Assembly (NCBI RefSeq): GCF_004366795.1
Contig: NZ_SORF01000004.1
Location: 62,001-126,000, forward strand
Source: Alicyclobacillus sacchari
Lineage (GTDB): Bacteria > Bacillota > Bacilli > Alicyclobacillales > Alicyclobacillaceae
Direction: 5' to 3'
DNA length: 64,000 nucleotides
The number at the start of each line of letters is the position of its first letter. The first letter of the stretch is position 1. This document shows positions 1-64,000 of the stretch, piece after piece. A program made the position numbers and the translations under genes. A model generated the notes under the pieces. It was not told the DNA's origin. It searched no databases and saw only the letters and a program-made list of their open reading frames with translations.

Positions 1-27
1 ACAATCCCTTCTGCAACATCGCGAACT

Positions 28-432
28 TTATTCGTCTTTAAAGCTTCTCCAATCGAGCTTAGAATCGGCTAACATTTCTTCAAACGAAACATCGTCATCG
101 TCCGCCGGATCGAACAGTTCCGCGAACGACAAGTCCGGATTCTCTGCCAACCGCTCCGTGGCAGGGCGCCGTTTCGCCGCTTTCGCCTTCTTATGTGCCT
201 GCGGCACATCCGGCCGCGCTTGCGCTTCCTCGACCAATGCGTTCTTCAACGCGGCCAAGCGTGTCGCGACATCGGACTTCATCGCATCGCGCAACAAGAA
301 CGACTCGGCTTCGTCCCCTCGTTTCGCAGACTCCCGCTTGGGCTTTGGATCCATCCGATCCGCCGCATACACCGGCTTGTCATCCGCGAACGAATCATCT
401 TGCTGCCTGCGCTTACGCGCTTGCTTCCCCAT
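28..432 (-). CDS. Small charged protein of unknown function
   Basis: A 134-residue, very hydrophilic protein. The N-terminal half is rich in Lys/Arg (GKQARKRRQQDD) and the C-terminal third is acidic (DPADDDD, SFEEMLADSKLDW). No membrane segment, signal peptide or familiar enzyme motif is visible. The ATG at 432 is preceded by AAGGTGAGG at good spacing, and its A overlaps the TGA stop of the upstream gene (TGATG), so the two are probably translationally coupled. I do not recognise the family. The mixed charge suggests a nucleic-acid or protein-binding accessory factor, but that is only a guess. Confidence 0.7.
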   Translation of the reverse strand: MGKQARKRRQQDDSFADDKPVYAADRMDPKPKRESAKRGDEAESFLLRDAMKSDVATRLAALKNALVEEAQARPDVPQAHKKAKAAKRRPATERLAENPDLSFAELFDPADDDDVSFEEMLADSKLDWRSFKDE

Positions 433-812
433 CACGCCTCACCTTCAGCTTTCCCACGACCTTGTAGCCACTCGGCTAGGTACGCCTTCTCCTCATCGAC
501 GACCGCCGGGTGTGCCGCCAAGTAATTGCGCAGGACTTCATCCTCGTAAGCCGGGTGTTGAGGATCTAGTCCCACCTGTGCAATGTCCGCTGTCAATCGC
601 CGATCATAAAGCACAGACCAAATCTCGGCGCCATCAACCAGCTCACGCTGCAGCATCTGCATATAAATCCCGTCGTCTGCATCGCCGTCCTGCCGAACAT
701 ACATGTACATCTCGTAATCGTCAAACGCGTGCACCCAATCCAGCGGATCAAACGTGCGCACATCTCCCACCTCTGATATGCCGGCCCATGGCGACGAATC
801 TGGTGCCGGCAT
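432..812 (-). CDS. Hypothetical protein, coupled to the next gene
   Basis: A 126-residue soluble protein starting MPAPDSSPWAG. It is acidic and rich in Asp, Glu and aromatics (FDPLDWVHAFDDYEMYMY). No recognised domain or catalytic motif. The frame is open further upstream, to 887, but a sigma-A-like promoter at 849-877 lies inside that extension, so the ATG at 812 is the better start. It overlaps the following gene by one base at TGATG, which makes a two-gene operon. Function unknown. Confidence 0.6.
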   Translation of the reverse strand: MPAPDSSPWAGISEVGDVRTFDPLDWVHAFDDYEMYMYVRQDGDADDGIYMQMLQRELVDGAEIWSVLYDRRLTADIAQVGLDPQHPAYEDEVLRNYLAAHPAVVDEEKAYLAEWLQGRGKAEGEA

Positions 813-848
813 CTGCTTATGCACGTGAACTTGTGCACCCGATTTGCT

Positions 849-877
849 ACAATACCGATAGTTGTGCTGTAAAACAA
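849..877 (-). promoter_or_regulatory. Probable sigma-A promoter for the two-gene operon
   Basis: On the minus strand TTGTTT (877-872) is separated by 17 bp from TATTGT (854-849), about 40 bp upstream of the ATG at 812. Both hexamers are imperfect but the spacing is ideal. Confidence 0.4.
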
Positions 878-903
878 CCAGCAACACTTGGGGGGCGTTG
901 TCC

Positions 904-984
904 GTGCGTCGGTTTTTTTGGGTACTCTTCTTTGTCGCGTTGGTCGTCGTCGCTGTCGAAACATTTATCCCGCGCAGCGCATAA
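904..984 (+). CDS. Possible 26-residue membrane peptide
   Basis: An open frame GTG to TAA encoding MRRFFWVLFFVALVVVAVET followed by FIPRSA. The layout is two Arg, one strong hydrophobic helix of about 16 residues, then a short polar tail, which is typical of single-pass small membrane proteins. A G-rich stretch (TTGGGGGGCG) ends about seven bases before the GTG and could act as a ribosome binding site. It lies in the otherwise empty gap between two minus-strand transcription units and points the opposite way. It may be real or a chance frame; only its hydrophobic character and the gap support it. Confidence 0.3.
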   Translation: MRRFFWVLFFVALVVVAVETFIPRSA

Positions 985-1013
985 CGCCAACGGCGAAGGC
1001 GAACCGAACGTCC

Positions 1014-1463
1014 TTATAGGTTAGCGAGTCCAAGCGCTTCACGGACCTTCGGTTCGACCTTGGCAAAGCCCTTGTCACCTGCGGCTCGAAATGTGAGCGT
1101 ACCGTCATTGCCAAAGACAAAAAAAGCGGGCGTGTACTCGTTGCTGAACGCATTTGCCAGCTTGTGCCCGTTGTCGATGGCACATGGCTGGGTGATGCGG
1201 TACCGTTCGATGTCGGCTTGCACTCGCGAAATATCCGTGTCCTCTTCCATTCGTGGCATGTGCACCGCGATGGTCACGAGCCCATGCTCCGCATATTCGT
1301 CGCGCAAGCGCAGCACCTCTGGCATGGTTTCGTGGCAAATGTGGCACGAAACGGCCCAAAAATGAACCAAAACCACCTTCCCCGCTTCGATGTTTGGCTC
1401 ACCGTTTATCCATTCTGTTGCACCGGCCAAGGGGGGCATCTCAGTTCCCAGCCGCATCGGCAT
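1014..1463 (-). CDS. Thioredoxin-fold redoxin (TlpA/ResA-like)
   Basis: A 149-residue thioredoxin-fold protein. The active-site pair is C40-H-I-C43 in HFWAVSCHICHETMPEV, followed by the usual beta strand and the cis-Pro loop region (NEYTPAFFVFGNDGTL). There is no signal peptide or N-terminal membrane anchor when the ATG at 1463 is used. That start has GAGGAGG eight bases upstream, and the longer frame to 1553 has no comparable site. It is predicted to be a cytoplasmic thiol-disulfide oxidoreductase. It lies just downstream of ahpC on the same strand, so it may reduce that peroxiredoxin; this pairing is inferred from position only. Confidence 0.85.
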   Translation of the reverse strand: MPMRLGTEMPPLAGATEWINGEPNIEAGKVVLVHFWAVSCHICHETMPEVLRLRDEYAEHGLVTIAVHMPRMEEDTDISRVQADIERYRITQPCAIDNGHKLANAFSNEYTPAFFVFGNDGTLTFRAAGDKGFAKVEPKVREALGLANL

Positions 1464-1542
1464 ACAAATAACCTCCTCACGTAAAACATCCCCGGATGAA
1501 ACATCGTCTACCGTTGACGAAGTCACTGCATATGCAAAAGGA

Positions 1543-1563
1543 AGTTCTGACATCGTCAGAACT
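1543..1563 (-). terminator. 9-bp perfect inverted repeat after ahpC
   Basis: AGTTCTGAC, a 3-base loop and GTCAGAACT, read on the minus strand into TTCCTTTTGC. It lies between the ahpC stop (1586) and the redoxin start (1463). It could be a weak intrinsic terminator or attenuator of ahpC read-through. A protein operator is the alternative. Confidence 0.4.
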
Positions 1564-1585
1564 CCCCGCCGTAGTCCGAACCGTA

Positions 1586-2125
1586 TTATACGGACAGCGT
1601 CTTGTCACCAGGCTTCCAGTTGGCAGCACACATACCACCGGCCTGTAAAGCCTCCAACACGCGCAAGGTCTCATCGACGCTGCGCCCGACATCATTGTTG
1701 TGCAAAACTTGGTACATCACGGTGCCGTCCGGATCGATGATGAAAAGTCCGCGCATCGCTGTACCAGTCTCTTCGTCAAGCACCTCGTAGCTCCGCGAAA
1801 CACGCTTCGTAAAATCAGAAGCAAGAGGGTAGTTCAAACCGCCAAGGCCATTCTGTGTGCGTGGTAACTGAATCCAAGCCTTATGACTATGTACGCTGTC
1901 CGTGCTTACGCCCAACACCTCTGCATCGAGGTCATGAAACTCTTGGATACGTTCGTTAAACGCCATGACTTCTGTCGGGCACACAAACGTAAAGTCCCCC
2001 GGATAGAAGAATAGAATGAGCCATTTACCGCGATAATCCGACAGCTTCACGTGTTCCGCAAGGGTCTCCATGTTTTTCGTTGAAAGCATGTCAAAATCGG
2101 GAGCTGGACGACCGACCAATGGCAT
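1586..2125 (-). CDS. ahpC: 2-Cys peroxiredoxin (AhpC/Tsa family)
   Basis: Reduces H2O2 and organic peroxides in the cytoplasm. The 179-residue length fits the family. The peroxidatic Cys is C49 in DFTFVCPTE, and the resolving Cys is C166 in GGMCAANWKPG near the C-terminus, the typical 2-Cys arrangement. The start ATG follows AAAAAGGAGG. No ahpF lies nearby, so another reductant must serve it; the redoxin encoded directly downstream is a candidate. A strong sigma-A promoter lies about 80 bp upstream. No clear PerR box was seen in that promoter. Confidence 0.95.
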   Translation of the reverse strand: MPLVGRPAPDFDMLSTKNMETLAEHVKLSDYRGKWLILFFYPGDFTFVCPTEVMAFNERIQEFHDLDAEVLGVSTDSVHSHKAWIQLPRTQNGLGGLNYPLASDFTKRVSRSYEVLDEETGTAMRGLFIIDPDGTVMYQVLHNNDVGRSVDETLRVLEALQAGGMCAANWKPGDKTLSV

Positions 2126-2203
2126 TTGAGAAACCTCCTTTTTGCTTGTTTACGAAACAAAGGCGACTCGCGCTGGAAAAACTGGCGAAAGGCCTCCGTG
2201 CTG

Positions 2204-2232
2204 ATTATACTAAGCATAAGATGGCCTTTCAA
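2204..2232 (-). promoter_or_regulatory. Sigma-A promoter of ahpC
   Basis: Minus-strand TTGAAA (2232-2227), a 17-bp spacer and a consensus TATAAT (2209-2204), upstream of ahpC. The leader between the promoter and the ATG is about 70 nt. Confidence 0.75.
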
Positions 2233-2266
2233 ACTGGAGACAGCAAAGAAGGGAGCAACTCAAATC

Positions 2267-2548
2267 ATGGAAACCTACCGCTCAGACTCGTGGTCCAACG
2301 CCCACTTTCGGGTGAAAGACGCACTGGCGGCGTTGCTCAACGAAATGCGCGATTGCGGCTACAATCCAAGCCTGCATATCTCATACGACGCGAATGAACA
2401 TCACTTGCTCGTCGATCCGGTCATCCTGCACAAACACCCTTCCATCAAGCGGGTATACCTCGAATACTTGGACGCTTGCCACGCACGAGATACAGCAGTT
2501 GAAGACATTCAATCGCTCCCCAAACTCGACCTCGGGTTTACCAACTGA
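2267..2548 (+). CDS. Small hypothetical protein
   Basis: A 93-residue soluble protein beginning METYRSDSWSN. Mixed alpha/beta composition, no Cys motif, no signal peptide. The sequence contains LLNEMRDCGYNPSLHISYDA and a C-terminal acidic segment. The ATG at 2267 has AAGGGAG upstream; the frame opens earlier but that part overlaps the ahpC promoter. It is transcribed divergently from ahpC and convergently with rrf2, with which it shares a long stem-loop. Family not recognised. Confidence 0.65.
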   Translation: METYRSDSWSNAHFRVKDALAALLNEMRDCGYNPSLHISYDANEHHLLVDPVILHKHPSIKRVYLEYLDACHARDTAVEDIQSLPKLDLGFTN

Positions 2549-2564
2549 GGATGAAGATGATACG

Positions 2565-2606
2565 CGACGAGGTGCCGCTTCTCACATTTGAAGCGGCACC
2601 TCGTCG
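2565..2606. terminator. 17-bp perfect stem shared by convergent genes
   Basis: The arms at 2565-2581 and 2590-2606 are perfectly complementary over 17 bp (plus-strand left arm starts CGACGAGGTGCC) with an 8-base loop. The stem overlaps the last codons and stop of rrf2. There is no long T-run on either side, so it is a strong hairpin or 3'-end protector rather than a textbook intrinsic terminator. Confidence 0.6.
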
Positions 2607-3016
2607 TGCATAACATCGGCCAAGCTGAGCGCGTCCAGCGCCCGCGTGATGGCAGCCGTCACTCGCACCCAGACGCTACGCGCATGGCAACCGACGAACA
2701 AATCACACGTTGACTCGGAACTGTCCGCCTCGCCAACGCAGGCGATGGGCGCCAGTGAACCCTCCAAAACACGCACCAACTCGCCAATGGAAATATCCTC
2801 CGCCGGGCGGCTTAAATGATAGCCCCCATTGACGCCACGAACGCTGGTGACCAAATTGGCCCTGCGCAACTTCGCCATAATTTGATCCAAAAAAGGTTCA
2901 GGTATCGATTCGGCTTCGGCAACCGCCCGCAAGGGAACAGGCCGATCGACGCCAGCCATCATCGCCAGGGCCACCATCGCGCGCAAGCCATATTCGGTTC
3001 TGCTCGAAATTTTCAC
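2582..3016 (-). CDS. Rrf2-family Fe-S-sensing regulator of the suf operon
   Basis: A 144-residue Rrf2/IscR-type transcription factor. The N-terminal winged helix begins MKISSRTEYGLRAMV and has the family signature LVTSVRGVNGGYHLSRP. Three cysteines, C93, C104 and C110, sit where Rrf2 proteins bind a [2Fe-2S] cluster. Start is GTG with GGGGAG upstream. It is the last gene of the sufCDSUB-Rieske cluster on the same strand, about 50 bp after the Rieske gene, which suggests feedback control of Fe-S assembly. Whether it represses suf is inferred from position and family, not shown. Confidence 0.85.
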   Translation of the reverse strand: MKISSRTEYGLRAMVALAMMAGVDRPVPLRAVAEAESIPEPFLDQIMAKLRRANLVTSVRGVNGGYHLSRPAEDISIGELVRVLEGSLAPIACVGEADSSESTCDLFVGCHARSVWVRVTAAITRALDALSLADVMHDEVPLQM

Positions 3017-3070
3017 CGAATCTCCCCTATCTCACGGCTGGGCGAACAGACGCCGGATCGACTGAGGCCA

Positions 3071-3382
3071 TCAGGCCTCATCGTCGATCCATACCTCGTC
3101 TTCTCGAACCTCAACCGGGTATGTTGCCAGTGGAATCACACACGGAAAAGCGGTTGGCTGTCCTGTGCGAACATCAAACTTGCCACCATGCCGCGGGCAT
3201 GCCACGATATGCCCTTCGAGCCTACCTGCAGACAGCGACTGTGCGGCGTGCGTACACACGTCCGAGGTCGCGAAAAATCCGTCTTCTGTGTGATACAAGG
3301 CGATATCTTCGTCTTCGAGCGCAACTTGCATCATCTCGCCAACTGCGAGATCGGTGACCTTGGCTACCTTAATCCAAGCCAT
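3071..3382 (-). CDS. Rieske-type [2Fe-2S] ferredoxin
   Basis: A 103-residue single-domain Rieske protein. The cluster ligands are C43-T-H45 and C62-P-R-H65 in CPRHGGKF. There is no membrane anchor or oxygenase domain, so it resembles soluble electron carriers of the NirD/BphF type. Its ATG overlaps the sufB stop by one base (TGATG), which means translational coupling to sufB. As the penultimate gene of the suf operon it may supply electrons for cluster assembly or be a client protein; neither role is established. Confidence 0.88.
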   Translation of the reverse strand: MAWIKVAKVTDLAVGEMMQVALEDEDIALYHTEDGFFATSDVCTHAAQSLSAGRLEGHIVACPRHGGKFDVRTGQPTAFPCVIPLATYPVEVREDEVWIDDEA

Positions 3383-4779
3383 CAACCAATCGAACCTTCC
3401 ATTTCAAACTTGATCAGCCGGTTCATCTCGACGGCGTACTCCATGGGCAACTCGCGCGTGAACGGCTCGATGAAGCCCATCACAATCATGCGCGTCGCAT
3501 CTTCCTCGGAAATGCCGCGGCTCATCAAATAGAAAAGCTGCTCCTCACTCACCTTCGAAACAGACGCTTCGTGTTCCAGCGTGACGTCGTCGTTCATGAT
3601 TTCGTTGTATGGAATGGTGTCCGACGTCGAATTGTCATCCAGGATCAGCGTGTCACACTTAATGTTGGCCTTAGCGCCCACAGCACTCGGCGAAAAGCTC
3701 GCAAGACCGCGATACGTGGTCTTCCCACCGTGCTTGCTGATAGACTTTGAAACGATGGTGGACGTCGTATTCGGTGCATTGTGCACGACCTTTGCCCCTG
3801 CATCCTGATGTTGACCACGGCCAGCCACCGCGATCGACAGAACCATCGCCTTCGCACCTTCGCCCTGCATGTATACGGATGGGTATTTCATCGTCAGCTT
3901 CGATCCGATGTTGCCATCGACCCATTCCATCGTTGCATCACGATATGCGACGGCGCGCTTGGTCACGAGATTGTAAATGTTCGGAGCCCAGTTTTGGATC
4001 GTCGTATAGCGGCAACGACCGCGATCTTTGACGATGATCTCAACCACGGCACTGTGCAGCGAGTTGGTGCTGTAGACGGGTGCCGTGCAGCCTTCGACAT
4101 AGTGGACAAAGCTGTCCTCGTCAGCAATGATTAACGTGCGCTCGAACTGCCCCATGTTCTCCGAGTTGATGCGGAAGTACGCCTGCAATGGCACTTCGCA
4201 ACGAACACCCTTTGGCACGTAAATGAAACTGCCGCCGCTCCACACCGCACTGTTCAGCGCGGCAAACTTGTTATCTTCTGGCGGCACGACCGTCCCGAAA
4301 TACTCTTTGAAAATCTCGGGGTACTCGCGCAATGCCGTATCCGTATCCGTGAACAGTACGCCCATCTTTTCGAGATCTTCGCGCATCGAATGGTAGACGA
4401 CCTCGGACTCATACTGCGCAGAAACGCCCGCCAAGAACTTCTGCTCCGCCTCAGGAATGCCAAGGCGATCAAATGTGTTTTTAATTTCTTCGGGCACCTC
4501 TTCCCACGTCTTACCCTTTTTTTCCGATGGCTTGACGTAGTACGTAATGTCGTCAAAATCGAGCTCGCTAAGGTCGCCGCCCCACTTCGGCATCCCCTTC
4601 TCCAAGAAAATCTCAAGCGAACGAAGCCGAAAATCAGTCATCCAGCCAGGCTCGTTCTTCATCATCGAAATCTCTTCAACCGTCTTCCGGGTCAGCCCCT
4701 TTTCGAACTTAACCACCGAAACGTCCTTGTCTCGAAAGCCGTACTGATACTCTTCCATATCCGGCAACGGTTTGGCCAT
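3382..4779 (-). CDS. sufB: Fe-S cluster scaffold protein SufB
   Basis: A 465-residue SufB, the cluster-building subunit of the SufBCD complex in the cytoplasm. It carries the family core ([20 protein letters not shown] and later [29 protein letters not shown]) and the C-terminal region [20 protein letters not shown]. Start ATG has AAAGGAGG upstream. It lies downstream of sufU after a 57-bp gap and overlaps the Rieske gene. Confidence 0.97.
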
Positions 4780-4836
4780 TTGGACGTCCTCCTTTTATAT
4801 CGTAAATCTATACGCTATCGACCTATTGACTCTGAA

Positions 4837-7773
<2,937 letters not shown>

Positions 7774-7786
7774 CCCGCGTCCCCCC

Positions 7787-8572
7787 TTATGCTTCGACCT
7801 CGACGGTCTCGTCTTCGATGCCAAGTTCCTTCTTCAACCAATCGTAACCCTTCGCCTCCAGCTCTTCCGCCAACTTGGCATCTCCCGAACGCACGATCCG
7901 CCCTTGCATCATGACGTGCACATGATCCGGAACAATATAGTTGAGCAAACGCTGGTAGTGCGTGATGATCAAAAAGCCGATATTCTCAGAACGCAGTTGA
8001 TTGACGCCATTTGCGACAATCTTCAACGCGTCGATGTCCAGGCCGGAATCGATCTCGTCCAAAATCGCGATACGCGGCTCCAACATGGACATCTGGAGGA
8101 TTTCGTTGCGCTTCTTCTCACCGCCGGAAAAACCCTCATTCAAATAGCGCTCGGCAAACGACGGATCAATATTCAAAGCCTTCATCTTTTCTTGAAGTTT
8201 CCGATGGAACTGCAACACGGGCAGTTCGTTGCCCTCTCCGCGCCGCGCATTCAATGCCTGACGAATAAAGTTTGCATTCGAAACCCCTGGCACTTCTGCC
8301 GGGTACTGCATGGCCAAGAATAGACCGGCACGAGCTCGCTCATCGGTCGACATCGCGAGGACGTCTTCGCCGTCGAGCACGACTTCACCAGCGGTCACTT
8401 CGTAGTGCGGGTGCCCCATCAAAGATGAAGCCAACGTGCTTTTGCCCGTTCCGTTTGGCCCCATAATCGCGTGGATTTCACCGCCGCGAATATGTAAATT
8501 CAGACCCTTGAGAATTTCTTTGCCTTCTACACTGACATGCAGGTTCTGTACACGAAAATCAGGTTTCCCCAC
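7787..8572 (-). CDS. sufC: Fe-S assembly ATPase SufC
   Basis: A 261-residue ABC-type ATPase that drives the SufBCD complex; not a transporter. Walker A is [10 protein letters not shown], the signature is [11 protein letters not shown] and Walker B is [13 protein letters not shown]. The GTG start at 8572 is preceded by GAGG nine bases upstream. It is the first gene of sufCDSUB-Rieske-rrf2, a run of seven genes on one strand with mostly short gaps or overlaps. Confidence 0.97.
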
Positions 8573-8616
8573 CTAGACCAACCTCGCTGTTCATCTATAG
8601 AATGGTTCACGAATGT

Positions 8617-8631
8617 TGACTCCGAAAGTCA
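8617..8631 (-). promoter_or_regulatory. Candidate suf operator (5-5-5 inverted repeat)
   Basis: TGACT, 5 bases, AGTCA, lying 45-59 bp upstream of the sufC start. On the minus strand a possible -10 (TATAGA) follows, so the repeat overlaps the -35 region. The 5-bp arms with a 5-bp spacer resemble the architecture of known SufR/Rrf2 sites. Short repeats occur by chance, so this is tentative. Confidence 0.3.
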
Positions 8632-8695
8632 TCTTTCTCTCACAAGCGTAGCATAAAAGCGAGAAAATGCAAGGGAACACGAAAACTTCCCATGG

Positions 8696-8733
8696 AAAAA
8701 CCGGGCGGCATGAGGCAAATTCCTGCCGTCCGG
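8696..8733 (-). terminator. Intrinsic terminator after the SufT-like gene
   Basis: On the minus strand CCGGACGGCA pairs with TGCCGCCCGG (one G-T wobble) around a 13-base loop, followed by TTTTT. It lies about 37 bp past the stop of the DUF59 gene and separates it from the suf promoter. Confidence 0.8.
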
Positions 8734-8770
8734 TTTTCACACTCACAAACCCGCTCTTGCGAAAGGACTG

Positions 8771-9079
8771 TCAAAACAGGTACTTAAAAACCAATTTGGC
8801 CTCTTCTGACATCATTTCCTTGTCCCATGGCGGATCGAACGTCAATTCGACGTCCACTTGCTCGACCCCTTCGAGTAGCGAGAGCTTCTCAATAATCTCT
8901 TCTTTGATATCGTCAAACAGCGGGCATCCCATTGTCGTCAAGGTCACCGTCACCTTGATTTTTTTGCCGCCTTCCAAAATGTCGATACCATACACCATAC
9001 CCAGATTGACGATATCAATCTGAATTTCTGGATCAAGAACGTCCATTAACATATTGCGCACAACTTCTTCAGTGACCAT
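8771..9079 (-). CDS. MIP18/DUF59 Fe-S assembly factor (SufT-like)
   Basis: A 102-residue MIP18-family (PaaD/SufT-type) protein. Family marks are the N-terminal VLDPEIQIDIVNLGMVYGI and the motif LTTMGCPLFDDI with its conserved Cys. Such proteins help in Fe-S cluster maturation. The ATG at 9079 follows GAGAGGGGGGGC; an ATG nine codons upstream is less likely. It lies 45 bp after ald on the same strand and immediately upstream of the suf operon, but a terminator separates it from suf. Confidence 0.88.
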   Translation of the reverse strand: MVTEEVVRNMLMDVLDPEIQIDIVNLGMVYGIDILEGGKKIKVTVTLTTMGCPLFDDIKEEIIEKLSLLEGVEQVDVELTFDPPWDKEMMSEEAKLVFKYLF

Positions 9080-9123
9080 GTTGCCCCCCCTCTCATGCAT
9101 CGCCATTGTCCCAGAGCGCTGCC

Positions 9124-10242
9124 TTACAGCAAACTGTCGATTGGACTGTACGACAGCTGTAAAGCATCCGCAACCGCCTGATACGTGACATGCCCCTTGT
9201 ACACGTTGACGCCGCGTGCCAAGGCCGGATCTGTCCGCAAGGCCGCCTCTGTACCAGCAGCTAACCGCAAGGCATACGGCGCTGTGGCGTTCGTCAAGGC
9301 AAGCGTCGACGTCCGCGGTACCGCGCCCGGGATGTTGGCAACCGCGTAATGCAGTACGCCATATTTTTCAAAGACCGGATTGCTATGCGTCGTAATGCGA
9401 TCAATCGTCGCGATGGATCCGCCTTGGTCGATCGCGACATCCACCACAACGCCGCCGCGATTCATCTGCTGCACCATCTCGTCCGTGACGATCTTCGGCG
9501 CCCGCGCACCTGGAATCAACACCGCTCCAACGAGTAAATCCGCCCCGGCGATATGCTCGCGCAAATTGTACGGATTCGACATCACCGTGCGCACGCGACC
9601 GCCAAACAGGTCGTCCAACTCGCGCAAACGCGCTGGATTGTTATCGAACAATGTCACATCTGCACCCATGCCGACTGCGACGCGCGCCGCATTTGTGCCG
9701 ACGATGCCACCCCCGACGATCACGACGCGGGCAGGCGGTACTCCGGGTACGCCGCCCAGCAACACACCGCGCCCCCCGTGGGCCTTCTCCAGAAAGTGCG
9801 CGCCGATTTGTATCGACATTCGCCCGGCAACTTCTGACATTGGTGTCAGCAAGGGCAGTGAGCGGTCCGCCAACTGGACCGTTTCGTAGGCAATGGCCGT
9901 GACACCAGACTCCATCAGGGCCCTCGTCAATTCCGGTTCAGGAGCCAAATGCAAGTATGTGAACAGCACCAAATCCGACCGGAAATATGCATATTCTACC
10001 GACTGCGGTTCTTTCACCTTCATGACCATCTGTGAGGTCTTCCACACCGTCTCTGCATCTGGAACAACCGTCACACCCGCAGCTACGTAATCCGCATCGT
10101 CAAAGCCACTGCCAAGGCCCGCACCTGCTTCGATCCGTACATCGTGCCCGGCCACCACCAGCGCGTGTCCCGCGGCTGGCGTAATGGCAACGCGGTTTTC
10201 GTTGTCTTTGATTTCCTTCGGTATACCTATAATCACGTGCAT
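9124..10242 (-). CDS. ald: Alanine dehydrogenase
   Basis: A 372-residue NAD-dependent alanine dehydrogenase, which interconverts L-alanine and pyruvate plus ammonia. It begins [19 protein letters not shown], the typical AlaDH/PNT N-terminus. The NAD-binding Rossmann stretch [20 protein letters not shown] and the later [15 protein letters not shown] are present. The ATG at 10242 follows AGGGGGAGA. Ald is often induced in sporulation in Bacillus; no regulatory site was identified here. It is probably cotranscribed with the DUF59 gene. Confidence 0.96.
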
Positions 10243-10350
10243 TCTCCCCCTGGCCGCGAACAGCCTGTACAACAAGCAGCCGAGCCTGATTCTCCTCGTC
10301 TTACGACTCCAGTGTACTGACCTCCACCGCCAAACGCAACGAAGGCAGGT

Positions 10351-10617
10351 TTAGGCCTCTTGGTCAGGGGTGGCGACCCGGCGTGATCGAACTCTTCGAG
10401 CTCGCGGCTGCGTCGCCTCCGCCAGGTCGTCCTGATGTTCAATAATCCACTCTTGAATGCGCTTGACGTCGCTTGGACCAATGCGCCAATTGCGATCCTG
10501 GAACACAAAGGATTCCCCCGTCAGGTCGCTCGCCAGAGCATCGACAGCCTGGCGAATGTACGAGACAGGCACATGCAACATCTCCGCCAGTTCGGAGATA
10601 GAAAAACGCGTAGTCAC
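10351..10617 (-). CDS. Small HTH-like hypothetical protein
   Basis: An 88-residue protein. The first part, ISELAEMLHVPVSYIRQAVD, looks like a helix-turn-helix of the MerR/excisionase type, then a short wing-like segment (GESFVFQDRNWRIGP) and a basic Arg-rich tail (RARRVRSRR). It starts 15 bp after the stop of the anti-sigma gene on the same strand. Probably a DNA-binding protein; the family is not certain. Confidence 0.65.
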   Translation of the reverse strand: MTTRFSISELAEMLHVPVSYIRQAVDALASDLTGESFVFQDRNWRIGPSDVKRIQEWIIEHQDDLAEATQPRARRVRSRRVATPDQEA

Positions 10618-10632
10618 AGAGCGTCACCTCAA

Positions 10633-11622
10633 CTAGGACTGTACAAGCGGCGCGTCAACCGCCATGACGTGTGGCGTGCGGCTGAAAAAGTCGGACTGGT
10701 TCGTCGACAACACGCGAAAAGCGACCTGAACATGTTGACCGGGTTCGACCACCGCTGGCCAACTCTGCCCCGGAATTTCGGGTGTCATGTGGAACAAGAA
10801 GCGAATGCTATCTGCGGCCAGAAAGCTATCGTCCGCCTGCTTAGAAAACCAGATCACAGCACGCGTCTGGCGCAGATCGATGGGCGCACTCGTATGGTTC
10901 CACAACGTCGCATTCACCTGAACAGACTGCCAATTGGCGCCCGGAACCGTCGGGCGCGGCGCCAGCTGCACGTTCGTCACGTCGAGACGGCTCTCCCTCC
11001 AAATGGTATCCGCCTGATGCGACGGCACCGTTTGCGCTAAATAGAACACCAAGTGAGGCGTTTCCGCAAGTGCCTGCGATCCACCGGCATGCGGCCCTGA
11101 TGGGTGAAATCCCCACTCGACGCTCTGGCCCGGCAGTATCGCCGCACTTGGCGCGTTGACGAACGTCAACCAGTTTTCCGTACTTGCCCCTTGCGGCGTA
11201 AACGAAAGCACCCCAAAGACATCTGGCTCCAGGATCGGATGTTTGGATAGATTTTTCAACGTCGCGATCACGCAGGAGTTTTTCGGCTCCCCGGGAAGCG
11301 TTCCAATGCGGACATTCGTGATCGCAATCGGCGCTTTTGCGAGAGGAAATGCGACCGTCGCGGCGGAATGGAAAAGCGACTGCCGACGTGCCGGTTGCTG
11401 CTCTTTGGACATGGGTGCCGTCAAGGTGAGCGTCAGCGCGATGGCAACACAAGCGGCAAGTGCGCCCATCGTGCTGACGAAGGCCCAACGCGGCCGCAGC
11501 GTTCGCCTTTCTGACCGTTGCGCCCTGACGGCGGCCAGGACGTTGTCCTTGAGCTCCGGGCGAAACGGCACGTCGGCTCGGCCTTTCATCCTCTCGCGCA
11601 AGTTGTTGTCATCATCGTTCAT
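10633..11622 (-). CDS. Probable membrane-bound anti-sigma factor
   Basis: A 329-residue protein: a cytoplasmic N-terminal part of about 45 residues, one membrane helix at about 47-70 (FVSTMGALAACVAIALTLTL) and a large extracytoplasmic domain of mainly beta composition. No HxxxCxxC zinc anti-sigma motif is visible. Its ATG overlaps the stop of the ECF sigma gene by 4 bp (ATGA), the usual arrangement for sigma/anti-sigma pairs, which is the main evidence for the role. The outer domain may sense envelope stress. Confidence 0.75.
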   Translation of the reverse strand: MNDDDNNLRERMKGRADVPFRPELKDNVLAAVRAQRSERRTLRPRWAFVSTMGALAACVAIALTLTLTAPMSKEQQPARRQSLFHSAATVAFPLAKAPIAITNVRIGTLPGEPKNSCVIATLKNLSKHPILEPDVFGVLSFTPQGASTENWLTFVNAPSAAILPGQSVEWGFHPSGPHAGGSQALAETPHLVFYLAQTVPSHQADTIWRESRLDVTNVQLAPRPTVPGANWQSVQVNATLWNHTSAPIDLRQTRAVIWFSKQADDSFLAADSIRFLFHMTPEIPGQSWPAVVEPGQHVQVAFRVLSTNQSDFFSRTPHVMAVDAPLVQS

Positions 11623-12173
11623 CGTCCTTCTCCCTCCCTTGTCAACGCCTTCTGTAATAGCAGACGGCCACGGTGCAGCCGCGTGCGCACCGTTTGATCG
11701 GTAATGCCGAGCACGGAAGCGATCTCGGCACTCGATAGGTCATTGCCGTAGTACAGTTCGACGACTTCGCGGTACATCTGCGGCAGATTGCGTACCGCCC
11801 GCCAAACTTCGTCCCGCTCCAATCTCTCCTCGACGATATGCGCCGTATCATGGGTAACAGGCAAGCTTGTCAACACTTCGCCACTGTCGATCAATTCGTG
11901 GCGAGCGCTCCACGAGCGCAAGACATCCTTGGCTCGATTGGCCGCAATGGCGAGCAGCCACGTCTTGATGGAACTTTGCCCTTGAAAGTTCGCGTAGTTT
12001 TGCCAGGCGCGCAAAAATACGTCCTGTGCGATGTCTTCCGCCTTGTGATAGTTGTGAACATAGGAATATGCAAGGCGAATGACGTCTTGACCGTATGCGT
12101 CCATCCACTGCTCGAGCAACGCCGCATCCGGCAGCTCTGCCGAGCTCCGTCGACGCATCTTTCTCATGTTCAT
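11619..12173 (-). CDS. ECF-family RNA polymerase sigma factor
   Basis: A 184-residue group 4 sigma factor. Region 2 includes YSYVHNYHKAEDIAQDVFLRAW and the DNA-melting segment IKTWLLAIAANRAKDVLRSW; region 4 includes LPQMYREVVELYYGNDLS and the HTH EIASVLGITDQTVRTRLHRGR. It resembles the SigW/SigX group. A GAAC-N16-CGTT motif upstream suggests autoregulation, and the next gene encodes its probable anti-sigma factor. Confidence 0.93.
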   Translation of the reverse strand: MNMRKMRRRSSAELPDAALLEQWMDAYGQDVIRLAYSYVHNYHKAEDIAQDVFLRAWQNYANFQGQSSIKTWLLAIAANRAKDVLRSWSARHELIDSGEVLTSLPVTHDTAHIVEERLERDEVWRAVRNLPQMYREVVELYYGNDLSSAEIASVLGITDQTVRTRLHRGRLLLQKALTREGEGR

Positions 12174-12222
12174 ACCCCTTCAAACGCCACTTCCCTACCC
12201 GTTTGACGAAGCCACTGAGCGG

Positions 12223-12246
12223 AACGTGACACGCGGTTGATTGTTC
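12223..12246 (-). promoter_or_regulatory. Candidate ECF autoregulatory promoter
   Basis: On the minus strand GAAC (12246-12243) is separated by 16 bp from CGTT (12226-12223), about 50 bp upstream of the sigma gene. This is the spacing of the AAC/CGT elements used by Bacillus ECF sigma factors. Confidence 0.45.
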
Positions 12247-12298
12247 GGTAAAACGTGCTACACTTGCCAACAGACTCGATTTATGATCGGAGGACATT

Positions 12299-13366
12299 AT
12301 GTACCCGCTTGCGCGATTCATCTTGTTTCGGCTGACAGCGGAACAGGCTCATCATCTTGTGCTTGACCAACTGGCCAAACGCCCCACACTCGCGAAGCTG
12401 GCCGCACCGGCCTGGGAGCCTTCGCCCCGCCTTTCCCAGGAGGTGCTTGGCCTCTCCTTTGCGCACCCGGTTGGGCTCGCAGCCGGCCTGGACAAAGACG
12501 CCATCGCCGTCGATGGCCTGTTCCAATGTGGTTTTTCTTTTCTGGAAGTGGGAACGGTGACGCCGTTGCCACAACCCGGCAACGAGAAACCTCGATTGTT
12601 TCGTTTAAAGTCGGATGAAGCGCTGATCAACCGCATGGGATTCAACAATCAGGGCGCAACGAGCCTAGCCTGTCGACTGCGTGCCATAAAAACGCGACGG
12701 GGCCCGATTGGAGTGAACATCGGCAAAAATAAAATCACCCCAAATGACCAGGCGATTTCCGATTATGTGAAAGCATTCAAAGCCGTCGTGGACGGCGCAG
12801 ACTATATCGCCGTCAACATCAGTTCACCCAATACTCCGGGGTTGCGAGATCTGCAAAGCGTGACCTTTTTGCTTGATCTCCTCGCCGCCATCGAACCTGT
12901 GCGTGCGGTCCGCAATTTGCCCGTCTTTGTGAAAATTTCACCCGATCTCGCCGATGAAAGCGTGATCGAGATTGGACAAGCCTTGGCAAATTCGCCGTAT
13001 GCGGCGAACCTTGGTCTGATTGCCACAAATACCACCATTGAGCGCGTCGGCCTGACGAGCAAAGAGCAAACCGAGACCGGAGGTTTAAGCGGCAAGCCCC
13101 TTGCCGACCGCTCGACGGCCGTCGTGCGCCTGCTTGCCGGTGCCGTCGCTCGGAAATTGCCGATTATCGGTTGCGGCGGTATCTTCACTGCGGCTGATGC
13201 CTATGCCAAGATTCGAGCTGGCGCCAGCCTTGTGCAGATTTACACCTCGTTTATCTACCGCGGACCGCAAGTTGTTCGGGAAATTGCAGAAGGGCTGGAC
13301 GATCTGTTGAAAGCGGACGGCTTTACCCACATTCAGGAGGCTATTGGCGCGGATCTTCGGTCCTAG
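12299..13366 (+). CDS. pyrD: Dihydroorotate dehydrogenase (quinone), class 2
   Basis: A 355-residue class 2 DHODH, which oxidises dihydroorotate to orotate with a quinone as acceptor in pyrimidine synthesis. It has the N-terminal membrane-association helices ([20 protein letters not shown]) found only in class 2. The catalytic-Ser stretch is [11 protein letters not shown], and the FMN sites are IGVNIGKNK and [14 protein letters not shown]. Start ATG follows ATCGGAGG. A weak promoter TTGATT-N16-TACACT (about 12237-12264) precedes it. Confidence 0.95.
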
Positions 13367-13380
13367 CAAGTACTCGTTGC

Positions 13381-13407
13381 AGGCCGCAGCATACTTTCCT
13401 GCGGCCT
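13381..13407. terminator. Hairpin between convergent pyrD and fabI
   Basis: AGGCCGCAG and CTGCGGCCT form a perfect 9-bp GC-rich stem with a 9-base loop, midway between the two stop codons. There is no clear T-run in either direction, so it is a probable but untypical bidirectional terminator. Confidence 0.55.
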
Positions 13408-13430
13408 CCACATGTTCAAATACCCGCCAC

Positions 13431-14207
13431 TTAAAAGCCCACCGTGTGGTATCCTCCATCGACATGAATGACTTCGCCCGTAATGCCTTTGCTCAAGTCG
13501 CTCACGAGAAACGCCGTTGCGTCCCCCACCTCTTCCGCAGTCACGTTGCGCTTCAAGGGCGAACGTTCCTCGACGGCGTGCAGCACATCGTTAAAACCAC
13601 GCACACCTTTGGCCGCAAGGGTGCGAATCGGGCCCGCGGAAATGGCGTTCACGCGAATACCGGCAGGGCCGAGATCGGCAGCCAAATAGCGCACCGCGGA
13701 CTCGAGCGCCGCTTTGGCCACGCCCATCACGTTGTAGTTGGGAACCGCCCGCTCCGCTCCCAGATAGCTCATCGTCACAATGCTGCTGCCCTCGGCAAGC
13801 AAGGGGCGAGCCGCGCGGCTGACGGCGACGAGCGAATAGGCGCTGGTGCTGTGTGCAAACCAGAAGCCATCGCGCGACGTCTGAACAAACTCGCCTTGAA
13901 GATCTTCCACGCGCGCATGGGCAATGGAGTGCACCAGCCCGTGAACGCGATCCGTACGGCCCCCAATTTCGGCAAACGCCTGCTCAATGGACGCATCGTC
14001 GTTGACGTCGCATGGAACAATACAGGGCTCCATGTCCGGAAACGCGTCGGCACACAGTTTTTGCAACTGTTCACCAGCGCGGTCACTGCGGTATGTAAAT
14101 ATCAGATCGGCACCCAGGCGTCGAACGGATTCCGCCACGGCCCAAGCGATGCTGCGGCGATTGGCAACGCCCATGATCACGACGGTCTTTCCTGCCAGCA
14201 AAGTCAA
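13431..14207 (-). CDS. fabI: Enoyl-ACP reductase FabI (NADH)
   Basis: A 258-residue SDR-fold enoyl-[acyl-carrier-protein] reductase, the last step of the fatty acid elongation cycle. The cofactor stretch is [13 protein letters not shown], and the catalytic Tyr158 and Lys165 lie in the FabI-specific Y-x6-K spacing (YNVMGVAK). [13 protein letters not shown], the substrate-loop motif, is also present. It is convergent with pyrD and divergent from sodA. Confidence 0.95.
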
Positions 14208-14309
14208 ACGGATCTTCCTTTCACTACAAATCTTCCTCCATGTATACCATCTATGCGGACAACGGTAAACAGCGGAACTCAGATTTTCTCGCTTGGCTCA
14301 CTGGAAATT

Positions 14310-14338
14310 TGGAAATTGCCAAGCTTCTGCGCTACAAT
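14310..14338 (+). promoter_or_regulatory. Probable sodA promoter
   Basis: TGGAAA, 17 bp, TACAAT, about 40 bp upstream of the sodA ATG. Confidence 0.55.
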
Positions 14339-14378
14339 ATTAGAGGATTTTGATCTGACTTTTAAGGAGGTTTGCGCA

Positions 14379-14990
14379 ATGGCATACCAACTCCCACCTT
14401 TGCCGTACGCCTTCGATGCGCTGGAACCGCACATCGATGCCCTGACGATGGAGATTCACCATGACCGTCACCACGGTACGTATGTGACGAATGTCAACAA
14501 GGCTATCGAGGGTCACGCGGATCTCGAATCGAAAACCGTCGAGCAACTGATCAGCAATCTCGACGCTGTGCCAGAGAATATTCGCACTGCCGTCCGCAAC
14601 AATGGCGGTGGCCATGCGAATCACAGTATGTTCTGGCAGCTTCTTTCACCCAACGGCGGCGGCGAGCCAACCGGCAAACTTGGCGATGCCATCCGCCAAA
14701 CGTTTGGCAGCTTTGATGCCTTCAAAGAGCAGTTCGCAGCTGCTGCGGCTGGCCGTTTTGGCAGTGGCTGGGCTTGGTTGGTCGTCGACAATGGCAAGCT
14801 GGCCATCATGAGCACACCGAACCAAGACAACCCCCTCATGGAAGGCAAAAAGCCTGTGCTCGGGCTCGATGTTTGGGAGCATGCGTACTACCTCAAGTAC
14901 CAAAACAAGCGCCCAGATTACATCGCCGCTTTCTGGAACGTCGTCAACTGGGATCAGGCCAACAAAAACTACGAAGCCGCACTTGCCTAA
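14379..14990 (+). CDS. sodA: Superoxide dismutase, Mn/Fe type
   Basis: A 203-residue Mn/Fe superoxide dismutase, converting superoxide to H2O2 and O2. Metal ligands are seen as the first His near residue 27 ([11 protein letters not shown]), the His in [13 protein letters not shown], and the Asp and His of [15 protein letters not shown]. The frame is open about 1 kb upstream but that part is antisense to fabI; the ATG at 14379 is set by TTAAGGAGG. A strong terminator follows. Confidence 0.97.
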
Positions 14991-15015
14991 CCGCTTTGCG
15001 ATATACATCGGCAAG

Positions 15016-15050
15016 CAGCCACCGTCAGATAGCAGACGGTGGCTGTTTTC
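15016..15050 (+). terminator. Intrinsic terminator of sodA
   Basis: CAGCCACCGTC and GACGGTGGCTG form an 11-bp stem with an 8-base loop, followed by TTTTCGTT, about 25 bp after the sodA stop. Confidence 0.85.
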
Positions 15051-15187
15051 GTTCGGTAGACCACACGTATCCTCCAGGCTCATGGGAGATTTTGAAACGG
15101 GCACACTATCCTTCAAATGAATTTCGCCACCGCCCCAAATTCCACGCGTTCGGGGTTCAACAGTATCCCCTGTAGGAGGATTCATCC

Positions 15188-16522
15188 ATGAGCGTATTGA
15201 CCATTCTTCGCAATGCCCGCATATTTGCTCCGAAAGAAATGGGTATTCAGGACATACTACTCGGCGATCGGCATATTCTCGCCATCGGTCGCGATTTATC
15301 GCTACATGGCAGTGTCGACGTCGACGTGATCGATCTCGATGGAAAGTACGTCTTCCCTGGCCTGATCGATCAACACGTACATATGGCTGGAGGCGGCGGC
15401 GAAGGTGGCTTTCACTACCGAACACCGGAAATCTCCCTCTCCCACTTGACCGTTGCAGGCGTCACCACGGCTGTGGGCGTGCTTGGCACAGATGGGGTAA
15501 CCAGAAGCACGAAAGAACTTCTAGCCAAAGCGAATGGCCTCGATTTTGAAGGCATTACGACCTACATCTACTGCGGCGCCTATCAGGTTCCAACGCGGAC
15601 CATCACCGGGACGCCGCGCTCGGACATCGTGCTCATCGATAAAGTCTTGGGGGTCGGCGAAATCGCCATCTCTGACTCTCGGTCGAGCCACCCGGACGAA
15701 CAGGAGATTGCCGAGCTCGCATCCGAGGCTCATGTCGGTGGCCTGCTTTCCGGGAAAGCTGGCGTCGTGCACTTTCACCTGGGCGACGACAACGACCACT
15801 TGGATTTATTGCATCGCGTTGCAGAGCGTACACAACTGCCGCGAACGGTCTTTGTTCCGACACACCTCAATCGCAACCCCGGCCTCTTGGAGGCTGCTAT
15901 CGAGTGGGGAAAGGCTGGCGGCCTTTGCGACGTCACATCCGGCATTCGCCCGGACGATCACGACCATATCTCCGTGAAACCATCGAAGGCGATTGTCAAA
16001 TTGCTCGATGCTGGCGTGCACGAGGCCTATATTACGATGAGCTCGGACAGCAATGGCTCGTCGCCTATCTTCGACGAACAAGGACAACTCGTCGCCATGG
16101 GGATTGGGAGCGTCGCGACGCTCTGGGAGGAGACGGCAGACTTGATTCGCGAGGAAGGAATGCCCGTAACACAGGCCATTTCATTCGTCACGCGCAATGT
16201 GGCACGCGTGCTGAAGCTTCGCCATAAAGGGAAAATCCAGCCTGGTTGCGACGCGGATTTGGTCATCTGCGATGAGCAATTCCAGATTGAACGGGTGTTT
16301 GCAAAAGGGAAATCCGTTGTCGAGGATGGCAAACCGACAGTCTTTGGCACATTCGAGGACGCATCCCGCGTGCCTGGCTCACCCGACTCGCGCAAGCAAG
16401 CAGGCACACGGGACGATCGGCGCGATCGTCCGATGATTGACCCATCTCGAGAAGACGATGACGCGTTTCCTGACCGTAATGAACGGCAGCAGCAGTCGCG
16501 TCGTCGCCATTACTGCTGCTAA
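15188..16522 (+). CDS. iadA: Isoaspartyl dipeptidase
   Basis: A 444-residue amidohydrolase-fold beta-aspartyl peptidase, which cleaves isoaspartyl dipeptides left by protein damage. The metal-binding DQHVHMAGGGGEGG near residue 60 is typical of IadA, and further His residues occur in HFHLGDDNDH and PTHLNRNP. The catalytic Asp lies in YITMSSDSNGS. The enzyme core ends near residue 392. A tail of about 50 residues, rich in Arg, Asp and Gln and ending RRRHYCC, is extra compared with the usual length of about 390. It converges with folE, 10 bp apart. Confidence 0.93.
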   Translation: MSVLTILRNARIFAPKEMGIQDILLGDRHILAIGRDLSLHGSVDVDVIDLDGKYVFPGLIDQHVHMAGGGGEGGFHYRTPEISLSHLTVAGVTTAVGVLGTDGVTRSTKELLAKANGLDFEGITTYIYCGAYQVPTRTITGTPRSDIVLIDKVLGVGEIAISDSRSSHPDEQEIAELASEAHVGGLLSGKAGVVHFHLGDDNDHLDLLHRVAERTQLPRTVFVPTHLNRNPGLLEAAIEWGKAGGLCDVTSGIRPDDHDHISVKPSKAIVKLLDAGVHEAYITMSSDSNGSSPIFDEQGQLVAMGIGSVATLWEETADLIREEGMPVTQAISFVTRNVARVLKLRHKGKIQPGCDADLVICDEQFQIERVFAKGKSVVEDGKPTVFGTFEDASRVPGSPDSRKQAGTRDDRRDRPMIDPSREDDDAFPDRNERQQQSRRRHYCC

Positions 16523-16532
16523 AGTTTTGTTC

Positions 16533-17162
16533 TCAGGCGCGGTAGCGGATCATCTGTAGCACCTCTTCGCGCATCCGCGCATCTTCCTCATAGCGACCGC
16601 GGGCAGCCAGGGTCATGGTACGGCTGCCCGGTTTGCGTATACCGCGCATGTTCATGCACAGATGTTCCGCATCGACAACCACCAATACGCCTTCGGCCTG
16701 CAATTCGGTGGCCAACACATCCGCAATCTTGTTCGTCATTCGCTCTTGCACTTGTGGACGTTTCGCGACGACATCGACAAGGCGAGCCAATTTGGAGAGG
16801 CCTGTCACAACATTCGCATGTGGCAAGTACGCGACGTGCGCCGTTCCAAAGAACGGGAGAAGATGGTGCTCGCACATCGAATAGAACGGAATGTCCCGCA
16901 CCAATACCATCTCGCCATGTTCGACGTGAAAACGTGCGCTCAATTCTTCCCTTGGGTCTTGGTGCAACCCTGCAAAGATTTCTGCGTACATGCGCGCGAC
17001 ACGAGCGGGCGTGTCCAAGAGGCCTTCCCGATCCGGATCTTCCCCGACCGCTTCCAGGATGGTACGTACGGCCTGTTCGATGCGAGCCATATCGATCCGA
17101 GGCTTGTCCAACGCGAATATCGCCTCCTGCTTATCATTCGTGTCAACATGAGACGTCGTCAC
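16533..17162 (-). CDS. folE: GTP cyclohydrolase I
   Basis: A 209-residue GTP cyclohydrolase I, converting GTP to dihydroneopterin triphosphate, the first step to folate. Zinc ligands are C97 and H100 in [10 protein letters not shown] and C169 in [10 protein letters not shown]. The start is GTG with GGGAGG eight bases upstream. The N-terminal 20 residues are variable. folB, another folate gene, lies separately at about 29 kb. Confidence 0.96.
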
Positions 17163-17192
17163 TGTGTTACCTCCCTGTCCAATCCCTGCATC

Positions 17193-17226
17193 TGCGGCCG
17201 TGGCCAGTCCATGCCAGACGGCCGCA
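17193..17226 (-). terminator. Hairpin downstream of the TIM-barrel-like gene
   Basis: TGCGGCCGT and ACGGCCGCA form a perfect 9-bp stem with a 16-base loop between the stop at 17238 and folE. No T-run follows, so termination is uncertain. Confidence 0.4.
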
Positions 17227-17237
17227 TGTTCGTAACG

Positions 17238-18425
17238 TTAAACTGGCGAACAGTCTACACCACTGTCCGGAAATTGAACAGTGTTATACAATCCGCCCCA
17301 CAGCTTCACCTGTGCGACATAGGAAGCTGCCGGACAACTTGCGTAATATGCGATGTATCCCTTGATATTCGATCCCGACACCTCCGGTTTGTTGCCAGCG
17401 ATGGGCGCGATCGCAATAAACGCCGGGATATCCAACTTCGCGAGCTGGTAGGTCGAATACTGCCATTGATTGGCATAAAACGCGACCTGCAATTCGCTGT
17501 TGACGCTTTGCACACCTGCCGCAAAACCGTTGATGAACGACTGAAAATCCGCGGCCGTGGTCGCAGGACTATTGTATCCTTCAGGGTCCAAAATCACAAA
17601 GTTTGGCCGTCGTGAACCGGGATATTTTGCAATTTGCTGCGCTGCGTAGACACCGCCTTCGTACCCGGCTTGGTAAAAAGTCGTTCCAGATTGCGGCCAA
17701 CTTACCGTCCAGAACGACAGCCACCACGCGTGTGAACCAGATGCCGCCAACGCCTTGGCGACCAGCACGTCGGGTTGGTTTGCCAAGGTGTGTGTATATG
17801 GACTCGTCTGCGTACCCAAGGCCGCCGTCACGCCAATACCCGGCCATCCCTGTTGCAAGGCGGTCATGACTTCGGCCTCTGTCGTAAACGAAGCGTACAC
17901 TCCGACTGAGGGAGCTGTCACCTGTGACGTTGGGTCTATGGATGTCGTGTTGACGGCAACGGTTGTTACGCTTGGCGAGGCTCCCCGTACGCAAACGCTC
18001 TGCGGAACCTCTTGCTGTGGCAGTGATGTATATCCCCGCGGGAACGTCCCGTGTACCGCATAGTACGCCAGCATAACCGCAAGCGTCAGGCTGTCCAAAC
18101 TTGTGTAACCCGCCGCATTCACCAAATAGTTGGCCCGCGCCTCGGCAATGCCCCTGCCACTTGGCTCCAGCTCAAATGGCGTGTGACCTCCGGCCATTGC
18201 CGCCGGGTTCGACCAGTCGCATGGATTGTAGTAGAGAGAATAAAGAGCGGCTCCCCCCACCGCAATCACCAGAGTTGAGGCATTAGCCGCCATCTTCCAA
18301 GCCGTTTGAAAATTGCCCGTGCAGTTTGCGTACGGAATGCCCGCGATGTCTGCAGCCGCAAAACATTTCACCAGATCCCCCGTCGTTGCGGCATACAGGT
18401 AGACGTGACTCGCACTGACTGTCAT
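17238..18425 (-). CDS. Hypothetical protein, possible TIM-barrel hydrolase
   Basis: A 395-residue protein starting MTVSASHVYLYAATTGD. It contains two similar-looking segments: an N-terminal part with LVIAVGGAALYSLYYNPCDW, and a C-terminal part with RPNFVILDPEGYNSPATTAA followed by ELQVAFYANQWQYSTYQLAK, which recalls the strand-loop pattern of GH25 or DUF1906 glycoside-hydrolase-like barrels. No signal peptide is evident. Start ATG follows GAGAGGAGA. It is divergent from the SGNH hydrolase. The role is unknown; the barrel assignment is by eye only. Confidence 0.6.
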   Translation of the reverse strand: MTVSASHVYLYAATTGDLVKCFAAADIAGIPYANCTGNFQTAWKMAANASTLVIAVGGAALYSLYYNPCDWSNPAAMAGGHTPFELEPSGRGIAEARANYLVNAAGYTSLDSLTLAVMLAYYAVHGTFPRGYTSLPQQEVPQSVCVRGASPSVTTVAVNTTSIDPTSQVTAPSVGVYASFTTEAEVMTALQQGWPGIGVTAALGTQTSPYTHTLANQPDVLVAKALAASGSHAWWLSFWTVSWPQSGTTFYQAGYEGGVYAAQQIAKYPGSRRPNFVILDPEGYNSPATTAADFQSFINGFAAGVQSVNSELQVAFYANQWQYSTYQLAKLDIPAFIAIAPIAGNKPEVSGSNIKGYIAYYASCPAASYVAQVKLWGGLYNTVQFPDSGVDCSPV

Positions 18426-18571
18426 GACACGATCTCCTCTCCCCCATGTGTTGGATACGCACCCACTCGTCCGCTGAGAACTTTGCATTTCTTATCGATA
18501 TGCACGCACTTCGTTCCATTCTATGCGGTGAAAGTGCAGGCTTGTGGCATGTCATAAAGAGGTGACCATCT

Positions 18572-19231
18572 ATGCATATCGTTAGTCTCGGCGACTCCAT
18601 CACGTATGGCGAAGGCGCATCCAGTCCAGCGCGGGCGTACCCGAGCGTGCTGACCGCACTGATGCACTCGCAACTTCCATCGCGATCGTGCTGCGATGCC
18701 ATTCTCGCAGAACCTGGTTGGACAAGTGCGGATTTGCTCGCAGCCCTCGCTGCAGCGGGCGGTCAGCCCTTGGCCAATGCCCGCGCGATCACGATTTGGA
18801 TCGGCGGAGACGATCTTGCGCAAGCCGCCTTGACCGCACTTGCGTCAGCTCGGAAATCCGTGCCCATCGCGCCACTGGTCACTCGCTACAAACATCATTT
18901 GACGGAACTTGTTCGAATTGCGCAGGCTGGCAGGGGGAAGACGGTCATCGTGTGCACACAGTACAATCCCTTTCCAAATAGCCCATTGGCAGTCGCAGCT
19001 GTCGCCACATTGAACGATGCCATCGGTTCCGTGGCGGCGGCTACCGGAGCCGCGCTCGCGCCGGTAGCCGACTGGTTTGCGGGCCGCCAACGCGAACTCA
19101 TTCGCCACTACCGAACCGGTACGCTCGCCGACGTCGGGCGGGGTCCCGCTCCGGTTCACCCAAATGACAGAGGGCATCGCGTGATAGCGGACGGGCTTTA
19201 TCGAATGTTGGCACCAATCGTTTCGCGCTGA
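18572..19231 (+). CDS. SGNH/GDSL-family hydrolase
   Basis: A 219-residue esterase-like protein without signal peptide. Block I is IVSLGDSITYGEG with the nucleophile Ser, and the C-terminal block V is PVHPNDRGHRV with the Asp/His pair. In block III the usual G-x-N-D reads IWIGGDDL, so the oxyanion-hole Asn is replaced by Asp, which may change activity. It ends 48 bp before the sigK start on the same strand. Substrate unknown. Confidence 0.85.
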   Translation: MHIVSLGDSITYGEGASSPARAYPSVLTALMHSQLPSRSCCDAILAEPGWTSADLLAALAAAGGQPLANARAITIWIGGDDLAQAALTALASARKSVPIAPLVTRYKHHLTELVRIAQAGRGKTVIVCTQYNPFPNSPLAVAAVATLNDAIGSVAAATGAALAPVADWFAGRQRELIRHYRTGTLADVGRGPAPVHPNDRGHRVIADGLYRMLAPIVSR

Positions 19232-19279
19232 CATAGGCTAGGGCGCATTGCCCTTTCCACAGTCGGAGGTGAACGCCGC

Positions 19280-19474
19280 TTGCTGTCATTCGCCTTGGCC
19301 GCTGCTCTGATGCGAGACATCGTGCTCGCCACCGGATTTGTCAATCAGTCGTTTCCACAACCGCTCAATAAGGACGATGAGCAGAAATATTTCGACTTAT
19401 GGCGCAAACACGGCGACAAACGGGCGCACGATCTGCTGGTCGAGCACAACCTGCGCCTGGTTGCACATGTCGCC
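19280..19474 (+). CDS. sigK: sigK 5' part (pro-sigma-K N-terminus, interrupted)
   Basis: The N-terminal 65 codons of the late mother-cell sigma factor. The start is TTG at 19280, set by GGAGGTGA seven bases upstream. The hydrophobic pro-sequence (LSFALAAALMRDIVLATGF) is followed by SFPQPLNKDDEQKYFDL and VEHNLRLVAHVA, matching pro-SigK before region 2. At CCAA (19473-19476) similarity stops and the frame runs on into unrelated sequence until a stop at 20054. Unrearranged DNA therefore cannot make sigma-K. Joining at CCAA to 21971-21974 gives LVAHVAKKFDTSG, in frame. Confidence 0.93.
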
Positions 19475-19497
19475 AACGTGTCGTCGACACAGTCACC
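19452..19497. other. Left attachment site of the sigK element (attL)
   Basis: The core CCAA lies at 19473-19476. To its left is sigK sequence; to its right is the element half-site, whose arm reads GTGTCGTCGACACAGTCAC (19478-19496). This arm is the mirror of the arm at the other end, with 12 bp perfect then 5 of the next 7 positions matching. Confidence 0.8.
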
Positions 19498-19505
19498 GCT
19501 TTCCG

Positions 19506-21059
19506 CTACAGCTCGATCCGCGGGTGAACCGTCAGACGCACCGATTCGCCTCTCGCATCCATGTCAACGCGATCGATCACAGCCTCGATCCACGCCCGCC
19601 GCTCTTCGAACTCCTCGGCGCTGGCCGCTAGCAACCATGCCTCCACCCGCTCGCGATCATCCTTTCCTTTTGCCGCCTCAACACGGTGCGCGATGCAACG
19701 CCTGCACACTTGCTCGCGCAACGCGTACCAACGGGCCTGTGTCTCGCGCTTGCGAGCCATGTACGTATTGGCATCGAGATCGCCATACGCATAGAGGGTT
19801 GCAAGGCGAACCTTGGCCGCTTGCAGCGTCGTCAATTGCGCCGCCATTTGCCGCAATTCTTCCGTTACACCGCCATGTACACCAGAACGGGATAAGCTGT
19901 CCCACACGTCATTCCAAACTTGACTTGTCACGATCCGATGAACCAGTTCACGCCAGACGAGTTGCTCGACAGCCGCAGCCGGCACGCGTTTACATCGGTA
20001 GGGGCAACGCGGCGCCTGCCTCCCGGTTTCCGGCGGCCGGCGATACCACCGCATAGCATCCCCCTCACTCTTCATAGTTGCCGAGCTATACCACGCCTGG
20101 CGACAAACGGAGCAGACGAGACACCCTGCAAGCAGATGACGTTTGGCTTTGCCCGTGCGCCCGCGCGCCCGCGCCTGCCGGCGAACATTCACGGCCTCGG
20201 CGAGACTGGGTTCGACGATGGGGGGTACTGGGATGCAGATCCAATCACTTGGCTGCCGCCAGCCCACCACGACGCGCCGACCCGAGCGCTTGATACCAGG
20301 GACTCTGCGCGCAATCCGCAAGGCTTTGCGCGTGGATCGTCGGTTGAAGTACCAGGTACCTGTGTACATGGGGTTGGCAAGAATGTGCCCAACGGTTGCA
20401 TGTGACCAGGTCGCAGATAATCGCGTCTTCGTGGGCACGCCAAGTGCATCCAAGCGTTTGGCAATCGCGCGAAGACTGAGTTGTTCGTAGGCGTACCACC
20501 GATAAACCATACGCACGACGGCTGCCTCGCTCTCGACGATCACAAGCTTGCCGCTTTCATACCTGTAACCATAGGGATCGATACCGGTCGGCATGTACTG
20601 CCCACCTTTGGCGGCCCGCAGTTTGCCAGAGAGGGTCCGGCGGCGAATCTGCCTAAGTTCATATTCCGCAATACTGGAGATGATATGAAATAAGAGCACC
20701 GCCTCGTCCGACTGATCCCAATTGGGGACGTCGACAAAATGCAATTCCACGCCACATTGTTGCAATTCGCGAACAATGATGGCCTTGTCTGCAACGTTTC
20801 GCGAAAGCCGATCGGGATGTTTGATGACGACTCTAGCAATGGCGCCGCGTCTAGCGTCGTCCAGCAATGCCAACAGCGCCGGTCGTTCCATGTCTTCCCC
20901 GGAAGCCCCGGCTTCTTCGTACACCCGAATATCCGTTTGTGAGACGCCCAGAGCGCGTGCATAATGGATACACTGTTCGCGCTGTACCGCGAGACTATGC
21001 CCCTCCGCAGCCTGTACCCCTGTTGACACGCGCGTGTAGACGGCCGTCAGCATCGGCAT
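19506..21059 (-). CDS. Large serine recombinase (SpoIVCA-like sigK excisionase)
   Basis: About 517 residues. The N-terminal resolvase domain has the nucleophile S12 in YTRVSTGVQAAEGHS, with conserved Arg in RERPALLALL-type and HPDRLSRNV motifs. Next comes the Recombinase domain (PYGYRYESGKL, NPMYTGTWYFNRRS), then a zinc ribbon (CLVCSVC and CPYRC) and a C-terminal helical region. The frame is open to 21200 but serine recombinases begin a few residues before YxRVS, so ATG 21059 or 21074 is preferred. The stop lies only 30 bp from the attL core. It should catalyse excision of the element in the mother cell, by analogy with SpoIVCA. Confidence 0.92.
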   Translation of the reverse strand: MPMLTAVYTRVSTGVQAAEGHSLAVQREQCIHYARALGVSQTDIRVYEEAGASGEDMERPALLALLDDARRGAIARVVIKHPDRLSRNVADKAIIVRELQQCGVELHFVDVPNWDQSDEAVLLFHIISSIAEYELRQIRRRTLSGKLRAAKGGQYMPTGIDPYGYRYESGKLVIVESEAAVVRMVYRWYAYEQLSLRAIAKRLDALGVPTKTRLSATWSHATVGHILANPMYTGTWYFNRRSTRKALRIARRVPGIKRSGRRVVVGWRQPSDWICIPVPPIVEPSLAEAVNVRRQARARGRTGKAKRHLLAGCLVCSVCRQAWYSSATMKSEGDAMRWYRRPPETGRQAPRCPYRCKRVPAAAVEQLVWRELVHRIVTSQVWNDVWDSLSRSGVHGGVTEELRQMAAQLTTLQAAKVRLATLYAYGDLDANTYMARKRETQARWYALREQVCRRCIAHRVEAAKGKDDRERVEAWLLAASAEEFEERRAWIEAVIDRVDMDARGESVRLTVHPRIEL

Positions 21060-21192
21060 CCCCCGCTTTCTCATGACTATCGACACGCCCTTGCGAACTT
21101 TGCCAGATGAGCTTAGAGAAGACCTGTTTTGCTTGTGCTGGGGAGATTGGCGAAGCCGGAGTCTTCCATTCCACGTAAAACAGCCGATCCAT
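20995..21192 (-). CDS. Possible short leader ORF before the recombinase
   Basis: A 65-codon frame starting MDRLFYVEWKTPASPISPAQ. Its ATG at 21192 has AAGGGGG seven bases upstream, a better ribosome binding site than any recombinase start. It overlaps the recombinase start by about 65 bp in another frame, so its last third is only shadow sequence. It may couple translation of the recombinase, or be spurious. Confidence 0.25.
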   Translation of the reverse strand: MDRLFYVEWKTPASPISPAQAKQVFSKLIWQSSQGRVDSHEKAGDADADGRLHARVNRGTGCGGA

Positions 21193-21210
21193 GTTGACAC
21201 CCCCTTACCG

Positions 21211-21218
21211 GTTGTATG
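21211..21218 (-). promoter_or_regulatory. Sigma-E-like -10 element before the recombinase
   Basis: Minus-strand CATACAAC about 20 bp upstream of the first ribosome binding site resembles the mother-cell sigma-E -10 (CATACAAT). The matching -35 is weak. In B. subtilis spoIVCA is transcribed by sigma-E, so the site makes biological sense, but it is a short match. Confidence 0.35.
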
Positions 21219-21308
21219 CGGGAGAGGAGATGTCCTAACACGAATCGGCTACTGGAGGGACGGCTGCCGCATGAAGGAGATCATCAGTTGCGATGAAGTG
21301 GCGCAGGT

Positions 21309-21926
21309 CTAGTTGGTGTCATCGTGTTTGGAACCCTTGCTACGCCGGTGTTCCCAGATGCGAAACCATACAAAAAGCACGATGAGCACGACAACGACGA
21401 GAATCAACAGCACGACGTGGTGTTTGAAAAACGGCCAGTACTTTGTGACAAACTCTCCAATATACCGCCCGGCAATGATGAATACGCCCGACCAGACAAC
21501 AGCGGCAATGGTATTGAACACAAAAAACAACCAAGGCTTCATACGATTGATGCCAGCGAGGTATGGAATGAGGATGCGAACGCCAGCGATAAACTTTGCG
21601 ATGAATACCACCCATAACTCGTAGCGCTGAAACCGTTGATTTGCTGCATCCAGCTTGGCCGGTGTAATGCCAATGAATTTGCCAAAGTAAAGGACGATAG
21701 GACGCCCGAGATACCACCCTATCATATAGGCAATGGCCGATCCAATGAGGTTGCCAAGGCATCCCGCGAGCCACACTGGAACAAGGTGAAACACGCCTTT
21801 CGACCACTCGATGCCGGAAAGCGTGAGGGTTGTTTCAGCAGGGAATGGAAAGCCAATGGCTTCAACGAGGATGATGAGAAACACACCGAAATATCCGTAG
21901 TGATGAATGATCTCCTGAAAGTGCAC
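21309..21926 (-). CDS. DedA-family (VTT domain) membrane protein
   Basis: A 205-residue integral membrane protein. It has the DedA marks: VEAIGFPFPAETTL near the N-terminus, the re-entrant segments and FIAKFIAGVRILIPYLAG with its conserved Arg, then C-terminal membrane helices and a basic tail. Members translocate phospholipids or undecaprenyl phosphate. The GTG at 21926 has GGGAGG upstream and is preferred over an ATG at 21959 or 21995, which lie in or beyond the attachment site. Its promoter must lie at or beyond attR, so excision would change its upstream DNA. Confidence 0.88.
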   Translation of the reverse strand: MHFQEIIHHYGYFGVFLIILVEAIGFPFPAETTLTLSGIEWSKGVFHLVPVWLAGCLGNLIGSAIAYMIGWYLGRPIVLYFGKFIGITPAKLDAANQRFQRYELWVVFIAKFIAGVRILIPYLAGINRMKPWLFFVFNTIAAVVWSGVFIIAGRYIGEFVTKYWPFFKHHVVLLILVVVVLIVLFVWFRIWEHRRSKGSKHDDTN

Positions 21927-21952
21927 AGAGTCGCCTCCCTGGGCTGCTGCAA

Positions 21953-21993
21953 GTGACATTGTCGACGACACCAAGAAGTTTGATACGTCCGGC
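21953..21993. other. Right attachment site of the sigK element (attR)
   Basis: The core CCAA lies at 21971-21974. The element side (21953 onward) reads, on the minus strand, GTGTCGTCGACAATGTCAC, mirroring the left-end arm. The other side is sigK coding sequence (AAG AAG TTT GAT). Right and left element ends joined at CCAA give a palindromic attP with 19-bp arms around CAAC. Confidence 0.8.
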
Positions 21994-22509
21994 ATTGATC
22001 AGGACGATTTGATTTCGATTGGCACGGTCGGCCTGATCAAAGCGGTGGACACATACCAGCCTGCAAAAGGCACAAAATTTGCGACGTACGCCGCACGATG
22101 CATTCAAAATGAGATTCTGATGCAATTGCGGGCGCAACGCAAAACCCGCAAGGACGTCTCACTGTACAGCCCCATCGGCACAGACAAAGAAGGTAACGAA
22201 ATCACCATCTCCGATATTCTGTTTTCTGAGAGCGATTCCACAGAGGACGAGGTCAGTCGGAGAATGGAGATCGACGGCATGAAGAAGTTGCTCGATGTTT
22301 TGGACGAACGCGAGCGTCGCGTGATCGAACTGCGCTTCGGGCTCGTGGACGGCCACGAATGGACGCAAAACGAAGTGGCCGATTTACTCGAAATATCCCG
22401 TTCCTACGTATCCCGGTTGGAGAAGCGAGCGTTACTGAAAATGTTCCACCAGTCATACGCAGGCCAAGAGCGCAAACGAGCCTACAGGCATTCGCGCGCA
22501 CAGCCGTGA
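21973..22509 (+). CDS. sigK: sigK 3' part (sigma-K regions 2-4)
   Basis: Encodes KKFDTSGIDQDDLISIGTVG and the rest of sigma-K: region 2 (GTKFATYAARCIQNEILMQL), KKDVSLYSPIGTDKEGNEI-type sequence (here RKDVSL) and region 4 with LDERERRVIELRFGL and the HTH EVADLLEISRSYVSRLEKRAL. It has no start codon or ribosome binding site of its own; TTG 22009 is not preceded by one. It needs fusion with 19280-19474 to be expressed. The ending KMFHQSYA matches the C-terminus of SigK. Confidence 0.93.
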   Translation, partial: KKFDTSGIDQDDLISIGTVGLIKAVDTYQPAKGTKFATYAARCIQNEILMQLRAQRKTRKDVSLYSPIGTDKEGNEITISDILFSESDSTEDEVSRRMEIDGMKKLLDVLDERERRVIELRFGLVDGHEWTQNEVADLLEISRSYVSRLEKRALLKMFHQSYAGQERKRAYRHSRAQP

Positions 22510-22526
22510 TCCAATCGCCGTCCGGA

Positions 22527-23762
22527 TCAATGTCCGGACGGCCAGGTTCCGAGAGTGACTTCGACCGTCATCCTTTTTCCGTCGCGAAGCACCGCAAGCG
22601 TTATCTTCTGGCCGGGATTGTCCTCGTTGATATACGCGGTCAACTGTTCGATGCTGTTCACCGGCTTGCCGTCGATGCCCACGATGATGTCGCCATCACC
22701 TTTGAGAATGGTGTAGGGATCAGCCGTCTGATTGGCATTGTTCAACTTGTTCGCGTTGCTGTCGCCGCGCAAGCCCGCTTTCGCGGCAGGGCCGTCCTTT
22801 GTCGTCTCGGTCACGTAAACGCCAGACGCTACAGGCAGGTGCATGGCCTCCTGCATTAGATTGTCGATATCCATCCCCTCGATACCAAGCCATGCATGTG
22901 CGATGGGTTGACCAGACAGCAGCTTGGGTTCCAGCTGGACGAGCCTGTCAATTGGTATCGCAAAGCCGATCCCAATCGAACCTTCAATTGGACTCTCGAT
23001 CAAGGTGTTGATACCGACGACTTGGCCCGCGGCGTTGAGCAACGGCCCACCCGAATTGCCGGGGTTGAGCGGCGCGTCCGTCTGAATCATGCCGTTCATG
23101 ACGTGGCCGCTCGACTCGGACATGGATCGATTCAAGCCGCTGACGATCCCGGAGCTGACGCTGGAGGTGAGCTCAAACGGGTTGCCAATGGCAATGACCA
23201 AGCTGCCAGGCTGCAGCGATTTCACGGATCCGAGCGGCAATGGCTGCACGGAAGCCGGAGCAGGAATGCGGACAATGGCGAGATCGTCCAGCGTGTCGGC
23301 ATTGAGCACGCGTCCGATGTACTGGCGATTGCCACTCGACACCTCGACCGTCTTGGCACTTCCCACAACATGCGCATTTGTCGCGATATCGCCGTTATCG
23401 TCGATGAGAAAACCGGTGCCAATATCCTCTTCGGCGCCGCTGTCCGTCGCTGATTTGCCCCCTGATACCGCCGTAATCGTAAAAATGCTGTTTTTTACAC
23501 GGTTGTAGATATCCGTGACCAAGGTGGTGTTGTCCACACCCGGAATCGCGGTAGCCGAACTGCTCGTTCCCGAACCGTTGCTTGTGACTGAAGGTACGTA
23601 TTCCACCGTCGTCTGGTGCCCGGAGCGGCTGATGGCTGCACCCGTCCAAATGCCTAACACATAGAACACCGCGAGACCGGCGACGATACTCGGCAACCAC
23701 ACCGCCCGCCTGCGCCGGCCGTCGCTCGGCCAATCGTCAAACTCATCGAAACGCCGCCCCAT
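22527..23762 (-). CDS. HtrA-type membrane-anchored serine protease
   Basis: A 411-residue envelope protease for misfolded proteins. After a cytoplasmic Arg-rich segment there is one membrane helix at about residues 22-45. The trypsin-like domain has H131 (ATNAHVV), D160 (TLDDLAIV) and S237 (NPGNSGGP). One PDZ domain follows (GVYVTETTKDGPAAKAGLRG, GDIIVGIDGKPVNS) with a short Asn-rich insert. Start ATG 23762 follows GGGGGAGG. The gene converges with sigK and is unlinked to the dynamin operon apart from strand. Confidence 0.93.
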   Translation of the reverse strand: MGRRFDEFDDWPSDGRRRRAVWLPSIVAGLAVFYVLGIWTGAAISRSGHQTTVEYVPSVTSNGSGTSSSATAIPGVDNTTLVTDIYNRVKNSIFTITAVSGGKSATDSGAEEDIGTGFLIDDNGDIATNAHVVGSAKTVEVSSGNRQYIGRVLNADTLDDLAIVRIPAPASVQPLPLGSVKSLQPGSLVIAIGNPFELTSSVSSGIVSGLNRSMSESSGHVMNGMIQTDAPLNPGNSGGPLLNAAGQVVGINTLIESPIEGSIGIGFAIPIDRLVQLEPKLLSGQPIAHAWLGIEGMDIDNLMQEAMHLPVASGVYVTETTKDGPAAKAGLRGDSNANKLNNANQTADPYTILKGDGDIIVGIDGKPVNSIEQLTAYINEDNPGQKITLAVLRDGKRMTVEVTLGTWPSGH

Positions 23763-23862
23763 CGTGCCTCCCCCTTCCACAACCACATGTCGTTGCCTTC
23801 ATTCTAACCATCCACCTTCCCATGCACAAACCAACGGAAGGTTGCGGCCAGCAAGACGATTC

Positions 23863-25818
23863 TCAGGCATTTGCCAGTATCGAGAGAATTTGCTGCAGCC
23901 GATTCGCCAAGTCAGGATCCGGCTTTTGATCGGCCGTCCTGCGTCCGTTCGCAATTCGCTCCCCGGCACTCCCATAATACGTGGCCAAGGCCGCTCCCAA
24001 CTGCTCCTGACAACGTTCTACGAGCATATCGCCCCGCGTTTCAACGATCTCCTTCGCAGCCGCCATAGCGATCGGTTCTGTGGCCTCCATCATGGCGCCT
24101 TGTCCACCGCCTTCAAAGAACTGCTTGGCGGAGGCGAAGTGGCGGAAAAACGGCTCAAACAGACTGCTGTCAACGTGTGCTGGAGCGGCGTTGAGAACGT
24201 CATCGATCAAATGAAAGCTCCCTTCGGTGGCATCATCATGGCTCACACCGGCAAGCGACAGCCTTGCCATCTCGGCTTCCCATCGCGCCTCCTCGCCGGC
24301 CAAGGCTTCACTTGCCAAGCGTTCCGCGCGAAGCGCGAACGTGCGCAATTCGATGTCGATCCGCCGCCCAATCGCCGCCGCCAGCTCCGCCGCCGCTTCG
24401 CGCAACTTGTCCGCCGGCTTGCCAAGGCGAAAACGCCCCGGATGAAACGCCTCACGGAACAAATCCCGATAGGCAAAGCGCAGACGCTCACCGGCGTGAA
24501 ACAACAGTTCGCGCAGTTCCTGTGCAAGGGGACGCGACAAACGCGCTTCACTATCCACGCGCGCAGCCTCCATGCGCTTGTTGAATGCATCCAGTTCACG
24601 GAGCCGGGACGCGCGTTCCTCGTCATCCGCCGCGATACGCAATTGTTCCTCGCGCTGTCGCGCTGCCACCTGCTCGCGCAAGGTCGCCAGTGTGCGCTTG
24701 GCCAAATCGGCAGCCAAGCTGTCTGCTGACGATTCGACATACTGGATGAGATCGGCCTGCAGACGATCGACTCCGGCGTACTCGCGCAGCGTGTCGAGCG
24801 ACGTCGCATCTGGCTGCCAGCTGTCGTCACGCAAGCGCGATCGCGCCAGCGCCAACGCGTCCACATCGGCCGCATCGACCGCGAGCCGCCGCCCGGCTTC
24901 GGCCAATTGCGCAGAGACCTCGTACACTCGCGGCTGCCGGATGCCAAGGCGTTTGAGCTCGGCCTCGACGCGCGATCGCACCTGCCCGCGCTCTTCCTCA
25001 CTGCTGGCGAGATCAATCGCGTTAATGGCCGCAAACAGCTTGTTCTGCTGCGAAACGTCCTGTACCCCGGCCAACTGTAACAGAAATTCGCGATCCGCCT
25101 GACTGAATGCATGCGTGTAGTACATGACAAACAAAACCGCGTCCGCCTCGCGCATATACGAGAAAGCGACATTGGTATGGCGCTGGTGGATGGAGTCGAC
25201 GCCTGGCGTATCGACGAAGACGAAGCCGCGCTGCAAGAGTGGATCGTCGACCTCGACATCGACGCGACCGACATACGCCGCGTACCGCTCGTCAGCCGAA
25301 AATGCCCGCAGATCTTCAACACTGGCCACCCACGTCGTCCCGAGCCTATGGCGCATGTCTTCATAGCCGTCGCGCAGCGCCTTAAGGAAACGCACATGAC
25401 GCCGATAGGCAACTGGGAACTGAGTGACAGTCAGGCGATCGATCTCCACCATCGCCGCAGAGAGATCACTGACCGGGCGATGTAAGGCTTGCAAAGTCGA
25501 CTCGACGTCGCGCCACAGCTCCTCCTCGGTCTTCGCCGCAATCTGGACCTTCGCATCTGCTGCAAGCGCACCGCGAAGTTCTGTGACGGCCGCGGTGGTC
25601 GGACTTGGGGAAACGACGAGCAACGGCCTCCCCAAAATGGCGTTCAGCACCGACGATTTACCTGCAGAGAACGCGCCAAATACTGCAATCACCATCTGCT
25701 TTTGGGAAAGTCTTGCGATCGCCGTTTCGATGAAGCGGGAATCGATCCCGACAATACCGCGAACCGCATCCCGCAACTGCTCGAGGCGTTGGATCGACAT
25801 CGATCGTTCATGCATCAT
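23863..25818 (-). CDS. Bacterial dynamin-like GTPase (second of pair)
   Basis: A 651-residue large GTPase. G1 is GAFSAGKSSVLNAIL, G2 lies in SPSPTTAAVTELR, G3 is VFVDTPGVDS and G4 is AINAIDLA. Long helical and coiled-coil regions follow (QVAARQREEQLRIAADDEER and others). These features match bacterial dynamin-like proteins that remodel or protect membranes. Its ATG overlaps the stop of the upstream dynamin gene (ATGA), so the two proteins are made together, probably forming a heteromer. In B. subtilis DynA the two modules are fused into one chain. Confidence 0.88.
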   Translation of the reverse strand: MMHERSMSIQRLEQLRDAVRGIVGIDSRFIETAIARLSQKQMVIAVFGAFSAGKSSVLNAILGRPLLVVSPSPTTAAVTELRGALAADAKVQIAAKTEEELWRDVESTLQALHRPVSDLSAAMVEIDRLTVTQFPVAYRRHVRFLKALRDGYEDMRHRLGTTWVASVEDLRAFSADERYAAYVGRVDVEVDDPLLQRGFVFVDTPGVDSIHQRHTNVAFSYMREADAVLFVMYYTHAFSQADREFLLQLAGVQDVSQQNKLFAAINAIDLASSEEERGQVRSRVEAELKRLGIRQPRVYEVSAQLAEAGRRLAVDAADVDALALARSRLRDDSWQPDATSLDTLREYAGVDRLQADLIQYVESSADSLAADLAKRTLATLREQVAARQREEQLRIAADDEERASRLRELDAFNKRMEAARVDSEARLSRPLAQELRELLFHAGERLRFAYRDLFREAFHPGRFRLGKPADKLREAAAELAAAIGRRIDIELRTFALRAERLASEALAGEEARWEAEMARLSLAGVSHDDATEGSFHLIDDVLNAAPAHVDSSLFEPFFRHFASAKQFFEGGGQGAMMEATEPIAMAAAKEIVETRGDMLVERCQEQLGAALATYYGSAGERIANGRRTADQKPDPDLANRLQQILSILANA

Positions 25819-27326
25819 ACGGTTGGTACCTCCCCTGCCGCCACTGAGTCCAATGCACGCTGCTCGCGGGCGCATACGTCGAGATAAGCCTGCAACGCCG
25901 CACATCGGTCACTTTCCGTCTCGATTTGCGCTCGGGTCGCCGCTTGCTCGTCCTCGCACTTTGCGACACAGGCTGTGACAAACTGTTCGGCCAACGCCCC
26001 GGCCGCGGCTAAGGCGTCCCGTTTTACGCGAGCGACGACATCTTTGACGTATTGGTACGGATACTGCGATGAAACCAGCGCGCCAGGCTTTACGATGCGC
26101 GCGACATAATCGACGTCGACCTCGATAGAAATGGCGGCTGCACCATCAGCCAGTCGGGCGCTCGTGGCGGGATCGATGCCAGCCTGGCGCACATCGCTCG
26201 CAATTTGGTTGGCAAGTGGCGTCAAAAGAAAGTTCTGCACACGTTCCCCGATATCTCGGGCAAACGCCTCCGCGCGCCGCAGTCGCTCCGCCTCCGTCTT
26301 CTGTACGGATCGAAACAACCCGACCTTGAACTCCGGTCGTAAACTCTCGATGTAAAGGCGCCCCTTTTCGGTTGTTTCATAAGGTGCAATTTGGGCAAGT
26401 TCGATCAAACGCAGCCAGCTTTCCCGCGTAGCTTGAGCGCTATCGCGAACCGCCTGCGCGCTGGCCTCATACTGCTTCCGCACGCGTACAAGCTCTGCCG
26501 CTTCGCGCTCCAACCAGGAGGCCGCTTCGTCTGCTGATAGCGGCATGCTGCCACACGCCTTGGCGACAGCGGCGCCAGCAGCTTGCACAAGCGAATCGAA
26601 ATGCGCCGTAACGCCCTCTTTGGCCACGTCGGCCAGACGGCGGCGCACGTTCTCCACGCCTCCGTCCGCCATGTGTGATTCGGCTTGCGCTACCAACCAA
26701 CTCCGCAATGCAGGCAACTGGTTGTGCGGAGATTCGCCAACGGTGGTGAAGAAGATGGTGTCCTCCGCAACGCCGTAATCCGCAAGCACGCTGTACACGC
26801 TATCGGCAAACTGGACAAACGGCAGTTCCGACTCCAGATGCTTGTCAATTTGATGCACAACAAACGCCAATCGCTTGCCCTCTTCGACAAAGGTGTGCAG
26901 TAACTCAAGATTCTCTTCGGCTTCAACATGTTGATAATCCGCGACGATCACGACACAATCCGCCTGGTACAAAGCGTTCATCGTCGCCTCTTTGTGCCGC
27001 TCGTCAGTCGAGTCGATACCCGGGGTATCGAGGAACTGAAGCTGTCCGCCACTCCCAGGCAAATTCATGCGCACGCCTTCGACCTCTGCCGTCGTCGGAT
27101 TGGCTCCGGTTTTCAGCTTTGTGCCTGACAATGCGCTGACCAAGCTCGACTTTCCGGCCGAGAAGAGGCCACAAAACGCCACGGTAAAGGTCGATTCGGC
27201 GGCCGGATCGGCCAATATATCAAGCAGCCGACGCGCATGCACGCCGCTGCCAACGCTCTCCAACCACGCTGCGATCCGCTCGTATTGGCGCCCCATTTCC
27301 AGCGTGGATTCCATCGTATTCGACAT
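25815..27326 (-). CDS. Bacterial dynamin-like GTPase (first of pair)
   Basis: A 503-residue GTPase, shorter than its partner. G1 is GLFSAGKSSLVSALSG, G2 lies in NPTTAEVEGVRM, G3 is FLDTPGIDS and the G4 position reads HQIDKH, slightly unusual. A helical stalk follows (LEREAAELVRVRKQYEASAQ). The frame extends to 27890 but that part is antisense to the proline-rich gene. The ATG at 27326 is the most likely start although GAGAGGAG is 12-13 bases away; ATG 27314 and 27368 are alternatives. Overlaps the second dynamin gene by 4 bp. Confidence 0.85.
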   Translation of the reverse strand: MSNTMESTLEMGRQYERIAAWLESVGSGVHARRLLDILADPAAESTFTVAFCGLFSAGKSSLVSALSGTKLKTGANPTTAEVEGVRMNLPGSGGQLQFLDTPGIDSTDERHKEATMNALYQADCVVIVADYQHVEAEENLELLHTFVEEGKRLAFVVHQIDKHLESELPFVQFADSVYSVLADYGVAEDTIFFTTVGESPHNQLPALRSWLVAQAESHMADGGVENVRRRLADVAKEGVTAHFDSLVQAAGAAVAKACGSMPLSADEAASWLEREAAELVRVRKQYEASAQAVRDSAQATRESWLRLIELAQIAPYETTEKGRLYIESLRPEFKVGLFRSVQKTEAERLRRAEAFARDIGERVQNFLLTPLANQIASDVRQAGIDPATSARLADGAAAISIEVDVDYVARIVKPGALVSSQYPYQYVKDVVARVKRDALAAAGALAEQFVTACVAKCEDEQAATRAQIETESDRCAALQAYLDVCAREQRALDSVAAGEVPTV

Positions 27327-27479
27327 CTCTGACCAAAATCTCCTCTCCTGGCTCTGCTCTTTGTTCATGATACGTGAAAACTGCGTTTCACGCACGATCA
27401 GCCTTGGATAGATGCCGCAGTGCACGGTAACCGGATCGACATACGATATCAGAGAACTGACGTGCAGGAGGTGAGGGTT

Positions 27480-27881
27480 GTGCGACTTCAATCCATCATC
27501 AAATTCGGCGGACTCGCATTCGATATCGCAAGCGATGAGAAAGTACAACAACTTGCTGGCATGGTGCACAGCGGAGCAAAGCGCAGAGGCCTCTTGCAGC
27601 CGTGGATGCCCCCTGCACAAGGCCATCCACATATGCCTTACCCGCCCGCACATTGGCCGAAGAGCAGCCAGCCCATTCCGTTTGCACCGTCGCACGGATC
27701 GCCTGCTCCGGCATCCCACTCGCCAGTCAAGGTAGAACCGGCCAAGGCAGAGCCCGCTCCCGAGGAACAAAAAACCGCCGCGGCAGACGGCTTGAACCTC
27801 GAGAAATGGGTTAACATGGATAATGCAAAAAAAGTAATCGGGTGGATGGGGACTCTCAATCAGATGTTGAACAAACAGTGA
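27480..27881 (+). CDS. Proline-rich hypothetical protein
   Basis: A 133-residue protein starting at GTG (MRLQSIIKFGGLAFDIASDE) behind an excellent GGAGGTGAGG. The middle is rich in Pro, His, Ala and Lys (PHMPYPPAHWPKSSQPIPFA, then a Pro-Ala-Glu-Lys stretch), and the end is a short amphipathic segment (LEKWVNMDNAKKVIGWMGTL). It is divergent from the dynamin pair and just upstream of the terpene synthase. Family not recognised. The flexible middle with two ordered ends suggests a linker or scaffold. Confidence 0.65.
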   Translation: MRLQSIIKFGGLAFDIASDEKVQQLAGMVHSGAKRRGLLQPWMPPAQGHPHMPYPPAHWPKSSQPIPFAPSHGSPAPASHSPVKVEPAKAEPAPEEQKTAAADGLNLEKWVNMDNAKKVIGWMGTLNQMLNKQ

Positions 27882-27919
27882 CGTCCCCAAAACCGCGAAA
27901 GGGCCTGGAGGTCATTGTA

Positions 27920-28978
27920 TTGGATACCGGCACGCCATCGCGACCAAGTCTCTTCCTCTACCGCCTCTTTCGCCACGTGATGCCGCTCGCCCGCGCCGAA
28001 CTCGCGCATTGGCGCGCGCGGGCTGCGGCCATTCCAGATCCCATGCTGCGCCGACAGGCCGTAGCCAGCATTGCGGACAAGCAGTTTCACGCGGACGGCG
28101 GAACGGTCTACGCCGCCGGTAATCAGCGCTACGCCCAAACGCTCGTCAAAGTCATTGTCGCACTGCAGACCATCAGCGATTACCTCGACAATCTTTGCGA
28201 TCGCGCCAATGTCCTGGATGGCCCCACGTTTCGCCAATTACATTGGAGTATGCTCGACGCCGTGCGTCCGCATTTCCCTCTGCGCGAATACTATGGGCGC
28301 TGGGGCCAGGTCGACGACGGTGGATATCTGTCCGAATTGGTGCAAACGTGCCAACAGGGGCTTACACAATTGCCCTATTACTCCGTCGTGCAGCCCCAGG
28401 TCAGTTGGTATGTCGAGCGCTATAGTGAATTACAGGAACATAAACACATCCAGCATGCCATGCGGGAGCAACGGCTCATCGACTGGAGCACACCATACCT
28501 CCATCACTATCCGGATACGAAATGGTATGAATTCGCCGCCGCGACCGGTTCCACCCTAGGCATGTTTTCGCTGTTCTTAGCCGCAACAGAACCGATTGAA
28601 GCGGAAACGGTGCATCTCATTCACCAGCACTACTTCCCCTGGATCTGCGGCTTGCATATCTTGCTCGACTATTTTATCGATCTTTCTGAGGATAACGAGG
28701 CAGGCGACTTCAACTTTGTCGCATGTTATGGCGATCCGTCGCTGGCTCGGCACCGCCTCCGCCACTTTGCGAGGCAAAGTCGCCAGAACGCGGAACAAAT
28801 TCCAATCGGCGGGCGCATTCATCAGTACGTGGTACAAGGGCTACTTGGTATGTATCTGTCTGATCCAAAAGTGGATCATCAGGCGGATGTACGCAAAGCC
28901 CGGCGGCTCGTGTATGCGTTTGGTCCCACATCCATCATGTTCTATCTGGCCACACACCTGTACCGCCGAATTGCCTGA
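27920..28978 (+). CDS. ytpB: Tetraprenyl-beta-curcumene synthase-like protein (YtpB, DUF2600)
   Basis: A 352-residue class I terpene synthase of the YtpB family, which cyclises C35 or C20 prenyl diphosphates to sesquarterpene precursors. Asp-rich segments are QTISDYLDNLCDRANVLDG and HILLDYFIDLSEDNEAGDF. The TTG at 27920 has GGAGG eight bases upstream and is preferred; a GTG at 27842 in the same frame overlaps the upstream gene. Its stop abuts that of folB on the other strand. Sesquarterpenes are linked to spores and membranes in Bacillus; Alicyclobacillus-type organisms make hopanoids too. Confidence 0.88.
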   Translation: MDTGTPSRPSLFLYRLFRHVMPLARAELAHWRARAAAIPDPMLRRQAVASIADKQFHADGGTVYAAGNQRYAQTLVKVIVALQTISDYLDNLCDRANVLDGPTFRQLHWSMLDAVRPHFPLREYYGRWGQVDDGGYLSELVQTCQQGLTQLPYYSVVQPQVSWYVERYSELQEHKHIQHAMREQRLIDWSTPYLHHYPDTKWYEFAAATGSTLGMFSLFLAATEPIEAETVHLIHQHYFPWICGLHILLDYFIDLSEDNEAGDFNFVACYGDPSLARHRLRHFARQSRQNAEQIPIGGRIHQYVVQGLLGMYLSDPKVDHQADVRKARRLVYAFGPTSIMFYLATHLYRRIA

Positions 28979-29383
28979 TCAAGCGCAGGGGCCCCTGCGG
29001 TGAATGCGAACGCGCACGGTATCTAAGATGCCGGGAATGGGCGCCCCAGGTTTTTCAACCTCAACCACGACAGAGCGAACCAGGGGAAACTGCGTGAGGA
29101 CGGTTTCCGCAATTCGCTCCGCCAATGCTTCCAATAACCGCTTGGGCTCCCCTTCCACCACCTTTTGCGTCGCGGCAAAAACGTCAGCATAATTCACCGT
29201 CAAGCCGAGATCATCGGCTTCCCCAGCTCGGCGCAAGTCCGCATACAACCAGAGGTTGACGATGAAACGCTGACCGAGTTTCTGCTCTGCCTCGTACGCG
29301 CCGTGGTGCCCGTAAAAACGCATCCCCAGCAATGCGATTTCGTCCAAAGCCCCCACAGGTTCCCCTATGTTACTCACTCTCAT
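28979..29383 (-). CDS. folB: Dihydroneopterin aldolase
   Basis: A 134-residue FolB that splits dihydroneopterin into hydroxymethyl-dihydropterin and glycolaldehyde in folate synthesis. Core motifs are LLGMRFYGHHGAYEAEQKLG, TVNYADVF and KPGAPIPG. ATG 29383 follows GAGGGGGC; the frame opens further upstream but overlaps the YihY gene more. It overlaps the end of that gene by 14 bp, so translation is coupled. Confidence 0.93.
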   Translation of the reverse strand: MRVSNIGEPVGALDEIALLGMRFYGHHGAYEAEQKLGQRFIVNLWLYADLRRAGEADDLGLTVNYADVFAATQKVVEGEPKRLLEALAERIAETVLTQFPLVRSVVVEVEKPGAPIPGILDTVRVRIHRRGPCA

Positions 29384-30239
29384 CTGCCCCCTCGCGTTCA
29401 TTCCCGATCCTCTCGACGAGTGCCGCAACTTCAGCACCAAATAACAGGATGATCAGTGCGATATACATCCACAATACGAGTAAAATGACGACGGTCAAGC
29501 TTCCATAGATGAAGTGGTAGGTCACGAGGTGACTCGCGTACAAGACAAACAGTGTGCGCGCGAGATCGAGCAAGATGGTCGCCGCGAGGGCGCCAAGAAT
29601 GACGCTATTGACATCCACCCGGCGAGACGGCAGATAACGGTAGACGACAAAGCTGGTCACAAACAGGGACAAAGGGTAGAGAATGCGGGTTATCCCACGT
29701 AAACGCGATGCCCAGGCTGCAAGGAGCGAACTTGCAGGTACATGCAGGTGGACGACGGGGGAGATCGCGAGCGCGACGGAGCAGATCACCGCAAACGCGA
29801 TGAGCAGGCACAACGTGACGGCCGCGACGATGCGACGTGCCAAAAACGAACGCTGTGCGGTCACTTCTAAAATGCTGTCCAAGGCCTGTTGCACGGCGAT
29901 AAACGCGCTGGTTGCCGACCACGCGAGCGTGATCAAACTGACAAAGCCAGCGCGAGCTCCGACAGTCCCCAGCTTTTCGATGTAATCTTCGAGGAAGCGA
30001 TTGGCATTCGAGACGTCCGGATAATAAGGCTTCAGTGCTTCCACCAGAAGTTTGACCACTGGTTGATGCGGTACGGCCAAGCTGGCCCCGTAGATGATCA
30101 GAATGAGAAGCGGAAACAGCGAAAAGATGGTGTAAAATGAAATCTGCGCGGCGAGCGAAGCAATGTCATGGCGAAACACGTTGACCAACAACTGCGTCAA
30201 AAAGTCAGCGAAGACTCGAACACGCGTGCGTACGCCCAC
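29370..30239 (-). CDS. YihY/UPF0761-family membrane protein
   Basis: About 289 residues with roughly six membrane helices. The family pattern is seen in DIASLAAQISFYTIFSLFPL, ALKPYYPDV and IYGSLTVVILLVLWMYIALI. Once called ribonuclease BN, the family has no proven nuclease activity. The GTG at 30239 has GGGAG upstream; GTG 30248, which overlaps the previous stop (GTGA), is a close alternative. It lies between rluA-type and folB genes on one strand. Confidence 0.88.
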   Translation of the reverse strand: MGVRTRVRVFADFLTQLLVNVFRHDIASLAAQISFYTIFSLFPLLILIIYGASLAVPHQPVVKLLVEALKPYYPDVSNANRFLEDYIEKLGTVGARAGFVSLITLAWSATSAFIAVQQALDSILEVTAQRSFLARRIVAAVTLCLLIAFAVICSVALAISPVVHLHVPASSLLAAWASRLRGITRILYPLSLFVTSFVVYRYLPSRRVDVNSVILGALAATILLDLARTLFVLYASHLVTYHFIYGSLTVVILLVLWMYIALIILLFGAEVAALVERIGNEREGADESE

Positions 30240-30244
30240 CGCCC

Positions 30245-31210
30245 TCACTCCCGCAAGAAAAATTCCTCCGCAAGGCCAAACTTGTCCAGTAATGCGCCGC
30301 GCCACCCCGCATCAAACGGTGCCATGATGTCAATCCATCTCTCATCGTACGGGTGCCAGAAACGCAACTTGGCCGCGTGCAGCGCAATCTGTCCGCGTGT
30401 CGGCCAAGCGCCAAGCGCAGTGCCGCCATACCACGCATCCCCGACAATCGGCGCGCCTTGTGCCGATAGGTGCACTCGTATTTGATGGGTACGCCCGGTG
30501 TCAAGTTGTAATTGCAGCAGCGACAGATCCATTCCATCCTGCTCGCGCACAGCGAGCACCGCTATATGTGTACGCGCCGGCTTGCCCGTGGATGACACGC
30601 GATACTTACCACTTTGATGGCGATCGCGACCGATGGGTTGATCGATCACGCCCTCTCGTACGCGTCGCCCCGATGTGATGGCGACGTACGAGCGCTGGAT
30701 GGCCTTATTGGCCAACTGTGCATCGAGCGCCCTCAAGATAAAGGCATGTTTTGCGTAGAGGACTGCACCCGTCGTCGGTCCATCCAACCGGTGTACATGC
30801 AGTCCTCGCCCACCGCTTGGTGCTAAGTAATCTTCGACCATGTCGTCGAGCGCGGTGACATTCGGGTCATCTGCATGAATGATGACGCCTGCCGGCTTGT
30901 TGACCACAAGGACGTGATCGTCCTCGTACAAGATGGCAAGTTCACGGGTGTTAACATAAGCGACGGTGTGGTTCGTCTGCTTTTCCCATGTCGGATCCGA
31001 GAGCAACAGGCGTGCACCCGCTGCAAGCTCGTCCATCGGTTTCGCACGTTCCCGATGGCAGGTGACCAGAGCGCGATCGAAAAGCTGATTGACGAACGCA
31101 TGTGGAAGCCCCAATCGCTCATGCAAAAACCGCTCGACCGACCAGCCAGCTGAAGCCTTATCCAGGCGTATGCTTAACACGCCGGAACGAAATTGAACCT
31201 CCAACGCCAA
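30245..31210 (-). CDS. RluA-family rRNA/tRNA pseudouridine synthase
   Basis: A 321-residue pseudouridine synthase. An S4-like N-terminal part (FLHERLGLPHAFVNQLFDRA) precedes the catalytic domain, with the nucleophilic Asp in LHVHRLDGPTTGAVLYAK and the RluA motif LDTGRTHQIRVHLS. The start is uncertain: TTG 31210 or TTG 31204 behind GGGGAG. The target RNA position cannot be told from sequence. It begins a small operon with yihY and folB. Confidence 0.92.
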   Translation of the reverse strand: MALEVQFRSGVLSIRLDKASAGWSVERFLHERLGLPHAFVNQLFDRALVTCHRERAKPMDELAAGARLLLSDPTWEKQTNHTVAYVNTRELAILYEDDHVLVVNKPAGVIIHADDPNVTALDDMVEDYLAPSGGRGLHVHRLDGPTTGAVLYAKHAFILRALDAQLANKAIQRSYVAITSGRRVREGVIDQPIGRDRHQSGKYRVSSTGKPARTHIAVLAVREQDGMDLSLLQLQLDTGRTHQIRVHLSAQGAPIVGDAWYGGTALGAWPTRGQIALHAAKLRFWHPYDERWIDIMAPFDAGWRGALLDKFGLAEEFFLRE

Positions 31211-31288
31211 CTCTCCCCATCTTCATGCAGACATTGTCATTATGTACCATAGCAGTGTCCATTCAACCCGACACACGCATAAACGGAT

Positions 31289-31330
31289 AAAAAGGCGCCG
31301 CTGGACGGTAGACACCGCTCCGCGACGCCT
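31289..31330 (-). terminator. Intrinsic terminator of nfu
   Basis: On the minus strand AGGCGTCGC pairs with GCGGCGCCT (one T-G wobble) with a 20-base loop, followed by TTTTT. It lies about 55 bp past the nfu stop. Confidence 0.75.
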
Positions 31331-31385
31331 GAAATAAAGTTTGGCAGGGCAAACCAAAGAAACATCCACGCCGAACTTACACAAA

Positions 31386-31634
31386 TTACACGGCTTCTAC
31401 GTATTCCACGTCTGGCGCAACCTTCTTGATTGCCCGTTCAATACCCATTTTGAGCGTCATCACGCTCGCCGGACAGCCGACGCAAGCCCCCTGCAAGGAG
31501 ACAAATACCGTTTTTGACAATTCGTCATACGATACAAACTCCACATCGCCGCCGTCCATTTGAATTGCATCCCGAACGGAGTCGAGCGCTTCGCGAATCC
31601 GCGCTTCCGTGGAGGTAACTTCATGTTCTGACAT
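31386..31634 (-). CDS. Nfu-type Fe-S carrier (NifU C-terminal domain)
   Basis: An 82-residue Nfu protein that carries and delivers Fe-S clusters. The CxxC is in QGACVGCPASVMTLKMGIER, and the whole protein is one NifU C-terminal domain. ATG follows GGAGGGG. It is unlinked to the suf operon at 3-8 kb but works in the same pathway. Confidence 0.93.
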   Translation of the reverse strand: MSEHEVTSTEARIREALDSVRDAIQMDGGDVEFVSYDELSKTVFVSLQGACVGCPASVMTLKMGIERAIKKVAPDVEYVEAV

Positions 31635-31742
31635 CGGTTCATCCCCTCCAATTATGTATTAGCATACGCGCTGCGGGAATCCGCATGCAAGTGGCGAACG
31701 TGCACGAATCCCTGCACGCATCCAGCCCTCGTGCACAACATA

Positions 31743-31774
31743 CGCGCGACACCCGTTTTACCTGGTGTCGCGCG
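31743..31774 (-). terminator. Strong hairpin after the GNAT gene
   Basis: CGCGCGACACC and GGTGTCGCGCG form a perfect 11-bp stem with a 10-base loop, 15 bp after the stop at 31790. No T-run follows on the minus strand. Confidence 0.55.
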
Positions 31775-31789
31775 ACTCGACGATGGACT

Positions 31790-32419
31790 TCAAAACTGTG
31801 GCATACCCATGGGCGGCATTCCCACGCCAAAGCCTGGAGCCACTGGCTGAGCAATCACCTTGTGAAACGCGATGGTATGAGGCTCGAAGCGGAAAACCTC
31901 CTGGAAACCCAAGCTGCGCGTGAAAGCCAAGCTCTGTTCGTTGTTGTCCTGTACAAACACTTCGAGCGTATGCATGCCCATCCGGCGTGCGTCTTCTTCA
32001 ATTTTGGCGATGGCCGCCTTGCCGACACCGGCACGCTGATATCTTGGCTGAATCACCATCGCGCTGATATGCATTTTCCCATCGTAACTCGTCAGGTACG
32101 AGTAATATCCAATCGGTTTGCCATTGCGTTCGATCACGAACGTCGGCGCCCCTGACTGAATATACGTACGGAACTGTTCCTCTGGAAACGGCTGTCCAAA
32201 CGCCTTTTGATGCACATCGCCGAGTTCCGATTTCGTCAACGAGACGATAAAATCATCGTCTGCCGCAGTGCGCGGCCGATACGTGATGGTGACGGGTTCC
32301 TTCGCAACTGCCTGCCTTTTTGCCGTTCGCTTCGCCTTCAATGTTGGCTTGCGAACCGCAGCCGGCCTTGCCCGGTGCGTTGACCCAGGTACCATCAAAT
32401 GAAGCGCATGCGTCTGCAT
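31790..32419 (-). CDS. GNAT-family N-acetyltransferase
   Basis: A 209-residue protein. A basic N-terminal extension of about 40 residues (THRARPAAVRKPTLKAKRTA) precedes the GNAT domain with the acetyl-CoA loop QPRYQRAGVGKAAIAKIEED and the final strand EVFVQDNNEQSLAFTRSLGF. The tail is rich in Gly, Met and Pro (GFGVGMPPMGMPQF). ATG 32419 follows GGGAGG at 11 bases. Substrate unknown. Confidence 0.88.
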   Translation of the reverse strand: MQTHALHLMVPGSTHRARPAAVRKPTLKAKRTAKRQAVAKEPVTITYRPRTAADDDFIVSLTKSELGDVHQKAFGQPFPEEQFRTYIQSGAPTFVIERNGKPIGYYSYLTSYDGKMHISAMVIQPRYQRAGVGKAAIAKIEEDARRMGMHTLEVFVQDNNEQSLAFTRSLGFQEVFRFEPHTIAFHKVIAQPVAPGFGVGMPPMGMPQF

Positions 32420-32514
32420 ATGATGTCCGACCTCCCTAAACGATTGCCCACCGTCGACATCACACACTATGCACACGCCTATCTATTTGCGATTGCTTGC
32501 GCGACGTGACAAGC

Positions 32515-33012
32515 CTAGCGCTTGCGGCCAAACCAGCGCCGCGCTGTTTTCGGCGTGCTCGTCTCTTCTCTTTGGCGTCGCTGTTGTGCGTTTTTCAAAC
32601 GCTTGCTGCTCACTTCCGTGACAACGCTGCCAATGTAGTTACCCATGATATCCATCTTGTACTTGCGGTTGACTTCAATCTTGTCATACTCCTCTTTCGT
32701 CGTCCGAAACGTGACGGTCGTGACGCGATTGACGTTCACCCCGCGCATGGTCTGTCCGACACTGACTCGCCCGGTCACTTGATAAGTCGGTAGTGGCAGA
32801 TATTTGCTGACTCCAGACGGACCGCGTTCGCGCACCCGTTTTTTCGCCAACACAAATACCTCATGGCGCTCTTTGTTCGCAAGGTACTGCTCGTCAAACT
32901 TGCGCTGCCGTCGGCGCGCCCATAAGTAGAAGAGCGTATAGACAATGATGAGAAATACCAAAACGCTCAATAAGATCAGCCAATATCTCAACGACGGATC
33001 CCCCTGCATCAT
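32515..33012 (-). CDS. Hypothetical single-pass membrane protein
   Basis: A 165-residue protein with one N-terminal membrane helix (WLILLSVLVFLIIVYTLFYL, residues about 11-30), then a basic cytoplasmic domain. It contains TYQVTGRVSVGQTMRGVNVN and a Lys/Arg-rich C-terminus. The ATG-ATG at 33012 lacks a clear ribosome binding site; a TTG at 32991 has AGGGGG eight bases upstream and may be the real start. It follows pcrA by 35 bp on the same strand. Function unknown. Confidence 0.7.
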   Translation of the reverse strand: MMQGDPSLRYWLILLSVLVFLIIVYTLFYLWARRRQRKFDEQYLANKERHEVFVLAKKRVRERGPSGVSKYLPLPTYQVTGRVSVGQTMRGVNVNRVTTVTFRTTKEEYDKIEVNRKYKMDIMGNYIGSVVTEVSSKRLKNAQQRRQREETSTPKTARRWFGRKR

Positions 33013-33047
33013 CTATGCGATTATGTTCCAACATGTTGTTGACTGGT

Positions 33048-35177
33048 CTATTGTACCACGGAATCTTGGACAGGCCGCAATCCTTTCTTCGCGACCCACT
33101 TCATGCCAACCGATGGATGAAACATGATTTGGACCTGTTCATCCCCGCCATCCTTTGCTGCCGCGATATGCAGGACAATACCTTCGCCGTATTGCGCATG
33201 GCGCACGTGCTGACCAGGGACAGGCGAAAACGTGTTTTGGATGGAAAGGTCGAGCCTAGCTATGAGTTCCTCCGGCACTTCCGTGAGAAACCGCGACGGA
33301 TCGCGCTGGACGGTTTGTCCATAGATGGTCCGTTCCACCGCATACGTCATGTACAGCTGATTCATCGCGCGTGTCATGCCGACATAGCACAGATTGCGCT
33401 CCTCTTCGACGGCGCGATCGTCATCCATCGAACGTGGGTGCGGGAACAGGCCTTCCTCCATGCCAATTAGAAAGACCACGGGAAACTCCAGCCCTTTGCT
33501 CGCATGCATCGTCATCAAGCGCACAGTGCCCTGCCCCTTATCTCGCTCTTTATCGACGTCGCTCAGCAGGCTCACTTCAGCCAGAAATTCGGCGACAGAA
33601 CCACCTCGACGCCTGTCGAACGATTTCGTCACACTGAACAGTTCGTCGATGTTCTCCGCACGCGCCCGATCTTCTTTCTTGCCGCTTTCCAGGTACATGT
33701 CACGATACTTCGTCGCATGCAGCACCTCGGCAAGATATTCACTCACCGACATGCCTTCCATCCATAGCATGAGTTCTTCCAGCTGATCGTGAAATGAGTG
33801 CGCAGCTGCGCTTGCCTTTGCTGACAAGCCAGCACTCTCACCGCAGACCAGAGCTTCAAACAGCGTCATGCCCTCGCTGTGCGCGTAGTCAAACAGCCGC
33901 CCGACTGCCGAGTCGCCGAGCCCCCGCCGCGGCGTGTTGATGATACGCAACAGCGAAATCTCATCGCGCGGATTGACCAACACGCGCAAGTAGGCAAACA
34001 CGTCTTTGATCTCGCGCCGATCGTAGAACGTCAGGCCCCCGACGATGGTATACGGAATCGCGCGGCCCAGCAAAGCTTCTTCGACTGCTCGCGATTGTGC
34101 ATTGGCCCGATAGAGCACGGCACAATCGCCATACGATCCGCCGTTTGCCACATGCTCGGCAATCTTTTCGGCGACAAACGCCGCCTCCGCCTCGCTGTCG
34201 GTCAAACAGCACACCAACGGCTTGTCTCCCGCGCCACGCGTCGACCTCAGCGCCTTCTCACGCCGGCGCGTATTGTTCGCGATGAGGGCGTTCGAGGCTT
34301 TCAAGATGGCTTCGGTCGATCGGTAGTTGCGCACCAGCATGACGACTTTCGCTTCCGGGTAATCGCGCTCAAACCGCATCATGTTTTCGCTGTCGGCCCC
34401 CCGCCACGCGTAGATCGCCTGATCCGAGTCGCCGACCGCACAGAGATTGCGGTGCCCGTCCGCCAATAACTGCAAAAGACGATATTGGGCGTGGTTGGTA
34501 TCCTGGTACTCGTCCACTAAGATATGCCGAAACTTCGTCTGATATCGCTCGCGAATGACCGGATCGCGCTCGAACAGCTTCACCGCATTGCCAATTAAAT
34601 CGTCGAAATCCATCGCGTTTGCGGCAAACAAGCGCTGCTGATACAACTCATACACGTCCGCCGCCACCAGGTCGTTGATAAGCGACTCGTCGATGACGGG
34701 TCCCTTGTCGCGCAGCTGGTTCTTCCAAAAGGAAATGCGGCTGCCAATCGCCCGTGGATCGTACGTCTTGAGATCGCAATTTAGGTCAAGCAGACATTGC
34801 GCGATGAGCGCCTCTTGATCGTCGCTGTCAAGGATGCTGAAGCTAGACGTATAGCCGAGGGCTTCCGCTTCGCGGCGGAGGATGCGCACACAAATGCTAT
34901 GGAACGTACCCATCCACAAATCGTCCGCACGCTGGCCGATGAGCGTGCGAACGCGCTCTTTCATTTCGCGCGCCGCCTTGTTGGTGAACGTGATCGCGAG
35001 AATTTCCGGCACCGGCACGCCGTGTTCGGCAATCAAATACGCGATCCGCCGCGTAAGCACACTCGTCTTGCCGCTACCCGCGCCGGCGACGACGAGCAAC
35101 GGTCCTGACGTCGTGAGAACCGCCTCGCGCTGTTCTGGATTGAGCCCGGCCAGGAAGTCTTCTTGGGGTTTTGCCAT
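33048..35177 (-). CDS. pcrA: ATP-dependent DNA helicase PcrA/UvrD
   Basis: A 709-residue superfamily 1A 3'-5' helicase for repair and plasmid replication. Motif I is VVAGAGSGKTSVLTRR, motif Ia ITFTNKAAREMKERV, motif II VDEYQDTN, motif III AVGDSDQAIYAWRGA, motif V VRLMTMHASKGLEFPVVFL and motif VI EEERNLCYVGMTRAM. ATG 35177 has TGAGGAGG upstream. The C-terminus keeps the short PcrA tail. Confidence 0.97.
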   Translation of the reverse strand: MAKPQEDFLAGLNPEQREAVLTTSGPLLVVAGAGSGKTSVLTRRIAYLIAEHGVPVPEILAITFTNKAAREMKERVRTLIGQRADDLWMGTFHSICVRILRREAEALGYTSSFSILDSDDQEALIAQCLLDLNCDLKTYDPRAIGSRISFWKNQLRDKGPVIDESLINDLVAADVYELYQQRLFAANAMDFDDLIGNAVKLFERDPVIRERYQTKFRHILVDEYQDTNHAQYRLLQLLADGHRNLCAVGDSDQAIYAWRGADSENMMRFERDYPEAKVVMLVRNYRSTEAILKASNALIANNTRRREKALRSTRGAGDKPLVCCLTDSEAEAAFVAEKIAEHVANGGSYGDCAVLYRANAQSRAVEEALLGRAIPYTIVGGLTFYDRREIKDVFAYLRVLVNPRDEISLLRIINTPRRGLGDSAVGRLFDYAHSEGMTLFEALVCGESAGLSAKASAAAHSFHDQLEELMLWMEGMSVSEYLAEVLHATKYRDMYLESGKKEDRARAENIDELFSVTKSFDRRRGGSVAEFLAEVSLLSDVDKERDKGQGTVRLMTMHASKGLEFPVVFLIGMEEGLFPHPRSMDDDRAVEEERNLCYVGMTRAMNQLYMTYAVERTIYGQTVQRDPSRFLTEVPEELIARLDLSIQNTFSPVPGQHVRHAQYGEGIVLHIAAAKDGGDEQVQIMFHPSVGMKWVAKKGLRPVQDSVVQ

Positions 35178-35349
35178 GGTGTTCCTCCTCACTGGCCCGT
35201 ACGCAGTTCTGCAAGATCACAGGCTACCACGGAACTTGTTCGGAAAAAAGGCCTGCGCACAGGAAAGAAACTTCGTTAACCGATTTCGTACGCTTTCAAC
35301 TTTTGCTACGATTACTGTCGATCCCGATTTCGCAAAGGAGCCTCACGGC

Positions 35350-35865
35350 ATGCCCAAAGCTGCATTCATCGCACTCCCGAAGTGTCGCCTGCACGACGTC
35401 TCACCGCTCCTTGAAACACTCGCCCGACAAGATTGGCGCTTACGAACGCTCACCCTCGACGGCACGCCGTGCACGACTGCAGAAGGGCTCGCCATTTGTA
35501 CGGATGGCTCGGTGGAAGAGGCGGTTCCACTCGATCTCTCCCTTTGCGTGCTGCCAGGCGGCTTGTACAATGCCCAGGTGTGGAACGACATTCGGCTGCA
35601 TCGGTACGTGCGTCAGTTCGCAGGGCGCAAGGGCTGGTTTGCCGTCTCGGGCGAAGGTGCCGCTTGTCTCGCTGCAGCGGGCCTTCTCGGCGGACTTCGC
35701 TTTAGTGCCCCGCTGTCGTTCGTCGTGGGCCAGGCGGCGCTATTTCGCTACAGCATCCACACCACACACCCCGTATCGACGGATGGGGGGATTGTCTCCT
35801 CTGATGGAAGCGATCCCGCTGGATTCTGTCAGGCTGTTTTTGGCAGACTAAACATAGGCGTGTGA
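35350..35865 (+). CDS. DJ-1/PfpI-like protein lacking the catalytic Cys
   Basis: A 171-residue protein with the DJ-1/PfpI fold order: LTLDGTPCTTAEG, LCVLPGGLYNAQVWND and the nucleophile-elbow region FAVSGEGAACLAAAGLLGG. In active members the elbow reads A-I-C-x-G; here the Cys position is Ser. ATG 35350 has AAAGGAG eight bases upstream. It is divergent from pcrA. Either a non-catalytic relative or one with altered chemistry. Confidence 0.75.
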   Translation: MPKAAFIALPKCRLHDVSPLLETLARQDWRLRTLTLDGTPCTTAEGLAICTDGSVEEAVPLDLSLCVLPGGLYNAQVWNDIRLHRYVRQFAGRKGWFAVSGEGAACLAAAGLLGGLRFSAPLSFVVGQAALFRYSIHTTHPVSTDGGIVSSDGSDPAGFCQAVFGRLNIGV

Positions 35866-35910
35866 TGGCGTGTATACGAACAGCATGTGAAACGACCAGT
35901 GCTTGGCGTG

Positions 35911-35919
35911 TGCTATGAT
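35911..35919 (+). promoter_or_regulatory. Extended -10 promoter before the cyclophilin gene
   Basis: TGC-TATGAT, an extended -10 (TGnTATAAT-like), lies 33 bp upstream of the ATG. No good -35 was found, as expected for this class. Confidence 0.45.
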
Positions 35920-35951
35920 GGGACAAGCAGAGAAAAGCAAGGAGGCATGGC

Positions 35952-36701
35952 ATGAAAGCACGAATGTTACATACGTTTTTCGCCGTTGCAGCCGCGTGCG
36001 CATTTGCAGCAGGATGCGGCACGCCCACCAACAACACGGCCAACGCAACAAACCTGACCGATGGCGTCAACTCGTCCGCTGGCGCAGTGAATCAAACAGC
36101 GAATGATTCGGCCAATGCGACGAACGATGCGGCCAACCCGCCAAGCCTGCATACGACGACGCAACAATGGTCAAGCGCACCGAAAATGACCATCGACCCG
36201 TCAAAGACGTATGACGCGATTGTGCACACGAATTATGGTGACTTCACGATTCAGCTCGACGCCAAAGACAGCCCAATTACGGTTAACAACTTTGTGTTTT
36301 TGGCGAAACACAACTTTTATCACGACTGCTCGTTCTTCCGGATTATCAAAAACTTCATGGTCCAGACCGGCGACCCGAACAACAATGGAACGGGCGGTCC
36401 TGGGTACACCATTCCGGACGAATTGACCCATCAGTATCCGTTTACGCAAGGCGTCGTCGCGATGGCGAACACGGGACAACCGCATACGGGCGGCAGTCAG
36501 TTCTTCATCTGCACCGTGAATGACACCAAAGTATTCCAGCCACCAAACAACAAGTACACCGAATTTGGACGCGTTGTCTCAGGTATGAACGTTGTCGAGA
36601 AGATTGCATCCATTCCGGTCACCAACAACCCGCAGACGGGCGAATTGAGTTATCCACTGGCAACGGCATACATCGAATCGATTGACATCGAGGTCAAATA
36701 G
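35952..36701 (+). CDS. Lipoprotein cyclophilin (peptidyl-prolyl isomerase)
   Basis: A 249-residue exported foldase. The signal peptide ends in a lipobox AFAAGC with C22 lipidated, followed by an Asn/Ala/Thr-rich linker to about residue 70. The cyclophilin domain has FFRIIKNFMVQTGDPNNNGT, ELTHQYPFTQGVVAMANTG and SQFFICT. It should help fold secreted proteins at the outer membrane face of the cell. ATG follows AAGGAGG. Confidence 0.92.
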   Translation: MKARMLHTFFAVAAACAFAAGCGTPTNNTANATNLTDGVNSSAGAVNQTANDSANATNDAANPPSLHTTTQQWSSAPKMTIDPSKTYDAIVHTNYGDFTIQLDAKDSPITVNNFVFLAKHNFYHDCSFFRIIKNFMVQTGDPNNNGTGGPGYTIPDELTHQYPFTQGVVAMANTGQPHTGGSQFFICTVNDTKVFQPPNNKYTEFGRVVSGMNVVEKIASIPVTNNPQTGELSYPLATAYIESIDIEVK

Positions 36702-36713
36702 GGAGCGAACCCG

Positions 36714-37130
36714 ATGCGCTATAACCGTGGACGCCAATACATTTGGTTGATCATTCTCGTCGTCGTGGTCGCACTCGCGCGCATCCGCATCGGCGGCAGC
36801 GTGCCTCTGCCAGCCAGCTACGAAAAGCTGGCTGGTGGACAAATTCGCATTCAAGTTCAGGCCAAGCCCGTGCCTTCGACGGCCACCGGAGAGCAGTGGA
36901 ACTTGGAAAAACACGTGCAAAACGGGCAGACCATTTACACCGCGAACCTGTATATGAACGGGCACGAACAACTTTTGTTCCCAAGCCTCAAAACCCAATC
37001 GAAGACTGCAGCAGGTACGCTGTATGAAAGCAACGGGAAAATTCGATTTGGCAGCCAGGATTATCATGCGATCGATCTGTTTGTTGCAGCTGATGGAAAA
37101 AGCGGTTACATCGATTTCGCCAAATCTTGA
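36714..37130 (+). CDS. Hypothetical membrane-anchored protein
   Basis: A 138-residue protein with one N-terminal membrane helix (YIWLIILVVVVALARIRIG) and an extracytoplasmic domain of beta type (GQIRIQVQAKPVPSTATGEQ). It starts 12 bp after the cyclophilin stop with GGGAG upstream, so the two are cotranscribed. No known family seen. Confidence 0.72.
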   Translation: MRYNRGRQYIWLIILVVVVALARIRIGGSVPLPASYEKLAGGQIRIQVQAKPVPSTATGEQWNLEKHVQNGQTIYTANLYMNGHEQLLFPSLKTQSKTAAGTLYESNGKIRFGSQDYHAIDLFVAADGKSGYIDFAKS

Positions 37131-37205
37131 ATTCGATATGAAGCTACACGGCCGGGGCTGCCATCAAACCGTGGATCTCGAACGAGCCCCGACCACTGCC
37201 CCCAA

Positions 37206-38390
37206 TCACGATCGATTCGGCTGCCGATATGGCGCCGTCCCTTCTTTGGCGAGCATCCGATATACCGCATCATCCATGGGGGGATTGTGCAATCCCGCGC
37301 GTACATCGCGATAATAACGCTCGAGCGGGAGCGACTTTGACAGGCTGCGCCCACCAACGACGCGCATGGCGAGATCGACGACCTCGTTTGCGGCATTGGT
37401 AGCGAGCGTCTTTGCCGCGCCAAATTGGGCCCGCAGCCGCGGCCGATCCACAGGATCTGACCGATCCCAACGCGCAGCGAGATCGTACAACAACGTGCGC
37501 GCGGCCAGGAGCTTCAATTCCATTTCGCCGAGCTTCTGTTCGACGTGCGCAACGTCCGCAATCGGATGCGGCAACGAGTTGGGTTGATAGGTTGCCGCAT
37601 AGCGCATGGCAAAGTCGCGTGCAGCAAGACCGACCCCCAAATAACATGCCGGTATGTGCAGGAGCCAGCCCCCGCCGTCCTGATTCCGCTCGGTCTTGGC
37701 ACCGGGGCGGGCGATGGATACCACATGGTTCGACGGTACGAACACATCGTGGAGCACGATATCATGGCTGCCCGTTGCTCGCATGCCAAGGACGTTCCAC
37801 GTTTCGACGATTTCGACATCCTCTCCGCGCACAAGAAATTGTCCGACCACATCTTCCCCCGCGACGGTGGCGGTCACCACAATCCAGGTCAAAGCAGGCG
37901 ACAGCGTGCTAAACGTCTTGCGCCCGCGGATACGATATCCTCCATCGACTGGCACCGCGGTCGTCTCCGGCTTACCCCCGCGGCTCGGACTGCCGGTTGC
38001 TGGTTCGCTTGCGCAACTGTTGATCAAGGCGCCATCCTGCACGACCGTCTCACAAACGGCTGCAAACAGTTCGTCCGGAAACGCTCCGGTGGACCGTAGA
38101 TTGAGGATCATGCCGACGTGCCAACCTATGGCAAGCGCGGTCGATCCGTCGCCGCGTGCCAGTTGCTCTTGGTGCATCAACATTTCCGACAGGCTGATTT
38201 CCAGTCCCCCATATTCACGTGGCACCGTCCAGGCCACGTAACCTACGGCCTGAAGATCGCGTATGTTCTCGTGAGGAAACGCGCCTGTCTCGTCATACCC
38301 GGCAGCGCGTTCGCTGAATTTCGTTGCCAATTCACGCGTGATGGCAAGCCGTTCTCTCACGTCTGCGGACAATTCCCGCTCATCGTACAT
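37206..38390 (-). CDS. Acyl-CoA dehydrogenase-family flavoprotein
   Basis: A 394-residue protein of the acyl-CoA dehydrogenase superfamily. It shows the FAD-linked core: [56 protein letters not shown] and the C-terminal helical bundle ending [20 protein letters not shown]. The catalytic Glu of classic acyl-CoA dehydrogenases is not evident, and the family includes flavin monooxygenases acting on sulfur compounds, so the reaction is open. ATG 38390 follows GGAGGTGG. It lies 20 bp after bshB2. Confidence 0.85.
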
Positions 38391-38410
38391 GGAACCACCT
38401 CCGTCGTTTC

Positions 38411-39115
38411 TCATTCGTCCAACAGCGAAGTCGCCTGTTTCAAACGAGGCCCCATCGTTTGTATAAAGTACTCGCGATTCCCCATGCGCTCCGTGCCTCG
38501 GCGATCGCTCCCCCAAAGCGAGCGATCGAGCTGCGACTGTGTACGATGAGCCCGAAACGCACGCAGCTTTTCGCTTTTGTAACCGCTCACATCCACCTGT
38601 ACTGCCGCCAGCACCGGTTGCGCAAAGCGGCGAAACGCTTCTGCTCCCTCACCAAACGACACGTAAAACAATCGCGCACCGCCTCCGGCAGGCGTAGCTT
38701 GGTAGCGGCTGAACGCCTCTGTCGCGATGCGGCCAATGGCACAGTGGTCAGGATGCCCGCCCAAGGGATCGTGAAAGGTGATCACTGCACTCGGAGCTTC
38801 GCCTTGCAAAATCCGCAGCACGCGATCCGCCACTTCGCCCTGCGGCTGTATCTCGAGCGTCTTATCGCGCAATCCAAGCAGTTCGAGCCGCTGCACGCCA
38901 AGCGCTTCGCACGCCGCACGCAGTTCTCGCTCGCGAATCTGGCCAATCGACTCGCGCGTGGCGATCGGCGGTATGCCAAGTCTGCGCCCCATTTCACCAA
39001 GCGTGGCACAAACGAGGACGACGCGATGCCCCGTGCCGGCAAGTTTGGCAAGAGTTCCCCCGCAGATGAAAGTCTCGTCATCCGGGTGCGCAAAGACAGC
39101 TATAACCGTCGCCAT
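38411..39115 (-). CDS. bshB2: PIG-L/LmbE deacetylase, bacillithiol BshB2 type
   Basis: A 234-residue zinc-dependent N-acetylglucosamine deacetylase. The metal site is [12 protein letters not shown] (H10, D13) with the later His in [13 protein letters not shown]. In bacillithiol synthesis BshB removes the acetyl group from GlcNAc-malate. Its neighbour is yojF, the usual partner of bshB2 (yojG) in Bacillus, which supports the BshB2 call. ATG 39115 follows AAGGAG. Confidence 0.87.
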
Positions 39116-39147
39116 CGCTGATTCTCCTTCCCCATGGTCAAAGCCTC

Positions 39148-39459
39148 TCAAACAGCGAGGCAGCCGCGGCTCACCGTCAACGTCTGTCGTATTCTCGATT
39201 GATCGTCAAATCCAGTAATCACGATGGCACCGCCGTCATCTACGAAATCTGTCACGCCCGAGATCGACAGCAGACCGGCTGGCTCTGTGAATACAAGGTG
39301 CACTCGGTATGCGTGATCGCCCATGATTGCAACATCCTTTAGCCTGCAAGCGACGTTGCGGATGTATGCCTCTGGATTAACTTCCAGATGCACATACACC
39401 GTTTCACCGATCATGGATAAAAGCCGCTCCTTTGCCTCGTCGATGCCAAGCGGCGTCAT
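39148..39459 (-). CDS. yojF: YojF family protein (DUF1806)
   Basis: A 103-residue protein starting MTPLGIDEAKERLLSMIGET. The pattern VYVHLEVNPEAY, HAYRVHLVFTEPAG and GVTDFVDDGGAIVITGFDDQ fits the YojF family, of unknown function, next to bshB2 in Bacilli. The ATG overlaps the sseA stop (ATGA), after GGGAGGTGAAG. The family call is from memory of the pattern and the context. Confidence 0.75.
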   Translation of the reverse strand: MTPLGIDEAKERLLSMIGETVYVHLEVNPEAYIRNVACRLKDVAIMGDHAYRVHLVFTEPAGLLSISGVTDFVDDGGAIVITGFDDQSRIRQTLTVSRGCLAV

Positions 39460-40298
39460 CTCTTCACCTCCCCATCGCCCACTGCAATGGGATTCTCGGC
39501 ATACGAGATCCAGTCGCTCCAACTGCCCGGATACAGCCGAACGCCACGTATGCCCGCAAGTTCCAAGGCAAATAGCGTCGAGCAGGCAGTCACACCCGAT
39601 CCGCAGTAGACGACGATCGGATCCCCAACATCTGCTAGATCACGAAAGCGAGTGCGCTGCTCGCTCGGAGACAGCCATGTGCCATCGGGATGTATTCCCT
39701 CTTCCCAGGGGTGGTTCACCGCTCCTGGGATATGCCCTGCCACCTTGTCCATGGGCTCAATCTCTCCGCGATAACGTGCGGGCTGACGGGCATCGACGAG
39801 AAGCGCAGATCCGGATTGCACGATTTCTCGGACGTCATTCACATTGACCATGTCATCCATCGCGACGCGCGGCTCAAAGACAGCCGGCACCGCCGCTGGT
39901 GGATCGGTGGAAAGAGCCAACCCTGCTTTCGTCCAAGCGGCAAGCCCTCCGTCGAGCATGCGCACATCGCGCGCACCGATGTGGCGAAGCAGCCACCAAG
40001 CGCGCGCCGCCATGCCTTCGCCGCCATCGTAGACGACGATGACGGAGTCCGGCCGTGCTCCACACTCGCCAACCCGCTTCGCTAGGCGGTTCGTGTCGGG
40101 AAGCGGATGGCGGCCGCCGTGAGCTTGAGGCGGATCGGACAGATCGCGCTCTAAATCCAGATGGTGCGCATGGGGAATGTGCCCTTCGTCGTAAGCCGCT
40201 TTGCCCCAGTTGGGATCGGTCAGGCGAAACCGACAGTCGAACACCGTCCAATTTGGATCTGCTGCGTGGGCGGCCAATTCGGCCACGGAAACGAGCAT
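39456..40298 (-). CDS. Thiosulfate/3-mercaptopyruvate sulfurtransferase
   Basis: A 280-residue two-domain rhodanese. The active-site loop in the C-terminal domain is YC232GSGVTACS, typical of mercaptopyruvate sulfurtransferases (CG[S/T]GVT). The N-terminal domain is the inactive copy (VFDCRFRLTDPNWGKAAYDE). ATG 40298 follows AAGGAGG. It is in an operon with yojF and bshB2, so a role in low-molecular-weight thiol or persulfide metabolism is plausible. Confidence 0.92.
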   Translation of the reverse strand: MLVSVAELAAHAADPNWTVFDCRFRLTDPNWGKAAYDEGHIPHAHHLDLERDLSDPPQAHGGRHPLPDTNRLAKRVGECGARPDSVIVVYDGGEGMAARAWWLLRHIGARDVRMLDGGLAAWTKAGLALSTDPPAAVPAVFEPRVAMDDMVNVNDVREIVQSGSALLVDARQPARYRGEIEPMDKVAGHIPGAVNHPWEEGIHPDGTWLSPSEQRTRFRDLADVGDPIVVYCGSGVTACSTLFALELAGIRGVRLYPGSWSDWISYAENPIAVGDGEVKR

Positions 40299-40311
40299 CG
40301 GGAACGCCTCC

Positions 40312-41100
40312 TTATTGCCCGCCGTCCCGGCGTACGACGCGCGTGGCACCGGCCTGGTCGATGGAGGTGACGATCATGTCGTCGATGTTGACGTGAACGG
40401 GCCTCGTGACGGCAAAGGCGATGCAGTCGGCAATGTCCGTTGCGGTGAGCGGCCGCATGCCTGCGTAAACGGCATCGGCACGCGACTTGTCGCCATGAAA
40501 GCGGACGATGCTGAACTCGGTCTCCACCATGCCGGGATCAATGGAGGTCACGCGCACCGGCTTGCCAAGCAATTCCTGCCGCAAGGCTCCCGTAATGGCG
40601 CGCACCGCAAATTTCGTACCGCAATAGACACCACCGCCGGCATAAGCTTCGTGTCCGGCGGTCGATCCGATGTTGACAATATGCCCTTCACCGCTCGCAA
40701 TCAGATGCGGCACCAAGCGCCGCGTCATGCGCAACAGCCCCATGACATTCGTGTCGATCATTTCTTGCCAGTCGGCCTCGTTTGCCACTTCGTCAATCGG
40801 ATCGCGGCCTAAGGCCTTGCCTGCATTGTTCACCAGCACGTGTACCTTCCCAAAACGCTGCAGCACGTTTTGAACATATGTCTCCACGTTCTCGGTGCAC
40901 GTGACGTCAAGAGCTAAAGCGAGTGGCTTCTCACCGGATATGCGCTCAATACGAGCGGCCACTTGGCTCAATTTCTCCACTCGGCGCGCCCCAAGAGCGA
41001 GCCGGAATCCTGCCTCGGCCAGCGCGATCGCAGTCGCCTCGCCAATGCCTGAACTTGCACCTGTGACGATGGCAACTTTCCCGCGTCCAGAAATCGCCAT
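40312..41100 (-). CDS. SDR-family oxidoreductase
   Basis: A 262-residue short-chain dehydrogenase. NAD(P) motif VTGASSGIGEATA, NNAGKALGRDP, catalytic Ser in NIGSTAGHEA and Y-x3-K in YCGTKFAVRA. It resembles the YdfG group (3-hydroxy acid or serine dehydrogenases). ATG 41100 has GGGAGGCG upstream. First gene of the operon leading to bshB2 and the acyl-CoA dehydrogenase-like gene, 13 bp before the sulfurtransferase. Confidence 0.92.
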   Translation of the reverse strand: MAISGRGKVAIVTGASSGIGEATAIALAEAGFRLALGARRVEKLSQVAARIERISGEKPLALALDVTCTENVETYVQNVLQRFGKVHVLVNNAGKALGRDPIDEVANEADWQEMIDTNVMGLLRMTRRLVPHLIASGEGHIVNIGSTAGHEAYAGGGVYCGTKFAVRAITGALRQELLGKPVRVTSIDPGMVETEFSIVRFHGDKSRADAVYAGMRPLTATDIADCIAFAVTRPVHVNIDDMIVTSIDQAGATRVVRRDGGQ

Positions 41101-41210
41101 TGTAATCGCCTCCCGCAAAAATCTTCGATGTGGGCGGATGTCGTATCCGAAACCGCCCGGTTTCCATACAGTGTGGCATATCGTTTGCCCGCAAAGGAGG
41201 AATCGCCACC

Positions 41211-41534
41211 ATGCCATGCCCGGAAGTGGTCACCGGCCACGTCGCCATTCCCGGCGAGGACTTTGAACGCATTCAACGCAGCGTCGACCGCGGCCAGAAT
41301 ATGTGGCGCTTGAGCCCGGTCCGCACAGCCCAAGAAGTCGGCATCGTCCACCTTGGCCTGCGTATGAACGACGTTTACACCTTTGTCGAACAGTACCGCG
41401 ATGCGGATAGTGGGCTCATGCACGCGGTCGTGCGCGTCAAACATCGCAATTGCACCTATCTGGTCAACCTGTATCAACCTGAAAAACAAGGGCCGAGCGG
41501 CATTTGGGTTGTCGAATCGGTCACCGAAATATAA
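41211..41534 (+). CDS. Hypothetical protein
   Basis: A 107-residue soluble protein (MPCPEVVTGHVAIPGEDFER), with a beta-rich second half (HAVVRVKHRNCTYLVNLYQP). AAAGGAGG lies eight bases before the ATG. It is divergent from the SDR operon and convergent with the next gene. No family recognised. Confidence 0.7.
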   Translation: MPCPEVVTGHVAIPGEDFERIQRSVDRGQNMWRLSPVRTAQEVGIVHLGLRMNDVYTFVEQYRDADSGLMHAVVRVKHRNCTYLVNLYQPEKQGPSGIWVVESVTEI

Positions 41535-41543
41535 TTCGGCCCA

Positions 41544-42461
41544 TCAGCGCTGTCTTTCCCACATCGACGGAGGCAGCTTGCCGACCGTCTCCATCAACAT
41601 CTCGTAGAGATTGCGGTCGATCACCTCGTCGACCGAAACGCCGAGGCGCTCGGCGATGTCGCGGATCGTCAACCTATCCTTACGCAGCGTCCGCATCGCC
41701 TTCTCCCACTGCTGCATATGTGGACCGTGGTAATCGATTAAAAATGTCCATTTTTCTTCGTCGATCGCAATGCACGCATTCAACATGTCGGAAACGACAT
41801 CCACTGTGGCCCCTTGCGCGCCCTTTTCAAAAAGGCGCTGCCGGAAGACCGTTTTGATCAAGGCCTCCTCGGAAAACTCGAGCAGAAATGGCGGCATGAT
41901 GTATCCAACCGGCAGTTTCGCCCGGGCCGCCTGCATCTGCTCTGCCCGATCTTGCTTCGCCAGTCGAATGACATGGCGAATCCGCTCCAACTCTTCTTCA
42001 TACTCATCCGCGTTTTTCGCCTCGACAGGAAGCTCGAATCCCCACGGCACATTGGCGCGTTGACCTCCTGCGATGCGGGTTGGGCGGCCGACTGTGTATG
42101 TAACAAGGTGATCGTAAACCGATTTGCCGACACCAATGGCCAAGAACAATACCGTTTCGCCGCGAATCGGCTCATAAGAATGTCCTGCCGTAACCATGCT
42201 GCGCAAAAACCGATGCGTATTGGCCATATCGTTGTACTTACCCAGGTACAAGCTCGCCTTGAAGGCGCTCGACAGCCTGTCCTCGTCTGTCGCCCGCAAA
42301 GCGACGATGCGCCCTGACTGCGCGACGCGCCAACCTTGCTCTTCGTAGCAGATACGAATAAACTTTTCAATGTTGTCCAGATGTTCATGAATCGGGACGA
42401 GATCTGTTAGGAAGCGCAAGCGCGGATGTTCGAGGATGGCGGATCGATCCAGCGTAAACAC
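41544..42461 (-). CDS. Conserved-looking protein of unknown function
   Basis: A 305-residue protein. Notable segments are SYEPIRGETVLFLAIGVGKS, YTVGRPTRIAGGQRANVPWG and ARAKLPVGYIMPPFLLEF, in an order that faintly recalls ThyX (flavin thymidylate synthase), but the ThyX signature RHRxxS is absent. The C-terminus may carry an HTH (LTIRDIAERLGVSVDEVIDR). The GTG at 42461 behind AAAGGCGGG is the best start; the frame is open to 42581. Divergent from mnmA. Confidence 0.6.
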   Translation of the reverse strand: MFTLDRSAILEHPRLRFLTDLVPIHEHLDNIEKFIRICYEEQGWRVAQSGRIVALRATDEDRLSSAFKASLYLGKYNDMANTHRFLRSMVTAGHSYEPIRGETVLFLAIGVGKSVYDHLVTYTVGRPTRIAGGQRANVPWGFELPVEAKNADEYEEELERIRHVIRLAKQDRAEQMQAARAKLPVGYIMPPFLLEFSEEALIKTVFRQRLFEKGAQGATVDVVSDMLNACIAIDEEKWTFLIDYHGPHMQQWEKAMRTLRKDRLTIRDIAERLGVSVDEVIDRNLYEMLMETVGKLPPSMWERQR

Positions 42462-42486
42462 AGGTGAACACCCGCCTTTCACATAG

Positions 42487-43656
<1,170 letters not shown>

Positions 43657-43702
43657 TCCGAGTCCACGCACGCGCGGCGTATGAGGACAATCGGGGGACA
43701 AC

Positions 43703-44617
43703 ATGCCACCCCTTTGGGAGGCGACCCATCTGGAAACCAAAGATTTGCAGCTATTTCTGGCTGTAGCTCGCAACAAATCAATCTCGCGAACCGCCGATCA
43801 ACTCTACATGTCGCAATCGACGGTCACCAACCGCTTACAGCGACTGGAGCGCGATCTCGGGTGTCAACTGTTCACGCGAACACCTGGCGGGGTTCAACTG
43901 ACGGCGGAAGGAATGCGGTTATTCCCTCTCGCCGAGCAAATGATGCAAATTGAACATCGCATGCTCGAGCCGTCTGCCCGTCCCGTTCACACTTTGCGCG
44001 TGATGTCCGGACGAGCGTTTGTCTCGACCGACGTGCCCAAGTGCCTGCATCAGATGCTGCAAGTCGAAGAAGTGCGCCTACAGGTGCGCATGGGTATGTA
44101 CGAAGACATGGTAGAAGCACTCGTGGGGAACCAGGTGGACTTCTGTTTTCTCGGTGAACCCATTCACCACCCCCGCGTCCGCCTGGTGGAATATCCAGCC
44201 GACGCGATCGATCTTGTCGTACCTGTCGGCCACCGCTTTGTCCACGATCTCCCGAGCATCGGCGCGCTAGCGGACGAGCCTTTCATCGCCTTCGCCGACA
44301 CGACAGCCCCATTTCGCCGACGCATCTCGATGCTGCTCGCGAAATACGATGTGTATCCAGATGTGCGAATGGAACTCGACAGCATTGACGGCATCAAGGC
44401 GATGGTCGCACAAGGACTGGGCGTCTCACTGCTGCCGCGGCGCACGCTCCACGATGCGGCAGCCAAAGGCGTCATTGGTATCGCACTGCCAGATCCACAG
44501 TTCTGCCGGCCAACGTTTCTGGCCTACCCGGACGCTATCGAACACGAACCCCTCACAAGGCGGTTTATCGAGATCGTCACAGAGCACTATGAGCGAGAGG
44601 TCCGCTTCAAAAGCTGA
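43703..44617 (+). CDS. LysR-family transcriptional regulator
   Basis: A 304-residue LTTR. HTH in FLAVARNKSISRTADQLYMS and QSTVTNRLQRLERDLG; the effector domain runs from about residue 95 (HTLRVMSGRAFVSTDVPKCL). ATG 43703 has a GGGGGA nearby, but a CTG at 43730 (LETKDLQLF) is eight bases after GGGAGG and gives the usual LTTR N-terminus. Target unknown; it ends near the tkt terminator, convergent with tkt. Confidence 0.9.
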   Translation: MPPLWEATHLETKDLQLFLAVARNKSISRTADQLYMSQSTVTNRLQRLERDLGCQLFTRTPGGVQLTAEGMRLFPLAEQMMQIEHRMLEPSARPVHTLRVMSGRAFVSTDVPKCLHQMLQVEEVRLQVRMGMYEDMVEALVGNQVDFCFLGEPIHHPRVRLVEYPADAIDLVVPVGHRFVHDLPSIGALADEPFIAFADTTAPFRRRISMLLAKYDVYPDVRMELDSIDGIKAMVAQGLGVSLLPRRTLHDAAAKGVIGIALPDPQFCRPTFLAYPDAIEHEPLTRRFIEIVTEHYEREVRFKS

Positions 44618-44645
44618 GCGTGATCGCAAAAACTGTGGATGGAGC

Positions 44646-44690
44646 AAAACACCCCTCGTTCCAGCCAACGCTGGCGAGGGGTGTTTGTCT
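44646..44690. terminator. Bidirectional terminator between lysR and tkt
   Basis: AAACACCCCTCG and CGAGGGGTGTTT form a perfect 12-bp stem with a 16-base loop, with T-rich sequence after it on the plus strand. Confidence 0.8.
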
Positions 44691-44712
44691 TGTTAGGCGA
44701 CCCAATTCACGC

Positions 44713-46707
44713 TTAGCGCGACAGCACACGCTTTGCAGCCGCGTACACGTTGTCGACCGTAAAGCCATACTCCTTGACGACGATGTCGCCAGGGGCGGAT
44801 GCACCAAACCGATCAATGCCGAGCACTTCACCGTCGAAGCCGACGAATTCGTACCAGCTCATTGGATGGGCCATCTCCACCGCAACGCGCTTGCGCAGCG
44901 TTGGCGGCAGCACGTCGTCCCGATACGCCTGATCCTGTGCGCGGAACACTTCGATGGACGGGAACGAAATGACGCGTACCTGAACGCCTTCAGCGGCCAG
45001 CTTCTTGCCTGCTTCGAGCACAAGCTGAACCTCGGAGCCGGACGCGAGCAAGGCCAGGTCAGAACCGTCGCCGTGCTTGTAAATGACATAGCCGCCCTTT
45101 TCGAACTGACCCTTGTTTTCCTTAATTTCCGCCAACGTCGGGAGCTTTTGGCGAGACAGGGCAAGCGCCACCGGCGCGTCGCGATGCGTCAAGGCGTACT
45201 TGACAGCAAGCCCCGTTTCCGTGCCGTCAGCCGGACGGAACACGCGCAAGCCCGGAATGACGCGCAAAGAAGCCAACTGTTCGATTGGCTCGTGGGTTGG
45301 ACCATCTTCGCCGACGGCAATGGAATCGTGCGTCAGCACGAACAGGGACGGTTGCTTCATCAACGCGGCCAGACGGACCGCCGGACGCAGATAATCGACA
45401 AAGACGAGGAACGTACCGGCGTACGGGAAGATTCCGCCATGCAGAGCAAGGCCGTTCATCATCGCGCCCATCGCATGCTCGCGCACGCCATAAAAGACAT
45501 TCTTACCCGCATAATCCGGCGCCTTGAAGTGATCTTCATCCTTGAGCAACGTGTTGTTCGACTTGGACAAGTCGGCCGATCCGCCAAGCAACGTCGGCAT
45601 ATGCGGGCCAATCGCATTGATCACCTTGCCGAACGCTTCGCGCGTCGCGATGGCATCCGTGAATTCCGGCAAGACGGCGTCAAAGTCAACGTTTGCCTTG
45701 CCCGCCAGGACATTTTCAAACGTTTTCGCATCCTCGGGATGCGCCTTGGCGTAATCCGCGTATGCCTCTTTCCACGCAGCTTCCGCATCGACGCCGCGTT
45801 TTTTCACTTCAGCGAACAGTGCACGCACTTCATCAGGAACATAGAAGTCCTCTTCGTACTTCCAGCCATACGTCTCTTTCGCCAGCTTCGTTTCTTCCTT
45901 GCCGAGCGGGCTGCCGTGAACTCCCGACGTACCTTGTTTGTTTGGCGCACCATAACCGATGATGGTTCGCACCTCGATCAAAGTTGGAGCGTCGGTGAAC
46001 GACTTCGCCTTTGCGATGGCTGCCTCGATCTCATCCAGATTGTTGCCGTCCTCGACACGAAGCACATTCCAGCCGTATGAACGGTAACGCATCTTGACAT
46101 CTTCCGTGAACGACCAATTGGTTGGTCCATCCAGGGAAATGTCGTTCGAATCGTACAGCACAATCAACTTATTCAGCTTCAAATGACCCGCCAGCGAACT
46201 CGCTTCGCCGCTGATGCCTTCCATCAAATCCCCGTCGCCGCAAATCACGTATGTATAGTGGTCAATCGGGGTATGGCCGTCGCGATTAAACTTGGCAGCC
46301 AAGAAACGCTCCGCCATGGCAAAACCGACCGCCGTGGCAATACCTTGCCCGAGCGGACCCGTCGTCGTGTCGACACCCGGCGTATGACCATATTCCGGAT
46401 GGCCTGGCGTCTTCGAGCCCCATTGACGGAACTGTTTCAAGTCGTCGATCGTCACGTCATACCCAGTCAGATGGAGCAAGCTGTACAATAGCATCGAACC
46501 ATGTCCTGCCGACAACACGAAGCGGTCGCGATCGATCCAACTCGGGTTGTCCGGGTTGAATTTCATGAAGCGCGACCACAGTACGTACGCCATCGGTGCG
46601 GCGCCCATCGGCAAACCAGGGTGACCCGAGTTGGCCTTTTCGATGGCGTCGATTGACAGCGTCCGAATCGTCTTGACAGCCAATTGATCTTGTTCTGTGT
46701 AGGGCAT
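44713..46707 (-). CDS. tkt: Transketolase
   Basis: A 664-residue thiamin-diphosphate enzyme of the pentose phosphate pathway. It begins [20 protein letters not shown] and has [20 protein letters not shown], the TPP motif [14 protein letters not shown], and the central [20 protein letters not shown]. Full length. ATG 46707 has GGGAG about 7 bases upstream. A TGG-TATGAT extended -10 at 46749-46757 may be its promoter. Confidence 0.97.
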
Positions 46708-46872
46708 ATGTCCACTCCCAGTGCAAAAATATTTTGGCCGACACACTTATCATACCACATCTGCAGCGATTCCCTGCGCGACACATGTCGAAATATGGCT
46801 CATAGTGCTGTATTCGCATGGAAGCCAAAACTAGGGTAGCATATTACTGATTTGAAAGGAGCCGTCCACTTC

Positions 46873-48138
46873 ATGAAGCAATATCCCATGCAAGGCCGTG
46901 AAAAGACGGCCGTCTTGATCGTTCTGGCCGCCAACATTGTGCTGCGCTTCATTTGGATAGCACTCATGCATCCGGCCCAAGAAGCAGATTTTCAATGGTA
47001 TTACGATCACGCCGTCGAACTGGCAAGCAACCAGGGCTACAACTGGTTTGGTCAACCCACCGCCTATTGGCCCATCGGCTGGCCGCTGTTTTTATCGCTC
47101 ATCTTCCGGACAACAGGCCCCTCGGTGGCGGTCGGCCTCATCGTGAATGCACTCTTGTCAACACTCATCGTTTGGCTCATTTACTTGTTGACTCGCCGCT
47201 TGTTTCAAAGCCACGCATACGCTCTCGCAGCAGCCATCTGCTACTCGCTGTTGCCAAGTCAAGTGGTGTGGAACAGCGTTCTTGGCTCGGAAGAACTATT
47301 CACGACGTTGTTGCTCATCTCACTCTATCTCTATCTTCGTGCGGATCGTACGCGGGCACTGTCGCTAGGCGTTGCGATAGCGGGAATTGCGCTCGGTTTC
47401 GCGGTCGATGTTCGCCCTATCCCGCTCGCCTTTCCGCTGTTTGTTTTCTTGTATGAACTTGTCAGCGGTCAGTCAGGAAAGTTTACCAAACGACTGTGGC
47501 CGGCAATCTCTCGCGCTGTCACGTTGTTTGTCAGTATGCTCATCAGCGTGCTGCCTGTGACGATTCGGAACCGCATAACCATGCACCATTGGGTACTGGT
47601 TTCCACAAACGGCGGAACGAATCTGTTTCAGGGGATACATACGAACGGCGGCTATTGGTGGTCGTATAACCCATACGTCAACCCGCTGCTCAACATTCAC
47701 AATGAAGTGCACAAGAACGCCGTGGGTGAACATGTGGCAATACATTACATCGAACATCACCTTGGCCGGACCATCATCAACGGGTTTATCAAAATATGGG
47801 ATTTATATAAAGACGATCTCAATGCGAATTGGTACACGTTTCGCGCTTCGCCGCATGTCGCAAACTGGCTGCATCCCATGGATGCTGTGCTGACAACCGG
47901 TTATTTTCTCTTCATGGTGCCAGCCAGTATTGGCCTAATCTACTTCTGGGCACGCCGTATCACAGGTTGGCGACAGGCCTGGTTGCTGTTTGCGTTCTTG
48001 TTTTATAACACGTGCTTCTTTTTCTTTTTCCCGGCATGGGATCGATTCCGATATCCTCTGATGCCGCTGTTTGCGGTCTTTGCGGGCGTCGGCTTGGTCA
48101 GTATCTGGAAAGAGATGCAGACTACACAGGCACAGTGA
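46873..48138 (+). CDS. Membrane glycosyltransferase, GT-C fold
   Basis: A 421-residue protein with about ten membrane helices. It resembles the ArnT/PMT-type (GT39/GT83) family: an early acidic loop after helix 1 (MHPAQEADFQWYYDHAVELA) with conserved Glu/Asp, and YWPIGWPLFLSLIF. Such enzymes use polyprenyl-phosphate sugars as donors. ATG 46873 is 11 bases after AAAGGAG. A strong terminator follows. The acceptor is unknown. Confidence 0.8.
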   Translation: MKQYPMQGREKTAVLIVLAANIVLRFIWIALMHPAQEADFQWYYDHAVELASNQGYNWFGQPTAYWPIGWPLFLSLIFRTTGPSVAVGLIVNALLSTLIVWLIYLLTRRLFQSHAYALAAAICYSLLPSQVVWNSVLGSEELFTTLLLISLYLYLRADRTRALSLGVAIAGIALGFAVDVRPIPLAFPLFVFLYELVSGQSGKFTKRLWPAISRAVTLFVSMLISVLPVTIRNRITMHHWVLVSTNGGTNLFQGIHTNGGYWWSYNPYVNPLLNIHNEVHKNAVGEHVAIHYIEHHLGRTIINGFIKIWDLYKDDLNANWYTFRASPHVANWLHPMDAVLTTGYFLFMVPASIGLIYFWARRITGWRQAWLLFAFLFYNTCFFFFFPAWDRFRYPLMPLFAVFAGVGLVSIWKEMQTTQAQ

Positions 48139-48183
48139 TAATCTGTAATATAATAAGGGCCGTTTGTTCGTTTGATTAGAAAA

Positions 48184-48244
48184 AAATCACCCATTTGGGC
48201 TTAGCTTACCATTTCAACTACGCCAAATGGGCGATTTGTTTTTT
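48184..48244 (+). terminator. Intrinsic terminator of the glycosyltransferase gene
   Basis: AAATCACCCATTTGG pairs with CCAAATGGGCGATTT (one mismatch) over a 24-base loop, followed by TTTTTT. About 45 bp after the stop. Confidence 0.85.
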
Positions 48245-48377
48245 CATGCATTGGCACCTAAATACGGGAGCGGCCACGACCAAATCAACTCAATAAGAAA
48301 TTTACAGTTGCGTGTAAAATTCCGGATCAAATCCTAAATTTGGTGTAAATTCGCCTCCTGGTAGATGTGGAGTTATG

Positions 48378-48790
48378 TCAACTTATCTTGCTGATCTCTG
48401 AGCCCTGATTTGCCCGTTTCTGCTGATCTTCATGCCACACGAAGTAGTCCTGCATGTCGAAGTATTTGTGCCCCGACTGCCACTTCTCGTCAATCTCCAT
48501 GAGTAAGGCTCCAACCAGACGGATGACGGAATCTCGGTTTGGGTAGATTCGAATGACTCGATCTCGCCTGCGTATTTCCTCATTAAGACGTTCCATTCCA
48601 TTGGTTGTTCGCAGACGCTTCCTGTAGCGCTCTGGTAAAGAGAGGACTGCCGTAATGTCGTCAAACCCGTTTTCAAGCACCTGGATAGCTTTAGGGACCT
48701 TTTCGCGATACAACTTGGTTCATCAGCAGCCTTGCGGTTTCGACATCAGGTGCATCCAGTATTGAGCAAACTCACTCTACCAAAGAGGGA
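48378..48790 (-). pseudogene. IS256-type transposase remnant
   Basis: Only the C-terminal part is left. The frame from 48713 encodes REKVPKAIQVLENGFDDITA and RTTNGMERLNEEIRRRDRVI, typical of the IS256 family. Upstream, in another frame, ILDAPDVETARLLMNQVV continues the family sequence, so a frameshift lies near 48710. The catalytic N-terminal two thirds are missing. It marks the left edge of the AT-rich island. Confidence 0.85.
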
Positions 48791-49017
48791 CGGGGTGGCA
48801 CTTTTTACATTATGTCACCCAGCCGGCCGACTGAATTTATACCAATTATACGGACTCAACTAAATTTCGCCATTGATCGAGCATTGGGTGTCCTATTTCA
48901 ACTACCTTATTCGCTCAGACGCGACGAATGGGCATTTCTTATCGCCAGGCACAATCCTTTACCCGGCTGCGATACCTACGGGTGTAATTTATACCCAATA
49001 GAACCACCAAACAACGG
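48791..49017. other. Intergenic stretch, no supported gene
   Basis: An AT-richer stretch after the transposase remnant. A plus-strand frame of 81 codons (48812-49057) is open but has no ribosome binding site and overlaps the permease gene. Nothing else seen. Confidence 0.6.
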
Positions 49018-49845
49018 TTATTTTATCCCCGTCATCACAACCCCCTGCATCAGTTGACGCTGGGTAAATAGAAATGCGATCACCATAGGGATAACTGAAA
49101 TCAGTGTAGCTGTCATCAGTAAGGGGTAGTTGGTACTGTATTGACTCACCGAAACGACCTGCACGCCTACGGTCAGGGTACGCATTGGTGTTGAAGTTGT
49201 GGCAACTAGTGGCCAAAAGAAATCGTTGTATACGTTCATGAATGTTAGTAATGCCAGAGTAGCAGTAGCGGGGGTACTTAAAGGAAGGAATATATTTTTC
49301 CATATAATAAGTTTATTAGCACCATCCATCACCGCTGCCTCTTGTAGCTCATTGGGAATTCCAATAAAGAACTGGTAGAGCAAAAATACCCCGAATGCGT
49401 TTGATGTATAGGGTAAGATCAGTGCCCAGTAGGAGTCAATTAAGTTGTACTTTGCGAATTCAACATAAAGCGGGATTAGCAATGCAATAAACGGAACTAC
49501 GAGAGAAACGATGACCATATTAAAGATTACTTTACGTCCCCAAAATCGCAGTCGTGCCAACGCAAATGCGGCTAACGAGTCAATTAGTGTTACAAGCACT
49601 GCGGTACATGTAGCAACTAATAGTGAATTACACAGCCAACGTATTATAGGGAACTGATCGCGCAGACCAAAGAGTGTGATAAAATTGCCTATAGTCGCAT
49701 GCGCTGGAATAATGCTGCTGAACGCCTCTCCATTTGGAGTAAAGGCAGTAGAAATCATCCACGCCACTGGAAAGAGAGTAATTACACACGCAGCAATAAG
49801 AACAAAAATTTTTATCATGTTTGTAGAACGCCGACCTGTCAGCAT
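49018..49845 (-). CDS. Sugar ABC transporter permease (MalG-type)
   Basis: A 275-residue CUT1-type permease with six membrane helices. The EAA loop is seen in FFIGIPNELQEAAVMDGANK (EAAxxDGA). ATG 49845 has GGAGG seven bases upstream. It is third in the order solute-binding protein, MalF-like, MalG-like, and starts 2 bp after the previous gene. AT-rich compared with the core genes. Confidence 0.95.
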   Translation of the reverse strand: MLTGRRSTNMIKIFVLIAACVITLFPVAWMISTAFTPNGEAFSSIIPAHATIGNFITLFGLRDQFPIIRWLCNSLLVATCTAVLVTLIDSLAAFALARLRFWGRKVIFNMVIVSLVVPFIALLIPLYVEFAKYNLIDSYWALILPYTSNAFGVFLLYQFFIGIPNELQEAAVMDGANKLIIWKNIFLPLSTPATATLALLTFMNVYNDFFWPLVATTSTPMRTLTVGVQVVSVSQYSTNYPLLMTATLISVIPMVIAFLFTQRQLMQGVVMTGIK

Positions 49846-49847
49846 AT

Positions 49848-50780
49848 TCAGTCCTCCCTGCGTGAAAGACGATACTGTATTGAAGAAACGATAGCTAAAA
49901 TAATCCCCATCAAGAATGCCATCGCCGTAGCTGGGCCCATTTGGAAGTCATTAAATCCGTGCTCATAAATGAAATAGGATAGTGACATCGTAGAATCGTT
50001 CGGACCGCCGCTAGTCATGAGCATTGGTTGTGCAAACAGATTGAACGACGCAATTGTGCTTATCACAATAATAAATGATAAAACATTCCGAACTTGTGGT
50101 ATAACAATGGATGCAAATACTCGAAAACTCCCCGCGCCGTCTATTCTCGCTGCTTCCATTGTACTTTCCGGAATCTGCGTTAGTGCAGCATATATAATAA
50201 CCATATTAAAACCCATACTCCACCAAATAGTTGCCAGATCAATTGAGATCCAAGCCCACGGTTGTCGAACCAACCATGGTATGTGCGCATGAATAACATT
50301 ATTCACCGGTCCGTTTTGTGTTTGAAGAAGGAAATCCCAAACGGTTGTGATAGCGGTAGCCGACAGAACTGTCGGAAAGAAAAGTATTGGACGAAATAGC
50401 GACTTTAACGGAGAACGAAAGATAAGATAGGCGAGGAACAATGGAATAACCATGAGCAATGGCACACTGATACACACAAAGATAGCTGTGTTAGCAAAAC
50501 CAAGCCAAAAGTCGTGTCCAGTTAACGTAGACAGTCTAAATAGTTGCGTGTAATTATGCAGTCCGACGAATGGTCCACCGCCAACCAAAGGATTCCAAGC
50601 ATGCAGACTGATAATGACACCGAAAATGAGCGGCGCGACGAGAAATAGCACAAAACAGACCAGAAACGGAATGGTAAACAGAAACGATGATAAACTGTCC
50701 CAAAATTTATAGACAGCCATTCCGTTCCCTATCTTTCGAACATAGGAAATATCCGGATCCCGAATTGTAGGATCTATCAT
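49848..50780 (-). CDS. Sugar ABC transporter permease (MalF/UgpA-type)
   Basis: A 310-residue permease with six membrane helices and the EAA loop ALTQIPESTMEAARIDGAGS. The first helix starts after about 35 cytoplasmic residues (FTIPFLVCFVLFLVAPLIFG). The double ATG at 50783/50780 follows AGGAGGT. Works with the neighbouring permease and binding protein. No ATPase gene is present, so a shared MsmX-type ATPase encoded elsewhere is likely. Confidence 0.93.
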   Translation of the reverse strand: MIDPTIRDPDISYVRKIGNGMAVYKFWDSLSSFLFTIPFLVCFVLFLVAPLIFGVIISLHAWNPLVGGGPFVGLHNYTQLFRLSTLTGHDFWLGFANTAIFVCISVPLLMVIPLFLAYLIFRSPLKSLFRPILFFPTVLSATAITTVWDFLLQTQNGPVNNVIHAHIPWLVRQPWAWISIDLATIWWSMGFNMVIIYAALTQIPESTMEAARIDGAGSFRVFASIVIPQVRNVLSFIIVISTIASFNLFAQPMLMTSGGPNDSTMSLSYFIYEHGFNDFQMGPATAMAFLMGIILAIVSSIQYRLSRRED

Positions 50781-50859
50781 CATGCGCACCTCCTGAAGAG
50801 CCGAAGCTCCCCCAATTTGCGTTACGAAAAACACCGAGGGAGCTTGACTGACAAAGATA

Positions 50860-52131
50860 TTATGGGTACAGTGCAGGGACGGTTTGATCCATTTCTTGTG
50901 CAGCCTTATTTAACCCTTGCGAGGGTGTCTCCTTATTAAGCAAGACGTTGTTAATCTCATTGTAAAGTGGTTGACTTGTCGTTGTACCCCAATTAGGGAT
51001 AGCAGGGTTGAGACGCCCATATTGCAGTTGTTGAGCTTGAAGGTGCAGAATTGGATCCTTTGTGACAAGCGGGCTTTTCAAGGTAGGTTCCCATGTCGGG
51101 AGCGTCCCTGCCTTTGCAACCATTGGACTCCACTCCTCGTACATGAACTTCATAAATAACGCGATGCCCTTTTCCTTTTGCAGATTCATTGTCGGCGTCT
51201 TAAAGACCCACCAATAATTCTGTCCTAAGAAGTTGCTCTCTTTTTTACCTATCACCGGTAAAGGGGCAACTCCGAGATTGCTGCCTAAGGCTTCCTTAAA
51301 CGGCTGATAGTCGTAGGCTCCATCCATGACCATGGCGTTCTGCCCTTTTTCGAACAAGTTGACATATTCATTGTTAGAGGCGTTAGTTGGCGAAACCTTC
51401 CACTTATAGATGGTATTCCACTCAAATTGTAACGCTTCGACTCCAGCTTGTGAGTTGAATTCCATTTTCTTTGCGGCAGGATTCGCCAGCGAGCCACCGA
51501 ATTGAGCGATCAGAGATGGGAAAAGAAACTGATTAGGCCACCCGGGCTGCTGGACATACCCCCAAACTCCCCTTGACCGATTAGTTAATTTTTCCGCATA
51601 TGAAACAAATTGCTGTTGATTCACCGGTGGCTTGGACGGGTTCAACCCAGCAACCCGAAAGAGCCTCTTGTTATAAAATAATAAGGTAGACAAAGTATCC
51701 GTTGGAGCAGCATAGTGAATGCCATTTACGGTTGCTTGATTCCACAAGGAGGACGGGAAATCTTGTGCCGGATTAATACCAGCCATTTTAAACAAACTAT
51801 TTAACGGAACTTCCAAACCTTCCAAAGCATAAGCAACTGATGGTGTGAATGATTCTTCCATGATATCTGGCTCTTTGTGTGCAGCTACAGCAGCATTAAC
51901 GGCCTCCGTCTCGTTGTTATACGTCGGAGCTTGGAACTCAACCTTGTATTGACCTGCGTACTTCTTGTTGAACATGTTGATCACAGTTTGAACATCCGTA
52001 ATCGTTCCAGTGTCCCAAAATGTAATGACAATCGGATTACTCGCAGCATGAGCCGTAAACGGAATAATTGTGCCGGTCGTTAACGCAAGAGTACTCAAAC
52101 ACGTTGACAGCAAGGCAAATGGTTTTCTCAC
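50860..52131 (-). CDS. Extracellular sugar-binding protein
   Basis: A 423-residue family 1 solute-binding protein. The signal peptide ends near residue 30 (IIPFTAHAASNP), then ITFWDTGTITDVQTVINMFN, typical of this family. There is no lipobox Cys at the cleavage site, which is odd because Gram-positive binding proteins are normally lipoproteins; an early Cys at residue 11 lies inside the hydrophobic core. Start GTG 52131. Substrate probably an arabino- or xylo-oligosaccharide, from the neighbours. Confidence 0.92.
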   Translation of the reverse strand: MRKPFALLSTCLSTLALTTGTIIPFTAHAASNPIVITFWDTGTITDVQTVINMFNKKYAGQYKVEFQAPTYNNETEAVNAAVAAHKEPDIMEESFTPSVAYALEGLEVPLNSLFKMAGINPAQDFPSSLWNQATVNGIHYAAPTDTLSTLLFYNKRLFRVAGLNPSKPPVNQQQFVSYAEKLTNRSRGVWGYVQQPGWPNQFLFPSLIAQFGGSLANPAAKKMEFNSQAGVEALQFEWNTIYKWKVSPTNASNNEYVNLFEKGQNAMVMDGAYDYQPFKEALGSNLGVAPLPVIGKKESNFLGQNYWWVFKTPTMNLQKEKGIALFMKFMYEEWSPMVAKAGTLPTWEPTLKSPLVTKDPILHLQAQQLQYGRLNPAIPNWGTTTSQPLYNEINNVLLNKETPSQGLNKAAQEMDQTVPALYP

Positions 52132-52258
52132 CTTCGCACATCTCCCTATTCATCAAAATTAGAGATTCGGACTTCATCTACGCGCACGCTAATTAGACAC
52201 TACGGAGCATTAACCCGAATGGCCGCCTTCTGCCTGGCATCCCTCCTTTAAAGAACAA

Positions 52259-53221
52259 TTAAATATTTTTATACCCCAGTCGCATTACAATGTCCGTTTG
52301 GTAATTGCCAAACCCCCTACCAAACAGGTTAATCCCACCAACGTTCGCTGCATCGTCCTTCACACCGACACGGACTGATATCCCATGATTGGAGTCAACC
52401 CAACAATCTTTAAGTGATACACTCGAAACATTTCGACCATCTAAGAAAGTACCCTCATCAGTTACTTTCCATGTTTTCAGAAGACCATATTGCGTCTGAT
52501 GCGATGGCCACCAGTCGGGCGTTAAAAACCCACGTTCCCCCCCAAAATCTCCCGGACTAGTCCATGTACCAATCTCCACGTCATTGATCCATACGGTGAC
52601 GTCGGAAGGCCAATTTGGATTGTGAAGCGGTGCTTCCGAACAAACTTCCATAGTCAACTCGATACTTGAGATCCTCGCGTGCCGTGGAACTCTATTGGGA
52701 AATTCGTACTCCAAGTAACCCTTGTGAAACCAAACCAACTGCGCACTCGTTCGGGTCGGTTCGTAGAACGAAGCGGGATCGTCAAGCTCGCCAATAATTG
52801 ACGTTTCACTTACAAGACCGCAAGTTGGCGCGACAGAGAAGCGTGTAAAGTTACCTATAGGCATCGGAATTTCGATAAAGCTTTCTCCAGCCAAGGAAGC
52901 CGGTTTAACATCCGCCTCAATCACCACCGCAGACACGATCGCAGCGCACATCTTCTGGCGCCCACGCGTTCCTGGAACCAGTTCAGTCACTATCAACCCA
53001 GCATCCTCTAGAATGTTAATATTGGATGCAGCTGTAGAAATAGGCAGTTCAAACAGCTCAGCAATTTCGGCCACGTTCATCGGATTGATCATAAGCGCCT
53101 TATACATGTCAATTCTCAATTGAGTCGACAGCGCCTTTGCAATACCAAGGCAGTTAGAAAACGACATTTTCAAAACCCTGGACGATCGAGCATCAATGGA
53201 CGAATTGATTTCAAGTGTCAT
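52259..53221 (-). CDS. ArsR-type regulator with C-terminal sensor domain
   Basis: A 320-residue regulator. The N-terminal HTH (residues about 20-95) matches ArsR (LRIDMYKALMINPMNVAEIA, ELPISTAASNINILEDAGLI). The remaining about 220 residues are beta-rich with many Trp and Pro (SPGDFGGERGFLTPDWWPSH), like a sugar-binding module. Typical ArsR proteins have only about 100 residues and bind metals. It is divergent from the GH2 gene and precedes the importer genes on its own strand, so it probably controls both. Confidence 0.82.
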   Translation of the reverse strand: MTLEINSSIDARSSRVLKMSFSNCLGIAKALSTQLRIDMYKALMINPMNVAEIAELFELPISTAASNINILEDAGLIVTELVPGTRGRQKMCAAIVSAVVIEADVKPASLAGESFIEIPMPIGNFTRFSVAPTCGLVSETSIIGELDDPASFYEPTRTSAQLVWFHKGYLEYEFPNRVPRHARISSIELTMEVCSEAPLHNPNWPSDVTVWINDVEIGTWTSPGDFGGERGFLTPDWWPSHQTQYGLLKTWKVTDEGTFLDGRNVSSVSLKDCWVDSNHGISVRVGVKDDAANVGGINLFGRGFGNYQTDIVMRLGYKNI

Positions 53222-53467
53222 TTAGGCATAACCTCGATAAAATTCAAATGTAACGGTATATTTCGTTTTGAAAACGTCTTCAAGATATCATTTACACTCT
53301 TAGAAGTCAACTGAGAACCTGCAAACAATATTGATAGCGATTGCGAACTAAGCTTTATGGAACCCATCTATTGTTCGTTAAAGCTGATAAACTGAGCCTT
53401 ATGGTTTGTATGTAAAGGCATCTTCTCTGTATACCGTTAACCGACGTCCATGGATGCCAAGTTCCGA

Positions 53468-53506
53468 TTGACAGACATTTCTGCATTTGTTACTATAATT
53501 TCTGCA
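53468..53506 (+). promoter_or_regulatory. GH2 promoter region with repeated motif
   Basis: TTGACA (53468-53473) and TATAAT (53494-53499) are both consensus but 20 bp apart, too long for good activity without help. The motif ATTTCTGCA occurs twice, at 53477-53485 and 53498-53506, exactly 21 bp apart (two helical turns), flanking the -10. This looks like a control site for the adjacent ArsR-type protein. The remainder of 53222-53588 holds no gene. Confidence 0.45.
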
Positions 53507-53588
53507 ACAAACGATATTTGCCGCACTTAGTGATGACGAACCTGCTTTCGACACAACGTATACGGTAGGACATTGAGGAGTGAATTGC

Positions 53589-55412
53589 ATGAATGGGAGT
53601 TCCGATACTCTAAATCCGATCTCCACAGGCTTTGAAACCGTTTTACCGAGATCAGAACATCCAAATCCACAATTTCAAAGGGACTGTTTTTTTAGCTTAA
53701 ACGGCATTTGGAAATTTGATTTTGATGATAAAGACTGCGGATTAAGTGAAGAATGGTATTACAATCATGAATTACCCAACGAGATCGTCGTACCATTCGC
53801 ATATCAAAGTGAACTTAGCGGCATTAAGGACTTAGATTTTCACGATGTCGTTTGGTATCAGAGAACTTTTTCTGTCCCATCTGGGTGGGAGGAGAAGCGC
53901 ATTCTTCTTCACTTTGGCGCAGTGGATTATCAAGCTGATGTCTGGCTCAATGGCAGATATGTAGGTCAGCATGCAGGTGGCCATACACCGTTTACTTTTG
54001 ACATAACTGAATTTGTGGTTTCTCACGATAACAATTTGGTGTTAAGGGCACAGGATTTCAGTTTAGACTTGTCATTGCCCCGCGGTAAGCAGTATTGGGA
54101 GAAGGATTCTGCAAGTATCTTTTATACAAGAACTACTGGAATATGGCAAAGTGTATGGGTAGAAGCGGTTCCGCGAACATACATCGCAGACGTCAAGCAC
54201 CTACCGGACTTAGATCAAGCCGCTTTGGATTTGACCGTTCACATAGAGGGCTACCGCGATGACCCTACTACAAAATTGGAATTCGAAACCATAGTGACGT
54301 TTATGGGCAAAGTGGTTTCAACTATGCGGAGCGATGTATTGCACGATAGGTTCAAGCTACGGGTTTACGTCAATAAGGATTCAAATGAGCCAACTCACGT
54401 TTGGGCACCCGAGCATCCTAACCTATATGACATCACGTATCGCCTTTTGGTCGATGGAAAGGTTTTAGATACAGTCAGCGGCTACTTTGGGTTACGTAAA
54501 GTATGCATAGAGAACGGCGTTCTCTTCCTTAATAATCGGCCTTACTTCCTCCGAATGGTCCTTGACCAAGGGTATTTCCCGGACGGAAATCTTACACCAC
54601 CAAGTGATGAAGCAATCCGAAAAGATGTCGAGTTGATTAAGTCACTTGGCTTCAACGGGGCCCGGAAGCATCAAAAAATAGAGGATCCGCGTTATCTGTA
54701 TTGGTGCGATAAACTCGGTTTAGTAGTTTGGGGAGAAATGGCAAATTCGTATGAGTATTCTGAACTGAGTATTAGAAGGCTGACAGCTGAGTGGCAAGAG
54801 GCGATTATTAGAGACTTCAACCATCCCTGTATTATTGCGTGGGTACCCTTAAACGAAAGCTGGGGTGTTCCCAATATGCTTAGTGATGCTAGGCAACGAG
54901 CTTTTTTGAATTCGCTCTACTACCTCACCAAATCACTCGACCAATCACGACTTGTCATATCAAACGATGGATGGGAACACACCCACTCTGACGTATGCAC
55001 TATTCATGATTACGAAAGTCAAGGCGATATATTGAAGGTTCGGTATTCCTCGCGAGAGTCTTCTCTTTCCGCGACGCCAGGTGGACGGCTTATCTATGCA
55101 CCTGGGTACAAAAATACCGGAGAGCCGATCTTAATCACCGAGATGGGTGGAATCTCATATCGGAAAGGTGAGTGGAATGGCTGGGGATACTCATTCGCTA
55201 GCGACGACGACGACTTTATCCGACGCTATTACGAGGTCATTCAAGCGATGTGGGACTCGCCAGTTATTCAAGGGTTTTGTTATACCCAATTAACCGATGT
55301 AGAACAAGAAATTAACGGCCTACTGACCTTCGACAGAAAGCCAAAGGTCCCCATCGAAATTATTCGTTCTATCACCGAGGGACGTGGTATTCCAACATTC
55401 GACAAAGCCTAA
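53589..55412 (+). CDS. Glycoside hydrolase family 2 enzyme
   Basis: A 607-residue GH2 protein without signal peptide, so cytoplasmic. Sugar-binding N-terminal domain (SLNGIWKFDFDDKDCGLSEE, HFGAVDYQADVWLNGRYVGQ), a beta-sandwich, then a TIM barrel. The acid/base Glu is in WVPLNESWGVPN and the nucleophile Glu in ILITEMGGISY. ATG 53589 has GAGGAG eight bases upstream. Could be a beta-galactosidase, beta-glucuronidase or arabinosidase; exact substrate not decidable. AT-rich codon use. Confidence 0.92.
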   Translation: MNGSSDTLNPISTGFETVLPRSEHPNPQFQRDCFFSLNGIWKFDFDDKDCGLSEEWYYNHELPNEIVVPFAYQSELSGIKDLDFHDVVWYQRTFSVPSGWEEKRILLHFGAVDYQADVWLNGRYVGQHAGGHTPFTFDITEFVVSHDNNLVLRAQDFSLDLSLPRGKQYWEKDSASIFYTRTTGIWQSVWVEAVPRTYIADVKHLPDLDQAALDLTVHIEGYRDDPTTKLEFETIVTFMGKVVSTMRSDVLHDRFKLRVYVNKDSNEPTHVWAPEHPNLYDITYRLLVDGKVLDTVSGYFGLRKVCIENGVLFLNNRPYFLRMVLDQGYFPDGNLTPPSDEAIRKDVELIKSLGFNGARKHQKIEDPRYLYWCDKLGLVVWGEMANSYEYSELSIRRLTAEWQEAIIRDFNHPCIIAWVPLNESWGVPNMLSDARQRAFLNSLYYLTKSLDQSRLVISNDGWEHTHSDVCTIHDYESQGDILKVRYSSRESSLSATPGGRLIYAPGYKNTGEPILITEMGGISYRKGEWNGWGYSFASDDDDFIRRYYEVIQAMWDSPVIQGFCYTQLTDVEQEINGLLTFDRKPKVPIEIIRSITEGRGIPTFDKA

Positions 55413-55435
55413 GATTCTTAAGTGATTGAGACATT

Positions 55436-55478
55436 CTCGAGGAGACTTTCATCCCTAATTGAAGTAGGTCTCCTCGAG
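55436..55478 (+). terminator. Hairpin after the GH2 gene
   Basis: CTCGAGGAGAC and GTCTCCTCGAG form a perfect 11-bp stem with a 21-base loop about 24 bp after the stop. The sequence after it is TTGCG, so termination is not classical. Confidence 0.5.
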
Positions 55479-55633
55479 TTGCGTATATGCTTACCTCATG
55501 TCTCTGCGTTTGTGGTTATGTACAACGCTTGTTCGTCATCATGCTCCTGATCATTGTTTCCAGAGAACCGATGGCTTACAGATTTCTTAGTCCTTGTCAG
55601 CACACTTCAAGAACCATTATAGGAGGGATCCGT

Positions 55634-57037
55634 ATGATACCTCTCAAACTTATGACCTTGGCAACATCCATTTCGCTCGCTATTGTTGCAATTGAAACAT
55701 CAAGCGCAACCTCTAAAGTTCTCAGTTTGCATACGGGCCAAGTGGCTTCTTCATTTTATAATCCCATTATGAATGAAAACGCGGACCCGTGGATGATTAA
55801 ATGGGATGCCAAGTATTACTTAACAGCAACCACTGGTGACAACATAACCCTCTGGTCATCGAACTCGATTACGAATATAGCTACCGGACTTCAGAAAACT
55901 GTATGGTCGCCTAGTGGGGCACGGTCTAACTTCCAAGATATATGGTCCCCTGAAATCTACCATTTGTACCACAGATGGTACGTTTATTTCTCGGCTGATA
56001 AAAATGGAAGTAACAAAACGCACCGCGACTACGTGTTACAAAGTGTATCCGATAGTCCGTGGGGTCCATACAAATTCGCTGGTAACATCAATAGTTTGAA
56101 CAGTCAGTGGATGATTGATCCAACTATTCTAACGCTTCGAGGACATCTATATCTTTTATGGTCTGGTTGGGAAGACGCAAAGAATCAAATTCAGTGCCTA
56201 TATATCGCTCCAATGAGTTCCCCCACACAAGTAAGCGGGAGTGGGGTGATGATTTCATCGCCAACATACTCCTGGGAAACAAGCATTGCACCGATCAATG
56301 AGGGTCCGGTTGTCCTCCAGCATAATGGGCACGTGTTCGTCATATACTCGGCCAATGCCAGTTGGACGAACTCATATTGTCTTGGTATGCTCAAGTTAAC
56401 TGGGAACGACCCTCTTCAACCGAAGGCTTGGGTAAAGTCCCCACGTCCCGTATTCACAAGTGCTAACGGTGTTTACGGGCCCGGACGGGCATCTTTTGTT
56501 ACGAGTGAGGATGGAAAGCAGTACTGGATGATTTACAATGCGGCTCGATACTACGACTCTGGCTGGGATAGAACTATCCGGGCACAACCATTTACCTGGA
56601 ACCGTAACGGAACCCCTAACTTTGGAACGCCAATGTCCCTGAACACCGCTATACCTTTGCCCTCCGGAGAAAAGCCAAACCGCTTGAACTATTCTCCCCT
56701 GCAGGAGCAGGGACATTCGGTATTTTACGTCAATGTTCCCCGTGCAGGCACATATGGACTGTACCTGCGATACAAAAATGCAACTGGAGCCACTACTACC
56801 CAAAGTGTTGATGTAAATGGCCATCCACAGCTCCCTATTACATTTCCGCCAGCAGGGAATACTTCTGGAGGTACACCCGACTCAGTACTCGATAGTTTCA
56901 TTACTCTTCCGAAAGGAAGGTCCAAAATCCAAATTTCTACAAACTCCTATACATCTGCAATTTTACAATTACAGTTGACACTCACGCCAGTCCCGTTAAG
57001 TGCGGATGAAGAAAGTAGTTCTCAACTGTCTAAGTAA
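55634..57037 (+). CDS. Secreted glycoside hydrolase family 43 enzyme
   Basis: A 467-residue secreted enzyme. A signal peptide covers about residues 1-26 (LMTLATSISLAIVAIETSSA). The GH43 five-blade propeller has its three acids in NENADPWMI (base Asp), WMIDPTILT (Asp) and INEGPVVLQ (acid Glu). The last about 120 residues form a carbohydrate-binding-like beta module (YSPLQEQGHSVFYVNVPRAG). Predicted alpha-L-arabinofuranosidase or beta-xylosidase. ATG 55634 follows AGGAGGG; the upstream open frame to 55487 is not needed. Confidence 0.9.
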   Translation: MIPLKLMTLATSISLAIVAIETSSATSKVLSLHTGQVASSFYNPIMNENADPWMIKWDAKYYLTATTGDNITLWSSNSITNIATGLQKTVWSPSGARSNFQDIWSPEIYHLYHRWYVYFSADKNGSNKTHRDYVLQSVSDSPWGPYKFAGNINSLNSQWMIDPTILTLRGHLYLLWSGWEDAKNQIQCLYIAPMSSPTQVSGSGVMISSPTYSWETSIAPINEGPVVLQHNGHVFVIYSANASWTNSYCLGMLKLTGNDPLQPKAWVKSPRPVFTSANGVYGPGRASFVTSEDGKQYWMIYNAARYYDSGWDRTIRAQPFTWNRNGTPNFGTPMSLNTAIPLPSGEKPNRLNYSPLQEQGHSVFYVNVPRAGTYGLYLRYKNATGATTTQSVDVNGHPQLPITFPPAGNTSGGTPDSVLDSFITLPKGRSKIQISTNSYTSAILQLQLTLTPVPLSADEESSSQLSK

Positions 57038-57242
57038 CCTCGCCGACGTCTTCACCTTGAAAAGACTATAAATCGCCGCGGTAGATTCGACGCTGGGTAT
57101 GTACGGAAAGTGAAAGGTGCAATAATCGCGGCAAATTTGTGTATTGCATAGCCACACGGGTAGCTGACGATTACAACTGTCAACGTCGGGTTAAAATTGA
57201 CCCAGATCGCCGACTTAATTTTGACCCACCCAGCAGCTTGAA

Positions 57243-59239
<1,997 letters not shown>

Positions 59240-59350
59240 GGTTACTCTCCCTTCATCACCCGGTCAAGGTTTGAAGAGAGATATTCAACTGGGGTGGGTC
59301 ATTTTCATTCCGGCGACCCCGGGTCAATTATAGTCCGGCGCTAACACAAC

Positions 59351-59763
59351 GAGCGGTAAGCATCAGTAAGTCGAAAACTTGCGTCCGTAACACCCAGAAT
59401 GTGCGTTGGCATACCAACCTGATTCTACAAATGCCGCTGTCAGCATCGTGAAACCGCATACAAAACTGCCCCTACTCTAGGTTGGATGGTCTGCCACGCG
59501 GCTATTTGTGCAACGTGCTGAAGCGATGGAGACAGAAGGTCTGCTTCTGTCTGACTGAATGACATAGTACTGACTTCGTCGTAACCGTCAAACCCCAAAC
59601 TCCTCAATTCTGTGACTTCTCGCTTGCCGCTACCCACGGTCCATCGCTCGCGTTCTTACGAACCCATGAAGAAAAAGCCCCGCGAACCTAGCCGGGCTTT
59701 TTCTGCACCCGATTCACTTGTTAACTTGTCCCTTCTAGTGACGTTCGGGCCATACAACAAGAT
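59351..59763. other. Intergenic stretch at the right island edge
   Basis: No supported gene. A minus-strand frame of 65 codons (59440-59637) has no recognisable family. The stretch separates the IS21 element from the truncated hydrolase and contains one terminator. Confidence 0.5.
59672..59702. terminator. Symmetrical terminator
   Basis: AAAAAGCCC and GGGCTTTTT form a 9-bp stem with a 13-base loop and T-runs in both directions. No intact gene ends just before it, so it may be the remains of a deleted gene's end. Confidence 0.65.
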
Positions 59764-60570
59764 GTGCAGTACATCTCGTCCGTAAGATGTATGCCCCAGC
59801 GTTCGTACGTGATCGTCACTCCAACAACCATGGCAGGGGTGCATGGAGAATGGATCGAGGTGAAACAGGTTGCAAGCGCGCGGGTCATCCTCTACCTTCA
59901 CGGTGGCGCCTACTATATGGGAAGCTGTGAGTCACACAGAAGTCTGTGCTGGCGACTTGCGCGAGCCGCGAAGGCTCGCGTCCTGTTGATCGAATATCGA
60001 CTGGCACCAGAGGATCCTTTTCCGGCTGCCGTGGAAGACGCAGTTGGCGTGTACAAGGAACTCATACACGGCGGTGAATACACTCCCGCGTCCATCGCCA
60101 TCGCGGGCGACTCGGCGGGTGGTGGTCTGACCGCCGCGACACTCTTGTCTCTGCGCGACGCAAACATTGAACTCCCCGCATGTGCTGTCCTTCTGTCTCC
60201 CTGGACCGATCTCGCAGGTACGGGTGAGTCGATGACGACACGTGCATCCTACGACCCTTGGCTTGATCCCGACAGCATCCGCAAAGCTCCAGCGCTGTAC
60301 ACATCTGAAGAAACCCTCACACACCCACTCGCATCGCCGCTATACGCCGATCTGCACGGCCTACCTCCGCTCCTCATTCATGTGGGCGATCACGAGTGTT
60401 TACTCGACGACTCGACGCGTTTTGCCGAAAAAGCAGAAGCTGCCGGCGTGGATGTAACCTTGCATATCTGGGATGAAATGTGGCATGTGTTTCAAAGTTT
60501 CCCCATGCCAGAAGCCGATGTTGCGATTGCAGAAATCGGGGGCTTTGTCCAGAAGCACATTCCCGATTGA
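59764..60570 (+). CDS. Alpha/beta hydrolase (HSL-type), probably 5'-truncated
   Basis: A 268-codon frame encoding a hormone-sensitive-lipase-type esterase. Oxyanion motif LYLHGGAYYMGS, nucleophile Ser in GDSAGGGLTAATLL, Asp in HVGDHECLLDD and His in WDEMWHVFQSF, all present. Only about 45 residues precede HGG, where family members have about 70-80, and the GTG at 59764 has no ribosome binding site; a terminator lies 60 bp upstream. The 5' end was probably lost when the neighbouring island formed. Expression is doubtful. Confidence 0.8.
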   Translation: MQYISSVRCMPQRSYVIVTPTTMAGVHGEWIEVKQVASARVILYLHGGAYYMGSCESHRSLCWRLARAAKARVLLIEYRLAPEDPFPAAVEDAVGVYKELIHGGEYTPASIAIAGDSAGGGLTAATLLSLRDANIELPACAVLLSPWTDLAGTGESMTTRASYDPWLDPDSIRKAPALYTSEETLTHPLASPLYADLHGLPPLLIHVGDHECLLDDSTRFAEKAEAAGVDVTLHIWDEMWHVFQSFPMPEADVAIAEIGGFVQKHIPD

Positions 60571-60679
60571 GCGACCGCTCCACGCAAGTCAATCGGCGTA
60601 ACGCGTCTGGCAGCCTTACATGTTGACGGGGCACCGTGTCATCCACGCTGCCCCATCTCTCGCATGCTGAAATCAACCG

Positions 60680-62998
60680 TCAAACCAACCAAAGCACCAG
60701 CGCGATCGCGACGGTTACCCCCCCTGCGGCAATGTCCCGGGTTCGCAGCGCAACGTGCCGGTAATAGGTACGTCCATTCCATCGATTGGCGGGATCGCCA
60801 TGAAAACCGCGCGCCTCCATAGCGATGGCAAGCCGCTCGCTGATGCGAACGGATTGACTGAGCAACGGCAGTGCATACGTGACCGGACGCACGATCCACC
60901 AACCTTCGCGCCCTCGCACGCGGCGTGCCATACGGAACGTCTCGATGTCGTGCCCAAAGCGGCCGAGAAATCCCATACCGGCCATCATGCCATACGACAT
61001 CGTCGGCACGATCCGCAACGACTGGCTAAGTCCGACCATAAAATCGGTACCGTCCGTCGTCACCAGCAGCATGTAGGCCAAGATCACGGTTGCAAACGTC
61101 CGCAATACGACAAGCAAGCCTTGGTTCAGACCATACCAACTGATGTGGAACCACAGCCAATGCACATACCGATATCCCGATGGCGTGGCCGCATTCGCCG
61201 CGAACGCCCACAGATAAATCACATACACGATGACAAGTGGCGATAGGCGCTTCATCATCTTCCCGGGTTGACACCACCCCAGCGCAAAAGCCAGAACGAG
61301 CACCAGCACCCATAGCCGCCCCACTTGATCAAATGACCAACAACACATGCAAACAACGGCGGTTACGAGTAAAGTCAACGCCTTCACATCGGGATGCCAC
61401 TTGCCAATCGGCGACCTTCTTTGTAATGAGGGTTGCAGGGGAACATGCTGCAACGACCCCCTCACCTCTTCCAGCGCGAAATCTGCTGATGACTCTGGCC
61501 CTTCATCTGTAACAGGCAGTATGTCGTCCAATAGATGTGCTCGTTGCAGGATGTCCTGGCGCTCGAGCAGTTCAGAGACCGCCCCATCGTATAACAGCTC
61601 GCCCTCGGCGAGCACCCAAACACGCGTGGCATACTTCTGAACCAACTCCATGTCGTGCGTGACGGTGACAATGCTCTTTCCGCTTGCCTGCAACTGCAAC
61701 AACCTGTTTAAGATTTGCGCTTCAGAAGCCGGATCCTGGCCATATGTCGGCTCGTCGAAGAGCCAGACATCCGCGTCCGTTCGCATCATCACAGCAACGG
61801 ACAAACGGCGCTTTTGCCCTTGGCTCAAGGCATACGGCGAAGCATGCGCGTGTTCGGCCAGACCGAACGCCGCAAGTGCATCCAGCACGTCCTCTGGCAT
61901 ATCATCGCCGAGCACGCGGCCCGCCATCTCGTCCGCCACCTGCTCATACAAAAATTGATATTCTGGATTTTGAAAGCCGTAAGCAATGTGCGAGTAGCGT
62001 TCGCGCGCCGACATGCTGGTAACGGGCTTGCCAGAAAATCTCACGGTTCCCTGCGTTGGGCGCCGTAAGCCCGCCATCGTCTCGAGCAGCGAAGACTTGC
62101 CCGCGCCATTCGGTCCGACGATCGCGATCCACTCGCCGCGGCCGACTTGCGCATCAATTCCTGCCCAGACCTTCGTACCGCCGTACGTTAGTGACAAATC
62201 GCAGAGTTCCAACGCTGCCTCACCCGTCGGCGCGGCGGGTGCTGGCGGGATTTCTTGCTGCATCCGCACCTTGCGCTCATGCCGGGTGCGTCTGCACCAT
62301 TCATCCGTGGAAAAAACGCCTTCCTGCTCCCCGTTTTGACCCAGTGCGATCACGCGATCGACAACGGGCAATAACGCTTCATACTTATGCTCAATAACGA
62401 GAAGCGTCTTTCCTTGTTTGCGCAATTCGGAAATCATGGAGAAGACCATGCGAGTGGAAGCCGGATCGAGATTTGCCGTCGGTTCATCGAAGATGAACAA
62501 TTCGCTCTCCATGGCAAGCGCACAAGCAATGGCAAGTTTTTGCTTCATGCCACCAGAAAATCGCGCATGCGCTGCGTGCGGATGGACGTCCAAATGCACG
62601 GCGGCAAGCGCCTGGGCGATCCGTTCCGGCATTTCATCGCGCGAAACTTGCAAATTCTCGAGCCCAAACGCAATTTCGTCGTCGACATGGTGCATACAGA
62701 ACTGAGCTTCCGGATCTTGAAAGACATAGCCGATTTTCCCCGGTTTCGCGACAGATGGGGCCAACCAACACTCGCCGCTCACCACGCCTTCGATAGAACG
62801 GGGGATGATCCCGGCGAGAGCCATCGCAAGCGTGCTTTTACCGCTGCCGCTCGGCCCTGCGAGCAATACGCACTCGCCTCTGCGAACGGAAAACGTGCAC
62901 CCGCGCACGCTCGGATTGGCTTCCCCATCGTATGTCACTGCGAGATCGCGCACCGATATGAGCGGCGATTCGCCTTGAACAGGCAGTGGCTGGCTCAT
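60680..62998 (-). CDS. Fused ECF transporter EcfA-EcfA'-EcfT (YkoDC-like)
   Basis: A 772-residue fusion. Residues 1-270 hold the first ABC ATPase (GPSGSGKSTLAMALAG, RFSGGMKQKLAIACALAMES, FIFDEPTANLD). Residues 270-500 hold the second (GPNGAGKSSLLETMAG, LSQGQKRRLSVAVMM, WLFDEPTYGQDP). The last 250 residues are the membrane T component with several helices and the coupling motifs MARRVRGREG and AMEARGFHGD. In B. subtilis YkoD (two ATPases) and YkoC (T) are separate. Its ATG overlaps the S-component stop (ATGA). Confidence 0.93.
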   Translation of the reverse strand: MSQPLPVQGESPLISVRDLAVTYDGEANPSVRGCTFSVRRGECVLLAGPSGSGKSTLAMALAGIIPRSIEGVVSGECWLAPSVAKPGKIGYVFQDPEAQFCMHHVDDEIAFGLENLQVSRDEMPERIAQALAAVHLDVHPHAAHARFSGGMKQKLAIACALAMESELFIFDEPTANLDPASTRMVFSMISELRKQGKTLLVIEHKYEALLPVVDRVIALGQNGEQEGVFSTDEWCRRTRHERKVRMQQEIPPAPAAPTGEAALELCDLSLTYGGTKVWAGIDAQVGRGEWIAIVGPNGAGKSSLLETMAGLRRPTQGTVRFSGKPVTSMSARERYSHIAYGFQNPEYQFLYEQVADEMAGRVLGDDMPEDVLDALAAFGLAEHAHASPYALSQGQKRRLSVAVMMRTDADVWLFDEPTYGQDPASEAQILNRLLQLQASGKSIVTVTHDMELVQKYATRVWVLAEGELLYDGAVSELLERQDILQRAHLLDDILPVTDEGPESSADFALEEVRGSLQHVPLQPSLQRRSPIGKWHPDVKALTLLVTAVVCMCCWSFDQVGRLWVLVLVLAFALGWCQPGKMMKRLSPLVIVYVIYLWAFAANAATPSGYRYVHWLWFHISWYGLNQGLLVVLRTFATVILAYMLLVTTDGTDFMVGLSQSLRIVPTMSYGMMAGMGFLGRFGHDIETFRMARRVRGREGWWIVRPVTYALPLLSQSVRISERLAIAMEARGFHGDPANRWNGRTYYRHVALRTRDIAAGGVTVAIALVLWLV

Positions 62999-63579
62999 TG
63001 TGGCATCGCCCGCCCGTCCTTGGCGATGGCGTAATTGCGGACAGCGCCCGTGCGCTTCAGGGCATCCCCCATCAACTTCGGCAACCAACCACCGAGAATC
63101 GCGCCGCTGACAAGAGAAATGATAATCGAAAGCAACATGGTGCCGGTATCCAGCGCCTTGCCCCCATATTGGAAGTACCACTGAAACAAGTAGGCCAACG
63201 AGGCGAGTGTTCCGGAAAGCATACAGGATGACAGGTTAAACACGCGATACGCAAAGATCAGGAACGCGATTTCTGAGCCAATCCCCTGAATCAAGCCGGA
63301 TTCCATGGTACCAAGGCCAAATTGTCCACCCAGCAACAATTCTACCGCCGCTGCGACCAACTCTGCGATCAAGGCGGCAACAGGTCGGCGGATAATGTAT
63401 GGAACGAGAACACCTGCAATCATCCAAAACCCCGTCATCGCCGCCTGCAACGCATAGGCAGTCGTCGGGACGAGTGCGTTGATCACGTCCCACACGCGAT
63501 ACAATCCTCCACAGACAATGGCGAGCACGACCATCAAGATGACCTCACGCAATTTCCATTTGGCAAGCAAAACTCGCAT
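62995..63579 (-). CDS. ykoE: ECF S component for thiamin precursor (YkoE-like)
   Basis: A 194-residue membrane protein of about six helices. Family marks are WKLREVILMVVLAIVCGGLY, PVAALIAELVAAAVELLLGG and GLIQGIGSEIAFLIFAY. YkoE members bind hydroxymethylpyrimidine or thiamin. The TPP riboswitch upstream supports this. First gene of a two-gene operon with the fused ATPase-T protein. Confidence 0.92.
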   Translation of the reverse strand: MRVLLAKWKLREVILMVVLAIVCGGLYRVWDVINALVPTTAYALQAAMTGFWMIAGVLVPYIIRRPVAALIAELVAAAVELLLGGQFGLGTMESGLIQGIGSEIAFLIFAYRVFNLSSCMLSGTLASLAYLFQWYFQYGGKALDTGTMLLSIIISLVSGAILGGWLPKLMGDALKRTGAVRNYAIAKDGRAMPQ

Positions 63580-63630
63580 CTCCCTTCACTTCCGTGACAG
63601 GACGACCTTCGGGAGAACCTGTTCGCACGC

Positions 63631-63666
63631 AAAACAACGCCCTTTCCACGGCAGGTGAAAAGGGCG
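63631..63666 (-). terminator. Riboswitch-controlled terminator
   Basis: On the minus strand CGCCCTTT and AAAGGGCG close a hairpin followed by TTGTTTT, between the TPP aptamer and ykoE. This is the expected expression platform: thiamin diphosphate binding favours termination. Confidence 0.75.
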
Positions 63667-63684
63667 CTGACAGCGTATCGACGG

Positions 63685-63779
63685 CGGGCACTTCCTCACG
63701 CTGGTATTACCCAGGTCGAGTCCGAAAGGGTTGGTGACTCTGTCACCTCTCAGCCAATGTCGGCACCCCTAGTCCCCTA
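63685..63779 (-). ncRNA. TPP riboswitch (THI element)
   Basis: Minus-strand aptamer with the conserved pieces in order: GGGGTGC, GGCTGAGAGG, ACCCTTTCGGACTCGACCT and GGGTAATACCAGCGTGAGG then AAG. It controls the YkoE-type ECF transporter operon. Confidence 0.95.
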
Positions 63780-63806
63780 ATCACGGTATTCATTTTGTCA
63801 TAGGCT

Positions 63807-63835
63807 AGTGTAACATGCACCTAATAAACCGACAA
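63807..63835 (-). promoter_or_regulatory. Promoter of the TPP riboswitch operon
   Basis: TTGTCG (63835-63830), 17 bp, TACACT (63812-63807) on the minus strand, about 30 bp before the aptamer. Confidence 0.6.
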
Positions 63836-63925
63836 GCCAAGGACAAGCCTGTGCGTCGCCCGCCGTATGCAAAAGTCGTCGCCAAGGCGAACGGCCGTGC
63901 AACGGGCAAACGCCTGGTTCGACAT

Positions 63926-64000
63926 TCACTGCGACCAGTTCTCGATCACAACTGGCTCGATCGGATCTGCCGGCGTAAAGTGAAACATGGCACCGAAAAA
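63926..64000 (-). CDS. C-terminal end of a gene running off the window
   Basis: The minus-strand frame is open from the window edge and ends in a TGA at 63926, encoding FFGAMFHFTPADPIEPVVIE then NWSQ. The peptide looks protein-like and lies upstream of the TPP operon on the same strand. Too short to identify. About 90 bp of untranslated sequence follow before the riboswitch promoter. Confidence 0.4.
   Translation of the reverse strand, partial: FFGAMFHFTPADPIEPVVIENWSQ

Follow-up and report, generated by a model that had tools for sequence, protein, structure and literature searches.

This locus raises the question of what excision of the element that interrupts sigK in Alicyclobacillus does to the gene that the element carries: besides rebuilding sigK, does it switch that gene, dedA, off or on? 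The window, which is the whole 64-kb stretch of DNA analyzed (G000:C4:62001-126000), contains a 2,498-bp element that splits sigK after the codons for "VAHVA". The 5' part of sigK (19280..19476, plus strand) has a TTG start and ends with ...LRLVAHVA at the att core, and the 3' part (21973..22509, plus strand) runs from KKFDTSG... to the stop codon. Joining the flanks at AA leaves the composite frame intact and gives one open SigK frame, the frame restoration expected of a skin-like element. Reading the minus strand from the right end, the order is dedA, a predicted promoter, a small open reading frame (ORF), and a gene for a large serine recombinase. Upstream of the 5' part of sigK, the -10-like element CATAGGCTA is invariant in 14 species. 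Within the sigK promoter region (19195-19245), GCACC is followed after ~16 nt by ACATAGGCTAGG, which is invariant in 14 of 14 species, and the arrangement resembles the sigma-K/E consensus. An HtrA-like protease gene (22527..23786, minus strand) is convergent with sigK. A GC-rich hairpin lacking a U-run lies between the two at 22518-22541, and similar hairpins are present in several relatives.

The ends of the element were compared across the 14 species in which it is resolved. attL spans 19455..19500, with the core AA at 19475-19476, and attR spans 21950..21995, with the core AA at 21973-21974. In this genome both ends of the element have CCAA (19473-19476 at attL), and when 14 of 14 species are compared the common crossover core comes down to the dinucleotide AA. 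Serine recombinases make a two-base crossover, which this core fits. When attL and attR are brought together on an excised circle, they form an attP that is an inverted repeat in 14 of 14 species, with 12-17 of 22 bases matching. A short core flanked by repeat arms is again what is found in skin-like elements.

Of 15 Alicyclobacillus genomes, 14 have the arrangement sigK-recombinase-dedA in the same order and at the same codon, and their elements measure 2.44-2.64 kb. In most other genera of the family sigK is uninterrupted; in three genomes (G015, G020, and G021) it is split at other places. Structure and conservation confirm a minimal sigK-intervening (skin-like) element that is fixed in the genus; from its sequence we infer how it is regulated, as described below. 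A phage collection was searched for an origin of the recombinase-dedA pair; all recombinase and DedA matches in it were distant, and a search of viral contigs yielded four distant recombinases. Because all of these phage and viral matches are distant, a phage origin of the pair was rejected. Recombinase relatives outside the genus are ~30% identical. No paper joining sigK, an intervening element, and DedA, nor one on the Alicyclobacillus element, was found in the incomplete share of the literature that was searched.

Host codons at the insertion site appear to be held in place by the recombinase. Synonymous conservation of the 15 codons around the junction is 0.72 versus 0.53 in element-bearing species (permutation p = 1e-4), and this excess is absent in ten relatives of other genera with an uninterrupted sigK. 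The extra conservation of these codons only where the element is present indicates that the att-arm host codons are constrained by recombinase recognition, as retained attB arms. Extra synonymous-site constraint in sigK is mainly confined to these arms.

Selection on the arms bears on whether the element still excises. If programmed excision had been lost, sigK function would have to come from another source, or sporulation would have to be rare; an intact attB pattern, searched in all assemblies of the genus, was found in none, as would then be expected. We nevertheless regard such a loss as very improbable, since the composite frame is open, the recombinase and the att arms are under selection, and these genomes hold no uninterrupted close SigK copy elsewhere (other sigma matches are ~50-55% identical). 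The fifteenth genome, G009, also argues against it. Both the recombinase and dedA are missing from its assembly, and two sigK contigs (C39 and C44, at the end of L167 and the start of L073, respectively) end exactly at the site, in the register of an empty attB. This state could be a true, natural loss of the element, or it could be an assembly branch arising from mixed excised and integrated DNA.

The gene at the left end (19506..21053, minus strand; 515 aa, aligned across 14 species) encodes a large serine recombinase with PF00239 Resolvase and PF07508 Recombinase domains. It reads toward and off the left end of the element, and a recombinase encoded at the element end is a further skin-like feature. 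The initial annotation held that DedA was the sole cargo and its gene the only one besides the recombinase, which needs correction: a 65-codon ORF (20995..21192, minus strand; MDRLFYVEWK...) overlaps the recombinase start. A counterpart of ~40-70 codons is present in 14 of 14 elements, overlapping or abutting the recombinase start, and its start region carries a (D/Q)RP(I/V)xV-like motif in all 14, for example DRPIFV or QRPIRV. The frame in G004 was matched by eye from the alignment, the script having given another frame, and in G004 and G008 no canonical start directly follows the ribosome-binding-like G-run. Values of omega for the small ORF are 0.35-0.68 in most valid pairs (pairs with L010 were disregarded), which points to a fast-evolving gene under only moderate coding constraint. 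No family match for it was found in the profile libraries searched, NCBIfam among them. Its size, position, and predicted control resemble those of CD1234, the 72-aa excision factor of the Clostridium difficile skin element, which is under sigma-E and SpoIIID (PMC5025042), and of GirX, the 42-aa protein of the gin element (PMC5595907). By this analogy, the small ORF is a candidate recombination directionality (excision) factor.

The gene at the right end was correctly recognized in the initial annotation as a DedA-family gene on the minus strand, read away from attR within a sigK-interrupting element. Its VTT domain (PF09335) scores 67.5 bits against a Pfam cut-off of 33.9, which places it in the family. 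The interval 21309-21974, given as the gene, is its open frame; dedA most likely starts at a GTG at 21926 and thus occupies 21309..21926 (minus strand, 205 aa). It has its own ribosome binding site, AGGGAGG (21934..21940, minus strand), which had been put about 45 bp inside attR and which we place ~33-39 bp inside the core. The best NCBIfam match is UptA (NF052604) at 97.9 bits; the equivalog cut-off of 250 is not reached, and the protein was not assigned as UptA. It shares the VTT domain with the UptA/DedA undecaprenyl phosphate transporters.

DedA copies across the genus are 60-94% identical to the copy in this genome. In pairs comparable between the two genes, omega is 0.03-0.13 for dedA and 0.10-0.19 for the recombinase, so purifying selection acts more strongly on dedA than on the recombinase. 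In the DedA tree, the copies from the 14 elements group as a single clade (97/100), next to free-standing DedA proteins of other Alicyclobacillaceae, a position that makes the cargo most likely host-derived. Among 14 free-standing DedA loci that were fetched, a related neighboring protein was present at six; the three neighbors tested were PAP2 proteins, whose best NCBIfam match was undecaprenyl-diphosphate phosphatase, below its cut-off. Because such PAP2/phosphatase-like genes often adjoin free-standing family members, the undecaprenyl phosphate link made in the initial annotation is reasonable, and a role for the element DedA in undecaprenyl phosphate recycling is a favored possibility. At G000:C8:120757-122107, the genome under study also has a PAP2 undecaprenyl-pyrophosphate-phosphatase-like gene paired divergently with a gene for a diverged DedA (37% identity); this pair may be the ancestral dedA locus.

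Between dedA and the small ORF lies a predicted promoter for the recombinase operon (21215..21237, minus strand), composed of a SpoIIID-like box, TAGGACATCT, and a CATA -10-like element (GCATAC). The spacing between the TAGGACA box and the GCATA element upstream of the small ORF is invariant in the alignment of 14 species. Across 15 genomes there are 14 occurrences of the motif TAGGACAWYY-N8-GCATA, 12 at this locus, versus 0 for a reversed-pattern control, and the motif is nearly unique within each genome; the L009 and L016 elements depart from the exact SpoIIID-like box. A brief look at the extra sites, in G008 and G004, found no convincing downstream gene. The SpoIIID box consensus is WWRRACARNY, and the motif resembles such a box combined with a sigma-E/K -10 element, as judged by the B. 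subtilis consensus; a clear -35 is absent. A SpoIIID gene is encoded. The small ORF and recombinase are thus predicted to be under sigma-E/SpoIIID control. The B. subtilis gene spoIVCA is almost completely SpoIIID-dependent (PMC517825). While the element is integrated, dedA sits upstream of this SpoIIID-box/sigma-E-like promoter.

What, then, could drive the integrated dedA? The initial annotation placed its promoter in or beyond the attachment site, within sigK in antisense, and a promoter between 21926 and 21960 was named there as the finding that would speak against this. No sigma-70-type match lies between 21926 and 21974, and a sigma-70 scan of the region gave 2 promoter-like sites versus 2.8 expected, none of them upstream of dedA. 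A scan of antisense sigK-C in 14 species with a sigma-A weight matrix (an approximate one, based on the B. subtilis consensus), compared with synonymous shuffles, found no positionally conserved site. The proposal thus stands insofar as no promoter is seen between the ribosome binding site and attR, and lacks support insofar as antisense sigK-C shows no conserved sigma-A promoter that could drive dedA and be cut off by excision.

These scans also bear on the possibility that dedA serves as a housekeeping gene in vegetative cells, with a weak antisense promoter in sigK-C, or read-through from beyond it, providing expression that excision would simply bring to an end in the terminal mother cell. 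A cell-wide role is plausible, given that the element copy is the sole DedA >40% identical to itself in 12 of 14 element-bearing genomes. The mean sigma-A score upstream of dedA is slightly raised (7.3 versus 6.3 in the synonymous-shuffle null, with species that are not independent), and constraint is weakly elevated in sigK-C codons 25-32 (p = 0.008, uncorrected for the roughly nine bins). However, the best antisense promoter matches are weak, and both their sequence and their place vary by species. Read-through from the HtrA-like gene was rejected as a general source of dedA transcripts because direct adjacency was not found at all loci, and in four species a second element is interposed upstream. 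We consider vegetative expression of this kind rather unlikely.

The second element concerns G004, G007, G008, and G012 (L069-L072), which form one clade. It is 4-5 kb long and lies at about SigK residue 140, so that sigK is in three pieces; it carries a different cargo and a separate serine recombinase, 533-544 aa long in the two cases read. Both of the elements examined resemble the first element in having a recombinase gene that reads off one end, with the cargo starting near the other.

The geometry of the first element and its circle supports the earlier claim that excision alters the DNA upstream of dedA. Its sign is probably the reverse of the one proposed: rather than severing dedA from a promoter, excision would bring one to it. 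Gene order in the sequence gives a circle that reads promoter, small ORF, recombinase, attP, and dedA; since the recombinase gene points out of the left end, circularization puts dedA downstream of the element promoter. The gap that then separates the recombinase stop from the dedA start is 63-88 nt in 10 species and 21 nt in one. A conserved predicted promoter and this circle order, combined with an integrated dedA that appears promoter-less, make it more plausible that excision switches dedA on.

We propose the following model. In the mother cell, sigma-E with SpoIIID would transcribe the small ORF and recombinase from the internal promoter of the element. The recombinase, perhaps aided by the small protein, would excise the element at the AA crossover and rebuild sigK. 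Excision would circularize the element, with attP linking the recombinase gene to a dedA of the same orientation, so that dedA, with no detectable promoter when integrated, would become the last gene of a mother-cell operon. During cortex synthesis, DedA would then be expected to carry undecaprenyl phosphate back across the membrane. Excision in vivo, read-through on the circle, and the DedA substrate are steps that we infer from sequence, and we give the model as a whole, with repair of sigK and addition of dedA to a mother-cell operon as joint outcomes of excision, a probability of about one half.

Two features of the circle junction may modify this outcome. The attP transcript is predicted to fold into a strong hairpin, with no U-tract after it, which might lower read-through into dedA. 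In G002, G011, and G013, the recombinase frame is still open at the element boundary and, when integrated, ends three codons past attL; on the circle it continues in frame into DedA to give an ORF of 731-733 codons. This fusion ORF may be incidental, and it was rejected as a conserved design because only 3 of 14 species have it.

That restriction to three species, together with the few orders possible in a two-gene element, would also fit dedA being passive cargo, useful at any level, whose expression state is irrelevant and whose arrangement on the circle is accidental. Such indifference is improbable: dedA has a low omega, and 14 species have kept its ribosome binding site, its orientation, and the short gap on the circle. 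Beyond the switch-on model, we hold only tentatively, as a possibility, the fuller claim that the element has been domesticated for development: a single recombination event would both rebuild sigK and assemble a new mother-cell operon, with a host-derived transporter of the undecaprenyl-phosphate type placed behind the recombinase, in some species as a circle-only fusion ORF.

The element shares with B. subtilis skin and C. difficile skinCd an interrupted sigK, a large serine recombinase, a short core, and frame-restoring excision, and sigma-E/SpoIIID-type control is predicted for it in this comparison. Unlike these prophage-sized elements, it is 2.5 kb long, lies near codon 65, and has no phage genes, and it is fixed through the genus with a conserved host-derived transporter. 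The gin element in Bacillus cereus gerE is likewise a non-phage intervening element with a serine recombinase and a tiny accessory protein, but it is 28.6 kb long with 31 genes and variable content (PMC5595907), whereas the Alicyclobacillus element has one recombinase, one small ORF, and one cargo gene. Phage MMB025, from the same genus, also inserts in sigK and has a serine integrase; it differs in being a 105-kb infectious prophage with the core TCTC (PMC13141910). The recombinase is 30% identical to the MMB025 integrase over 74% of the query, and no match of dedA to MMB025 was among the matches listed.

Expression from a circle has precedents. In Tn916, genes that are promoter-less when integrated are transcribed across the joined circle ends, as found experimentally (PMC11658703), and promoter switching in ICEKp1 follows the same logic (PMC13023037). 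The gene order of such circle expression is present here, and dedA is predicted to lack a promoter when integrated. Circle transcription in Tn916 and ICEKp1 serves conjugation or integrase expression; here it would serve development in a terminal cell.

Skin-like elements are usually regarded as prophage remnants with dispensable and variable contents. This 2.5-kb element is kept at one codon throughout the genus, and its cargo is more constrained than its recombinase. A possible reason for its persistence is that it holds the only close member of the DedA subfamily in the genome of most species. If excision does switch on the cargo, the DNA rearrangement would have a positive regulatory function in sporulation. 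At this size, the complete unit could readily be moved into B. subtilis.

Small sigK elements were also observed near SigK codon 110 at L091, L095, L097, L098, and L100-L103, mostly in Clostridia. Several of the Clostridial elements contain a distant relative of the Alicyclobacillus recombinase, and some are only ~2 kb, with room for little else; dedA had no match in those checked. Elsewhere in G000, serine recombinase genes occur as two pairs with identical match scores (C2:132787-133917 with 140194-141324, and C6:79440-80483 with 82245-83288), which suggests recent duplications.
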